Of a stretch of DNA of 64,000 bases, positions 1 to 64,000 are shown in pieces (the stretch's first letter is position 1; each line of letters opens with the position of its first letter). The position numbers and the translations under genes are program-made. Below the pieces are notes generated by a model. It was not told the origin of the DNA and did not search any database. It saw only the letters and a program-made list of their open reading frames with translations. Where the stretch lies: positions 62,001 through 126,000 of the forward strand of contig JAAVTG010000051.1 in the NCBI GenBank assembly GCA_011947345.1. The letters are read 5' to 3'. Source of the DNA: Phytophthora quininea. Lineage: Eukaryota; Oomycota; Peronosporomycetes; Peronosporales; Peronosporaceae.

Positions 1-1134
1 GTGACACATCGCCACGCGTTTGAGGCTGTCGACCGAATGCTACGGGACATTATGGACAACCCCAGGGAGCCTTTCGGCGGAAAGGTTTTTGTCCTCTCAG
101 GAGATTTCCGCCAGATCCTTCCTGTCGTGAAGAGAGGCACGCCTGCAGAAACGATCAACGCATGTATAAAGGAATCGCCTCTAAGGAGACACTTTTGCAG
201 GTTCGGTTAACGCAGAACATGCGCATTGGGAGCGAGGGGACAGGAGAAAGCGACGAGGATATCCTCTCTTTCTCTGATTTTGTGCTTGCCGTTGGTGAGG
301 GTCGGCACGAAAAACGTGCTGATCTTGGTAATGACTACATCAAGATTCCTGCTGATATGCTGATCCCGAATCCTCCCGTAGAAGACGACGAGGACGAGGA
401 AATAGCTCCGGGAGCAATACCAAGGGGTATGACCCGCATCCCTGACGCAATGTATGCCGACGTTGCGAATCCGAAGGTTGCGACGAATGAATATTTTGCC
501 AGCCGGACAGTTTTGACGACTACGAATGAGACGGTACGGAGAATCAACGAGGCAGTCGCAGCTCGACTTCCGGAGACAGCGCGGGAGTATTTGTCGGTGG
601 ACTCGGTGGAGGATGATGACGGAACGTTGTTCGAGCAGGAGTTTCTCCACTCGGTGAACATGAACGGGATTCCACCTCACACTACTGCTCAAGAAGGGCA
701 CCCCCATCATGATGCTGAGAAATCTGAATCCGGAACTTGGACCTTGGACCGTGCAACGGAGCGCGTCTACGAATCGTCGACTTGAAGGACCACGTCGTTA
801 GAGCAACAATTATGACTGGAGAACGAACAGGCCAAGAAGTACTCATCCCGAGAATTATGTTCGTGAGCGACGACGACAGCTCCGATTTCCCCTTCCGGCT
901 TCGACGAAAGCAGCTTTGCGTGCAACCAGCATTCGCCATGACGATTACAAGGCCCAAGGTCAGACGGTGTTAAACTTGGCGCCCCGTGCTTTTCCACATG
1001 GCCAGTTGTATGTGGCGTTGTCTCGCGGGACCTCCCGAAGTAAGTTCAAGGCATTGATCGATTATCCAGAGTCGGTAGATCTGGACGGAGCAGTGTACAC
1101 GAGAAACATCGTGCACAAGCAGATTTTTGATTAG
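1..1134 (+). pseudogene. Helitron PIF1-like helicase, C-terminal part, frameshifted
   Basis: Partial helicase of the RepHel protein, entering from the left edge. Visible motifs in order: GKVFVLSGDFRQILPVV (Walker B-like/motif III region), LTQNMR, a central insert, LRIVDL...IPRIMF, then PAFAMTI, KAQGQTVLN and PHGQLYVALSRGTSR (motifs V-VI), ending at IVHKQIFD with a stop at 1134. The reading moves between three frames near 190, about 700-740 and about 945. The first shift is repaired by one extra T in the TTTT run at 195-198. The function would be unwinding of the transposon strand during rolling-circle transposition. Because motif content is complete, the shifts may be sequence errors rather than decay. 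Confidence 0.85.
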
Positions 1135-1350
1135 GAATCGAGATTCATTCCTAGGCTAGATGTAGTAGCTTGCCACTTCGAGCTAGAACCTAGCTTTATT
1201 TTGGACAAATGGCACTTTTCATGTTTTTAAAATATTTTTAAGCCTGTACGTTTTAGATTGCACAACTAAGTAATTCGTGCGAAAAGCTAAATCATCCCGC
1301 CGAAGTGTAGCGAAGGCGGGTGGGCACAGCTGCATCCAACCATAACCCAC

Positions 1351-1377
1351 CGCCGCGTAGCGGCGACGCTCGGCTAG
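1351..1377 (+). other. Helitron 3' terminal hairpin and CTAG
   Basis: Six-base stem CGCCGC/GCGGCG with loop GTA (1351-1365), then 8 bases, then CTAG at 1374-1377 and T at 1378. A further hairpin, CCCGCC/GGCGGG, lies at 1296-1320. Hairpin plus CTRR plus T is the termination signal used by Helitron Rep. Confidence 0.85.
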
Positions 1378-1400
1378 TTTAATACGATATCAATGCGGGC

Positions 1401-2808
1401 AATATTGTTCACTGGAATACACTTTGCTTTAAAAAATCGTTGAGCGCGCAATTAGTAAGATTACAGAAGAGGTTCATATGGAATTGCTTGGATCAAACAA
1501 GAAAATGCTAGGCACAAAACTCTCGCCTTCACTCTTTACTCCTGTGAAGAATGGTGGACTTGGTTTGCAAAACATTGACTTGGCATTGCGTAAAACAAGA
1601 ATTAACCAAGCAGAGCAAGGGACCCAGTCCCCGGAGGACGAATTTACGATAGCTTGGCATGGTATGGCGCATCCAGACGAACCAAAACAACAGAATGCTG
1701 CAAGTCCAGACCTACAACAAGTAGCCAAAGGCAACGAATGCAGAGCAAAATGGCAAAAAAACAGGAACGTGAGAGTGCAGCAGCTAGGAAGACTAGAACT
1801 AAAAGAAGTCACAACATATATACTCCGATGCGCAGACTGGCAACAAGAATCGAAGGTGAGAGTCCAGAAAAACAAAAATAGTATTTGTTTTTGGATCAAC
1901 GGAGAGGCCATGAGATGTTACCTTAAGGAGGCTCCTGCACGGTAGAATTTTCCCGACTGGATGGACTATCTAGCTGAATCACCACGGTATGAAAATGCCA
2001 GCATTGTAGACGAAACAGGAAGGCCGCTGACAAGGGATCAGTTCCCTATATAAAAGTATAACACCAGTGAGTGGAGCAAAGCAACGCAAAGCCAAACACC
2101 AAAGAGAATTTGGGGTCATAACAACATTCTCACAGACTACCAGCGGTGGACAGTGTATAGGATAGCAACAAATTCTCTTAATGTGTACAGTGTATAAGGA
2201 AGGCAGATCAAGAGACAGAAAGTGCCCTTATACAGATTGCGGGAGGAGTAAGAGACAATTGACCATATAATGTGGAATTGCCCCCAAACCAAGAGCGGAT
2301 GAAAGAATTGGCTAGAGTTTGAATCGGACATACACTACAAGATGACGAGATAGAGGAATTATTACCGTACATAGCTGTGAGAACCAGTCCAACAACCCCA
2401 GTGGAGATACAAAGACACTCGATTGACAGGATTTCAACGTGGAGCATACATCATGAGACTGCAATGGAAAGATTGTAGATACTCTGGACGACCATCACCC
2501 AGTTCAGTCTGTGGCAACCCCGGAATACAATAGTTTTCGCACGGCTTGATGAAAATGAAGTCAAAATTCAGGACAGGATATGGGCAGCAGGAGATTTCCA
2601 AACTAGAGCTATAATAGCGCAACCGAAGATGAATAGCAATCGCTACGAAGAAAGTGTACCGTTAGATGAATGCTACACATTGATGAAAAGCACCCCGGTC
2701 GCAGAAAAACCGGCAACAATGCAAAGAAGGACACTGCAAGTAGTAGCATCATTAAGACTGGTGGAAGCTCAAAGAAGAACAGCGTGGGTATTAAACACAA
2801 AATGGGAT
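1401..2808 (+). pseudogene. LINE-A ORF2 C-terminal region (RT thumb and zinc-binding)
   Basis: Fragment of a LINE reverse transcriptase. Reading from 1401 gives the region just after the RT palm (LVRLQKRFIWN), then after a shift near 1475 the typical PVKNGGLGLQNIDLALRK block. Near 2245-2290 a zinc-binding C-terminus is seen (EETIDHIMWNCPQ, a zf-RVT-like motif), followed by a lysine/arginine-rich tail. Several stops and shifts are present. The longest open stretch is 1478-1945. It encodes no complete enzyme. The tail continues beyond LINE-B at 9114. Confidence 0.7.
2791..2808. repeat. Target-site duplication of LINE-B, left copy
   Basis: TTAAACACAAAATGGGAT, identical to 9096-9113. Bases on either side differ, so the duplication is exactly 18 bp. 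It is host LINE-A coding sequence. Confidence 0.95.
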
Positions 2809-2865
2809 AATCGTTTTTGCACGCTACCTGTCAAGACGAACCCTAACCCTCTTCTGAGAAGAACA

Positions 2866-4933
2866 ATGTCGTCGATGGTGGATCACCTGCTCTCGCAGCA
2901 GTACTCGCGCCTCGGTAAGCCGGACGCCTCGCTGCTATCGGAACCGCAACTGTCGGATGAAGATGCAGCACGTCTCGTAGAAGCGTACGAGCGCAATGAC
3001 TCTTCGGAATCAGACTATCTAGCGCTGGTAACGAAGACGCGCCCATTACGCCGCCGCCAACAGCCCACTCGGTGATAATCGACAGCGGAACTTACTGCTC
3101 CACTGTGGCGATGCCCATCGTCTTCAAGTCGTTTATTCAAGACCATGCCAATCCTGTAGTGAAAGAAACGCTGTCTCGACATGAAGTGGTTCTGGTGGAG
3201 AAAATATCCTCCGGAGTCCTCGTTCACGTCAGGTCGAGTGAGGCTGAACGAGAGCTTGTAGGCCAAGAGATTATGCTTCTCGGCCGCAAATTCAAAATCA
3301 AGCGTCGATCCCCATTCGTGAACAAGTTCTACCTGGACATTTTTGGAATCAGGTCGACGGAAATGGCCAACGCATTGTTCATGAGCTTCACAGCTCTTGG
3401 AGCAAGGCCTTTGTTCCTGACACCGAGAGATGTCAATCTGGAAGCTCAAGTAACGACGCCTACTTGGCGTTTCTACTTTGGCCAAGAACAACCCCCGCCA
3501 TGCTTAGTTGTGAGCGGTTTTGTGACGAATCAGTTGGTGTATGGGAGGAAGTTTTACCTAGCGCGCGGAAGACGCTCGCTAGCGCCTCCCCAACGAGCAA
3601 GTGGATTCAAACAATCCCCGTATGCCGTTAAACTGCCCGTTGCACCTGTCCAGCATCTTGCTACAGCTCATGCGAGTAAAGCAGCAAAAGCTGGTGAAAA
3701 GAGAGCTTCTCTCCCCACCGTGAATTGAAGGTGGCGTCAACTCCTCTGGCCCACCCGAAGAAGTCTTCCAAGCTCCAAGGTATCTTGAACCAGGAGGAAA
3801 CCTTGTGTGAAGACGAGGCCACGTTCGCCTCGCCGGGGATGCCGCGTCCTACTTGCCGTCAAAACCCAGAAGTTGATGAGTCGGAGAGGATGCAGATGGA
3901 CACAGAAATGGCGTCGGTATCCTGTGCCTCTAGCGCCTCTAGCGAGGACGATGTTGATATGGCCCGTCAGCTCGAGTCAGGCTTCAAACGAAATGAGCGC
4001 TCGTTCGCGGATAAAAATCCCTTTGACGCTTTGGAAACTCTGGATTGTGAATTTGAGGGCTTTGAACCAGACGTCCCGCAAGAGATGACGCCCGGAATAC
4101 TCATTGTGCCGAAGTTAACTGCCACCAAAGCTGCACCAGAGCCACTACCAACTAAAAGGCGCACTGCCAATCTGGAAAAACCGGTCAAGCCGACACTGGT
4201 GCCAGAAGAAACAATCCTAGTCTCCGCTGAAGAGACCTCCCTCGAGTCTCGAAGTGATCGCGTTGTCCAGAACATGCAGCATTTGGACCAAGTTCAAGAG
4301 TTAATGAAGACCTCCAAGAACATGGACAAGGTGCGTGAGTCGATGCGAACCTTCCCGACGGCGTGGTCCACGGTGGTTTGTAGTGATCTTGCTCAAGATG
4401 AACAGAAATTCAAGGAGATCACCGACATCCACCTGTTAAACCGCATCCTTGCTGCTAATATGGGAGCAGACAAGACAATGTCCTTTCATCAACGCGCGGT
4501 GGCGTCCCAATTACCGCTAGGAAAGACTCGCCAAAGCTACATGCAATTCCTAGGGACCGCAGTGGCTGGCAAACCGGCTCAAGTGAAGGACCAGTGGGAA
4601 ATACTGCGATTACTCAGCAGTTTCGAACTGCTTCTCATGAGCACTTGTCCGTTTGTCTTTGAATCTCAGGAATGGTTGAAATATCTGGCTGGACAATCTG
4701 ACCCTGTTATCCCAAACACGGAAGGACAATTCCTTTCGGATGCAACGATCCTTCACCTGCTAAGATCACGACTTGGGCACCTTTTGATGACCAAGCTTTG
4801 CGAGCTGGTGCCCACAAGTGTTATTCTGGCGAGCATTCAAGCATTGGGTGCCAATGATTTGTCGCCAAACGACCTGCCTATGGTCTCGTTGGAGTACCTA
4901 TCGCCCGAAATGAGGGCGGACACTGAGAACTAG
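2866..4933 (+). CDS. LINE-B ORF1 protein (Gag-like), frameshifted
   Basis: ORF1 of LINE-B, read in three overlapping segments: 2866-3075 (ATG at 2866), 3072-3728 and 3725-4933. Together this is nearly 690 residues. ORF1 proteins of LINEs bind the element RNA to form the ribonucleoprotein. The middle segment is basic and ends in a Ser/Ala/Lys-rich stretch. The last segment is acidic at first (DEDDVDMARQ-type stretches) and more hydrophobic and helical towards its end. I see no CCHC knuckle. The stop TAG at 4931-4933 is one base before the ATG of ORF2, a compact arrangement that suggests coupled translation. The product assignment rests on position in the element rather than a recognised domain. 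Confidence 0.65.
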
Positions 4934-4934
4934 G

Positions 4935-7900
4935 ATGACAGGACCGCCAGACATCGGACAATCCTGTAAAATATTGACATGGAATGTGCATGGAGTGAAA
5001 GATGGTGGACAAAATATCATCTCACCACACCTCAAGCACTACTACTTTTCTTGTATACAAGAAACTAGATTCAAAGACCAACACCAAGCCAAGCGATTCA
5101 GCTATCTGGTGAACCAACATTTCAGCGGTCGAGTATTTATGTCTGACAAGAACGGGGCTGCAAAAGGACCTCCTTCCCAAGAAGTGGTGGAGTAGCGACG
5201 ATTGTAAATGGTTCCTGTCCAGGTGTCGAGACCGCAAGCGTAGTTACTTCTAAAACCATCCCAAATCGGTATTTACTTGTGAAGCTACGCTTTGGGGACC
5301 AAGTATGTTATATTCATAACATATATGCACCGAACGACGCAGCATCCAGAAAAGCTCTGTTTGAACGTCTTCCTGTTGATTTTGACGACGACGTGATTCA
5401 TATTGTGTGTGGTGATTTTAATCTGGCAATTGAGCCAGAAGTGGATTCGCTAATGGCTGACCGGCGTCCAGACTCTAGTGTGCCTGCGCTACGAAACTGG
5501 TTGGTGGAGATCAACGTAGTAGACGCTTGGCGCCTTCACCACCCAAACGAGAAATTGTTTTCTGGACCACGACCTCGACGAAATCGATTAGATTATATTT
5601 TCGCTTCTGACATGTTGGTATCGACATGTTATCAAGATGCTGCGTATGAAACATGGGATGAAAGCGACCACAAGGCTCACAATGTTGAACTCACATCCTG
5701 GCACCATCCTACCGGGCCAGGATTTTGGAGACTTTCCGATTGGCTGCTTCGCATCCCTGAACTTCGAGCCGATATTCAGAAGGAGGCACGAATTTTACTT
5801 ACCGTATTGGAGACATCAGCAAATCCAGGTATTGTGTGGAAATCCTGGAAACAACGAATGAAGGCGTACCTCAAAAGTGCCAACGAGACTTGACGTCAAG
5901 TGTAGCATCCGAGCTGGTTGCGGCTCGCCAACATTTGGAAGAATGTGCAGCTGCAAGTGCCTTAGCAAACGATAATGAATGCGCTACTCTTGATTTATAC
6001 TTTGCGAAGCAAAGATACAAAGAGTGCAAGGAAGAGTGGTCAGAGTTTCAACGTGGAGTTGGATTCGAGCAACTTGTAACTGAAACGGAACAAAGCTCAT
6101 CGTTCTTTTTCCGAGCCCCGCGATATGAATTACGTAACACACCTTTTCAATCGATCAAACGGGAAGACGGCTCCGTATCGACTGATCCTGCTGAAATTAC
6201 GCAGGGCTTCCAAAAACATTGGGGTGAGATTTTCGGAGACACAAAATACAACAAGAATGATTACCAACTAGATGAACCAGCACAGCACCGTCTACTAGAA
6301 TCGATCGACAGGACTTTAACCCCTGAAGCTGCAGATGGACTCGAAAGCGACTTATCAAGCGACGAATTCTCTGCAGCAATTCGATCGATGAAAAACCATT
6401 CTGCTCCTGGCCCAGATGGGTTTACTTCGGCATTCTATCATATCGACCCAGACTTGTTTGGGAATATTTTACGGATCGTGTTTTGCTATCAACTTGAGAG
6501 AGGCGAGCTGCTACCACATCAAAGATACTCATCAGTTGCATTGTTGTTCAAAAAGGAGATCGAGCGGACCCCGGAAACTTCCGGCCAATTACGTTGATTC
6601 CAGTTGAAGTAAAGATTTTATCACGAGTCCTGACCGATAGGCTGAGGCCGTTCATGGCTTCCTTAGTGCACCCGGATCAGAAAGGATTTATCCCCGGAAG
6701 ATCTATTCATCAACAAGTCATGTTAGTACACGACCTCCAACATTTGGTGACCTGTGAACACAGGCAAGGAGTTGCAGCCTTCCTTGACTTCGCGAAGGCA
6801 TATGACCGCGTTAATCGAAATTACCTTTTCAAAGTGATGGAGCGTCAACGTTTTGGAAAGCGGTTCCTCTCGTGGATCAACTTGCTATACAAAGGATCAA
6901 AGTGTTCGCTAATGATAAATGGTTGGGCGCAAGATGCGCTGGAGCCATCCCGAGGTGTTAAGCAAGGTGACCCCCTTTCACCCTTTCTTTTGCGCTGACA
7001 CTTGAACCCCTGGGAAATTTGCTTCGAGAGAAACGAGAGCTTGGTGTTCGAGTTGACGACACGCTCTCGATTCCAGTAGCATTTTTGCAGATGACACAGT
7101 GCTATTCGCCAATGATGCTTCTTCTCTCAAAATGAACTGCATCTCGTTGACTGCTACTGCGCGGGATCAGGAGCTAAACTCAACCACTCCAAGAGCGTAA
7201 TAATGAGTCTCAATAATCATCGAAAGCCTCCCATTCTTGAACCACTACGATCGCTGAGGAAAGGTGACACCGTCAAGTACCTTGGTCTACCATTTGGTAA
7301 TCTCGACACTTCGACCGAGTTAGCCAAACAATTAGATCACAAGCTGATGACAAGACTTCAACTTTGGAAAGGGCGAGCTCGAACACTCGTGGGAAGGCGA
7401 CTAATTGTTCAAGCTATCGTACTGTCGACGATATGGTATTTTACGACGACGACTGTTATTCCCACTAGGTATATCAAACGATGGCAAAGCGCCGTAAAAA
7501 CGTTCATACTCTACAACCGGGTGGGAGCTAGTCGTGGAGGTATTAACATCGTTCCCACTTCATTTGCCATACAAGCACGGCAAGACGATGGAATTGGGGT
7601 ACCAGAGATTATGTCCTGCATCCGGAGACAACGTTTTCTCTTCCTTCAAAAATTTGTCAAAGTCCTCGCTTGTCATAATGAAAACGACGAAACAGTGTGG
7701 TATAGACCCATAGCAGAATTACTACGACACCGATATGGGGAATTTGTACGTCCGTGGTCGGGAGAGTTTTTGCTACAAAATCCACCTGAACCTCCTGGAT
7801 GGAAAGCAACAATGCTCCCGTTATGGTGGCGTAAACTACTGCAAGATTGGAGACGCGTAAAATGGCCAAGCAAGTACTCATTACGATACACTAGAATGAA

Positions 7901-9019
7901 GACACTCCAAAACTCGTTATTCAGCCCAATATGGTGGAATGCATCGACAAATTTCCAGGTGTGGCGCAGACAAGATGCTCATCGCGCACCACTGGGAACA
8001 GGACCCGTCAAATTCCGGTGCCTCTGTAAAGAGCTTGCTTCAAAAGGCAAATGGTGTATAGCAGACTTTCTAGATACTTCCCATCGATGGCCAACCCTCA
8101 TGGTGTTTTTCAGGGGGTATCTACCGAGCTACGTCCAATTCTGGGGTCCAGGGTTGCACTGACGGATATCGCCCAGCTTTATCGACAGCTAACCCAGGTG
8201 TTTGAACGGGTATTGCCACACCCAGAGACAGGTGGAATAAGCGTGGCAACGCGAGGTGCAATGCCGCCGACATTGGGACTGACAGTCGGAAAAACATCTC
8301 GGTTCTTCCCAAATCTAAAATCCCAAGACTGGGACAAATTGTTGCGGCCTGATAGATGCGTGCAACCACACCCCATGAAAGTGCTTGGCTGTCCGCAACG
8401 ACAGATCCATACAACGTTACAACAGATACTCGCCCTCCGCCAGTTTCTGGTTCCTGTTGTCCACGATGTGATGCTGAGAATGTTCTTTGGAGACCTCATT
8501 GTCGGATCAAGGCTGTTCTTCCTCAAGTCGTTAAATCCTACGATTCAACAGTGTGTGAGACGATCATGTGCTGCGATAGAAACAGTAGAGCACTGTTTCT
8601 TCTCGTGCCCAGCTCTGACGCAAATGTGGACCCCATTGTGGTCCCCATGGCACAAGGCTTTCGCGACGGAGTTGGATTGGCGATTGCTAATTTTTCCTAG
8701 ACCACGAGACCTGAAAAGGGAGTGGAGGCAGAACCAAAAGGTGGTCCTGCTACTGTGGCGAATCCACACTGCGATCGCGTTCCATGCTACGTGGAGATTG
8801 AGAAACGACATACTATTCCGTGAAACTACAGCTGAAATACCAAGCGTCCAAAATGTGATGTCCTCTTTTCGACGACACTGTCTGTTCATCAATCACCATT
8901 CAGCGGAGCTTGGGATTGACGACAAAATTGTAACCTCAGTTCTGGAGAAGTTAGGCTTTGACCCACCTGCGCCGCGAAACACACTACCAGCAAGTCACGT
9001 TTGGATTCCACGAAACTAA
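4935..9019 (+). CDS. LINE-B ORF2: endonuclease-reverse transcriptase, apparent frameshifts
   Basis: Target-primed reverse transcription enzyme. The N-terminal exonuclease-endonuclease-phosphatase fold is complete: LTWNVHGV, QETRF, IYAPND, GDFN, RLDYIF and the catalytic SDH (about 4965-5680). The RT follows: NHSAPGPDGF, GFIPGRSI, FLDFAKAYDRV (catalytic Asp near 6790), GVKQGDPLSPF, and FADDTVLF near 7085. A zinc-binding tail, AIETVEHCFFSCPAL, lies near 8575-8620. The frame changes near 5160, 5850, 6555, 6990, 7085 and 8100; at least four of these are cured by one extra base in a homopolymer (A4 near 5160, G2 near 6555, T4 near 6990, T5 near 7085). All catalytic motifs are present, so this ORF2 may be intact in the real genome. 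Confidence 0.88.
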
Positions 9020-9095
9020 GCAGCAGAACGACTAAGTAGTATACGATCGTAGCTAGAAAAACGGTTTATCCGACTGGTTAATCAACTTAAATTTC

Positions 9096-9113
9096 TTAAA
9101 CACAAAATGGGAT
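9096..9113. repeat. Target-site duplication of LINE-B, right copy
   Basis: Second copy of the 18-bp duplication, identical to 2791-2808. Immediately after it the reading of LINE-A resumes. Confidence 0.95.
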
Positions 9114-9630
9114 GGAATAAACCCGGTAGTTCAGCAAGCAGGAATCGCGACACTCATGATGGAAGTGTTGACAAAAGAAGCATTACATGCAATAGTAACA
9201 GGAGCACTGGAGCAGAGTATTGCTGATAGTCTGTACTCATCGATTAATCTTCATATTGCTGCAATGGAAAACAATCCCTAAACCAAAGTCGAAGGAACAA
9301 CAGTAAAACGATCGGTAACCCGGAATATCTACAAGCTTCGAGGATATCAATGGAAGAAGGTAGCAATTCGAAAACTTGCTACGGCACGATATCTACTGAG
9401 AAAGAGGGAGCACCTGGAGTATTGCAGGTGAACAGCTACAATGATCTCCAAACAAGGTGCACGCTACAGCGGAAAATACTACTTGAGGACAACAACATGA
9501 CACCACCGGCAAAAAAATTGGCAAAAAGACCAACAAGAACAATAATGGAAACAATTCAAGAATATTACGAGACTATCGTTAGAGCTGAAAGCACAACCTA
9601 AATAGACCCCCCAAAAAAAAAAAACAATAA
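9114..9630 (+). mobile_element. LINE-A, right part with poly-A end
   Basis: Continuation of LINE-A after the LINE-B insertion: a Gln/Lys/Arg-rich tail with stops (open 9350-9601), then a C6A12 tract around 9606-9623 as the retrotransposon tail. The tail abuts the truncated end of an ankyrin-repeat gene on the other strand, so LINE-A itself appears to have inserted in or next to that gene. Confidence 0.65.
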
Positions 9631-9634
9631 TGCA

Positions 9635-10635
9635 TCAATACGGCATCCCATTTTTGCATTGCATGTTCACATCAGCCCTAAGCTCCGTCACCAAACACCT
9701 CACGACATTCACACTCGCGTTTATACTCTGACAGTACCCCATCAACGCAGTCATCCCATCCTTGTATCAAACGTTCACATCTGCGCAACTGTCGGTCACC
9801 AAACACCGCACAATGTCTGCGCCAAACTCCGTCACCATACACCTGATGTCTTCGGGTTCGTTTGACTGTTGGCAATAATACATCAACGGACTCCGTCCAA
9901 AGTCATCTGCAGCGTTCACGTCCGCGCCCAACTCTGTCACCAGCCACCGCACAATGTCCACACGGGCGACTCGATTCTGGCAGAAATGCAGCAACGGAGT
10001 GAGCTCGCGGTTGTCTCGAGCGTTCACATCTGCGCCAAACGCCAACACCAGACACCTCAACACATCCACACTTACGTGTTTGTTCTTGCAATAATACATC
10101 AACGGACTGATTTCGTCTTCACCTTGAGAATGTACGTCCGCACGTCGGTCCGTCACCAGCCACCTCAAAAGCTCTACGGTACCTTCCCACACTTGCACAA
10201 CTGCATCACTGGCGTCGAGCCACCTCCAGCTTTCACATTTGCATCAATCTCTACGATCCACTTCATCAATCCGTAGTGACCATTCCTGGTCGCAAATGCA
10301 AGAGCTGTCCACCTCCTCCATCCCAAACCAACTTGCTTCAAGCAATCGCTGCTCTTGTCCACAAGCAGTTTGGCCACCTCCAAATGGCCCTCACTAGCTC
10401 CAAACATCAACGCTGTCCAGTCGTCTCTGTCCTTCGTCTCCCCATTGGCTCCTCTCTTCAATAAGAACACCACCACTTCCACGTTCCCGATGCAGCTTGC
10501 TAGCATCTGCGGCGTCCACTTGTGTACGTCATCCGAGGATTCAATCGACACACCCTCCGTGTCCACCAAACGCCACACTGAAAGCAGGTCACCTTTCTCG
10601 CAGGCTTCTCGCAGCTCTAGCTCCTTGTTGGTCAT
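9635..10635 (-). pseudogene. Ankyrin-repeat protein, broken at its 3' end
   Basis: Ankyrin-repeat protein of unknown partner. The start chosen is the ATG at 10635 (MTNKELELREACEKGDL); an in-frame upstream ATG at 10752 is less likely. About seven repeats are seen, first of the ordinary type (DDWTALMFGASEGHLEVAKLL), then of a longer oomycete type (DVNARDNRELTPLLHFCQN, VDIVRWLVTELGADV). One frameshift at 10174-10198 separates the halves and could be cured by one extra C. An in-frame TGA lies at 9767-9769, beyond which repeat sequence continues (DGMTALMGYCQ) until 9635. The next motif (LMHYC) runs in another frame into the LINE-A poly-A tract. The gene is therefore cut off by LINE-A and is probably dead. 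Confidence 0.7.
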
Positions 10636-11513
10636 GCGCTCAGTCACTTCACTTACTCCCTCCCTGGCAGATCGATGAATGCCGCAACAGTTCCCTCCTG
10701 CTGCTGCTGTGTACCCACTGACGCGAGCCCTACACTGATGATTTACGTTCAACGCAACACGCGGTCGGAGTCGCTAGAAACACTCGAGACGGTGCTTCGT
10801 GCGAGCACCTTGCTGCAGGACGGCTCCCTCCATCTTGAGCCTCAGCTCTTCATTGTTGCCACCACCAGCCTGGTGACCAGTTGCTAACTGAGCTAAACTT
10901 TAACAAAAGTAAATGCTCACAGTAACGGTCGCCTAAGCTGAAAAGCTCTTGGAGACGCTATCATATGGTGTCTACCAAGGTGGGCGTTTTGCGGTCGGTT
11001 CGTATCCACCGGGTCAGCAAGAAGCTGCTTTGGAAATGCCATCGCAAAGCCCTGCACATTTACTGCGAGCTGACGATCAACAAACGAAAGGGCTGAGCCG
11101 TGTGAAGAGTACCGTCGCCACCACCAGGAAAAATACTGATCGGAGCCCGAAGCGAGCTTTCGACAGTGGTTTGAGCAGCAACCGCGTGTTACCGGCATTG
11201 CGGCTGAAACGATAGACTGAGCCTTATCTTCACGCCCAGTACGGCGGTGGAGAATTCACCTCGTCATGGACTACAGTACAGTCGTGGCAAATCGGATGCT
11301 ACGGAGTGCTCTGTTTCCGAGATGGTTCCTGCCAAAGGTGTGCAAATACCTTGAATACCTTTGTTTTCCTGTGATGAATGTGCTGGAGCTTACTCGTGGT
11401 GCTTTGGCTGGCCAGGATTCTGATGAACAAGGCGCATCTCCGAAGAATTTTGGCTGATTTCGGCTGGGTTGGATTTGTCATTTGGCAACATTTCAACTGA
11501 AGCAGATGTTGAA
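10636..11513. other. Intergenic, no supported gene
   Basis: About 880 bp between the divergent ankyrin and M96-like genes. Short ORFs (for example 11266-11457 +) look like chance or decayed upstream sequence. No clear core promoter could be assigned. Confidence 0.4.
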
Positions 11514-12594
11514 ATGAAAGCGACCTTCGCGTTCATTGAGAGCGTCGGAGAGGTCGAGGGGCTTTGCTATGAGTGAAATACCGGGACAGACAACGTTACC
11601 GACTCCCAGGTGAAGACGAAGAGCAAACCAGCCAGAGCCCAGCGGAAGCGAAAATATCGCTCAGGGTACTCCACGGAGCTCTTACGCAGAAAGAAGGCCG
11701 AGATGGAGGACTTACGTCAACAGGTGGTGATGATGGAAGAACGTGTTAAACGATTCAGTACATCAGACAGCCAAAAGAAAAAACCTGTTGGCATCAATGC
11801 GCTGCAAACTAATAAAGAAACCCAACAGTGGGCTACTACTGCGCTGGAGGAATACCACAAGAGGCGTCAGGCAGAGGAAATCAACCGCAGACTGAAATCG
11901 ATTCAAGAAAGTAGAGCGGCGGTCAGCAAGGAGCTACTTGAAGCGCTTTCGGACACATCCGTGTTTGACGTAAGTGGTCGTCGTATCTAGCATCTCTATT
12001 AACGATTTCTTGCGTACAGGACCAAGTCTTTGTCTTTACGAACCAGCGGTTTGTGGTGTCACGGGAGGATGACATACTCATGGTGCAGCAGCTGAGCGAG
12101 CGCGCCAACAAGCTCTACGTGGATACCGACTCTGTCTTCCCAGCGGACATGCCTTTGTTTGGCTGCAGGGTTCAACGCGCCAAGAGCAACAATCACGGCA
12201 GAATGGTCGAGTTGGTTGGAAATACTCCGGTGCCGTGGCCAAGGGCTTCGACGTCAACCTTCGTCTCCACAACTACGAAGTCGGAGGTTTTCGTGGTCTC
12301 CAGGTTGTGCGTAAATTTCAAGCTAGTGAAGATCGAGTCGTCTATGCTGGCGTCTGCAACTTGTTCCCTCCTGGTCAAGATCTGCAGCTGTGTGGACATT
12401 CCTGGCTTGTCATTTCCAATTCGCAGGACCACCAACAAGCGTGCCACGTTCAGTTTTACGGACAGATCTTCGCAGAAAACCAGGACAAGATTTCAACGCG
12501 AGTGGAGAAGCTTTTGGGCGCCTGGGGACTGCAGATGCGGGCGTATTGGTTGACAATCCAGGAGACCGTGGCTGATGAAGTTGCTGACCGATAG
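11514..12594 (+). pseudogene. M96 mating-specific family-like protein, with one intron, stop and frameshift
   Basis: Resembles the oomycete M96 family: a short acidic N-terminus (ATFAFIESVGEVEG), a basic, coiled-coil, bZIP-like block (RAQRKRKYRSGYSTELLRRK, then EMEDLRQQVVMMEERV), an EINRRLKSIQESRA stretch, and a C-terminal region resembling a START-like fold (VVRKFQASEDRVVYAG). A 50-bp intron at 11970-12019 (GTAAGT...TACAG) joins cleanly in phase 0. Start ATG is at 11514. Damage: TGA at 11574-11576 and a shift near 12210-12235 (12053 frame to 12235 frame). Family function is unclear; the name comes from mating-induced expression. The bZIP-like block hints at a nuclear role, which is inference. 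Confidence 0.55.
11970..12019 (+). other. Spliceosomal intron of the M96-like gene
   Basis: GTAAGT at the donor, a CTATTAAC branch-like sequence near 11997-12004 and TACAG at the acceptor. It is 50 bp long and phase 0. Removing it joins SVFD to DQVFVFTNQRF, the expected protein continuity. Confidence 0.7.
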
Positions 12595-13315
12595 GGGGTA
12601 GTTGCTATGGAATGATGAAAGATGGGAAAGCGTTGTGGGATGAAAAAGGATCGTGCTTGCTCAGTTTTTGTCAAAGTTTTGGGTGCTACTACTCGAGTTC
12701 AACGCGGCAATGCTGTACATTTCATTTCGGTGTGCTTGGATATCCTATGGTGAAGATGATTGTTTACGGATCTGTCAAGACACCACAGCTCAAGTAATCT
12801 TGCGGACACATGTCACGAAAGAGAAGCATGCCAATGAAATCTGTTCATCGAGTCAAATCCCAAGCTCTTCGGCGATTATTGATATGCGGCCATCGGTGAT
12901 TATAAGCCACCCGACCACGAAGTGACAAAATGACAAACATGTTGATATCGGCATTGTTGCTCCGGGACTTGACTGGTGGGCAACGGAAACTGTTTGTCTG
13001 GTGAAAATGATCGACTTTGGATGTTCTGGAGTCCTGCACGACAAAGCGGGAGTACTATCGACCTATTCCGAGTGCGTTGGGGAGGAAATTGAGGAGTGTG
13101 TAGCGGGCAGTGGTGTTTATGGATTTGCCAAGACATCGCACGACAAGTAATCCGCGGCGTGAAATGATAAATATGCACTGCAAGCATTTCCCTCGAGTCC
13201 CAAGTTCGCTCGTGAGTGGGATTATGCTGCATTGATTGATGATCATAATCCACCTGGCTGCATTGATTGGTGATCATAATCCACCTGGCTGCATTGACAA
13301 GACGGTGAAAATTGT
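12595..13315. repeat. Intergenic with a diverged duplication and a short tandem repeat
   Basis: No gene is seen. A diverged direct duplication is visible: about 12690-12870 resembles about 13030-13210 (for example TTTACGGATCTGTCAAGACA versus TTTATGGATTTGCCAAGACA). A 26-bp perfect tandem repeat lies at 13241-13266 and 13272-13297, period 31. Confidence 0.55.
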
Positions 13316-15142
13316 TTATTGTGTGTTAGGCGCCACTTTCTGGACCAGTTGCTCAAGAACTTCATCGATGCTGTTGTACTCCGCACAGAGCTCTTCAATC
13401 CCGGCTGGTGTGAATTCGTGCTTCGATGCCTCGATACTTTCCAGCCGCCTCCGTTGTTCCGATGTAAATGTGGATGAAAAGTAGTACGCGATCATCTTCT
13501 CCATTTGCACCGTCGACATGTAGCCGAGGTGGATCTTCTTGCTGATCCGTCCAGGTCGTACAAGAGCTGGATCCAGCATCTCGGGGTGGTTCGTCGTCAT
13601 GATGACAATCCGACCCGGACAGTCGATGACTCCGTCCAGAACGTTGAGCACACCAGCGAGGTTGAGCTTGTCGGTCGAGTTGGAAGACGACACAAACCCT
13701 CCCTTCATCTTGGGACCGATCGGACCGAAGCCTTCAAACTCCCCTGAGATTGCAGCAATGCAGCGAAGAAATCGTTGTCGTCGTCGTCGTCATCATCCAA
13801 ACCAGAACTGAAAAAACGAGCAGCGTCTTTTCTCCGACGGAAGAATGGCAGTGGCGACTCCATCTTTGGGGCATCTTCAGTTGTTGCAGCCTCCTTCTCT
13901 TCACCAGCCTCCTTCGAAGCAGCCTCTTTATTTTCCTCCGCCGTCTCCGACACTGGTGTCGTTGATCCATCTTCACGACTGGCCACGACTGAAGATGCGC
14001 AGTCGATGTCTTCCATCACAAACACAATGTCCTTAAAGTTCATGCGCACAGGCAGATCCAGACCGTCCACCGCGTATCGGAGATCGAACATGGCGTCCAT
14101 GAGCTCCTGGTTGGTCTTGATTTTGCCCAAAGAAACGTTCACTACATGACGTCCAGTCTTTTCTGCGACGGCCTTGATCACACTCGTCTTGCCCGTTCCA
14201 GGAGGACCGTACAACAGAAGACCGACCTTGTTGGGGAAGCCTTCAATGGCAAACTTACCGGTCTTGTTTTCGAAGTGGTCCAACAATTGCAGTAGCGACT
14301 CCTTCTCATCAAAAAGACGTTGTCGAAGGTCTTGTCGTCCCCCAAAGCATAGCGCTTGTGGTACGGCGCATTGGTCTTGCTCTCATCATCTGAATCCGAA
14401 GCAGGCGGTCGATCCGACGAACGCACGTACATGTACCGGGACGTGTCGTTGGTAAACTTCTTGTTCTCGATGTCCCGGTAAAATTCAAACGCCTTCTTCA
14501 CAAAGGCGTCAATCCTCTCCGGTCCATCAGCAAAATTCGATCGGAGGTGAAAGAGCGTCTTGGTCTCTTGGATAGTCGTGCTCTTGTCGTCGTTCTCTTT
14601 CTTGGTCTCGTTCATAAACTCGACTCCTTCTTCTACTGTCACCCAGCGGTTGCGAGGTGGCAGCACACTCACGCCAAGCTTGGCTACCTCAGGAGAGGCA
14701 GCTTCATCAAGTAGCGCTTTGATTCGCTTCCTCTTCTCTAGATCTATGTGCAGGAACTCCTTCTCCTCGAGGAATCTCTTCGCGTTGGGCCGTTCCATAA
14801 GCTCGTACCGTCCTGACTTGTCCGTCAGCTCTAGATGTTCCGTGAGGTAGAGAAGGATGGCCTTCTGCAGCAATTCGTTGCCCTTGGACTCGTCACCGAG
14901 GTTGTAGGTGTACGCGCCGAAGATCTCCTTGGTCTCACTACGTGGGTCACGTAGTTTCGTGGGAACAGCAAGTTGCGCACGAACTTGACGACCGACTGGG
15001 TCACTCCAAGAGCGTCTTGACCAGAGGTGGTGATACGTTGCACGACTGCAGGGACTGCCATGCACACGATGAGGTCGGAGACAGCATTGCCTGTGCGGAG
15101 GGTGTTGATCACGCCGAACTCCAAAGCGGTGGACGTCGACAT
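13316..15142 (-). CDS. BCS1-type AAA ATPase 1, apparent frameshifts
   Basis: AAA ATPase of the BCS1/AAA-ATPase-at-membrane type, a protein class that in mitochondria translocates folded Rieske protein. Start ATG is at 15142 (MSTSTALEFGVIN), with a hydrophobic N-terminal segment, a poorly conserved middle (KEIFGAYTYNL...), Walker A GPPGTGKTSVIK (near 14205), Walker B VFVMEDIDCA, a low-complexity acidic insert before the second region of homology, then DGVIDCPGRIVIMTTNHPE and the arginine-finger block DPALVRPGRISKKIHLGY. Three frameshifts (near 14970, 14312, 13730) are each cured by adding one base to A3, T5 and G4 runs. It is therefore probably an intact gene of about 600 residues. It is divergently paired with paralogue 2. 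Confidence 0.88.
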
Positions 15143-15173
15143 TGCAGACTTGGAAGGCGCTTAAGCACTTGGT

Positions 15174-15192
15174 GGTAAGTTTGGGAATGGCT
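15174..15192 (-). promoter_or_regulatory. Oomycete-type core promoter of AAA ATPase 1
   Basis: On the minus strand the sequence reads AGCCATTCCCAAACTTACC: an Inr-like CCATTCC followed by an AAACTTACC element resembling the oomycete flanking promoter region, about 30-50 bp before the ATG at 15142. Confidence 0.5.
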
Positions 15193-15416
15193 GGGGTGGC
15201 AGACGTGTCAAATGAGTTGGACCCAGTCAAAGCGAAGTTGGCGCAAGTGATGGTCAAGGTCAACCCAACTTCAACTTCGTTCATATTAAATCCAAGTTGT
15301 TTTGATACAGACCATCACTCATGTCGGGTTAAACATCTGGTTAATCCAATTTGTAACCATATGGATGTCACCAGGTGATATTTTCTTCAGTCAGTTTGTT
15401 GCCTTTTTCCGACTCG

Positions 15417-15435
15417 GCTCACTTTCCAATTTGCC
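15417..15435 (+). promoter_or_regulatory. Oomycete core promoter (Inr plus FPR) of AAA ATPase 2
   Basis: GCTCACTTTCCAATTTGCC matches the published oomycete 19-nt start-site consensus (GCTCATTYYNCAWTTTNYY) at every position but one. It lies 20 bp upstream of the ATG at 15456, the usual short oomycete leader distance. Confidence 0.8.
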
Positions 15436-15455
15436 TGCTGTTGATCACTTCCACA

Positions 15456-17113
15456 ATGGACCCGTCCGACGCCTTCCCGTCCATCGTGCAAGCTCTGGCT
15501 CAGCCTCTCTTTGAGTTGAATGACACACGACACGACTCCGACCACCACGACGGCTCAGCTCCCTACATGCTCTTCAACACGCTGCTGCTGGCCTTCGTGC
15601 CTCTGTGTCTGCAGATGGCTCTGTATCCATCCAGCTTTGAGGGTTTGGGCTCCAAGCTACGCGACTTTCTAACCGGTGGCAAGACCAACGACCTCGTCAT
15701 TCGAGAGATCAAAGCGGTCACTCGCTACGGTCAGTACTATGTCATGAACGAGTACGAGAACCGCCACGGCCACATTCTCCAGAAGGCCATTGCAGCGCAC
15801 CTTACTGATCTACTGAAGCTGCGAGGCAAAGGAGTTCGCTACGAGATGGTGGAGAGGGAACTCGACGATACGACGCAAGAGAAGCTCAACATGGTCTCTA
15901 AGCGAACGTCAGACAACTACTGGAGCAACGACGACGGCTCGGAGATGTACGAGGAGCTCAACCGTCTCCGAATCGCATCTCTACCTAAATTTTTGGACTG
16001 GGTGGAGGTGGAGAAGGGCATCTTCTTCCAGCAGTACATTGAAGACCCGGATGACGACGATCGGGAGCGGGGTAATAGCACTCCAGTCCGTCAGAGCAAA
16101 GAGACCACCATGGTCTACGCCTTCAAGTCGAACGAACGTGGTGCCAGCAAGAAGATCGACAAGCTCATTAACGACGCCTTCGCTAAGTATCAACTGCTGG
16201 AGCTGCTGAAACTCGCAAATGATAAGAAGCGCTACATGTACGTGCAAGCTGTCCAAGAAGCAAAACCTTCGGAAGGTGAGAGCGAAGAAGGTCAAAAGCA
16301 CACTCCTGCAGTAATCTACAAGCGCTACGCTTTGAGTGGTGAGAAGTCCTTCAAGAACCTCTTCTTCGACGAGAAGGCACAGCTGCTGCAACTCTTCGAC
16401 GGGTTTATGGCTCACTCGGGTAAATTCGCCATCAAGGGCTTCCCGTACAAGCTCGGTCTGTTGCTGCACGGCCCCCTGGAACTGGTAAGACCAGTCTCAT
16501 CAAGGCTGTAGCGCAGTACACCAAGCGCCACATTGTGACCATCTCGCTGGGTAAAGTCAAGACCAACCAGGAGCTGATGAACGCCATGTTCGACCTCCGC
16601 TTCGCCGTGGAAGGTGTCGACTTGCCCGTCAACATGACGTTCGAGGACGTTGTGTTCGTCATGGAAGATATCGACTGCGCGGCGTCGGTGGTTATGGCTC
16701 GGGACAGCAAGCCTGAAGCTGCCAAGCGAAAGAGCAAGCGGTACGGCACCTCTGCATCGGACAAGCTGAACCTGTCGGGACTGCTCAACGTGTTGGACGG
16801 AGTCATCGACTGCCCTGGTCGAATTGTGATCATGACAACCAACCACCCGGAGAAGCTCGACCCAGCTCTTATTCGGCCGGGACGCGTGAACAAGAAGCTG
16901 ATGCTCGGATACATGAACGCCGAGCAGATCCAGAAGATGCTCGAGTATTACTTTGCGACGACGTGCACACCAGCACAGTGCGAGGCTTTGCAGTCGCTCG
17001 TGGCGGTGGAAGGAACTGTCATCACTCCTGCTGCGGTTGAAGCAATGTGCTCCGAGCACGATGATGTGGATGCAGTGCTGAAGGCGCTTACCCACTTAGG
17101 AGAGCGGCGATAG
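15456..17113 (+). CDS. BCS1-type AAA ATPase 2, frameshift in Walker A
   Basis: Paralogue of the divergent neighbour. The N-terminus carries one predicted membrane segment (MLFNTLLLAFVPLCLQMAL, residues about 35-53), as in BCS1 proteins that sit in a membrane with the ATPase facing one side. Walker A is split: the run in GGCCCCCTGG (near 16472) is one C short of encoding GPPGTGK, and the frame moves from the 15456 frame to the 16535 frame there. After the shift come VFVMEDIDCAASVVM, DGVIDCPGRIVIMTTNHPE and DPALIRPGRVNKKLMLGYM. With one C added the protein is about 550 residues and complete. The ATG at 15456 is supported by the core promoter just upstream; the open frame extends to 15375 without a better start. 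Confidence 0.9.
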
Positions 17114-17438
17114 AGATATACAAATGGAAAAATAGTTGCATTTTGAGTACATAAATTTATGATGTTGCCCGTGTGGGATATTCTATACTATATATTTAGG
17201 ACTAATTATGTGTCATCAAGGCAGGTGTGGGATTATTCTTCCTAGAAGTTCTAATCCCAAATGATGCACGTTTCAAACGCCAGCATGGCAGAAATGGTGG
17301 GGACTTTTTACCTTGTTACATTGCCTCCCAGAAACGCAACTGATCCACACCTCTACCAATTTTTTATTTACTTCTTCGCGCTCTTCGTGGATCTTGTACT
17401 TTGTTATTATTATCCCATAATTAGCTTACCGCGTTAGT
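17114..17438. other. Convergent intergenic region
   Basis: A 325-bp AT-rich stretch between the convergent 3' ends of AAA ATPase 2 and the zinc-finger gene. No gene is seen. Confidence 0.5.
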
Positions 17439-18685
17439 TTACTGTGGCCCCGACACGATGTTGTGCATCAAACAGAGACCGTTGCGCTCGGCATGCCTCA
17501 AGCAAGACGCCACGCAACACTTCCCGTGGTTGCAGGTGGTTCCAAGCGAGATGGCAATTTCGTCGGGACAAGTCTCGTGTTTGACGCCAAAGTGTGGTCG
17601 CTGCTCGCTCATCCCAGTAAAGCTGGACCACTTCACCCCTGACTGCTCGTCGTAATGTCGATTGCTCTGTAGCGTCTTAAACCCTGGCAGCACCGGCAGG
17701 TTTATGGTCTTCTGGTCGACCATCGTGGCATCTGACGACTTGTGAACGTACTGCAGCGGTGATATCACGTCTGTACTGGCCGACCGACCGTCCATCGCGA
17801 AGTTCAGGTCTGAAGGAGTGCACGTTGCGCTTGGCTCGGCCTTGAACTGCACTTCCTGACTGCTGACTTCGAGGGAGGGTCTGCTGTGCGCAAACGTCAT
17901 GCTGCTTATGGCAATTCGAAGCGACATCTCGCTCTTGTGCTCGGCGCACATCCCTCCTCGACCTGCTCGCTTGCGGCAGTTGACAACTCGACACAAAGAG
18001 TTGCCGCCGTGAAATGGGCAATTTCCGTTCGCTAAAGCCCGCTTGTCACAGTTGAGCGAAAGACACTTGCGATAGCCGCCATGACCGACACAGAGGCCAT
18101 CGTACTGCACGACCTTGTTGCATCCGTCCATTCGACAGCGCTTCCCGCCACCTGAAGAGACGAACGAACGTCGTGAGAACCATCACCGTCGGAAAAAAGT
18201 ATTAACAATCCTGTTGAAAACGAACCATGAGAGATGCAGGCGCCTCCACTTTGAGCCCTCTTCTTGCAGCCGAGATAGCCGCACTTCTTGCCACCGCCGT
18301 GGATCCAGCAACGTCCTCCAGTTTGAGCGCTCTTGGTACAACCTGGGAATTGGCATCGCTTGCCACCACCATGAGCGACGCAGAACCCGCGACTTACGAC
18401 GCTCGTAGTGCACCCGTCCACCGAGCACTTCTTGCCACCGCCGTGCGAGATGCAGAGACCACCGCGCTTGGCGGTCTTTTGGCACTCTGGAAAGCCGCAC
18501 CGCCGCGAGTTGGCGCGGGTGCTCGAGGTTCGCTCCGAAGGAGCCGTTGTTGGTGTGGTTGAGCGCCGTTCGCAACTGCCGCAGCTTTCGGGGCTTGAAG
18601 CTGCTGAGCCCGTGCCTGCAAAGCTCGCGCTCCCACTGCGAGGTCGCATCCGGAGCGAGCTTCTACTAGTGACGCTGACAGTCAC
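17439..18685 (-). CDS. WRKY19-like Cys/His-repeat zinc-finger protein
   Basis: Two exons, 18685-18226 and 18151-17439, giving about 390 residues. After a Ser/Thr/Arg-rich N-terminus there are seven tandem repeats of roughly 24 residues with the pattern C-x4-C-x8-G-x-C-x2-H-GGG-K (for example CTKSAQTGGRCWIHGGGKKC). A lone eighth unit near the C-terminus follows a spacer (CLRHAERNGLCLMHN). This is the zinc-finger repeat found in many oomycete proteins annotated as WRKY19-like; it is not a plant WRKY domain. A DNA- or protein-binding role is inferred from the fold only. The intron lies exactly between two repeats and its removal restores HGGGKRC. ATG 18685 is the first in frame. Confidence 0.85.
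18152..18225 (-). other. Intron of the zinc-finger repeat gene
   Basis: 74 bp on the minus strand, GTTCGT...CTTCAG, phase 1. Splicing joins CATG to GTGGCGGG and rebuilds the repeat motif His-Gly-Gly-Gly-Lys. Confidence 0.85.
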
Positions 18686-19694
18686 CGGACCAAATGCATG
18701 TTGCAGACACCTCCCCAGCGCAGGACTGTCATGCCCCGCCGTGACTTCTCATATATCACGATGGCTGGCGGCGAAATCAGATGTGATTCCGCCTAGCATT
18801 GCAGCAAAACTCGTGGACGAGCAAGCGCTTGCTTCGACTAGTGACGTGGCCACGAACCTGCTGCCGCAACTACACAGAGTTACCTCAATTACCTCGACGT
18901 GAGACTCTCATGGAGAGTAGTTGCATTACGGTGGTCGGCAGTCGTCGACAGAGAACTTCGGTGAGAACTGCCTGACTGAAGCAGGCTGTGAACAACACAA
19001 GTGAGGAACTCGAGCACGCCCATCGTGTCTCGAAGCAAACCTTGATGCAACGATGAACACCAGTATATGGCATGAGAGTTAGCCATAGAAGTCTGTCTGC
19101 TGAGCGGGGCGCGGTTCGGCTCAAAAGTTCACCCAAGTTGCGCCGTCACTGTCAAGCTGAGGAAAATGACGTGAAAGGCCGATATTTTTTAGAACCATCG
19201 GACGGACGAGTACTGTTTTGCAAATCCGTACAAAAGTTGCAGTGCTAGTTTCAACCGTTCATTGCCACAAACTTTGCTTGTGGCAAGTGGTGTTTTTGGT
19301 AGAATCTATACACGCCTCAGAGAACAAGCGGCAGGACTCACACGCTCCTAGTCGCACAAAGCCAAACAAATAGTCAACTGCTCACTTCGACAAATGTATC
19401 TTGCTGTTCGTCGTTCCAAACATAATATCGTCATTACGGGCCCCACGCCATCCAGTCCGCGAGAAGGACATTCGCATATCACATCCCATGCGTTTTAATC
19501 TTTATTCACGACCATGGTTCAGCGGCAAGAACAAGTTGCCAGGGAGGAACACCAATCGCAGCGATACCCAAGATTAAAAGCAGCAAAAATCCTCCAGCGG
19601 GATTCTCTGGGTGTGTTGTTTGTGGACGGTTAGCCCCGTGCAGTAAGCAAGATCCTAGGGCCACGAAATGTTGCAGTCGTTGAAGTTGCCGTGA
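18686..19694. other. Intergenic; possible 3' end of a small membrane-protein ORF
   Basis: No full gene is seen. On the minus strand an open frame without a good start ends at 19504 with a hydrophobic stretch (GGFLLLLILGIAAIGV) and an AATAAA right behind the stop. Its 5' side is cut off by the Ngaro-like element at 19695. It could be the tail of a gene disrupted by that insertion or a chance ORF. Confidence 0.3.
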
Positions 19695-19867
19695 AAAGTG
19701 CACGGTTCGGCAAACCGGTCCAGCGGACCGGCGAACCGAACCGGATGTTTCCGGCTGCGGGAGAATGCACGGCATTCGCGAACTCGCCAGAAACACGCAA
19801 ACAGCTCGGAGCTGTTGGACTCGGAGTCCCCGTGCGAGAAGACAAGGGGCCGGGCCCCAGGAATTTT
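19695..19867 (+). repeat. Split direct repeat A1
   Basis: Identical to 26786-26958. It contains a compound hairpin (outer stem CGGTTCGG/CCGAACCG, inner stem CCGGTCC/GGACCGG, 19703-19743) and three 13-nt perfect hairpins with a single G centre: 19802-19814, 19817-19829 and 19846-19858. The Gag ORF ATG (19765) lies within it. Confidence 0.95.
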
Positions 19868-22850
19868 ATGGTGAACCCCCGGCGGCTATCACGCGCAGCG
19901 ACGCTCTGCGCAACCATCTCGTCCGCCTCGAGTGCCCATCGGAACTGGACGAGGGCGATTGGGACGGTCCCATTTACGCCCGTCTCCAGGAGCCTCGATA
20001 CATCACCAAAGACCACCGCAGCGTTTTCGTCGTGGATGACTCCTCGCGCACCCCAGGGTGGCTGTGCCAGCTGATATTCTACTCGGCCGACTTCGATTCG
20101 GATTTGTCCCGCCTCGGGGAGGCGGCGACACTGGCGACAACACCAGTCGTCATCCCCTACTCCCGGTTAACACGGCCGTCCGAGGCCCTCAGCATCGAGA
20201 CTCAAGACCGACCACTGCTGTTGCTCTTTCGTTTCCTACGATTTAGCACCTGCTATTTATCGTGCGGAACTCGCACATACCGCGAGGTTCAGCTCGACGT
20301 GTTTCTCACTGGCCAAGTTGTGGCGTATCTCCCGACGCGCGGTGCTACGTTCCTCGCGGCCACAGGTGCCAGCCTCCAACCTAGTTGTGGCTACATTTGC
20401 ATCGTGGCGTTGCGTGGCCACGTTGGCCTGCCACCCACGCATGTTGCGATTGCGTGCAACACGGCCTGGACACAACGCATCTCACGGGACGAATTTGTGG
20501 CGGGTTGGTGTCATGGCGTCTCCGCGACGGCCCAACCGTCTCGACGTTTAAGCCGATTTCGCTCACGGTGGGCGGAGTTGATTATTCCGGACGGTTCGGA
20601 CGATGAAGTCAAGAGGGTCCTCGATGAGACGTTTGTACCCACTGGATCTGACTCCACCATCGACTTCTGCCGAGAGGAACTGTGCATGGTGTCAGAATAT
20701 GGCAGGGTGGTCCACATCAGCCCACTTGGTTACGCACGGAAGTACATTGGCCCTGCTCGGGCTGCGACGCGGATGGATGAAGACATCGAGGTCGACCAGG
20801 AAGCACCTTCCGAGTTGTTGGCAATCGGGATGTCCCGTGGACGGCCACTTCCATCTCACGTCCCTGCCGTTGCCAGTCATGCGACTTGCCGGGACTTTGC
20901 AGCCTTTATGTGGCGCGTCGCGCCATCGGTGGCAACGGGTGCAAACATAGCTGCCGCTGTGGCTACCGTAACGAACGAAACGGCACCACGTGCCTCCCCA
21001 GAGGCCGCGCCTCTTCCGGATCCAGATTCAGTAGCAGATTCACCCGCTCGGACAGTTCGATATTCCTCGGAATCCACAGCGGTGGTCGCTTCTAGCGGCG
21101 CCATGGACCAACCTTCAGGCGTCCTCGCCGCCATCGCAGAGCTCACTAGGACGACGCAAATGGTTTTAACACAACAGGCGGCAGCTCAACAATCATTTCA
21201 AGAACTGCTTATCCAGCGCCTGGCGCCAGGTCAAGCAGCCCCGATTCCCACAAGCCAGGCACAGGCGACTTCCCCGACCGTACTGCCGGACACCACCGCG
21301 GTGAAACCAGTGTTCTCACCAGCGGATCTGACGGCGATAGAGGTCGCCAGCGTCGACGCGACCGCAGCCTGAGCCCACCACCACGATCACATCGTAGTGA
21401 CCGTCGTTCTCGCAGTCGTCCACGGAACGACTCGCATCATCGGGACCGCAGCAGGTCCAGGGGACGCGATCACGTCGGTCGAGTCGGATCAAATCGACAG
21501 ACGCACCGATCTCCACGCAACGGTGGACGTTCTCCGGGGACTCCCCGAGCCGACCGAGTCGGTGCATGGGATACACGTTTCTTACGCGACAACCGCGCCG
21601 ACGCGCGACCGGAAAGACACGATCGCTACGGTGATGTGTCCAGCCCCTTTCTGGGCTACACTTCGAGGAACCGCGAGGTCGAGGAGCCATACAGCGAAGG
21701 CCTACGCTGCCCGCGATCCGGAACTCAGTTCAGCGACTTTCGGTCTCCCCTTCGGGCGGCTCACGAACCGAGTTCGTTCCCACTTCGGGACTATGAAGCT
21801 CCTTTTCGTCGTGGACACACTAGCGGGGATGAATTACGTCTCGCTGACTACGCGAGAAACATGGAAACACCGATGGAACTAACGGGGACCGCTGGATTTC
21901 GACCGTCTCCTGCTGAGCTTCGCGTGCACCAGATTGCAAGAGTCGGACCTCGTCCGCGAGGTGAGTTTATCGAATCTAACTTGGTTTCTTTTTGGCAGAT
22001 GTCCGCTCTCGACCGGGTCTCAGCAATCCTCCATCAGGAAGCTCTCCGCGGCCGCGCTTATCGAGTGACCAAAGTCACGGCAAAAATGATTTTCTCGGTG
22101 GATTTTGGAACTCGGCCGTTGGATCACTTCCTCCCTCGTCCTGCTCTCGGCGACGGTAGCCGCACAGTTGTGCATGACTCCTCCACTTGGGCTTCAGGTG
22201 ACACTACACCAGAAGGTTACATCACTGCGATCGGCGATTTGCGACAAACCCTGCGCTGCATTCGAGGAGTGGCCGTCGAGTGGTACCCAGAACCTGTGGC
22301 CGACGTTTTTCCGCCGTTTACACCGACGCCTCCAACGAATTGCTCGACGAGGCCCCGACGCGACTCGTTCACGCCATGGTGAACTTGTATACCCATGTGT
22401 TTACACGTCTATTCTCATCGATTAGCCAAAACTACGAAGCCCGTCGTCTAGTCGGCCAAGCTCACGCTATCATGGCCCCGGACTCCACGGACTATTTCCG
22501 TATCGTGCGCCAAGTCATCGACCGGGGCTGTTCTCCACGTGGGCACAGGCTGAAGGACCACGCACCACCCACACGACGACTCGACTGACTGGCAACCGTT
22601 CCCGCTCTGGCCCGCAGCGCGGCGGCGCTAACCAGCGTAGACGCCAGACCGGACCAATCCCCGATAATATCTTACGCCAAATTCCACTGCAGGATCGGAA
22701 GAGCATATGTTTGCGGTTCCAGTCGCAAGGCGGGTGCGACTATCGCAGTTGCAAGTACCCCCACGTGCATATGCAGCTTCCAGAGGACGTGGCGACGTTC
22801 GTCATTGAAAAACACGGGCCGCTGGCAACCGGCCACCCCAATCTACCCGC
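19765..22850 (+). CDS. Gag-like protein of the Ngaro-like element, frameshifted
   Basis: Structural protein of the element. The first frame, 19765-21372, starts inside repeat A1 and ends in an Ala/Thr/Pro-rich region. The next frame (from about 21370) begins with an Arg/Ser-rich stretch (SPPPRSHRSDRRSRSRP) and runs to 22382. A third segment, 22280-22588, is helical. A fourth, near 22670-22850, contains a CCCH-like zinc motif (CLRFQSQGGCDYRSCKYPH) that would bind RNA. The frame changes may be sequence errors, as elsewhere in the window, or may partly define separate proteins. Family assignment comes from position upstream of pol and the RS-rich plus zinc-motif layout; no core Gag fold was recognised. 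Confidence 0.6.
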
Positions 22851-23044
22851 GTGACGAGACGCGGGCGAGCAGGAGACAGTTAGCTCGAATTCATATACGA
22901 CTTCAAATTCTGACTCTAGTTCGCCTCCTCCTACCGACGGTCAACCGACATCGGACGTTAACTGTCGCGGCATCATCACGCCGGACGTACTGATAGCAAG
23001 TCGATGCCAGCAACATTGTTGTTCCCATCGTCCACAACCGAACG

Positions 23045-25570
23045 ACACTATCGTACTAGCCTTTGATGGAGGGGCTCGTAACCCAGTCGCCAGCGCTCAT
23101 GCATACAGCGTCTGGACGGTTTCGTCTCGAAAACCACTATGGTGGTCGGCAACAACTCTATCCCCGGGGGAACAAACAACGAGATGGAAGCTCACGCACT
23201 GCTTAGCGGTGTCGAGTGGTTATACCACCACCATCGTCACACGCCAGTCCACATCATTGGCGATTCGGCAATCGTGATCGGTATGGCGACTTCGAACATG
23301 CGCGTCAAAGCATCCAACCTACGACCACTCGTCCGACAAATTCGTCAGCGGTTAACGTCACTACGGTGTGTCGGGCTCCACTCGGTCCCGAGAGCTTACA
23401 ATGTCACGGCGGATGCACTCTGCAACTGGGCCATGGATCACAATCGTGGAAGCGTTCTTTGTGGAGATCCAGCGTCATGCGACTGCCCTCTTCCGCCCGA
23501 TTGCCAACTCAGTCCTTTCGACATGGGCTGTTCCAAGTTCGCACAAATCCCACAAGCCGAGTACGACCAGGCCCAATGGTCCGCTCGCTGGTCGTTGGTC
23601 ATGCTGGACTTCAGGAGGGTCGAACACCTCGTCCAACATCGGTTTTTACAGCACCGCTTCGTCAATTTTCCCAGCGGATCGGCGGGAGAACCGGTCGCAC
23701 CCACGATAGACACTACTGCGAGCACCGAGTGCTCGCAGTTCGATACGGACATCCACCGGGAATGTACCGTCCACGGGATTAAACGCTGCTTACCCATCGG
23801 GGTGTTTCGAGCGTTCCAGTCGCTGGCGGCGACTCACCATATTTCGTTCCCAATCAATCGTATTTTTCGAACGCCAAATACGGAGCGACTTACGTTGCCA
23901 CTGGTGGATATTCAATTCTTAAGTGCTGTTACCCGACTTCCGTCGTACGGGATCGAGGGCACCCTCCGAGTTTTTCGAGGCCAAACGTCGCGCGATGGCC
24001 GGCCAAATAAGGCCTTACGATCGCGACTATATCGACGTCACCTGGCATCGTATCCCGAACTTGAACTCTTGTGCAGCATCGCAGAAAAAGGGGTAATCCC
24101 CCATTGGATTCACCCCGACAACCGGGTCGGAGTACGGCCGGTGCCCGCAAACTACCCCAGCGCACTAGCCGGTGCCGACATCGTCATTCATCGTCTCCTC
24201 AAGGACTACTACGCCGGGCGTTGTATCTTGGCGACGGTGACTGCTCTGATCACAGAGCCTGGGTTTCATTCGAGCGCATTTGCGCTGGTACCAAAGAAGG
24301 ATATTCCCTTGTCGGTGGACGGGAGAATTATCCATGATTTATCAGCTCCTCACGGATGCTCCGTTAACGATGCTACGGACACTACGTTGACTCCAGATGC
24401 ATCATGGGATCCATTCGCTAGCATTGCTCTTCGTGTTCTCGAGCTGCGGATCAGATACCCGGGATGTGCCATATATGCGCTCGTAGCGGATATAGCGGAA
24501 GCCTTCCATCACGTGCCTGTACACGCTCGTCATTCCCCGCCTTCGGGGGACCTTCCCACGATCGCAAATCGGCATCGTATCTGGGATGGCGGTATTCGGG
24601 TGGACAGCCTCACCAGGGTTTTTCGCCATAATGGGCAAGGCGTCAAGGCACTATCAGAGGACTGGCTGGTCTTACATTAACGGCTTCCCGGAACCGTTCT
24701 GGGTATTTCAATGGGTAGACGACATCGTCTTGATCGAAGTCAATATCGGAGATCGCCTACTACAGGCAGAACGACGTCTGCGAGATTCGGTAAAACTAGT
24801 TTTCGGCTCAGATGGATGGCATGAAGGAAAATTCCACACGTGGTCGCAACAAGTACATGCGGTGGGAATCGACTGGAATATTCCGGCAAACTCTGTCACT
24901 ATCCCCCAACGGAAGGTGGATAAAACAATACGTGTCGTCTCGGAAGCATTGGAGCAAAGGTTCATTACTGTGAAGCGACTAGATAGCATTATCGGAGTGC
25001 TACGCCACGTGATCACTTTCATCCCAATCGCGAAGCCGTTTATCCAGCGTCTGGTGGCCACCCAACTATATCTTAAACGCGCGAGCATGACAGGAACTCC
25101 GATGACAGAGAGCCTGAAGGCCGACCTCAGGTGGTGGAAGACACTGGTGTTCGAAAACGAATTCGCAGGCGTACCTATGACAATGTTTGGATCGGAACCA
25201 CCAGAAATCGACGGGTGGGTTATTGTACGCTACAATAACTTCATCACTACGTACGGGTTGACGCCGAAACGCCAACAACACTTCGGACCCTTGCATACGG
25301 TTACCGAAGCCGATATCGCATGGATAATCATGCAGCTTCTGGAGCATTGGGTAGCAGTTGACGATAATCACGACCACTGGACGAACATTCGGATATATGT
25401 ACGAAGTGCGTGGGAACAAAGCCTATTGACGTCAATGAGCAGCAGAGACTCGGAGGCCCAAGAATATCTCCGGCGAGTGGGGTTGGCACAAGCACGCAGG
25501 AAGCTGAGACTTACAGTGAACCGGGTTCTAGAGCGGACATCAGAGACCAGACCTTGTGATGTACACTCAC
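23045..25570 (+). CDS. RNase H - reverse transcriptase - degenerate RNase H polyprotein
   Basis: Domains in order. (1) RNase H of the RVT_3/archaeal-like type at 23045-23450: LAFDGGARNP, GGTNNEMEAHALL, HIIGDSAIVI, VPRAYNVTADALCNWAMD, so the acidic residues D-E-D-D are all visible. (2) DIRS-type reverse transcriptase: FALVPKKD...GRIIHDLSAPHG near 24280-24360, catalytic VADIAEAFHHV near 24490, FQWVDDIVLI near 24710. (3) At 25120-25560 the region where DIRS elements carry their RNase H (SSRDSEAQEYLRRVGLAQAR), but the expected acidic residues are not apparent (IYVRSAWEQ where an Asp is usual). Shifts near 23135 and 24540 are curable by homopolymer extension (A4 to A5 at the first). The role is copying element RNA and removing it from the hybrid. 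Confidence 0.85.
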
Positions 25571-25607
25571 CTACTTACACCTATGATTGTTGCCCCTGTC
25601 AGACAGA

Positions 25608-26783
25608 ATGGAACAAATTGAGGAATCGACAGCAAGCCTCAAGAGAGCCTCTATCAATAACAGCTCCCTTAGAACGTACGAAAAACGTTTCCAGTACTGG
25701 AAGAACTTCTGTACCGAGTTTGGATTCCCTGTGTGGATCGACGACCTCAGTCAGGAGCGACAGGCACGAATCGTCGGCTTGTTCGCTGGATTGTGTGCCC
25801 TCGAAGGCCACAATAATCGGAAGCAAGGAAACAAATACCAGACTTTCGACGGGAAAATGGCCGCAGTCGCCTTTGCCCATAAAAGCGTGCGGAATGCAAG
25901 GCTCAGTTACAAGACTCCGGAATTTGAGCTCATTGCTAGAGGCTATAAGCGCACCAACAGCGGCGTGGAACGGAAACAGCCAGTCACCTCGCCCCTGCTG
26001 CTCGAGATGCACAGACAACTACAAAATGCGCGCTGCCCGGCCAACACAATAGAATCGGACATACTATGGGGATCGATCGTGCTGGGCTTCTTCTTCCTTG
26101 ACAGGAGCTCAGAACTCTGGGGGCCCATTACCAAAGACGATATCGCCGAAGGGGTATCTCACTGCGTGAAGGCTGCAGACGTCGTGCTTCGAGATCGGTA
26201 CGGGAAGAGAACGGAACCCGGGTTAAACCAGGCGATTTCGGTAGAGATCGTCTACAGATCACACAAGGGTGATCCGACACGGCAAGGGAATACGATACGG
26301 CATTACCGATCTGGGATACAGCTACTATGCCCGGTGGCAGCGGCAGAACTATGCCTTGAAGCAAGGAGACGACTACGAGACCAAGGAAAACGGTTGGGAC
26401 CGTACTTGACGTCATTGAGCAGTTCAAGGACCGTCACCAAAACGGCAGTTGCGAGGACAATCAAAGCCGCTGCAAAGGCAACGGGAGCAGACGCAGCCGA
26501 GTACTCCACACACTCCCTCCGAATCGGTGGAGCATGTGCTCTACTAGCCGCTGGGAAAAGCGAGCTCGTAATCAAGCTCATGGGGCGATGGTCGAGCTGG
26601 TGCTTCTCGGTGTACACCAAACTAAGACCGGGAATGCTGAAAGATGCAGCTCAGCACATGATTCAAGCATCAGCATGGGAGTACCCCGATCTAATCGACG
26701 GGCTACAAGGGGGACTGGGAAGCCAAGCTTCTCTAACTAATCAAGTGCTTGCCCCAACTTCGAGCCGTGATCGAGTGCACTAA
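25608..26783 (+). CDS. Tyrosine recombinase of the Ngaro-like element
   Basis: Site-specific recombinase that would integrate the circular DNA intermediate. ATG 25608 is chosen (MEQIEESTASLKRASINN); the frame is open from 25587. An N-terminal SAM-like core-binding region (RTYEKRFQYWKNFC) is followed by a catalytic domain with the full set: Arg in FFLDRSSELW, Lys in YRSHKGDP, HSLR (near 26510), Trp in GRWSSW and nucleophile Tyr in FSVYTKLRPG. It stops at 26783, 71 bp into repeat B1. It is the last ORF of the element and is uninterrupted, about 391 residues, so probably functional. Confidence 0.93.
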   Translation: MEQIEESTASLKRASINNSSLRTYEKRFQYWKNFCTEFGFPVWIDDLSQERQARIVGLFAGLCALEGHNNRKQGNKYQTFDGKMAAVAFAHKSVRNARLSYKTPEFELIARGYKRTNSGVERKQPVTSPLLLEMHRQLQNARCPANTIESDILWGSIVLGFFFLDRSSELWGPITKDDIAEGVSHCVKAADVVLRDRYGKRTEPGLNQAISVEIVYRSHKGDPTRQGNTIRHYRSGIQLLCPVAAAELCLEARRRLRDQGKRLGPYLTSLSSSRTVTKTAVARTIKAAAKATGADAAEYSTHSLRIGGACALLAAGKSELVIKLMGRWSSWCFSVYTKLRPGMLKDAAQHMIQASAWEYPDLIDGLQGGLGSQASLTNQVLAPTSSRDRVH

Positions 26784-26788
26784 GGAAA
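26712..26788 (+). repeat. Split direct repeat B1
   Basis: 77 bp identical to 27108-27184. Its last three bases (AAA) are the first three of A2. Confidence 0.95.
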
Positions 26789-26958
26789 GTGCACGGTTCG
26801 GCAAACCGGTCCAGCGGACCGGCGAACCGAACCGGATGTTTCCGGCTGCGGGAGAATGCACGGCATTCGCGAACTCGCCAGAAACACGCAAACAGCTCGG
26901 AGCTGTTGGACTCGGAGTCCCCGTGCGAGAAGACAAGGGGCCGGGCCCCAGGAATTTT
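26786..26958 (+). repeat. Split direct repeat A2
   Basis: 173 bp identical to A1 (19695-19867). Together B1-A2 recreates the sequence expected at a circular junction. Confidence 0.95.
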
Positions 26959-27107
26959 TTCTCGCAAGCGGGTTTGGTCAGAATGGAGATTAGTATTTTT
27001 GTCCCAGCGGGTTGGGATTATCCCACAAAACTATGGTTTTCCCAGCGGGTTTATAGACTGTTCTCCAGGGGCCAAGCTTACTCGAAATACTAGATAGGAT
27101 TAGATTA

Positions 27108-27184
27108 GGACTGGGAAGCCAAGCTTCTCTAACTAATCAAGTGCTTGCCCCAACTTCGAGCCGTGATCGAGTGCACTAAGGAAA
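27108..27184 (+). repeat. Split direct repeat B2
   Basis: Right end of the element, ending AAA at 27182-27184. Between A2 and B2 lie about 150 bp of noncoding sequence with three copies of a short motif (AGCGGGTTTGG/AGCGGGTTGGG/AGCGGGTTTAT). Confidence 0.93.
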
Positions 27185-27226
27185 TGGGAGATATTTTCGC
27201 TTTGACCCTAAATCGCTACATTTTAG

Positions 27227-27240
27227 CACTCATTTTTACG
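27227..27240 (+). promoter_or_regulatory. Inr-like core promoter of the RING gene
   Basis: CACTCATTTTTACG, an oomycete Inr-type CTCATTTT sequence 10-20 bp before the ATG at 27250 and about 45 bp downstream of the retrotransposon end. Confidence 0.5.
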
Positions 27241-27249
27241 GTCGACAAC

Positions 27250-27684
27250 ATGTCGAGCACCGCATGGCACTGCCCGATCTGTCTCGAGCGCTTCCAGTGG
27301 CCCGTGCTGGCCTCCTGCTGCGGCCAGAGCTTCTGTCAGGAGTGTCTCGATGCAGCTCTACTGCAGGTGGACGCGTGTCCAATGTGTCGCTCTCCATTGC
27401 TGTCTGGACCCTTTTCGGCCACTCCAAACCGAGCTCTCGAGGAGGCTCTGAAGACGTTGGCTCCAGCATCCCCCAAGGAACAACAAACAAAGGAAAGCAA
27501 GCGACAACTGGAAAGACTTGCTGCAGGGAGGAAAGAGAAATTTTTACGTCGAAAGTCGGAGCTGGGGATTCAAATCCGTGAAAATACGACCGAGGGTACT
27601 TCCTCTCGGACGTTGCTACAGGAAGAACGGGGGTTGGAGGGCTACCGTATTAGATGGACGGAAAGATTGCAAGCGGCGAGGTGA
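27250..27684 (+). CDS. Small RING-finger protein
   Basis: 144 residues from ATG 27250, which follows an Inr-like element. The frame is open upstream into repeat B2, but that part is transposon sequence. An N-terminal RING-type zinc finger spans residues about 8-49: CPICLERF, CCGQSFCQEC, CPMCRSPLL. In a canonical C3HC4 RING the residue in CGHxFC is His; here it is Gln, so zinc site 2 must use another ligand or be weakened. The rest is Lys/Arg/Glu-rich and probably helical (ESKRQLERLAAGRKEKFLRR). The likely role is an E3 ubiquitin ligase or scaffold, inferred from the RING only. Confidence 0.75.
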   Translation: MSSTAWHCPICLERFQWPVLASCCGQSFCQECLDAALLQVDACPMCRSPLLSGPFSATPNRALEEALKTLAPASPKEQQTKESKRQLERLAAGRKEKFLRRKSELGIQIRENTTEGTSSRTLLQEERGLEGYRIRWTERLQAAR

Positions 27685-27976
27685 GAGTGGTGCACGTTTT
27701 GCGAATTTACGGTTGATAAGAGTGATTCTGAAGAGATATTCTCATGCTGCTGTACAACAGGAATTGTTGTCGTCGTCGAGTTTTATCGTGCAGAATATTT
27801 ACCGGCAGTCAATCGGTGGGTTTTCGTCGGCAGCTTCAGCAATGGCGTCACTGGTGTCGAGTGCACTGGTCGTCGTTGCAGTGTTTCTTCTACGTGCTGC
27901 TCTTATTCGTGTTCGTCTTCTTCCTTCGAGTCCAAGAGGAGGAATTCGCCACGACGAACCATCTACGTCGACCAAA
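27685..27976. other. Convergent intergenic region
   Basis: About 290 bp between the RING and acetyltransferase 3' ends. A small ORF with a hydrophobic start (MASLVSSALVVVAVFLL, ATG 27841) continues through the acetyltransferase on the other strand to 28144; I do not regard it as supported. Confidence 0.35.
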
Positions 27977-28577
27977 CTAGCATTCAGTGGGAAAAATCTC
28001 GCTGTTCTGGGCTCGGGCCTCGTTGGCAAGTCGTTTCAAATTCTCCAGTTTCGCGCCACCAGCGACGCGGATGGAGACCCACTCCACCATGCGAGTACCG
28101 CCAATGCCGTCGTAAAACTTGAGTGCGCCTTCGCTCCATCATAGACACCACCACTCCAGTCGACCTTTTCTTTCGCTGATGCGCTGAGTTTCTTTAGCCA
28201 ACGCACCAAACAAGAGCGTCGCGAATCCTCGTCGTCGGAATGCTGGCCGCACGTACAGATCTTCGAGGTACACACCAGGAGAAGCCAACCACGTGCTGTA
28301 GTTGTAGAAGAACAGCGCCATGCCGGCGATTTGGTAGCCGACCGTGAGGACGAAGCAGTGAGCGACTTTACGACTCGGATTTCCAGACAGCGGGAAGCCT
28401 GGCATGTTTTCCTGAGGGATGTCGTCGACGAAGTTGACGGTCTCCAATAACTTTTCGGGCGTGGCCTTGTTCGAGTCCGCCTCCTTCTCGAAATCCGCGA
28501 GCTCTTGGATCATAGCGGCGATCTCGTGGACGTCCGCACGCACAGCGCGGAGGGTCTCTCTCGAGTTGGTCGGCCAT
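27977..28577 (-). pseudogene. GNAT acetyltransferase (SSAT/diamine acetyltransferase-like), interrupted by stop
   Basis: GCN5-related N-acetyltransferase of the spermidine/spermine or thialysine acetyltransferase type, using acetyl-CoA. Visible: VRADVHEIAAMIQELADFE (alpha1), VGYQIAGMALFFYNYSTW (beta4), PGVYLEDLYVRPAFRRRGF (acetyl-CoA pyrophosphate loop, R-x2-G-x-A variant), RLEWWCL, then TGA at 28139-28141, after which the same frame continues for 54 codons with the expected C-terminal GNAT sequence (GALKFYDGIGG) to TAG at 27977. The N-terminus also needs a one-base shift to join ATG 28577 (MADQLERDPP) to the 28543 frame. It is either a recent pseudogene or a sequence error; the TGA falls where homologues have Asp. 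Confidence 0.7.
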
Positions 28578-29792
28578 TGACACTCTTGGGTGCTACGCCG
28601 GACAAGGAGGAAGCGCGGTGGAGTGGCGATTGGTGGGTCTCTCTCGTTTTACGAAGGCAAAACCGAAGATGAAGTCGACCAGTGAGGGGGGTATGAAGTC
28701 GAAAGCAAGTATGTACACGCGACGCAGGTAGTGCTGCAAATTGCCGAGATATCTGCACCCGCGCCGACGTCGTCAGCCCCAGCCAGATCATCGCCTTCCC
28801 TTGCGCCTCCAGCGGCAGTACGGAGTGGAGATCAATCTGGAGCAAGCTATCAACGTTCTGCAAGCTGTCCATCGTACGCGGAGCCGCTTGGCAGTGGCGT
28901 CTGATGAACTCTCTTCAGCTTGTAAGGTCACCCTCTGGAAGAAGGTCATTTACTCGAGCCAGCACTTTGAAGAGCGTGGGTGTGGTAGTATTCACCGTGC
29001 CACAGCCAAAACAAAGTGCTCTAGAAAATACATTTAGGATCTTATTGACATCTCCACGTGAACGCTTTCATCTCTGCATTCGCTCTCGCTCATCAAGGCC
29101 CACACGAGTAGGCTCGAGGTGATGCATCATCGTGCGAGCTTCTACTTAGAAATTTTGATGGCGTCGTTCTGAATAAGCGCCAGGACGGCGACCGCAAGTC
29201 GAGAAGCCTAAAGATCGGATTGCAGCAACTTCGCGCACTGTGACCCCGACATTCCAGGCCTTTTGTGTATCGAAGTACGATCGCTGGAATACCATAGCAA
29301 CAGGCATACTGTCCGCACCCCGCTACACACCTAGATGAAGGAGAAGGGAACGCGCAAGCTCCGGTAGCGAGCACTATCGATGGCGACCGTTGTGCTGCAG
29401 TCGTGCTGAGAAATCTGACAATAACGGAAACCGTTTTCGATGACTGTTGCGAAGTCAGCGGTTGAAACACACCTCGGGCGACGCGATAGGTATTAACGCA
29501 GTAAGTTCCCTGGGTCTTAAGGAAAAGAAGGGTATCGAGGACCGGGCGTAGGAAACGGTGCCCGGACCGTCTTAGCGTGCGCGTTGTTGAGTTTCCGCAC
29601 TGTGACGTTTACAAAAAGATTGGGAGCTGGAACTCCCTGCAGATGCCAACTTGTATTGTAAGAAGCCAACTGCAAAGTGACTTAGTCTGTCTACCTTGCG
29701 AGCGCTCTCTCCTGCCTCCATGGCAGTCCAGGGAGAGCAATAGGACATGTTGAACATCAAGTTGCTGTTCACACAAACAGCAACCAGATTGC
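28578..29792. other. Intergenic, no recognised gene
   Basis: ORFs at 28741-29037 (+) and 29093-29470 (-) show no domain that I recognise. The stretch just before 29793 may be further decayed LINE sequence. Confidence 0.35.
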
Positions 29793-30200
29793 TTGCCTCT
29801 GTACATGTTTCAACCATATTGCGGCCGGTGGTCGAGGTTCTTTTGCGTCGATCTAAGCTGGAGGTTGCTACTCTTCCCAAGATTGCAAGACCTTCGTAGG
29901 AACTGGAGAAGTGAACACAAAGAACTGATACTTCAATGGAGGATTTACACAGTGATAGTGTTTCATGCAACATGGCGGTTCAGGAACGATATTCATTTCC
30001 AGGAAACGACAGCTGAAGTGCCAAATATTCTCAATCTGCTGAACTCGTTCAAGATGCACTACCAATTCCTCTACCAACACGCACATGAGCTTCATTGCAA
30101 CCGCGCCACTGTGGTCCGTGTGCTGCAAAAACTTAGCTTTGATCCGCCAGAAAATAATATCCCGGAACCCATGCACCACATGTCGACGACACGAACGTAA
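29793..30200 (+). pseudogene. LINE ORF2 C-terminal fragment, related to LINE-B
   Basis: The open stretch aligns end to end with the LINE-B ORF2 C-terminus: DLSWRLLLFPRLQDLRRNW versus DWRLLIFPRPRDLKREW, and VFHATWRFRNDIHFQETTAE versus AFHATWRLRNDILFRETTAE. It ends at a stop in a similar place. It is a strongly 5'-truncated, diverged copy, typical of aborted target-primed reverse transcription. Confidence 0.85.
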
Positions 30201-31274
30201 CTCTCACGGATAGATAGCTTATCACCTTAAGACGAGAAACCCGCTATTGTACTGGCCAAAATAGTTGATACCGTAACTCTATGCCTTTTTTCCCCAAGAA
30301 GATGGTGACTTTCCATATACGATAGTTAGATATAAGGGTAATTCGCGTGCGTAGATTCCGATTTTGAGGTCAGATTTGGCCAATTCTGCGTCGTTATTGA
30401 GCTACAGCCGCTCCAAAAACTTTCTCGGGCAGCCAAAAGTTTGGGGAAAGGGCTCCATTAGGGCTATCCGATCATTCATCAAAACCTAAGGCTTTCATTG
30501 GCCCAGAAGTGGAACAGATGCCAAAAACATCTGGTGTTTAGGGTAAATTTAGGGTTTTGAGACGTCAACTCGACCAAACAGCAAAATGATGATTGCATCA
30601 CGCCAAATCTGAGGAGCTGCTCTTTTTAAATCTTATAGGTCCTCGTCTTGACTGTCGCTGGCGATCTCCCCTTCTCCAGCATCCGCACACTCGATGGCTT
30701 CATCCTCTAGCGCGCGGAGGTACTTGTCCTCTTCCCTTTGCACTTCCCTGTATGCACCTTTCCACTGTTAATTCTACTGTTTCCCTCTTCACCCTGTACC
30801 AGCAAAATAGACCTTATAAATTACGGGAGGTAGCTAATAGTTAGGATTGGCAAGTCGCAGAGCACCAACCTCGACACTTTCGGCCTTCTCACTCGCCTCG
30901 CAGACTCCCCACACGTGCGAAATGGTGGTTGTTGGAGTCCCAATGCATTCGTGGACAAGTTCCCGTGTCCGCCCCGCCCCTCGAGGCTTTCCTTCTCGAC
31001 TTTTGAGGGAATACTTGTAGGCACTCACAATCATCGCATCCTCGGCTTCACTGGTCTTCTTTCCCCTCGCTATGCTGGCACTCAGAACGGCACGAGGAGG
31101 CCTTGTGGAGTAGATAGAGGAGTGTTTCAGGATCATGTTGCGGCGCTAAACATCCTCTAACGGCCAATATTAGCCGAGCAACGGGCGCCGGCGTGGGGCA
31201 ACATCGCTCTGCGGTACCAACTTTTATGGCCAGTACAATAAACAATTAATCAATTCAATTTCCTCCTTCCTCCT
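30201..31274. other. Intergenic; possible helix-turn-helix ORF on the minus strand
   Basis: The minus-strand ORF 31136-30834 contains EDAMIVSAYKYSLKSREG and TRELVHECIGTPTTTISHVW, which resembles a transposase-type helix-turn-helix N-terminus. Further down the minus strand (about 30770-30640) is an acidic C-terminal-like stretch (REEDKYLRALEDEAIE). I cannot assign either. The rest shows nothing. Confidence 0.25.
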
Positions 31275-32063
31275 TCAACCATATTGCGGGTTCGAGGAGC
31301 TGAAGCGAAGATGCAGTCCTTGCCATCGCCACATGCACTGATCAGTCTTCAAACCCCGTAGTCGGTTGAAAACGGACTCTACTTCATCCGCGGCAGAAAG
31401 CGTAGGCGACCCCGTCGCGGTCAGGACAGCCACATCCTCCGCCCTTAGTGCAAACCATTTGAACTTATCGCCGTTGATCGATACGATCTCGGAGCGACGA
31501 AGTAGGAAAAAGAACACAAGACGCACAACCCCCAGAGAGCTTAATCAAAGAGGTTAGAACCGGAGAGAGAATGAAAGCAAGCCTCCAGCAGGCAAATGGG
31601 CCTTGCACCGTGGTGCGGGATCAAGGCGTGTGATCCTTTTGAACAGTATCCGGACGTGTGGATGGGATAGGAAATCTTCGCCGACCCAGGCGAAGAAATG
31701 GCGAATTCCGTGCTGTGTTGCCGATATTGTTGAGCCGCGAATGGGACCACCCGCGCCATATCCGTTCTGGAACCCATGCAAGATAAAATCCGAGATAACT
31801 TGGATGCGCCCTGAGGACGGGCCGCCGGTCAGCCAGGGGGCAATATCGTGACGGGATAACCGAATGGCCCACCTCCTCTTCGCGGAAGAGCACTTGGAAT
31901 GCAACCTTTTGGTGGGCGAAGCCCGGCGAAAAAGGATTTTTGCGAGATTGTGGGAGACAATTTGGGCAGTGCACGTTGCACATGGGTGTTTGCAACTTCG
32001 CTGGCGCTGCTCACCATTCCTTCGCCCACAGTGACAAGGTCCTCCAATCGAAGGAGCAAGCAA
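31275..32063 (-). pseudogene. Tyrosine recombinase fragment of the minus-strand YR retrotransposon
   Basis: Two reading segments. The first (32063-31554) has the core-binding part: VISDFILHGFQNGYGAGG, RGSTISATQHGIRHFFAWVG, PHVRILFKRITRLDP. The second (about 31526-31275) has the start of the catalytic domain: FFFLLRRSEIVSI (first catalytic Arg) and RGLKTDQ (Lys). The HxxR, Trp and Tyr part is missing, so the gene is truncated at about 31275. By orientation it belongs to the minus-strand element whose Gag, RT and RNase H lie at 46.5-42.7 and 35.16-34.85 kb. Confidence 0.75.
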
Positions 32064-32142
32064 ACCTCAAAGACAATCTCCTCATTCCTCGATTTCCTTC
32101 GACGACATCAACCTTCTACATACAGTTGAAAACTGCAGATGA

Positions 32143-33790
32143 TTGCCGCTCCAACACAGGGCTCAATCCAGCGCTCTTGGCACAACTTCTTCCAGGATAC
32201 GCGTTTGTCGACTTGCTGGTATCCATCACTCGTCAGGGGTACCCTCCCAGTATGGACGGCAGCGGGAACCGACAGCACGACGGCCGCCCCGAAATCACAA
32301 GTCGGCTCAACAATACCTGCCAGCGCTGTTGAGGAGCATTCGTCAGAGCCAAGTCGACGGCACTTACCTGGTCGTCGATGTTAAGAGGCTGGAGCATTGG
32401 GACAACATCCAATGCAGCCCCTTCGGAGCTGCGGAGATAAAAGGGGTCGACTCTCAGGTCGAAATCCGTCCTATTCACGATCTGTCTTACCCAGTCGAGA
32501 CATTCACCAGCGATCAATTATACACAGACTGCGCATCAGATATCATATACACTGGCGTCGTGATCCTAGCCAGACGAATCGAGAGAGCGGTGAGGGACAA
32601 CCCAGGCACAGTGATCAAGTTACTCAAAGGGGACGTAAAGACAGATTTCCACCATTTAATGGTTCACCCGGAACATGTCCATTGGATGGGAGCGACCATA
32701 CCCGAAGAAAACGTGCTCGTGATCGATCTAGCTGCCCCATTGGGATGGTCAGGCTCTCCTACCATTTATGGCGTCTCCGGGCGAGCTATCACAACACTCA
32801 TCAGTTCAAATTCACCAGCTTCAATTCCCGACACCGAGGATAAAGAACCCTTGTTTGGATTCGAATGGGTTCACGACCACGTCTTGGTTGAACCCGATCG
32901 TGCTGATCGACTAGAAATTGCGGAGGCGACGCTGCGCCTTTGCATGCTTGTGGCGTTGGGTCCAACCAGCATCAACGACTCAAAATTCTCATCATGGTGC
33001 ACCGAGTTCCAAGTTCTCGGTCTTATTTGGAACACTACCAATCTCACAGTATCGATGCCCCGAGAAAAAGTGACGGAGTGTCTCGACCGCGTGATGCAGA
33101 TACTAGTGTCCGCGACAGTGACAAAAATCAACTTCAGAAGCTACTAGGCAACCTCAGGCACCTGACCACATGCCTCCGCTCAGCAAAGCCATTTTTCCAG
33201 CATTTACATGCAGTGTGTTCACGGCTGAAGGCGTTCCGGACAGCGCGCATATCCGACGCTTCGCGGCGCGATCTGGAATGGCTCAGATACATCCTGAAGT
33301 ATGGTCACCTTGAAGAGATTCCCCTTCGATTCTTTGGAGCACTTCCCAGTCCCGATATCCATTTATACATGGATGCCTCCAACGCGGGTCTAGCGGTGCT
33401 CCATCCTGCTACCGACGAATTCATCCATTTTACTTTCGACGCTGAAGAAAGCCTGCTCATCCAAACACGTAGAGGCGCCGGGGTTCACAATTAACATTCG
33501 CGAGCATTTTCGCATGGCATTGGCCGCGCTGTGTTGGGGCGAATAAATTCAGAACCACTTCACCATGCCCCACGTGGTTTGCTGGAGCGACAATGCCACC
33601 GCCGTCACGTGGATTAACAGTCTCCAGTCCAAGAATCCATTTTCGCAGGAAATCAACCGCGCCATCGGTCTTGCAGAAGCCGTCTTCAATATTCGACTGT
33701 CGTCGCGGCATCTCCCGGGTTCTTGTAATCGCATGGCTGACGCTGGCTCCCGGGTATCGAGCAAGCTGTTTGCGTCGGTCTGGACTAATT
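32143..33790 (+). pseudogene. Reverse transcriptase - RNase H of the plus-strand YR element
   Basis: DIRS-type RT: VEIRPIHDLSYPV, LLKGDVKTDFHHLMVHPEHV (catalytic Asp; a Phe sits where Ala-Phe is usual), VIDLAAPLGWSGSPTIYG, and FEWVHDHVLVEPD, where the VDD of the active site reads V-H-D. RNase H follows with LYMDASNAGLAVL, INIREHFRMALAALCWGE, CWSDNATAVTW and RHLPGSCNRMADAGSR, so its catalytic residues are present. Frame changes occur near 33130 and 33490, and a stop after CWGE at 33544. The altered RT active site suggests true decay here. Confidence 0.8.
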
Positions 33791-33800
33791 TCTCTCGTAC

Positions 33801-34850
33801 ATGGTGGCAGGTTCCGGTTTCCGATCGCTGGAGGCGAGTTTACAAGGAGTTCTCCACAACTTGCAAGCCAACTCGCTGGCCGCGTCGTCACAACAACAGT
33901 ACAAGTCCGCGTGGGACCAGTGGTGTCGGTGGCGCATCGACATGCACTATTGTCAATGGCTTTCAGCCGACCCGGGACAATCTTCACGACAACTCGTCCT
34001 CTTTGCCATATTCTGCTTCCTGTACAGGTCGTCAGGAGGTAACTCGGTACAAACCATCATGTCCAAGATCAGCGCTATCACGTGGTATCATCGCTGGGAA
34101 CTGAGAATCTCTGTCAAGCTACTTCCCCGCCACGCAATGGCCATCCGCGGCATGCAACGACTTCAACCAGCCCCAGACGCCAGACAACCGATCACAATGG
34201 CAATCCTGCGCGTTCTCCGCAAGCAACTCAATTTCAACTCCGCTCGTGACCTCGTGATATGGGGGACTACGGTCATGGGCTTCTACTTTCTGTTGAGGTG
34301 TGGCGAATATTTCTTCAAGAACAAGCGCCAATATCAAGTTGCAATCCGGCGGTCAGACATGGTTTTCTTCGACGCAAACGGCAATATTTGCGCTACGAAG
34401 ATTGAAGCTGTACGAGTTCAGATCAACTTCTGTGGGAGGAAAAACGGCCAAGGTGGTGTCGGAGCAGTGCGCTCACTAGAGTCTTCCTTGAACCTGTGGT
34501 GCTGCCTCGTTCGTGCTATGTGGTGCTTAATAGAACACCATCGCAAAGTTAGCAACAACCCCGACGAATATCTGTGCAAAATCCACAGCACATGTTTCCT
34601 ACATGACGAAGCATACCAAGGCGGCGGCAGCAACGGCAGGTTACGACCCAAGTCGATTTTCATCGCATTCACTACGGATTGAGGGCGCTACAGCGCTGTT
34701 TGCTGCAAGGGTCGACAGTTTAGTCGTCAGACAGTTTGGTCGCTGGCGGTCGTCAGTCTTCGAGACGTATACGAGAATCGACAGCAATACGACGGAAGCG
34801 ATGGCGGAGTTGATAGTTGGATCAGCTTGCCCCTGCTTGGTTTGCCACCA
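33801..34850 (+). pseudogene. Tyrosine recombinase of the plus-strand YR element
   Basis: N-terminal SSQQQYKSAWDQWCRW and FAIFCFLYRSSGGNSVQTI core-binding region, catalytic Arg in FYFLLRCGEYFF, Lys in FCGRKNGQGG, HSLR in FSSHSLRIEGATALF, Trp in FGRWRSS and Tyr in FETYTRID. The frame changes near 34630 between Arg/Lys and HSLR. All catalytic residues are present in the summed frames. Confidence 0.82.
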
Positions 34851-34853
34851 TTC

Positions 34854-35161
34854 TCATGGGTTACCTCCTCGCCACACCCGGGCAGGAGGCGGCATCAATA
34901 CAAGCGGTTTTGCGCGCTCAACCGCTACCGAAATAGGTGGAGTCGGCAACGGAATGCTGGCGGAGATGGAATGCCAAATCATCGAGAGTCCGTAGGTGTC
35001 CATGGTCAGTAGTGTCTGGGACCAGCCACGTGTTAGTAAATGAAATACAGCCATACACGTTGCTTCAGCGGAGAGGCTGGAGCCAGCGTCAGCTCTGTTG
35101 TTTGATGACCCGGCGATATGACGGGCCGAAAATCGGAGTCCTAGAAATGACTTCCAATACC
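34854..35161 (-). pseudogene. RNase H C-terminal half of the minus-strand YR retrotransposon
   Basis: The minus-strand reading starts right at the gypsy insertion site: WKSFLGLRFSARHIAG, then NNRADAGSSLS, the end of a DIRS-type RNase H, followed by a Pro-rich linker that stops at 34854. The first half of the same domain is on the other side of the gypsy element (42670 onwards). Confidence 0.85.
35157..35161. repeat. 5-bp target-site duplication of the gypsy element, left copy
   Basis: ATACC, identical to 42670-42674. Confidence 0.8.
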
Positions 35162-35509
35162 TGCAGCGGGGCTGCGTAGCAGTGCACATGCACAGAGGAA
35201 GACGTAGGACTCCCAAATCTGTCTCTTTAGGCGTCCCGCCTTCGTTTCTATACAAGAACCAAGTACAGTCCCGTAACTAGGACTCGCAGAGTCAGTGTCC
35301 CTCAAAACAAGGACAACACTAATTAACTGCAGAAATAGAACTGACTTGAATTGCTTATCTGACCTTTGCTGTAAATGTATAGACTAAACTATGTGGCATA
35401 GTTAATCTAAGAGATATGCAAATGAGTGGTGGAGAACCAAATGACTACACTATGGCTACATAACCAGAGAGTCTACACACGGTTATGACTTTCGTGAAAC
35501 CCCGTTACA
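35162..35509 (-). repeat. 3' LTR of the gypsy element
   Basis: Plus-strand TG...CA ends (TGCAGCGG...GTTACA). It is nearly identical to the right LTR from 35260 onwards and more diverged in the first 80 bp. Confidence 0.85.
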
Positions 35510-35520
35510 CCCTCCCCATC
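35510..35520 (-). other. Polypurine tract
   Basis: GATGGGGAGGG on the minus strand directly before the 3' LTR: the primer site for plus-strand DNA synthesis. Confidence 0.8.
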
Positions 35521-36874
35521 AAACCGTGGGCACACCGAGTCCACGCTGGTGTAGTCACCTCAGCGAGGTCATGGCTCTAAGAGTCCCTTATGGCGAACTG
35601 CAGCGGCTGCTGCCTCAGTGCCTCGCACTCCAAGATCGTTAGATCTCTGCGGCCCCGCCTCAGGGTGACTACTGGTCAGGCTGACCAACAGTCGCCATTC
35701 GTGCTGGTCACAGCACACCCGAGCTTTGCTCGCCGAGCGCCTCACGTTTAGCGCCTAGCGCTTCGCCCCAGGGGCCAGCTCACAGCTGCGTGAAGGTCCA
35801 CGACCTGCCTGCTGGAGGCACTGAGCTATTGGCTCGCGCGCCCGCACCACCGGACCTCGCTGCCCTTACGGGGTCAGCGCGCAGCTTCGCTGCCCCTGAA
35901 GAGGTCTACCACGGTGTGGTGATACTCGGCGAGCTTCGTGGGGCTCGCAAGAGCTAGCAGCATCGCTGCGGGTGCTGATGACACCTCATGGAACCGCTGC
36001 TGTGGTGGACGACGTCCTCCAGCGATGCTGGGCGATGTGAGGTTCGAACCCTCCATCAACAGACTTCCTCAGTGAGCACTAGCTACTCGGCCACGCGTTG
36101 TGGTACCCCGAGCACTGGATAACGTCCACCACTCGTCCTTGGACGAACGACTAAGGCTCACGGCCTCAGCCAACCTGGCTTGCTCAACGAGCGCTGAAGG
36201 CCACGCCGCATGGCGTAGCACTCGCACCGAGTGCAAAACAAATGGACATTGAGGTGCTCAAACCCTCGATCACCACAACAAGCTCCGAGAGCACAACCCA
36301 CTAAGCCACGCTAGCTACAGTATGGATGGACGAAGTCCGATAGCAACACGGTTACTTGGCATGCTCGCCTCGTCCCCGCTCCCATCAAGAGCGACACTAG
36401 CTATGCCACGCAAGTGGCTAAAGCCAACGGACGATGTCCGGGAGCAAAACGTTGCTCGGTGGACGGAGTCCGCACAGGGTTTGAACCCTCGGTCAATAGC
36501 GTCGGCTCCACGAGCACCGACGACTACGCCACTTGTGGCACTGTGCGGACAATGTCCGGCAGCAAAAGGAGGCGCTGCATGCGAGCGCCCTCGGCGGAGT
36601 TTGAACGCTCCATCAGTTGCGTGAGCTCCTAGAGCTCCAACGACTAAGCCATATGCCCATGGCATCGTTATCCACGGTGGCCTTGCCACTAACTCGATGA
36701 TTCCACATCGTATTCGGCTCGACGAGCCCAGCCACACGTCACCGACGTGGACTTCGCTTCCATTGCATGGAGCAATAGGTGAGGCGCCCTTACGAGCGCA
36801 ACACCCGCTCATGCTGCCTGCGCAGCGGTTTCGGACCAGAGCCTGAGCTCAGCGTCTGATCCACTCGCCCCCAC
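35521..36874 (-). other. Noncoding pol-3'LTR interval with tRNA-like tandem modules
   Basis: No ORF of the element is seen. On the minus strand at least four segments show a tRNA-like A box followed 40-50 nt later by a B box: TGGCCGAGTAGCTAGTGC with GGTTCGAACC (about 36100-36040); TGGCTTAGTGGG with GGGTTTGAGC (about 36310-36250); GTGGCGTAGTCGTCGG with GGGTTCAAACCC (about 36535-36475); TGGCTTAGTCGTTGG with GCGTTCAAACTCC (about 36655-36597). Between them the motif GGACRATGTCCGG-AGCAAAA recurs at about 36328 (variant), 36430 and 36546. These look like degenerate tRNA-derived tandem repeats rather than functional tRNA genes. Confidence 0.5.
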
Positions 36875-37303
36875 CTAGTGGGAGTCGCGATGCGACCGCA
36901 TCCGCGGCCGGTGGCCCTGTTGACGCACCTGATCACAGCGATCAAAGGCGTCAACGACGTCAGGGCAATCTTGCCGGAGGGGAACCTCAAACTCCCATGA
37001 GTTCTGTGAATGTGGATACCCACGCCACTTCACAAGGTACTGAGTACGTCCTCTGCGACGTCGTCGCGCAAGGAGTTGCTCCACATGATAGTGGAGCTCT
37101 CCATTCTCATCGAGAAGAGTTAAGGGTGGACGGCGGTCCGCCTGCCTTCCAGCAGGTGCCGATGTCGGCGATGCAGCTCCACGAGCTATTGCCGGATCAG
37201 GATCCGGGTCGTGATGACCGCTCACAGCCCCATGGGCAGGAGGCACACGGGTCTGCTACGTTGGCAACGGTGCTAGCGCTTCCGCGCTTACCCCTGCGGG
37301 GTC
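36875..37303 (-). pseudogene. Chromodomain of the gypsy element
   Basis: In the same frame as the end of integrase but separated by two stops (after LLKPY and about 24 codons later). Chromodomain: HYHVEQLLARRRRRGRTQY, LVKWRGYPHSQNSWEFEV, then VVDAFDRC. It would tether integrase to methylated histone in chromoviruses. The stops are not of the homopolymer kind seen elsewhere in the window. Confidence 0.8.
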
Positions 37304-40300
37304 TCAGTACGGCTTGAGCAAGCCCACGTAGAACACCGGGTGTCTTCTCATCTTCGCTGGAAGATTGAGTGTATACGCTAGGCCCTTCTTGGCCACGACC
37401 TTAAACGGTCCAATGAACCGTGGACGCAGCTTCGTCTTGAAGACGGCCGACACGGCGTGCGTGGGGAGGTTCTTCGCGTTGAGTAACACGAGGTCCCCGA
37501 CCTTGAACTCCCACACGTTGCCTCTGCCGTTAGCATCGGCGTGTTCCTTCTGAACATCTTGGCTTTCAGCCCTCGTGTCGCGCACACTGCGTAAGACGCT
37601 CAACCTCGTCGAGAGGAAGTCGTCGACTTGCTTGCGCACCGCAAGAGGGCTGATATCAGCAAGCTCGGGAGCTATCCCTCCCCCACCAAGCCCGTGACCA
37701 CGGAGTGGTGGGGAAAGGGGACCCGTGGGTGCGCTAAGCCGTTCACATAGAACGGAGTGAAGCCTGTAGAGGCATGCACTGCATTGTTCAATCCACATTC
37801 GACAAGCAAGAGCATGGCGCTCCACTGCGTAGGAGTTTCAGCGCACACGCTGCGCAAGACGTCCTCGATGACGCGATTGACGCGTTCGGTCTGACCGTCG
37901 GTATGGGGATGATCCGCTGTGGACATGTCCAGTCGTGTGCCTAGCACCTTGAAGACGGACGTCCAGAACTTCCCCGTGAAGCGCAGATCTCGATCCGAGA
38001 CGATCGTCCCCGGCAGCCCGTGCTGCCCAAAGACGTGATCGATGAACAGCGAGGCTGTACCCTCTCCATCAATGGAGTCCGGCACTGCCGCTAAGCGAAC
38101 CATCTTGCTCAATCGGTCGACAAAGACCACAATGCCCGTGTTGCCCGCCGAGTCCTTCGGCAGGCCAAACACAAAGTCCATACTCATGGACTGCCAACAC
38201 CCACTGGGTACAGGCAAGCTCGCCAAAGGCGCTGCCGCATGCGGCGCGGGTTTGACCCGTTGACACGTCTCACACGTGCGCACATATGTGCTGACCCACT
38301 TGTACAGCTTGGGCCACCAGAACATGAAGCTCACCGAGCTGTAGGTCTTCTCGCGACCCAGGTGGCCGCTCGTGGGAGCGTCGTGAGCCTCATGAAGTAT
38401 TCGATACTTGAGGTCCTCACCATGAGGCACCACGACACGTGGAGGGTCGTCGGGACCCGTGCTGTAATACAGCATGCCGCCATCGCAGGTATAGCGATGC
38501 AGCCTCGCCCGCAAGCGCCCAGACACTTCTGCCTTCGAGTCCTTGAACTCGTCGCTCCCCAGAGCGCGCAGCAAAGCGACGCAGGACTCGTCCTGTGCAT
38601 ACGCTGCTCGGGTCAAATCCGTCACCGACGACGTCACCATCGTGACATGAGAAAGCTCATAGTCCGGCTGGCGCGACAGCGCATCAGCCAGGACGTTCTG
38701 CCTGCCAGGCTTGTACTTCACCTCGAAGTTATACTCCGCAAAGAAGGAGAGCCATCGGGCCATTCTCTGCGAGAGGTGAGGCGACTGTGTCGCAGTGCGT
38801 AGTGACGCATGATCCGTGAAGATCACGAACGGCTTTGAGCCGAGCAGGTGCACCCTGAACTTGACGAGAGCGTACTTTATCGCAAGTAGCTCCTTCTCGT
38901 GAACTGGATAGTTCTTCTCCGCAGCTTTAAGCTGAAGAGACTCAAACGCGATCACGCGTTCACGCCCCTCGGCATCCGCTTGAAGCAAAGCGCAGCCGAT
39001 GGCAAAATCGGAAGCGTCACAAACGACACTGAACGGACGATCGGGGTCCGGCAGCGCCAGTATCGGCGCCTGCAGGAGACTCTCCTTGATCTGCGCAAAC
39101 GCAGCCTCGTGCTCAGCACGCCAACACCAGTCCGCATCCTTCTTAAGGAGATTGGACAATGGCCTAGCCAGCTCAGCGTAGTTTTCGCTATACTTGTGCA
39201 AGTAATTGGCGAGGCCAAGCCACTTGCGAAGGTCCTTCTGGTTCAAAGGAACCGGCCAGTCCACTATGGCCTTGACCTTGGCAGGATCTGCCCGCAAGCC
39301 ACGCTTCCCGATGAAGCAGCCGAGGAAGGGAATCTCCTCGGCACCAAAGACACATTTGTCTACGTTGGCATACAACTTGTTCGTGCGCATGCACTCGAGC
39401 ACCGCTCGCAGATGCTCCACGTGCATCTCGACGTCAGTCTTTCCGTGCTCAGCACGACTATGGACGAAGATGTCGTCAAAGTATGTCTGTGCATACGCCC
39501 GATGGGGCCGGAATAGCTCCGTCACAAGACGATTGAACGTCGCTGGCGCGTTCGACAGCCCTTGGGGCATAACGAGCCACTCCCGGAGCATACCGCTCGG
39601 TGTGCTCACCGCTGTCAGCGGCACATCGCTCGCTCGCATGAGCAGTTGGAAATAGCCATCGACTAGGTCGAGCGCGCTATACATGGTACAGCCAACCATG
39701 TTGTTCTGGAGTGCATCCTTTCTAGCAACCGGCGTCTGCGCCGGAATCGTGGCTGCGTTCAGCTTATTGAAAGCATGAACAATGCGCCACTTGCCATTAG
39801 GCTTTCTGACACAGAACGTCGGCGTGGAGTGCGGAGACTTGCTCTCACGCACAAGCCCTGCCGCGTGCTTAGCACGGAAGAAGGCGTCAATGACGTCGCA
39901 CTGCTCTTTCGGCAAGGGCCACTGGCGTGTGACGCAGTACTTCGTTCCGGGAACCAAGTCAATTTCATGACGGACCCCTCGGTCAGGAGGGAGGCCAATA
40001 GGTGGCTCCTTTGAGACAACGTCTCCATACTCCTTCAGCAAAGGATAGAAGGGGTCAGTCGGGTCCTTTAGAATCGCTGACCCACTCCGCGCATTCAATG
40101 GTTTCTTGGTCTCGACCAAGACCGACTCGTCCACGAGGGACGACGAGTTCAACTCGTCTTCGGGTGGAATGATGACCACTTGGGCAAGCTCGCCATCCTT
40201 CAGTGCCTTTCCAAACTCGGCGACGAACATCTCGTCCAGCTCCAAGAGCTCGCCAATACTTGGCAGGTCATCGAGGTGAATACCTCCATCGACCGCACCC

Positions 40301-41253
40301 GTCACTCCGTCGGCGAGAGTGTAGAACTGTTCACAGCTCGGTCGCGGAGCGCCGCTAGAGGCGGGCGGCGCCATCGACGCTATAGACACCTTGTGTCGCG
40401 CACGCCGTGCTTTTCGACGTCTACGCCTCACCGAGGCCCGTCCAGGCGCGCTCTCGCCGCCTCCCGAAGGAGGATTCGCCCGAGGGGCGGCACGTGAAGC
40501 GCCGCGAGATCTTTGATCACGGTCGTCACTCGCCGCAGTCGATGTAACAGCCTTCAAAGAAGGCTCAGTGTCCGAGACACTCAGCGACTCGCTCGGTCTA
40601 CGACCGCAGCCACTCGACGGAGTTCGTACCGCCGCACAACTATCAGCCCTCAAAGGCTTTGCAGGACTACAGTCCTTCACGGTGCCGTCCACCAACTCGG
40701 ACACACTGACATCCAGCACCATGACCGACTCGGCCCAGTGCTCGCGCCAATAGCGTCTCTGCTTTCTAGCAGAGGTGGGTTCATGACCCGCCAAAACTCC
40801 GCTAGGAGAGATGCGCGTAGCGCCCAAGGTCTTCGACCGCCAATCGATCCATGGCTCGTGGCGCTCCAGCCACGCCATGCCAAGGATGAGGTCGTACCTC
40901 GAATCCAGGTCAAGGACCAGACAGCGTTCTACGCTATCGAAGTCCAAGAACTTCAGCCCAAGGTCCATCGGGACCCTCGGCACCATGACACAGGCCCCCG
41001 TCGCGAGACGGACAGTGACCGTGTCACCACTTTGCTCTTGAAGAGCCTCAGCGTAGCGCTGGCTACCTTGAACGGTGGAGCGTCTGACATAGTTGCCAGA
41101 CGCCCCAGAGTCTATCAAGACTACCCACGGCTTGTCGAAGCCCTTCACGTCCGCCAGGACGACCAGCAAGCCCGGCTTGCATACACGTTCCGTGTTATAG
41201 AGCACGGAGCTCTTCGGGGCTGAGCCCTGCTGCCTCTCCCTTCCCACAGGCAC
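37304..41253 (-). CDS. Gypsy Pol: protease, reverse transcriptase, RNase H, integrase
   Basis: A long open frame, 41253-37672 (1193 aa), then the 37825-37304 frame, joined by one extra G in the GGGGG run near 37680. Protease VVLIDSGASGNYV (residues about 44-56). RT WRIVHAFNKLNAATIP, YSALDLVDGYFQL, MPQGLSNAPATFN, QTYFDDIFVHS (about residue 590). RNase H FSVVCDASDFAIGCALLQ (about 738) and NVLADALSR. Integrase zinc finger H-x-C-x2-C (HLGREKTY...CETCQRVKP) and catalytic MDFVFG, IVSDRDLRF, HTDGQTERVNRVIED, then the GDLVLLNAKNLP C-terminal domain. All catalytic residues are present. The start at 41253 overlaps nothing of gag (which stops at 41292 in another frame), so Pol may be made by frameshift or reinitiation. 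Confidence 0.95.
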
Positions 41254-41291
41254 AACATAACTCAGTTCTTCCCCAGTAGGCCGCCCCGCGC

Positions 41292-42264
41292 CTACTGGGA
41301 GTTAGCGTTTCCCTGCGCCGAGCCTGCTTGGCTCTCGGCAGGGGTGCGGCCGGGTCGGCCGGAGCGCTGCCTGCGCAGAGGGCATGTCAGCCTCAAGTGG
41401 CGGGTGCTCCCGCACACATAGCATCGCCGGATGCCTGCTCGCTGCTCAGCAGCTCTGAGATCCTCGGCTTCATCCTCAGCATAGCTGAGGTCCATGGGCT
41501 CAGGATCATTCGATCCGGAAGAGCTGGTGTTGGCACCGACTCGAGACAACTTAAAGTTGAACACGGCATTTAATGCCACACTAACGGCCTTCTCAAAGTC
41601 GGCCGGGCTCTGATGGAATACTTCCGTGCGAGCCACTCCAGCTCGGAGCCCTTCCATGAAGACGGTCACGGTGACCACCTCGGGTAGAGGGTCGGCAGCC
41701 ATGCCAGCAATGAGCGTTCGTAGCTCTTGGACATAGTCCACCAAATCCTTCTTACCATGGTGGGTGGCAAGGAAGCGTGACCTCACGCGATACGCCTGGT
41801 TAGGCGGTGAGAACACCTGCAGGAGCTTCTCCTTCAGCTCCTTCCAGGTCGGGAAGGCCCTATCGACAGACGTCCCCGACGTCAAGGCCCATTCTCTCGC
41901 TCGCCCTTCGAGCTTAGAGATCGCAAGCGCCACGCGCTGGTTCTCCACTTGGAGCATGGCCGAACCCATGGCCATCTCGACCTCTCTGGTCCACAACAGG
42001 AGGTTCTCCCCTCCTTCCCCGAGAAGGTCTTCACGCTCACCGAGAGCGGCTTCTCCCGCTGAGGGGCGCTGCAGCAGCGACACGCTGTTGGATATGCTCC
42101 AACATAGCATTCTCGTACTTCGAGAACACCACAAGGTGCGCCGTCACGGCGTCAGGTCCTTGTGATGCAAGGAGAGCCATGCCCTCAGGGCCCAGCAAGG
42201 ACGCAAGCTTATTAAGCGTGTCCTGCTGACTTGGAGTCAGGTATGCGAACGCTGCTTGCTCCAT
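41292..42264 (-). CDS. Gypsy Gag with CCHC zinc knuckle, frameshifted
   Basis: Start ATG 42264 (MEQAAFAYLTPSQQD). The first frame runs to 42037, then a shift near 42080 leads into 42134-41292. The core contains a retrotransposon gag motif (ENQRVALAISKLEGRAREWA, TWKELKEKLLQVFSPPNQ, LVDYVQELRTLIAG) and ends in one CCHC knuckle, CYVCGSTRHLRLTCPL. It forms the virus-like particle shell and binds RNA. The leader between 5' LTR and ATG is very short (about 45 nt). Confidence 0.88.
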
Positions 42265-42311
42265 CCTCACAGAGGTTCAGTCGACGACTCAGGAGTAGGA
42301 TTGACTACAAG

Positions 42312-42669
42312 TGCTACCAGGAGTACCGGGCTGCGTAGCGGTGCACGTGCACAGAGAAAGACGTAGGACTCCCCGAGTCAGTGTCCCTTGGCGTCCCGCC
42401 TTCGGTTCTATACAAGAACCAAGTACAGTCCCGTAACTAGGACTCGCAGAGTCAGTGTCCCTCAAAACAAGGACAACACTAATTAACTGCAGAAATAGAA
42501 CTGACTTGAATTGCTTATCTGACCTTTGCTGTAAATGTATAGACTAAACTATGTGACATAGTTAATCTAAGAGATATGCAAATGAGTGGTGGAGAACCAA
42601 ATGGCTACACTATGGCTACATAGCCAGAAAGTCTACACACGGTTATGACTTTCGTGTAACCCTGTTACA
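42312..42669 (-). repeat. 5' LTR of the gypsy element
   Basis: Matches 35162-35509 from the shared GGGCTGCGTAGC onward. The exact inner boundary is uncertain (42312-42321). The outer end is GTTACA followed by ATACC. The leader reads TGGTAGCACTTG inward, possibly the primer-binding site. Confidence 0.8.
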
Positions 42670-42674
42670 ATACC
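42670..42674. repeat. 5-bp target-site duplication, right copy
   Basis: ATACC, as at 35157-35161. Removing the element and one copy restores a continuous RNase H reading frame across the site. Confidence 0.8.
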
Positions 42675-44089
42675 CAAGAAGTCGGATAACATCTTGTACA
42701 GGGGCATTTCTTGAGGAGAGCCTATTCTGCCACGAAACTGCGGAGGTGTTGTCGATTAGAATACGAACATGAGTCGGCCGGCCGTTGGGGTTACGGAGTT
42801 GAGGTCAGCGATGTCCCCAGGCGTGCGCACCAAAGGTACACGAGAAGAGCTTCCGAAATTGATATCAAAGCCTTTCGCAGATCCGTTACTGAAGTCTACA
42901 ATGATCTTGCGTTCCCCGCAGTGAACCGATAAGTCAGAGCATTGGGGATTGATGTGTCCAACGCGTAGAGCCCAAAGTCGCTCGCGTCCATTTCCAGGAC
43001 GACGTCCGGCTCTAGCAGACTATTAAAGTACTATAGTGGGACCCCGCTGAGACTATCCAAATGCAATATGTGCCACCACCACAGCAAGTTATTCCGCATG
43101 GGCGTCGGTACGACAACACGCTGGAATCTGTGGATCCCAGACTCTTGGCGGCGAAGCCGCTGCAGAAATGGACGCGCTAGACGAATGCAGGTAGCGACGT
43201 GGCGCAGATGGCCGAATAGGGAACGGTACTCCTTACGAGATAGATCACGAGAATGGAAAGCGGCCGCGACAATGTGTCAAGCTTTCAGTATGTTGGCTGG
43301 GGGCATGGACACACCCCAAGCACTGTGTCACAGTTAAGCATTGGTATGTCGGCCGTGGGAAAAGCGATCGCTCCGCCAAACAACTCATAGATTCAGGGGA
43401 GCCGGCCCCGAACGGAGCAGATAGCTCAATAACCAGGACATTCTGGCTAGGAATGAGCCTGACAAATGAACGTACGCTGTTGCTGTGTATGCTCGTATGA
43501 CAAAATGCGGTCGAAACATCGACATGAGCTTCACAATTGGATCGGGGTCTTCTTCTTGGGGGCGAAGAATCTCGGACGCCACTGCATCGCAATGCCGATA
43601 CTCGGGCTGCGGGATGCAGGACTGGTCCGTGAGGTCATTTACTGACGCGCCGTCAGGAAAGGAGAGGTCGTTGATAACACGGCCGTTGACACTCGGTTCA
43701 TCACCCGCTTTGTCGACCACCCCGAAGGAGCCGATGAATACCTCAGGCCAGATATCCAACATATTCATGTCCAACACGAAGCAACGTCTGGCGTCCAGTT
43801 CTTTGCGGAGAATGTTAACCCGCTCGGTAGCCGAGCTGTGGTTAGCAGGCAGACGCTGCTGGACCGAGAGATCCCCGCAGACTTTCACAAGAACGCCCTC
43901 CTCGGCAACCTGAAGGATTTCCTGGAGGCGCGGATACCTGGTACACAGCTCTGAAATGATAGCTGGGACCGCGTTCTTGTTCGGACAGTAATCCTCAATT
44001 GTTTGGCCCCCTAACGAGTTCGACAAACTCCGGTAGAGGCATGCGGGCCCGGCGAATGAATTTGGAAAGAGTTTTCTGTTGAGGTACAC
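42670..44089 (-). pseudogene. RT and N-terminal RNase H of the minus-strand YR retrotransposon
   Basis: From the 5' side: fingers VFIGSFGVVDKAGDEPSVNG, RVINDLSFPDGASVND (44089-43385), then in another frame ADVSTAFCHTSIHSNSV-like sequence with VLVIELSAPFGAGSP (43592-43245), i.e. the DIRS-type RT core up to the SAPFGW-like motif. After poorly readable sequence, RNase H resumes at about 42810-42670: HVRILIDNTSAVSWQNRLSS and VIRLLGY, ending exactly at the gypsy TSD. Several shifts and stops are present; it is dead. Confidence 0.8.
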
Positions 44090-44331
44090 GTATTAGAAAA
44101 TATGTACTGGACTCCGAACCCCGGGTGCAGGGATAATCACCGTCGGGAAGCGACAGCCCCCGCTTTTCAACTCGTCGGTCCGGACACGCACTTGGATCTC
44201 GCGGAGATCTGACGCCCGGACCGCCGAGTTTTCTGCTAGCCTGCTGGTAGTGTCTGTCGAAACAACCGGCCGCGTCAGTGCACGATGAGTATGGTGAGCC
44301 TCTGCTGCTTCTGTGGTTGGCGGCTGTTGTG

Positions 44332-46476
44332 TTAGTGACACGGTAGTGAGCGGCAGGACTGAGATCCTTCGGCCACGCTGCGTAGCTTCATCGCGCGGGT
44401 GTAGCGCTGACGGTAGATTTGGCTGTGACGGTATGGCCCTAAGCTGTAGGATTGGGTGTATGGCCTTTGGTTAGCACATGGCTGTATGGCCGCCCGCAGC
44501 TTGGCCGCGTGGAAGGTCGCTGAAGAGGGGCTAAAGGCGCTTGACTCATTGATGGGGCGGAATGTATCGCCGCTTGTATCGGCTACATTACCCCCATTAA
44601 GAAGACCGAAGAGGCGTTGACTTGCCGCCGCCTCGGCCTCTTCACGGCTCGTTATCTCGGTGCAACGCACCGCGGCGTCCTTGACCATTGTCCCGATCGT
44701 GGGGTTCACGGAATGTTCTGAGTCGCGGCGTCCACGGCGATCACTGTAGTCGTGGCGGACGTAATTGCGTCGTCCGCCGTTGAGACACTCACGCAGGTAG
44801 GCTTGTTGGACCCACTCGCGGAGTCAGCTAGGCACATAGTCCCGCCAGTGATGCACTCGCTGTGGGTGCCCGCATCGGTCACGAGTTCCTCTGGATCACT
44901 CCATCCTCCCAGGTTTCGTAGACAGGGCTTCTGGCCGTGCCGGTTTACGGGAATGATCGCGCTGATATCATCGAGCCCCCCTTTTGCATGATCGCGTGTC
45001 GGCCTGGTCACGATGCCTGTCAAACGGTCGCCGACTGACTTGACTAGGGGCGTGATGCAGGGCATTGAGTGGCGCCATCGACCAGTCTTTCGCAAAATAA
45101 TCGGCCCCGTCTACGGCCCGGCAAAAATGATCCCACCATGTCGGCTCGTCTAACTGCAAGCTTCTTAGTGCAGTACCGAGCCACTTGTTCACGTACGTCA
45201 ACGCCAGACAAACGCAGCGAATTGTGTGGCCAGGGTCAGCCTTTTTGTTGAGAGCGACAAACTTGCGCAGTCGCTCGGACAGCTTGAGCATAAAGGCGTA
45301 CCACAGATCACGGCTCATCGACAACACGCCGTCGTCATACGATGTGCATCTATTATCAGCTCGTGGCTGTGCAACGGCTGGAGAAAAGTCGCTCGCGAAA
45401 TTTCCATCGGACGAGCCGGCCTCTAACAGCGTCTCTTCTGTCGTGGCTTTGAAATGAAAGATGGTGAACCCGCGTGCTCCCAATCGGCCGCTGAAAACAG
45501 CCTCAGTATCGCCGGGGTCGTCCTGAAGCAGACGAAATTCCGCCTCTTGTAGCTTTAGAATGAAAGACACAGGAGACAAAGACTTACCTTCCCCATCCGC
45601 AAAACCCTGGAATATTCTGGCGGCTGCCAAGGCGTGAGCTTGCGGGGGGTAGTCACCTTTCGACCGTTTGCTGTCGGCCGCTTTGGTGCAGCCAGATAAA
45701 TACCGGATTTCCTCGGGCGGAAACTCTCCGCCAGCGTTGGGCACTACCAAGTAGATGGCGAACGTCAGTGATTCGGTGGTCATCTGGTTGCGGAGTTGGT
45801 GGACCTTGGAACGGAGCGCGTGGAGCTCTGACAGGGGTCCCGACGGCACTATTTGCGTTGTTGCATTGTGCGAGGCTGTAGCCTACCTGGAGGTACCGTC
45901 GCGGTCGCAATGGAATGTAGCTATAAACTCGTTGAGGTCGAAGTCTCTGCACATGCGCGTCCAGACGTCTTGGTTGGCACGGCAGTCAGCGTCCTCAGCG
46001 CCATCCCGATCTCAGCTGGTGCAGCAGTCGCCGACCCGGAGGGGCTCGCACTGGTCTCCTGTCCGGTTGGTGTCGCACAAATTGTTGGTGATGAAGCCGC
46101 CCCAGAGGGTGGCGCCGGGGCGGGCACACGTTTGCGCCCGGACACCGCATCCCCTGCATCGGCGTTTGTGAAACCGGTCTGTATGGTCAGGGTCTCCTCT
46201 TCTTTTGGGAGGCGGCGCGTTCGGCCGGTGCCTTTCCAGAGGCACGCTTCGTGTCTTTGGTCCCGGTGTCGCCGTTTTCGGTGCCGATTTCCGTTTGGTC
46301 GAACGCGGTTGTCCGAGTGGGACCGCCGCCGACCGTGGAGACGGGGTGAGCTGTAGCGCCGCGTCTGACGTCGCGTCATGCGTCATGTCGACGACTGGAG
46401 CGGGAGTCTCGGTGGTCGAGAGTCCTGTCCGGGAGGGACGTCTTGCTGGGTTAGCTTGATCGTCGTTGGAGCTCAT
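44332..46476 (-). pseudogene. Gag-like region of the minus-strand YR retrotransposon
   Basis: Starts MSSNDDQANPARRPSRTG at 46476, basic and Pro-rich, shifting near 46200 into the 46379-45921 frame (Ala/Thr/Pro-rich). The next segment is 45849-44968 with a folded-looking region: SELHALRSKVHQLRNQM, then SMSRDLWYAFMLKLSERLRK, IRCVCLALTYVNKWLGTAL and WWDHFCRAVDGADYFAKDW. A last piece is 44709-44332. It is the probable capsid-like protein, by position before the RT on the same strand. No zinc motif is seen. Confidence 0.55.
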
Positions 46477-46480
46477 GGAG

Positions 46481-46884
46481 GTTGGTAGTTGGCAGACGGA
46501 AGAAGAAATCCTCCTCTAACCTAGTTGCCGGTGTTTGTTCTTAGCTAAAACTGACTTGAGTGGCAGGCTGCCGGCCGCAGCCACTCTTTTACTTCGTATG
46601 GAAACACAATTTCTCTATCCTCAAATGCAGCTATTTATTGCGCATCAACTCGCGCAAAAAGTGTTCCTATCCACACGACACAAAATGAAATTTAGGACAA
46701 AAATATCACGAAAATATTGGAATCAAGTTAAATGGACTGTAGGGCTGCGATACTTGATGATGTTAGTACACTGGTAATCGTAATTAGTCTAACGGAGACT
46801 AATTTGTACAAGATCTTTTATTCTTGCACACAACGATTAGTGTAAGTGATACTATATTAGAACACACACTAATTATTGTACGGT
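46481..46884. other. Intergenic, AT-rich
   Basis: No gene is seen between the YR-element Gag start and the transposase relic. Confidence 0.4.
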
Positions 46885-47420
46885 GATTCAGTCTCACTGC
46901 TACTACCATCACAGCCACCGTTGTCCGTCTTGCCAGCAAAGTTTGCAGGATGCGAATTATTTCCTGCAAGTGAGGATATAGTTGAACAGGGCGCCAAATA
47001 CCATCTAAACCGAGGGATAAACCGCACCTGGTCATCGCCTTCCTCGCATAGTATAAGCTATGCTTGTCACGTTGGGAGTTTGCCTTGCGCACACAATCAG
47101 CCTCGAGCGAGAGGAAGAACTTCCTCCCAGGATTTTGAGTTTGCCCGACATGATCCATCTTTCTTGGGGTTCTGCCACTCCACAGCTTCGATTAACGCAA
47201 TTTTGCGCTCGTTCCACTTGAGTCTCCGCGCATCTTTAATCTTGGCAATGACGAATGATTCAGCTGGCTGACGCAAGTCTGTGGCATTTGCTGGGAAGTA
47301 AACCAGCCGAGCCTTGAGTCTAGCAAGCTCGTTCTCGCCTTGATCTTCGTCAAGATGAGACGTGCAGTTGTCCTGAAATACATGCTTTCTGCACGAAGGT
47401 GGGCTTGAGCCCAGGCAGAG
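46885..47420 (-). pseudogene. Tc1/mariner-type (DDE) transposase C-terminal relic
   Basis: Minus-strand reading: VFQDNCTSHLDEDQG (catalytic Asp block), RLVYFPANATDLRQPAESFV, IAKIKDARRLKWNERKIALI, then after a shift GRKFFLSLEADCVRKANSQR, YARKAMTRCGLSLGLDGIW, LYPHLQEIIR. The YFPPNATD-x-QP-x-D motif and its spacing are those of DDE transposases of the Tc1/mariner/pogo group common in oomycetes. Frameshifted and without a recognisable 5' half (possibly traces to 47.9 kb). Confidence 0.7.
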
Positions 47421-50400
47421 AGGACAGGTGGGTCGGTCCTATCCCACTACAGATATCGACGGATGATAAGGCCTGGACGCTGCATGAGGCCTATACCGCC
47501 AAGTTATCTAAATTTTCGGGCAATCAAAATTCAAGCAAATCACAGTAATTTTTTAAAAGCCTTAAACAGTCTACAGTTCGTTTGTGTATATCGTGTGGAG
47601 ACTCTGCCTACAGCATTTACACCAACAGGCCTCCATGCCTGGCTTCGAGGGTCACAGGCGTTGTGCTTTAATATGTTCGAACTCGATCTTTGCTGTTTTT
47701 GTTGAAATAGTAAAGCAACTTTCATCAATGATTTGCTCATACAATGTTTGTATGGGTTTAACGTTTTGCAGATAGGCCTTATAATCCTTCGATATCTGTA
47801 CACCAGTTCGACGGACCCAAGTGAGACTAATTCCAAAAGCTGAAATTCTTTCGCACAGCAAATAGTATCGCTATTCTGAAATGATACAAATTCACGGATG
47901 AAACTATTTCGCAACTGAGACTAATTGCGGTTACCAGTGCAGTGTATGGAACAGGCAAGAAAGTATTCGCGGCCACTACGACAGCAATTACATGTTTTAA
48001 GTGTAGCCTATTTGCTATGAAAGGTTATCGAGTTCTATTCAATCCCGGCAAATATTATTATGATGCTATTATGATGCGCTTAAAATATTTAATGATACTC
48101 ACGCCAATGGTATTACACGAAGACGGCCGTCACGCGAACGAATGGCTTCCTGCAGTACAACAGCAATGAGCTCAAGAGCTACGGGATACTGGCCGTATTC
48201 AAAACAGCCAAGGATGGATGCGACAGGATTCACTTCGCTGAGGGATTCAGAGATGAAGTTGTCACGTACGATAAGGCATATTCATCCGCTATTTAGGCGA
48301 CCGGCCCGTTTTGCTATACCAACAACGCGCGCTCATATTCGAAATGTAGCGACGAACGGCAATGGACTACTATAGCGTGAGACGCACAGACTCTCAGACA
48401 AGGTACGACCACCACAGACCAAACGACGGAAGCTCACGTAGCTGCTGATCAATGTATTTGAACAGTACGTGCAAAAAGCATGGTTCGATGAAACAGTCTG
48501 TTGTTGGTATCATTTTGCCGACAAGAACTTCGTATCTGCTAAGCAGTTCAAGAGCATCATACGCCTAAGGGCAACCACGGGGGAGGACGTCATCCTATCC
48601 AACAGGCTCTGTATCTGCTGTGACAATCTCAAATCGTTACAGAGACTCAGTGCATCTTGGCAAGATTATCGGGCGTTTCGGTAATGCAGTTTCAATGTCC
48701 TCGTAGATAAGCAATAACTTCATCACGAACTGCAAGAAGTGCGCTAATTCGCAAGCCATATGTTTCCAGTAGTATTTGGCGCTCTCGGTGGTGTGTTTGG
48801 GTGGTAGTAGCATTCGTACGAATTAGGTCTTGATATAGCTGGCTCTTCTTTTCAATATTGCAAGCGAAGGGCCGGATAGATTGGTGTTTCTTATGTGAAG
48901 GCTAGTAGTAGCGGTCATCGTTCAATTATTGCTTGAAGATCTGAGCGACGCTCAATTTTGAACACTGTTTCGACGGTCGTCCTGGGTTGTTCGGAGGTCA
49001 TCGTTGAGGCGGGTATTCTCTGGTCGAAGGGCTCCTAGACTCATTGCGATTTTTCTTCAAAACTGGCTTCACAAAGCCCACAGCTTGGAGACTGAGTCAA
49101 GTACATGTTAACCAATCAGCACAAGAATCTCGTGCATTGTGGGTATCTACCCATTTTCGTTCATGCTATGGCGTTTCCCCGTGGTTATTTCCGATATGCA
49201 GCATTTTCCTAGAGCGTTACAGTCCATGTATAAGGAGTATTGCGTTTGTACTCCTCGATGTTGTCACCGCTGATGTGAATTTCATTATCGCGATAGATGA
49301 GTCAGAGGTACATCAGACATGTTCACATAGCTTTGCCGCGGAAGATCCAAAATCAAATCAAGTATCAGACAGACGTTTAGATTTGTATCCGGTTAATAAC
49401 GGGGAGGGGGGTAAAGGCTTTCTCCAAAACTTCGAAAATGACTACAACAGAATATGATCTCCGTTTATCCGCACCGAGATCTTCAGTCTGCCCTTACTAT
49501 TACAGTTATATTTGGCATCGAAATCTATCTGACAGTTGACAATACGGCTTTCCTCATTTTTTTAATTCTCAATCAAGAGCTCTACACTGCACAATAGGAA
49601 AATCACTCTTCGTGGCAAATATCATATCATATCGCGCTACCTAAAAGCCTCTACGGCCTCGTACAAGTAATGTGTTTGAAATACCATCCGAGTAAAACGA
49701 CATCATACTTAATGGCGTTTAGTATGTGAGAAATTCAGTTTTCCCAAAAGATAACAACTGTGCTGTAGAAAGCTTTGTTTGTAACGGTATCAGGTCGTCT
49801 GTAGCATTCTTAATGGATGGTAACCGCGGGCATCAAATTTATTCAGATAAAGTTTGGGTGAGACGTTGGGTTCAAATAGATCGTATATTAAAACGCGGTG
49901 TCTCAGCCGGATAACAGATTTTCTTCGGAACACACCCAAATAAGATGAGACGGAGAGCATTCTATCGGCACGTCACCAGAATCTCAATTATAAGGTACAT
50001 CCCGGTTGCTTGGCCATCGGCTATTCTGTGATGCAAGGCACGACCAAGTTCACGACCATTTGAGAGGCAGAGCTAGTCATCTGGCTCCCGAAGAACGTCG
50101 AAATTGTGGTATTTGATCTCAAATCATTTCTCATACTAAGTTATGTGTACACCACAAAGGTGGGGGTAGGATTGAGCATGTGTGACACACTCTCCTCTAT
50201 AGTTTACCATCAGGAAGGGATGCACGGGTGCGTTAGAGTGGTGTAAGTATGTGCCTCTCTGCTGCTATATTGGTAGTTTCGCAATTGCGAGGCGAAACTC
50301 CTTTTCCCTGGCAGAGGAGGTAGTAAGATTAATTCTTGATTTACTCACGTAGATCAACCCGCCACGCCGCTCCCCGTAAGAATTGAAAACTATTCCAATT

Positions 50401-52700
50401 TCCCCACCTACGAATGGCTGCTGGAAACACAGCTGCGGGGTGTATGCATTCATGAACTGAGTGTTGCTTTTTTTTCTGAAATGATTTTCCGCAGTTCATC
50501 ATATTCTAAATCACTTTCGCTCTGAAGGTTTTGTGACGTCATGGACATTCGATTTATACTTAACGGTGGCAATACCAGCACGGAGTATGTTTCGCACAGA
50601 TTCCCTGAACATTTCATAGCAGTCGTGCAGATTGTACTTGCGCTTAATGACATGTGAACGTGTACCGATAATAGTAATCGAAATTATCGGCATCTTGTCA
50701 GAGTTTCCATACACTGGGGAGGTCCTGCCACACTAGTGTGAACCACTTTAAAGGGAAGCTTGGGGCGCTCAACCTATCGTTTTTAAAGGAAATTCTGGCA
50801 AAAATGCAAGACGAGCAAGCGTAGTCTAGTTTGAGATCGAAATCCGATAGTCCCCTATCCTTGACGGTGTCATTCCAAGACAGAGCTTGCTTAATGTAGC
50901 TCGAAGAATTGTTCTAGCTCAAATTTCCCAAGATCCAAGGGGTTCCATGCTTACCTGTGTTCTTCGTAAATAGTGTCCTTATCGTGCTGTTTCAGTTCCT
51001 TATGAAGAAAGCTCGCACGTCCACCAAGCCAAACTTATAAAGTTATCTTTCCACGACGACCCTGGCAGGGAACTCGCTTTTTGAGTAGAAACCACAAAAC
51101 AATCACTGTTGGTGGCGATTTTGTTACTGGCACAATGACAATTCTAGCGTTATTGTGTGGCTCTGAATCCGCACCGGCCATCTCCCACACCCACATACCC
51201 CAGAATCATATCGCTCGTCGAGTTCCAGCACAACGCAACAATTTGCGCAATGCATATCGCAGACGACACCGACGTCATGGCAGACACTGGTTTGGGGGTC
51301 TGGAACTCGGACCACAACTCTATTCGATATAGACTAAACCATCGCGATCGTATACATAGGTAGAGATTTAGACTCCGTTTGACAATAGCTAGAACGCTTG
51401 GGAAACTGCACCCGCCACCGCGCTACTGCCTCCTCAACGTACAGCAAGTACCACGCTCACTGGAACCAATGGTGCGAGTTCTCACACAGGTTAGGCTGGG
51501 ACCCATGGACCCCGATTTGGCAGTAACAATAATCTGTTTCGGAGTTTACTGTTGGGGACGCGATTGAAATCCCTGACAACAGGGCAGCAACCACGGGTTA
51601 GTTCATCTTAATTTGGCGGACATTCGCTGGTTGATCGACGATACGCCGGGGTAGAGATCGCGGCATCACCAGCATTCATCCTGTTCATGCAAGGATTCAA
51701 GCGACTCTCAGATCCTGTCCAGAAGCTGCAACCGATTACGCATTCTTACACTTTCAGTATCAGTGTCTTGACCTCTCTCGGCACCAGAGTCGGCTTTTGT
51801 GGGGCAGATTTGTACCCGAATTCTTCGTTTTGCTGGGATGTTCTGATTACCTGCGCGTCGAGACGCGCAAGCCTTTCTACTGTCTGAAGGTCACCAACGT
51901 CAAATTCGCTTTCTTCAATGGAAATCAAACAAGTCAAAGACTCGCATCGTCGGTGATACTGGGTCTAGAAGGGGCGATTAACAATCAGTATGGGCGAAGA
52001 GCGTGGCGGGCCTTGCCCGCATCTCAAGACAGCAGTATCTGCCCAGTGAATCCCTACAACACATCCAGCAGGCTTGAGCATCAGAGGGAATACGGGCATT
52101 CATGTACCTATGGTCTCAGATCTGTGGGGGTGACGAGGTTGCTGAAATAAACGGTAACAAGCATTGGGATCCCAGAGCAGAATTACTCCTCGCACTCGGT
52201 CAGAATGGGTGGCGCTACGGCACGGATGAGCACCGAGACGCTGGTGCCCCCATGGTACTTCACATCCACCAGCCAGTCTTTATATAGTACGGATCGCCAT
52301 AGACGGCAGAGGTTTCCTACTTGTTTTGCAACGTCCGGAATATCTCAAATTTGTTAGATTTGTACTTGCGCATCACAATATTATGATCATCGATGATCTT
52401 GAACAGGAAGACTCAAGCTGACACCCCCATCTGGTGAATCTTCCTCGAGCTCCGCTTGGAGCTCAAGCGTGGTAACTCTCTATGGCAGGCTTGGAAGTGT
52501 TTCTTTGCGCTCCTAATCTGAGAGAAGAAGAGGAGAAAATTACACTTGGGCGCAAGGACGCAAAATAGTGGAAAATCGTACTCCGTTTGGGTCTCGTACT
52601 CTACATTCGGTACAAAGTTGCTAAAATATAGTTGTAAAATTAGTTAAAGTTTATCCTGATACTGAAGTTGCAAACGGGACAAGCGGGGCGGACTGTGGAA
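47421..52700. other. Gene-poor relic region
   Basis: About 5.3 kb, AT-rich, with only short ORFs. The largest, 49044-49457 (+, 137 aa), shows no domain I recognise. The ORFs at 48469-48684 (+) and 50265-50714 (-) have protein-like composition but no recognisable motif. Likely old transposon remains; nothing specific can be supported. Confidence 0.35.
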
Positions 52701-52729
52701 ACTTGCTCGGCAAGGAATTGGAGCCGCGA

Positions 52730-53188
52730 AAGGCTGGTGAGAGAGGCGATTTGCATCCATCTAGTAGCATCAAGGGTATCTATTCAGGCTGCAGACGAGG
52801 GGACGCGGTACAAGATTGTAAAGGATGATGTGACTGACATATGGATTATATTGTGATGGAGATAGATCCTGTCGTCCACAGTGCCAAAAATGACAATTTT
52901 CTCGACGTCGATCAACTCTTCACGAAAGAAATCCGACTGGATATGGCGGAGACTGACGTTGCGATGTGAGTTTCGAAATGCCCCATGGCGTGCAGCAGAG
53001 TGATCGATGATCATGGCCTGGTGACGTGCTTTAACGACGCGAACGGCGCCGAAGTGTTTTTCAAACTGCTGGTTGAATCCTTGGTGACGAATGGACTGAA
53101 GGTTGACGAAAAACGGCGACCCATTTTCAGTCCCCGGAGGGCCCCAGCGACGAGAAAAACGACACGATCTGACGAAGAAGGCCCTTGA
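52730..53188 (+). pseudogene. Gag relic of a decayed Ty3/gypsy-like element
   Basis: Reading from 52856 gives DNFLDVDQLFTKEIRLDMAE, TDVAM, then (52985 frame) SRVIDDHGLVTCFNDANGAE, LLVESLVTNGLKVDEKRR, which resembles oomycete gypsy Gag cores. A stop lies between the parts. It belongs with the protease and integrase remains downstream on the same strand. Confidence 0.45.
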
Positions 53189-53569
53189 GCAGCTCCGAGG
53201 TTATCGTCGCCATAAGTGCTCCCATTAAAATGATGAGTTTTCCGAGCCAATTAAAGCCCTGAGGCCATAGGAGAAGGTGCACTCGAAAGAGCCGCGCGGT
53301 CAAGGCCATCACAGCACCCCAGTGCGAATGTAATGACGTTGGTCATGTTGTGAGCGGAGGAAAATGCCCTGTCTGCGACACCAAAAGACGAATGATTGGC
53401 GTGTAGCGGTGCACACTTTGTGTCCTCGTGCCATCAGCTTCGAGCTCCGAGAAGAAGGAGTTTCATTCGAGTCGACCAGAAAAAGCTCATATGAAACAAT
53501 TAAGGGACGTTTAGATGGGTCAGCAACATAGTCCTGAACGACGTTCTTGAACTACAGTAGTGGCGACAC

Positions 53570-55085
53570 CAGCTCGGACAGCTGCTATATTAACAGAACC
53601 AACTACGAAGATTTTGTCAAGCATGACGGTCGAGTGATTTCTACCCACGGTCGTCAGCAAGGTCATGATGTCGAAGTCCGTGCATTAATTGAACTCTGAA
53701 TTCGCTTTCACACTGCTGCGGGCCCTGTCAAGGCTGCGGACTCCGTGTCCTGCCCTATCATTGAGCAGGAGGTTGATGAGTTTATCATGGTCAAAGACGT
53801 GTCGGTGTCCTTGGGAATTGATTTAGATCGTCAACAGGAGCAATTGACTGGTACCAAATGGGAAAATGATGACCTGTTAAATACTGAACACGATGACAGA
53901 ATCGATTGCAGGTGCCATGTCGGACCTGAAGACGAAAATGGAACGACTTCAAGGAAAGAAGCACTACGATCTCTTCAACTTTATTCGCAGCTTTGGGAGC
54001 TTCGAGTGCATTCTTTGCTGTGGGTGATTATGTGCTCCGATCAGGTGTCAATGAGCGACGACACAGTATAGTGCTCGTGGCGTCAGTGGGTTCCTACATT
54101 ACCACTCTTGCAAACTCGCACTCATTTCGTGTCTACCACTGTTAGAATCGGAGAGCTGGTGTACATACGAACATACTGAGATCAAGATAAGTATACTAAG
54201 ATTAAGTGTACGGCAGTTGGACTTTCCCACTGGAGACAACCGCCAATCTGGTGCTTCGCCGCAACACCGCTCGTGCGATGATGGTCAGCTCGGCAATTGG
54301 AGCTCACTTCTTCTTTTGCCAACGACTGAGCCCGTCAGTTCATTCGAGGCAGATAGAAAATATATTTTAGCTTAACCCCAGTGAAATTTGTCATAGGAAA
54401 AAGGACAAAAATATAAGCTTGTGTGCGTTACACAACTATATTTGCCTATAAGATAAATCGGTTGAATCTGACCATTTTTCATCAAAATAGTCGGTGTCTG
54501 TTTTAATATATCGTATATAGTATTATAATTTAGCTATCACGTGCTCTAAAAATATAAAAAATGATAGGAATTTTGTCCTATAAGATAGGATAAAACCAAG
54601 GTGCGATATGTCATTAAAGACGTTTACTAATCAAGTATTGCTTCTGTAGGGACGATGGTAGATAATAAATGGTATATCTCGTTTAAAAGACGAAGTCCAT
54701 AGCTATTCGAATATACGCCAATATCTCTGTGACTACTTATATTAGCATCGGCGCTACCGCTTGGTCCTTCCATTTGTCCTATAACTTGAGCTCACTGGGG
54801 TTAAGACTACACCACACTGTTCAACAACCACATCATCGCCAGTGCTGAGCAAGATGTTCACGTCTCTCGCCTAAAGTTCTACACGCTTTGGAGGTCACGG
54901 ATGGACTTTTTTAGCATGTTGCTGCCCAATGAGCAAAGCAAAGGGTTGTAGTTGCTAGTGAGCTGTTGCAGTCGCTAGCCAGGGTGTCACAATTTATGCA
55001 GTGATATGGGAGCACTTGCAGAGGAAGTATGAGGTCGCTGTGTCGCTTTTGACTGGAGGTCTGCTGGAGTCTCTCACGACGGGAT
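53570..55085 (+). pseudogene. Protease and integrase C-terminal relic of a Ty3/gypsy-like element
   Basis: Near 53700-53860: FHTAAGPVKAADSV, CPIIEQEVDEFIMVKDV, LGIDLDRQQEQLTG, the flank of a retroviral-type aspartic protease in oomycete gypsy elements. Near 54010-54150: FFAVGDYVLRSGVNERRHS, the beta-barrel of the integrase C-terminus. After the MITE, near 54840-54870: AEQDVHVSRLKFY, the continuation, then a chromo-like stretch (YAVIWEHLQRKYEVAVSLL) near 55000-55040. RT, RNase H and the integrase core are absent, so it is an internally deleted relic. Confidence 0.6.
54371..54805. mobile_element. MITE with 14-bp terminal inverted repeats
   Basis: CTTAACCCCAGTGA at 54371-54384 is the exact reverse complement of TCACTGGGGTTAAG at 54792-54805. 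The 435-bp interior is AT-rich and noncoding, with subterminal GTCCTATA-like motifs in both orientations. It lies within the gypsy relic, between the integrase C-terminal pieces. TA flanks both sides within 1-2 bp, compatible with a Tc1/mariner-type origin. Confidence 0.8.
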
Positions 55086-55089
55086 AATG

Positions 55090-56360
55090 CCGATCGGCGG
55101 AAACTCTCGGCGTACTGCGGGCCAGGCAGTTGTGTGTGTTGAAAGGTTGATTCAAGAATGAAAAGAAAATGAAAGCTTGCTATCCTACTGCAACCTCTTG
55201 CACTTCACTACAGCCTTCTTCAACATCGTCATTCCAACAAGCTGTTGTTGGTTTTACTGGGACTGGCAAGTTGACCATCTTGACACGACTCCTCAGCTGT
55301 TGCAGCTTGAGTTGCAAACACTTGCACTTCAACTCGTGACACAAGGATGTTCCTACTTTGGTCCAAGCCGACGTTGCTACAGTCAGCGACACCAATTGGC
55401 CTCTCATTTTTCCACAAGCTGAGCTCCGATTAAGCTCCCATGCTGCAATGTATCAACACAACGATTGCTGAGGTTGAACAGCAGTTGCTGAAGTCTTTTA
55501 TGTTGGTAGTAGTATTTCCTTCAGCAACTTTAAATGCCGTGGCGGTGTTATAATAACAAACCACAGTGCGGACAGTTCCAGACACATGAAGCAACAGGAT
55601 AGTTGTTTTTGCCAATATGAGTGGCAGTAGCTGGTCAATACATCAAACAGTAGCAGGCTGGATATCTCTGCCGAGGTCCTTCGCATGCAAGATCTCCCAG
55701 CACTAGAGGATGATAAATTGAGCTGAGATCATGCTCAAGGCGCCGGCTTATTTACCAGTTATCTTTCGCGACCAGCTCGTCAAGAGTGAACATTTCGCTA
55801 CGGAGTCCACAATAGAGATTCGTTTACTTGTTAATGCGTCCTCCACCAACATTTCGAGCTAATATTCCATTTGTTGTACAAGTTTTCTTGCGTCACTCAA
55901 TAAATTCGCGTTGATGTAATTCCACCGGCGTCTTTAGGCGAGCAGAACTCCAGATCTCGGTTCGATCCAGTCAAGCGTGGTGCCCAGCACGAACAAGTGC
56001 TTCTCAAAGTGATTTTATCCGTCCCCGTCACAGTTCACGAGATGTTCTTCGCCGGGCTCTTCGCTAAACAACACATTTCATTGTTTCCAATACAGCCGTG
56101 AAAACTGGCTACCCTGAGTCAGCTGCAGCTGTGCACCCACTTCAGCCAGTGCCCGATCGATCACGAACGGCGTAAGTTTGTCCACGCTAATGTTCGCGAG
56201 CTCAGCGCATTCGGAGGCTGTGACGATCCGTGAAGTTCTGACTTTCAGCTCATTCCTCCGCCAAGACGCATCGATCTCGGACGCCAAGCCGTACAAACCC
56301 ATGGATGAAAGCATTGAGCTGCACAAACTTGAGAGCATTGCCCACCAATCATTCGTGGTA
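55090..56360. other. No recognised gene
   Basis: Short ORFs only. A minus-strand ORF (56614-56078) has a plausible C-terminal part (ECAELANISVDKLTPFVIDR) but no domain that I recognise, and its first half is antisense to the ABC transporter relic. Confidence 0.3.
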
Positions 56361-57360
56361 GTTTGGTGGACCAGTTGAAGTGCTTGACGATCGGTTTGGA
56401 GCTTGTTGCTCAGCCCAGTGCCATCTTCCTGGACGAGCCCATGAGTGGCCTGGACACTCGCTTGGCCAAGATTATCACAGGCGACGTTCGTAAGGTGGCC
56501 GACTCGGGTAGTACCATCATCTGCATGATCAACTAGCCTTCTGACGAGGTATTCTACCTCTTCGACAGCCTCCGCAGTCCTGACGCAAGTCGCAGTAGAA
56601 CACCGTCTCACCACCTTGCTTCAGCAGCATGCAACCTGATCGACTACTTCGAGAACATCGCCGGAGTGGTTCCTCTGCCGCTCGGCTAAAACCCTGTTAC
56701 GTGGATATTGGAGTGCATTGGCGCCGTTGTGAGCAACTTAGCAGCTGCCAGCATGGACTTCGTGAGCTACTTCAACAACAGTCCGCAGCGCGCTCTGCTG
56801 GACGCCAATCTGGCCAAGGAAGGCGTCACGACACCGTCCCCGGACTATCCAGAGCTGGTCTTCAGCAAGAAACGAGTTGGCAGCTCAATGACGCAGAAGC
56901 AGTTTGTGGTCAAGCGCTTCGTCGACATGTGCTGACGCACGCCATCGTACAATCTCACGCGTCTGGCCATCTCGCTGTTCCTGTCGCTGCTGTTCGGCAT
57001 CATCTTCGTCGGAGTCGACTACGCGTCGTTCACTGGTCTGAACTCGGGCGTCGGGATGATCTTTCATGGCCTCGCTCATCAACTCGATGATCTCGTTCCA
57101 GAGTGTAGTGCCGCTTGCTTGTGAAGGACGCACTTCATTCTACCGCGAACGGTCATCGCAGACGTACATCGCGCTTCGGTACTTTGTCGGGTCGACAGTA
57201 GCTGAGTTGCCGTACTGCTTCTTGACGAGTGTCATCTTCACGGTCATCTACTACGCATTTGTAGGCTTCCAGGCTTCGACAACGACATGCTCTTCTGGTT
57301 AACTTGTCGCTGCTCATCACCTTGCAGGCGTCCAAGCATACTCTTTGCGTCCACCCTTTT
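56361..57360 (+). pseudogene. ABCG/PDR-type ABC transporter fragment
   Basis: A piece of a pleiotropic-drug-resistance type full transporter: the end of the second nucleotide-binding domain (LTIGLELVAQPSAIFLDEPM, with Walker B and D-loop SGLD), the switch region ICMIN then TAG (the usual His-Gln-Pro-Ser is Asn-stop-Pro-Ser), NLIDYFENIAGVVPLPLG, FVSYFNNSPQRALLDANLA, then the first membrane helices (YNLTRLAISLFLSLLFGIIF), SFQSVVPLACEGRTSFYRER and STVAELPYCFLTSVIFTVIY. Both ends are missing and several stops and shifts exist. It is a true pseudogene, probably left after rearrangement. Confidence 0.85.
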
Positions 57361-58783
57361 GTTTGCATCAGAGAGGGCTGGAGCTCGAGCGGCGGCAGCG
57401 AATAGCAGCCAGTCGGGTCTCCTCGAAGCTCAGCTTGCGCAGGTAGTAGTGGTTGCCGTCGTGGCGGTGCTGGATCCAAGGCGGGTCCACGCTACAGCGT
57501 ACGTGGTCGCAGATTACGATGTTCTCCTCCAGCACGCTGAAGTTGCGCAGCTATGCTCCTTCTGCGTCCGCTGGGCGTCTTACAAGCAGTTTAAATCAGC
57601 GACCAACCCATCTCCGTGTTTTATTTGATAATGTCTATATTTCTAAAAGATGGCTATATCAACCATACTGGAAGCAAGTGTTGACAGATGTACCAGTTCG
57701 TTTCTAACTGGTGGTACCGCCAAAGAGTCACTGATTGGCGACAAGCGCCACCTACACACGGAATAGAAAGTATCCATAGAAACGCTTTCGTAATGAATAG
57801 AAAAGTAGCGGGACCTTCGATCAAGTGTCGACAAGCATACAAAATCTCTGCTAAACAACCAAGGTGGTTGTTCTTCGCGGGCGTTTTCTAACGCGGCCGA
57901 TCAATGATGTGCGATAGGTTCAGGACAAAAATACCGTTGACAACAGCGCTACCTTTCCAAGTCACTTTCGTTGGGAGTGTACATATCGATTTTGGTGCAC
58001 GACACGGCCGGTTACAGCTGCCACCATACAACCTGCAAGTCAAAGTGAGGTCAATGCTAAAAATGATCACTAGAAATGCTCAACTTTCACAAAGATCTCC
58101 GACGTACCACTACAAGAATCAATAGCTCTCAGCTTCTAGCTCAGAGAGCAGTGTACTTAGTTGACGCGGTATAGTGTATCGATTTTATGTTAGTTGTTTG
58201 GACACTGCTTTCATCTAACAATCCGTACATCATTCGGAAGTGCCAGCTTCTCGAACACTGTGTCAACGTTTGTCTACCATGGACACACTTCACAAAATGA
58301 AAAAAAGTAATAGCGGATAGTTGTTTGTAGCCATGACGAGCTGTAGTCACCCAATTTCTGAACCACAAAAGAGGTGTATTCGAGGGACAGGAATTGAATT
58401 GACTTGGGAAAGCGTTGGTCGTTGTACCTACGACTTTTGAAAGGCATCTGATTGGACAAAATTTTGACTGTTTTATTTTGCTTCAGAGTTCGATACGCAA
58501 GATGCGGCGCTGCTGCAGGAGTCGTCGCCGACAGCTGACCGCTGTGCGGCTTCAAGGTCGTCATCGATGCTAAAAGGGCATGACAAGGAGGCCAAGACGA
58601 AGATGAAGGACCCCGGCTATCGCTGGCACCCAAGCCGACGGAGAGAAGGTGTGAGGACCCGGCAGGGCAGGCGGAAGGCTGCTATTTTGTGACGGCATTG
58701 TTGACGAGCTGTTGCGCACGCTCAGGTACTGTTATCTTATGCAACAGATAGTACAATTGATTTACTAACTACTGGGTATGGTA
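57361..58783. other. No recognised gene
   Basis: A minus-strand stretch near 57560-57390 reads like a protein fragment (FSVLEENIVICDHV, HYYLRKLSFEETRL) but is unassigned. The rest is AT-rich with chance ORFs. Confidence 0.3.
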
Positions 58784-60765
58784 CTACGATTTCTTACGCT
58801 TCCGTGACTTGAATGGCAGAGTTCGTGTGCGCGTGCTGCTCCCTTCTCGCACAAGTCTCAACACTGTGGTAAGTTTTATCTGCTCTGCCCTGCGAGTCCT
58901 TTTGATCGATTTTAATGTTAGCGTGTCGTAGCCCAGTTTGAATAGCTCAACAGCATGTGCTTCGTCTCGCAATTTTGGCATCGGTGCGCCGACTTTAGCC
59001 TCGATTCCGTTGGAGATATGACGCATCATCATCGCCCAATCTGACAGCATTGCTCTCTTCTTTGATGTGTCTAGGTCATCTGGCAAAATACCATTATACG
59101 GCGGATACCCGAGCCTGCTATTTCCAAACCACCACAGTAGCCACGCACCAAGGGGATCTATGCTGGGAAAATAAAGTGCTGAGGAAGTAAGTGAAATTTA
59201 CCTCCCCAGGTATAGTAGCGTCGTGTTGCATCTGACGCTGGCGTTGTCTGTTCCGTAGGTTTATGGCGATGCAGCCCCACCTCAACCAACAATGATTTAA
59301 TCTCCTTTCGAAGAAGATCTCCAGTAATGTTGCCAGCTGCAACACCTTTTTCTCCAGTACGTATTCCATTCGTTTTTCCAACATTTCAGGGAGAGCATCG
59401 ATTGACTGTTGCTGCTGGTCCAGGTTTTTGTAGAGTTCGACGTGTGAAGGGGTCCCTGTTGACCCCATCCACTGAGACTTGCCCTGCTCTAGGTTTTCGT
59501 GCAGCCCATTGAGGATACCGGTGCTGGTGAAGACGGATGTCGACAGTAGTGGATGATTCCGCGGAAGCTTTGCTGTAAAATATTGAGCATGATAAACCAA
59601 GGACGCGAGGCAAAGTTGCAAAATGTCTTTGAGGTTTGGCTCATCGGCAAGACCAGGGAACATGTTTTGCACGCTTGCAGTCACAACTCCGTCTGCTTTG
59701 TCACGGAAATGTGGCGGCAACACCGCGAAGCCGGACTCGTTCACGGGTAGGCCTGCTACCACGCGTCCTAGAAATTGGTCACCAGCCGCTTCATAGCGCA
59801 AATATCTGTCCTGCACGCCCCCAATAGGCCAACCGCAGCGTAAGCAGACGCTCACCATTGAGGGACCGCCAGTACTTCCACCGCATGCAAAGGTACCGAC
59901 CCCTTTTCACACAGAATGAGTGCCGTACCGTTCCGAGATGTCATCTTTTTAAGTAGTTGAGACAGCGCCTTGCTAAAGCGAAGGTTTCGATCGGAACTCG
60001 GAAACAACTGACCAGGTGGCATGCAAGGGTTGCATGCAAGATAGACTCCTAAGGCAGTAACCCAGCATGTTGACGGACTAAAATGGTTGGCATAAATATG
60101 CCGAGGGTCAAGTGGCCCTGCACCCTCCTGATTGGTCTTTGTCTTGCAAAAGTTGCTCCAACACTATCATCATTTGCCGAGAAATGTTGCGTTTGGAGAT
60201 TCTGGACGGACACCGATCTGCACATTAAATTCCACTGAGTTGTTAGAAATAAATAAGAGAATCCACTATCATTGCGAGTGAGTGTAGAGTTACACAATTT
60301 TTGGTAGAGTGAGTACGTAAGTGGCTGCTTTCCCGAGGTTTTAGGAGAGCTGCTTTGATTATGGTCAGCTTCTAATCGTTTCAAACCTAAGAACAACTGC
60401 TTCATGTCTTCACCATACTCCACAGGTAGTGCAATTCTCTTCAACCTATAGAGATCCTTATTTGTACTTCGATATCCACTCAAAGTTACAGATCTGGCAA
60501 TACTTCTTTTGTACACCAGAAAGTTTTCAAAAAAGCCAGGGGTGAACTCCATGAGATCAATATCATCAGATTCGTCGAAAAATCGGCCGGTGTTTGAGTC
60601 TTCTTTGGAGAGCTCGCTCTCAATCGATCTCTTGATTACGGTAATGTTGCCCGTGTACTTCTTCCTCGTTTCGGTAGAAATGCAAGCGTTACGTATCGCC
60701 TTAGCATCAGGTACTGGGGGAGCGGTTGCTAGACCTCTCGCTGTCTGCGAGCCTGTGTCGCCCAT
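58784..60765 (-). CDS. Crypton-like tyrosine recombinase 1, apparent frameshifts
   Basis: Start ATG 60765 (MGDTGSQTARGLATAPP). N-terminal core-binding part: LSGYRSTNKDLYRLKRIALP and EYGEDMKQLFLGLKRLEAD; first catalytic Arg region LFLTTQWNLMCRSVSVQ near 60215. Shifts between 60110 and 59880 damage the stretch that should hold HxxR. The 59858-59118 frame has VCLRCGWPIGGVQDRYLRYE (Trp/His position and nucleophile Tyr), AGDQFLGRVVAGLP and FAVLPPHFRDK, an oomycete Crypton signature. A last segment, 59086-58784, ends in a basic tail (RKRKKS). DNA transposons of this class encode only the recombinase. No terminal repeats were found, as is normal. Confidence 0.75.
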
Positions 60766-60849
60766 GGCGGCCGGAGCTTGTAGCGCTGCTGAGAGAATGA
60801 ATATATGGATGAATATCGTTAAATCTCCGACCGTACTAGAGCTCACTAT

Positions 60850-61039
60850 CAAAGCTATTGACCAATCAGAGTGTTGCATCCGAGTTTTAACGAATCATAT
60901 CGATATCCACCCCTTTTGGCCAATCACAGGGCAGGTACGCTTGTAATGGCTATCCAGCCGCAGCTCCGACATATCGGGTCGGAGGCCCCGCTCTGTTATT
61001 GATATGTCCATACAAATGCCAACTCATTCACATATTTCC
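60850..61039. promoter_or_regulatory. Divergent promoter region of the two Crypton-like elements
   Basis: Two CCAAT boxes (GACCAATCAGAG near 60860-60871, GGCCAATCACAGG near 60919-60931) and, for the plus-strand gene, an Inr-FPR-like CTCATTCACATATTTCC at 61023-61039, 37 bp before the ATG at 61076. Confidence 0.5.
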
Positions 61040-61075
61040 TGAATAACACGAAAACTCCGACCACTCCGACCCAAG

Positions 61076-63118
61076 ATGAGCCTGCGCGACCTCGCACCAA
61101 TTAGCACGAAACGCGCGCGAGAGCGCAGCGCGCTTGTTCAAGAAGTTCCTAGCTGATGAAGGTGTCACCTGGGAGTATCTCGCCGTGTGCATGGCGCGCG
61201 AGAATGCCCCGCTTGTCCTGGAAGCGGTGGTGGACAAGTTCGGCATGTATCTGGCCTTCAAGGAAGGACGCAAGGGTCAGCTCTTGGCCAGGCACTCGGT
61301 CATGCAGTACTACCGACAGGCCAAGAACTGCCTGCTGGACCAGTTCCCCCAGATTCGCCAAGCTACAGACAAGGCGCCGCTCAAGAAGAGCCAAGTGCTG
61401 GAGCGCTACTGTATGAAGAGAGAGTCTGGGACCTTCGTCAACAAGGCCCCACCGTGTACCAAGAAGTCGCTCAAGATGATGGTCATGCACCTGTATTCAA
61501 CTGCTTCCACGGCTTCCGACTACCAAGACGCCGCGCTGCTGTGCTTGCTGTGGTTCCTGTTTGGACGAGCGTCTGACCTCACGCTGCTTCGCAAGGTGAA
61601 TCTCTCCATCGGCGCCGGGAATATTTTCTTCGTCCGCTTCATCCGCATCAAGACTTCGGAAGAGCAAGGGCTCTCACTCTTCCCCGATGACGACTTCATC
61701 ACGTGCCCGCTGCTCGCCATCGCCCTTGCCCTCGCGACACAGTCTGCACCGACAGCTTCGCTCTTGAGCCAGCTTCCTGATCAGCACGCGAACGTGCAAG
61801 CCACTCTGACTCCGACTGCGCCTCTCATCGACTTGATCGACCACCCCGAAGACGTTGCTTCACTTCAAACCTCCGAAGACGCTGCAGATGGGGAGAAGCT
61901 TACCGACGACGCCCCGGAATCCATAGCTACGTCAACAGAGTCTTGGGGAGAATCGCACAGAAGGCCGGTGTCACGGAACGCTTGACGTCGCACTCCTTCC
62001 GTCGTGGAGGAGCTCAGCATGCCAACGGGGCCGGAATGTGCGTGCAATGGATCTTCGACCGAGGCGCGTGGAATATGACAGCGACGAACAAGGCCTTCGC
62101 GTATGTTTTCAACACTCCAGCAGAAGACCACAAGATTGCTCGCGTCTTGAGCAACCGCAAGCCCAGCGCAGAAGTCCCGCTGTTGTCGATCGACCCCTTC
62201 GACTCGGACACGCACCAGAAAATTGCCTCCGTTGCATCAGCGCTATTCGTCGCTTCGTCTGGGCTTGACACCGCACAATATAACGTCAACGCACCAGTGC
62301 TCGAGACTCTCATGGCGTACCTGCTCCGCCACTACCCAGCGCTGAAGGCTCTTTCGGCTGATGGCCCTGCGATCCAGCGGCTGGAGGCTTGTGCTGTCGA
62401 GAAAGGCTTCTGTGTCAATGACTTGCTGGCTTGGTCGTCTCACCTGACCTGTGATCCAAAACCCACCGAGGAACAACATACCGGGGCCCCACAAGAAGCA
62501 TCGACCGATGTTACCAAGCACCCCGTGTTTCTCCATCAAACCGCCTTGATTGAACAATTAATTCAAGTGAACAAGACACTCGACGCTCGCTTGACAGTAA
62601 TGGAGGCTAAGCTCTGCAACAAACACGCACGGACACCAACACTGCAGGAAACAAGTGAGGATACAAGTAGCGACAAACAGCCATCCAAGCGACGACGTAC
62701 CTCTCCAGCTTCGAGCCTCAAAGACACCTGGTTTGCGTGGTACGCTCAAGAGCCGCGAATGTGGAGCTCGACCGACGGCGCTACAAAGCACACTCGGTCC
62801 AACGCGAAGTGGCTTGTTGGCTTCATGAAAATCTTCCTGACCGACGGCTTCACGCTTGTTGAAAGCTCACCACGCTATCGAGACGATGTCCTTGAGGTCG
62901 GGGCTGCTGCCGAAGTCGCGGTGCTGGAACTTCTTCGTGGTCATGGGATCAAAGCGCGCGGTGGCAACAATGTGTTGAAGTACCTGCGGGGGCTCCACAA
63001 GTCTGGTTTGCTCAATGAACACGTCGCTCGCTTCAATCACCTACAACGAGGAGGTCACATCATGGATCCTTCACCGGGACACACGCAAAACATCATCGAG
63101 TTAGTGATTGCAGCTTAA
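61076..63118 (+). CDS. Crypton-like tyrosine recombinase 2, apparent frameshifts
   Basis: Likely start ATG 61076 (MSLRDLAPISTKRARERS), joining the 61134 frame by one indel near 61128. The core-binding region includes KFGMYLAFKEGRKGQLLARH and YYRQAKNCLLDQF. Catalytic set: Arg in FLFGRASDLTLLRK, Lys in RIKTSEEQG, HSFR in TSHSFRRGGAQHANG, Trp in DRGAWNMTATN and Tyr in KAFAYVFNTP: complete. The frame changes near 61915, curable by one C in a CCCC run. The C-terminal half holds a helical region, a basic Lys/Arg stretch (SDKQPSKRRRTSPAS) and an ending region with AKWLVGFMKIFLTDGF. The second frame is open to 63118. It is followed after 97 bp by a chromodomain-like ORF on the same strand. Confidence 0.8.
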
Positions 63119-63215
63119 TTTCATTATCGCACCTCCGCGGCCAGTCGTTCTTGCAGCCGCTTGTCCCTCCGAAATTGAAAGCTCATTCTGCATCTTACAC
63201 CCGCAACACGTAGCC

Positions 63216-63749
63216 ATGCCTTCACGCAAGCCCTCGAAGAAAGCGGTCAGCTCAAGGCAGGAGTTCAAGGGCCTCTGTATCGCTGTTGGAAAGACGTTCA
63301 AGATACGTGTCAGGGATGAAGTTATTCGCCATCTTCGACTTACCTTGAACACGACTGTCGCCTCTGCAAGTCTCCTCCCCGAAGCTCTCGAGGTGATCTT
63401 CGCTGCTCTTGCCGATCGGAAGAAGCGCCGCCCCACGCTGAACGATGTGCACGAGTGGCTTGTCCCTCCCGAAGACGCTGGCGTTGACGCGGAGGCTGAA
63501 GACGACGAAGGCGCGGTCGACGCTCCACAAGATGAGCCCCAGCACTACGTGCGCAAGCTGGTCAACTGGAAGCGTGAGAACCGCACCACGTACTACCTTG
63601 TGGACTGGGAGCCGACTTGGGAGCCTCGATGCCACGTGAATCCCACCGTCGTCGCGGCCTTCGAGAAGGAGCGCCGCCTGCTTGTCCGCAAAGCCTTCAT
63701 CGACGACGAAGCTGTAGAAGACAACTCGCTCAACGCCACAGAAGCATAG
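63216..63749 (+). CDS. Chromodomain-like protein downstream of Crypton 2
   Basis: 177 residues from ATG 63216; the frame is open upstream to 63108 but without support. N-terminal basic leader (MPSRKPSKKAVSSRQEF), a helical middle (RDEVIRHLRLTLNTTV, DRKKRRPTLNDVHEWL), an acidic linker (AEAEDDEGAVDAPQ), and a C-terminal chromodomain-like segment: HYVRKLVNWKRENRTTYYLV, DWEPTWEPRCHV, AAFEKERRLL. The aromatic residues Y, W and W of a methyl-lysine cage are plausible but unproven. It lies 97 bp behind the recombinase and before a direct repeat, so it is probably a second ORF of the same element that guides it to heterochromatin; this is inference. Confidence 0.65.
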   Translation: MPSRKPSKKAVSSRQEFKGLCIAVGKTFKIRVRDEVIRHLRLTLNTTVASASLLPEALEVIFAALADRKKRRPTLNDVHEWLVPPEDAGVDAEAEDDEGAVDAPQDEPQHYVRKLVNWKRENRTTYYLVDWEPTWEPRCHVNPTVVAAFEKERRLLVRKAFIDDEAVEDNSLNATEA

Positions 63750-63826
63750 GATGAGTCAATCATAACGGTTAATACAGGGTGTATTACATGCTTTACAACA
63801 CTAGATACATCACACTACACTGCGTT

Positions 63827-63953
63827 GAACACTGAGCTTGACCTCCAGATGGAACAGCAAAGTTAACCTCGTCACAGAGTACACACAACATGAATTTGTA
63901 TGCGGCATCGAACACAGAGCTTAACCTCCGAATGGAACAGCAATGTTAACCTC
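63827..63953. repeat. Imperfect direct repeat behind the chromodomain ORF
   Basis: A 44-bp unit starting GAACACTGAGCTTGACCTCC at 63827 recurs at 63910 with 5 mismatches, period 83. It may belong to the end of the Crypton element. Confidence 0.7.
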
Positions 63954-63955
63954 AA

Positions 63956-63984
63956 CGCGCGCACACACACACACATACACACGC
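63956..63984. repeat. CA-rich microsatellite
   Basis: A (CA)n tract interrupted by CATA near the right edge. Confidence 0.8.
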
Positions 63985-64000
63985 ACTGTAGCTCATGCCT

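What the first reader, a model, noticed from the sequence alone, without database searches (positions are those of the whole stretch)
23045..25570. A YR retrotransposon with an extra RNase H before the RT and a degenerate RNase H after it
Seen: an RVT_3/archaeal-like RNase H with all acidic positions (LAFDGGA, NNEMEA, IIGDSA, TADALC) lies upstream of the RT. The region downstream of the RT, where DIRS/Ngaro elements carry their own RNase H, keeps the family backbone (SSRDSEAQEYLRRVGLA) but shows Arg (IYVRSAW) where catalytic Asp is expected. Known: retroviruses and some plant and oomycete LTR elements acquired a second RNase H while the first decayed into a tether. Inference: the same replacement happened independently in a tyrosine-recombinase retrotransposon, with the new domain on the N-terminal side of the RT.
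Basis: partly seen in the sequence, partly recalled or inferred. Interest (0 to 1): 0.9.

Follow-up and report, generated by a model that had tools for sequence, protein, structure and literature searches.

The report
Jumping gene with a replaced RNase H
A family of water-mould jumping genes that insert with a tyrosine recombinase carries a borrowed archaeal-type RNase H in front of its reverse transcriptase, while its own RNase H behind it seems to have lost its active site, a swap known from retroviruses and some plant and oomycete elements.

Summary
The window carries a 7.5-kb tyrosine-recombinase (YR) retrotransposon with split direct repeats. Upstream of the RT lies an archaeal-type RNase H (aRNH). 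Downstream lies a domain that AlphaFold2, from clade members alone, folds as an RNase H without its last helix. All 12 genomic copies found (three subfamilies) carry the upstream domain. It recurs in Phytophthora proteins and in an unnamed 1022-aa protein that reads aRNH, whole RT and degraded RNase H together. None of 18 aligned C-terminal domains has Asp-Glu-Asp at the first three catalytic columns. Other YR families of this genome match a canonical C-terminal RNase H profile and not the aRNH profile (28 of 28 loci). A tree puts the upstream domain among archaeal-type RNases H, apart from the native one; its donor is unresolved. In the listings and passages I saw, no YR retrotransposon with a second RNase H is reported. 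A 2017 oomycete survey kept only LTR and non-LTR RTs, so it could miss YR elements. Catalysis is inferred.

The parts
19695..19867 (+). A1 split direct repeat, 5' end of the element
   Evidence: 173 nt, 100% identical to 26786-26958
19868..22854 (+). gag-like region in several frames, ending in a Cys/His motif (CLRFQSQGGCDYRSCKYPHVH, ORF 22426-22854)
   Evidence: ORFs; a similar Cys/His motif seen by eye in C363 and sister families; no Pfam match above cut-off
23050..23444 (+). acquired archaeal-type RNase H (aRNH), acidic motifs FDGG, NNEMEA, GDSA, TADALC; frame change inside
   Evidence: RVT_3 E 3.3e-9; aRNH HMM 7e-32 on 23166-23444; motifs in two frames; intact in one frame in C363
23445..24143 (+). 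linker and N-terminal extension of the RT (FRGQT..RPNKALR)
   Evidence: a similar RPNK stretch precedes the RT in several sister YR families, by eye
24144..24548 (+). RT, N-terminal half
   Evidence: 64% identical to C363 over 135 aa; RT fold in the P0042 model, residues 255-751
24547..25188 (+). RT, C-terminal half with FQWVDDIV
   Evidence: 68% identical to C363 over 214 aa; in another frame than the N-half in all 12 copies
25196..25560 (+). degraded native RNase H; first three acidic columns V, D, R in this copy; last helix not modelled in clade members
   Evidence: fold from clade members only
25617..26681 (+). tyrosine recombinase (RSSEL, HSLR, GRW, Y)
   Evidence: 62% identical to C363; invariant H, R, RW, Y and XerD match of an 11-row profile
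26712..26788 (+). B1 split direct repeat
   Evidence: 100% identical to 27108-27184
26786..26958 (+). A2 split direct repeat
   Evidence: 100% identical to A1
27108..27184 (+). B2 split direct repeat, 3' end of the element
   Evidence: 100% identical to B1

Best explanation
This is a YR retrotransposon clade of the A1-ORFs-B1A2B2 type (as in PAT, Ngaro and VIPER elements) in Phytophthora and kin. It gained an archaeal-type RNase H between gag and RT before the window and C363 lineages split (shown: same place and one aRNH group in both). The native RNase H after the RT lost its catalytic set and, in the models, its last helix, while keeping its fold (shown by alignment and models). Inferred: the upstream aRNH now removes the RNA template during reverse transcription, and the native domain persists as a non-catalytic structural or hybrid-binding part of the RT, like the connection/tether of retroviral RT.
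Against: No activity shown. C363-type C-terminal domains have acids at the first three catalytic columns (E or D, E, E), C517 has Asp at the first and third, and 8 of 18 rows have E or D at the uncertain Glu column; a conserved CD(V/I)H lies next to the fourth. So a residual metal site is not excluded there. Synonymous sites are saturated in most comparisons, so the selection test is rough. The deepest rows of the RT tree (P0016, P0017, P0025) do not show whether they have the aRNH. The window copy's own frames are broken.
Confidence: 0.8

Rival explanations
1. Both RNase H domains are active and share the work; the C-terminal one uses an unusual acidic set.
For: C363-type copies carry acids at three catalytic columns, C517 Asp at two; the fold is kept.
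Against: The first position is non-acidic in 12 of 18 rows (V, R, T, Q, P, H), the third is R, K or W in 4 of 18, and the last helix is not modelled.
Confidence: 0.1
2. The upstream domain is a duplicate of the element's own RNase H.
For: Both have the type I RNase H fold.
Against: The tree separates upstream domains from C-terminal RNases H of sister families 100/100 and puts them with two cellular aRNHs and the aRNHs of other elements; the best PDB sequence matches are archaeal-type RNases H.
Confidence: 0.02
3. The C-terminal changes are ordinary decay of dead copies.
For: The window copy is frame-broken and C830 carries stops.
Against: The degraded state is shared by several species; RT, YR and aRNH change more slowly over the same comparisons; termini of two elements are 100% identical.
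Confidence: 0.03
4. The upstream aRNH does something else than template removal, for instance acting on host RNA/DNA hybrids or in trans as a cleavage product.
For: It is separated from the RT by a stretch of low confidence (pLDDT under 50 for residues 183-237).
Against: Native RNase H decay goes with aRNH gain here and in Tat elements whatever the aRNH position (PMC10508981), which suggests functional replacement.
Confidence: 0.1

Closest known systems
Ngaro and PAT-like YR retrotransposons (DIRS order)
   Same: RT, YR with H-x-x-R and Tyr, A1-ORFs-B1A2B2 split direct repeats
   Different: Described ones have an RT/RNase H ORF (PMC3783388, PMC8547959: passages seen); here the RNase H after the RT is degraded and an aRNH stands before the RT
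Tat LTR retrotransposons of land plants, structure #2
   Same: aRNH upstream of the RT and native RNase H degraded (PMC10508981, section 4 part 1 and section 7 read)
   Different: LTRs and integrase instead of split repeats and YR
Chronos and Archon Ty3/Gypsy elements of oomycetes
   Same: acquired aRNH, native RNase H lost catalytic residues, same host group (PMC5348765, section 3 parts 1 and 3 read)
   Different: aRNH next to the native RNase H; LTR elements
Retroviral RT, lokiretroviruses, Odin elements
   Same: second RNase H gained, first became the tether domain (PMC9040795, passages seen)
   Different: new RNase H lies after the tether (recalled for retroviruses); LTRs and integrase

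Membership tests
YR retrotransposon (DIRS order) | reverse transcriptase | tested here: met
   P0042 model matches CaMV, Ty3, HIV and MMLV RTs; VDD motif in FQWVDDIV
YR retrotransposon (DIRS order) | tyrosine recombinase with catalytic R, H-x-x-R and Tyr | tested here: met
   Invariant H302, R305, R327, W328, Y336 and nearly invariant R165 in 11 rows; XerD E 8e-4, Cre E 0.4; no Pfam recombinase match for 5 single sequences
PAT/Ngaro/VIPER-type repeats | split direct repeats A1-ORFs-B1A2B2 | tested here: met
   window and C363; the other 10 copies were not tested
Ngaro versus PAT subgroup | place in an RT/RNase H tree with reference elements | not tested
   no reference sequences in hand
archaeal-type RNase H (aRNH) | type I fold with D-E-D-D and active-site Arg | tested here: met
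archaeal-type RNase H (aRNH) | place with aRNHs in an RNase H tree | tested here: met
   a tree of 36 rows of which two are cellular
retroviral-type tether | RNase H fold after the RT without a complete catalytic set | tested here: met
   margin of the fold match is modest
retroviral-type tether | active RNase H directly after the tether | tested here: not met
   the aRNH lies before the RT; the frame after the C-terminal domain overlaps the YR frame
retroviral-type tether | no catalysis, role in holding the hybrid | not testable with these tools
   needs biochemistry

The most novel reading that the evidence does not exclude
A whole clade of split-repeat YR retrotransposons replaced its RNase H with an archaeal-type one placed N-terminal to the RT, and its native RNase H became a non-catalytic tether. 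This would be the first such replacement known to me outside LTR elements and retroviruses, showing that the gain-then-tether route depends on neither LTRs nor a DDE integrase.
Probability: 0.77. Interest if true: 0.7.

Novelty: new variant of a known kind. Interest (0 to 1): 0.64.

Why it matters
RNase H gain with decay of the native copy into a tether is described as a hallmark of the road from Ty3/Gypsy elements to retroviruses. Finding it in a tyrosine-recombinase element of another order would make it a general tendency of retroelements that encode their own RNase H. It also gives a case where the new domain sits on the far side of the RT, so ideas on why the decay follows the gain can be tested.

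Tried and rejected
Programmed frameshift in the RT: all 12 copies change frame at the same place, some at a stretch that resembles a -1 slippery site (recalled). I hold an assembly artefact likelier. Runs of six or more bases are nearly absent from the fetched loci (G5 125, G6 0; C5 162, C6 1; A5 85, A6 2; T5 92, T6 6), but these loci overlap and repeat, and the window itself is less depleted (G5 17, G6 3; A5 48, A6 6). Predicted proteins P0004, P0006, P0010, P0017 and P0025 read through the place, as does P0042. Against this: P0001, P0011, P0037 and P0041 are disturbed there. I saw no DNA of these proteins. Recoding is not excluded.

Donor of the aRNH: grouping with the L078 set has support 53/71; grouping with the L069 set (element type not examined) or with two cellular sequences is not rejected (AU p 0.49 and 0.73), nor with L084 alone (0.27). 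Two loci of the nearest set (L089, L090) carry a non-LTR-like RT frame with YADD. Unresolved.

Ngaro versus PAT: not decided, no references. DIRS-type methyltransferase: no Pfam match in the 8 window frames scanned, weak evidence.

The whole-model listing said little on the C-terminal domain, so that domain was predicted alone.

Rows dropped or not given: the C517 row is in a wrong frame and not used; 13 clade and 12 canonical rows went into; near-identical rows were removed before the tree, in which all clade rows bear the clade label though the aRNH was seen in only part of them; six of the 12 genomic copies (C704, C530, C507, C527a, C588a, C527b), near-copies of rows that were given, did not go into. 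Only 20 of the 150 RVT_3 matches were fetched for the tree.

Full report
What is there. Window 19695-27184 is one element. Its ends are split direct repeats: a 173-nt repeat at 19695-19867 and 26786-26958, and a 77-nt repeat at 26712-26788 and 27108-27184, both pairs 100% identical. That is the A1-ORFs-B1A2B2 order described for Ngaro, PAT-like and VIPER elements (PMC8547959 and PMC6681497, passages seen). A second subfamily, on contig C363, has the same order with repeats of 162 and 70 nt, again 100% identical. Identical repeats suggest recent insertion. The other 10 copies were not tested for repeats.

Upstream RNase H. The frame 23082-24680 matches Pfam RVT_3 with E 3.3e-9. In C363 the whole domain lies in one 808-aa frame with the first half of the RT (RVT_3 3e-8). 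In the Protein Data Bank the C363 domain matches M. tuberculosis Rv2228c (8e-8), LC11 RNase H1 (1e-4) and, weakly, Sulfolobus tokodaii RNase HI (0.02), with R-x-x-N-x-x-A-D shared with the first two. The acidic set is complete in 11 of 12 copies of this genome, in six of them across a frame break (window, C588a, C527b, C530, C588b, C517); C830 has lost two residues and carries stops.

Is it part of the family? tblastn with five C363 pieces finds the upstream domain in 12 of 12 copies, which fall in three subfamilies: window (C508, C588a, C527b), C363-type (8 copies) and C517. The C363 C-terminal piece finds the C363-type and C517 copies but not the window type. The 12 are those seen in capped lists, so a lower bound. 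With HMMs made here, the aRNH profile hits 40 of 40 clade loci and 0 of 28 loci of other YR families in this genome; the profile of canonical C-terminal RNases H hits 28 of 28 of the latter and 0 of 40 of the former. Many of these loci overlap, some rows were used to build the profiles, not every clade locus reaches the C-terminal domain, and the 18 sister loci hold only 1500 bases before their match, which barely reaches the place in question. In other species, one search found P. nicotianae P0001, Nothophytophthora P0002 (part of the aRNH) and P. megakarya P0003 (gag-like part). One search found 37 proteins matching the RT C-half and C-terminal domain: 33 named Phytophthora, one labelled Phyca11, three unnamed. 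One search found P0041 (P. fragariaefolia) and P0042 besides P0001. P0042 (1022 aa; source ENA, organism not named) reads aRNH, whole RT and degraded RNase H in one protein; I did not see its DNA. P0001 and P0041 hold all three, with a disturbed RT middle.

Origin. In a 36-row tree the seven upstream domains (two of them partial) form one group (100/99) on the archaeal-type side, and seven C-terminal RNases H of sister families lie apart (100/100). The donor is open. The RT tree splits clade (27 rows) and sister families (10 rows) 100/100. Upstream domains occur on both sides of the window/C363 split, so the gain is probably older than it; for the deepest rows, P0016, P0017 and P0025, the upstream part is not seen. 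Amino-acid-changing rates are lowest in RT and YR, higher in aRNH, highest in the C-terminal domain; synonymous sites are mostly saturated.

How it most likely works. Shown: architecture, folds, absence of a complete catalytic set. Inferred: the aRNH removes template RNA, and the native domain holds the RT-hybrid complex as in retroviral RTs.

Against the literature. Ustyantsev et al. 2017 (PMC5348765, section 3 parts 1 and 3 read) mined oomycete aRNH elements and reported Ty3/Gypsy (Chronos, Archon), L1 and Utopia. Their method kept only hits near LTR or non-LTR RT profiles, so YR elements could be missed; 'DIRS' and 'tyrosine recombinase' do not occur in its main text. Biryukov and Ustyantsev 2023 (PMC10508981, section 4 part 1 and section 7 read) describe Tat elements with aRNH upstream of the RT and native RNase H decay at every aRNH position. 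None of the search listings or passages seen (PMC6681497, PMC3266345, PMC8547959, PMC3783388, PMC9040795, PMC8775202, PMC3522703, PMC12477816) reports a YR element with a second RNase H. The library lacks most subscription papers, and Repbase was not searched, so the family may be named there.

Frames. The RT changes frame at the same place in 12 of 12 copies. An assembly artefact is likelier than recoding in my view, for and against as told under Tried and rejected. I restored no frame.

Noticed in passing
fetched loci of the assembly and window: Homopolymers of six or more bases are strongly depleted in the fetched loci (G5 125 to G6 0), less in the window (G5 17 to G6 3), pointing to run shortening; other frame breaks in this genome may be artefacts.
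   Followed up: partly
C382 4454-66881, C155 19367-60679, C85, C775, C637, C51: aRNH-bearing frames recur at steps of about 5.8-7.3 kb, like tandem arrays of whole elements.
   Followed up: no
window 27133-27684: A RING-finger-like frame (CPICLERF..CCGQSFCQEC..CPMC) starts shortly after the 3' end of the element, which may sit in its upstream region.
   Followed up: no
L091 5049-5356 (C363): An 87-nt (29-aa, NAWLSESPVPGT) tandem repeat lies between the gag-like end and the aRNH in C363.
   Followed up: no
L084/L089 (C532), L078/L090 (C56): aRNHs on stretches with a non-LTR-type RT frame (YADD); L084 resembles the window aRNH by eye, but a joint group is neither shown nor rejected (AU p 0.27).
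   Followed up: partly
C830 copy (L019, L047): A decaying copy has lost two aRNH acidic residues and carries stops, unlike the other 11.
   Followed up: no
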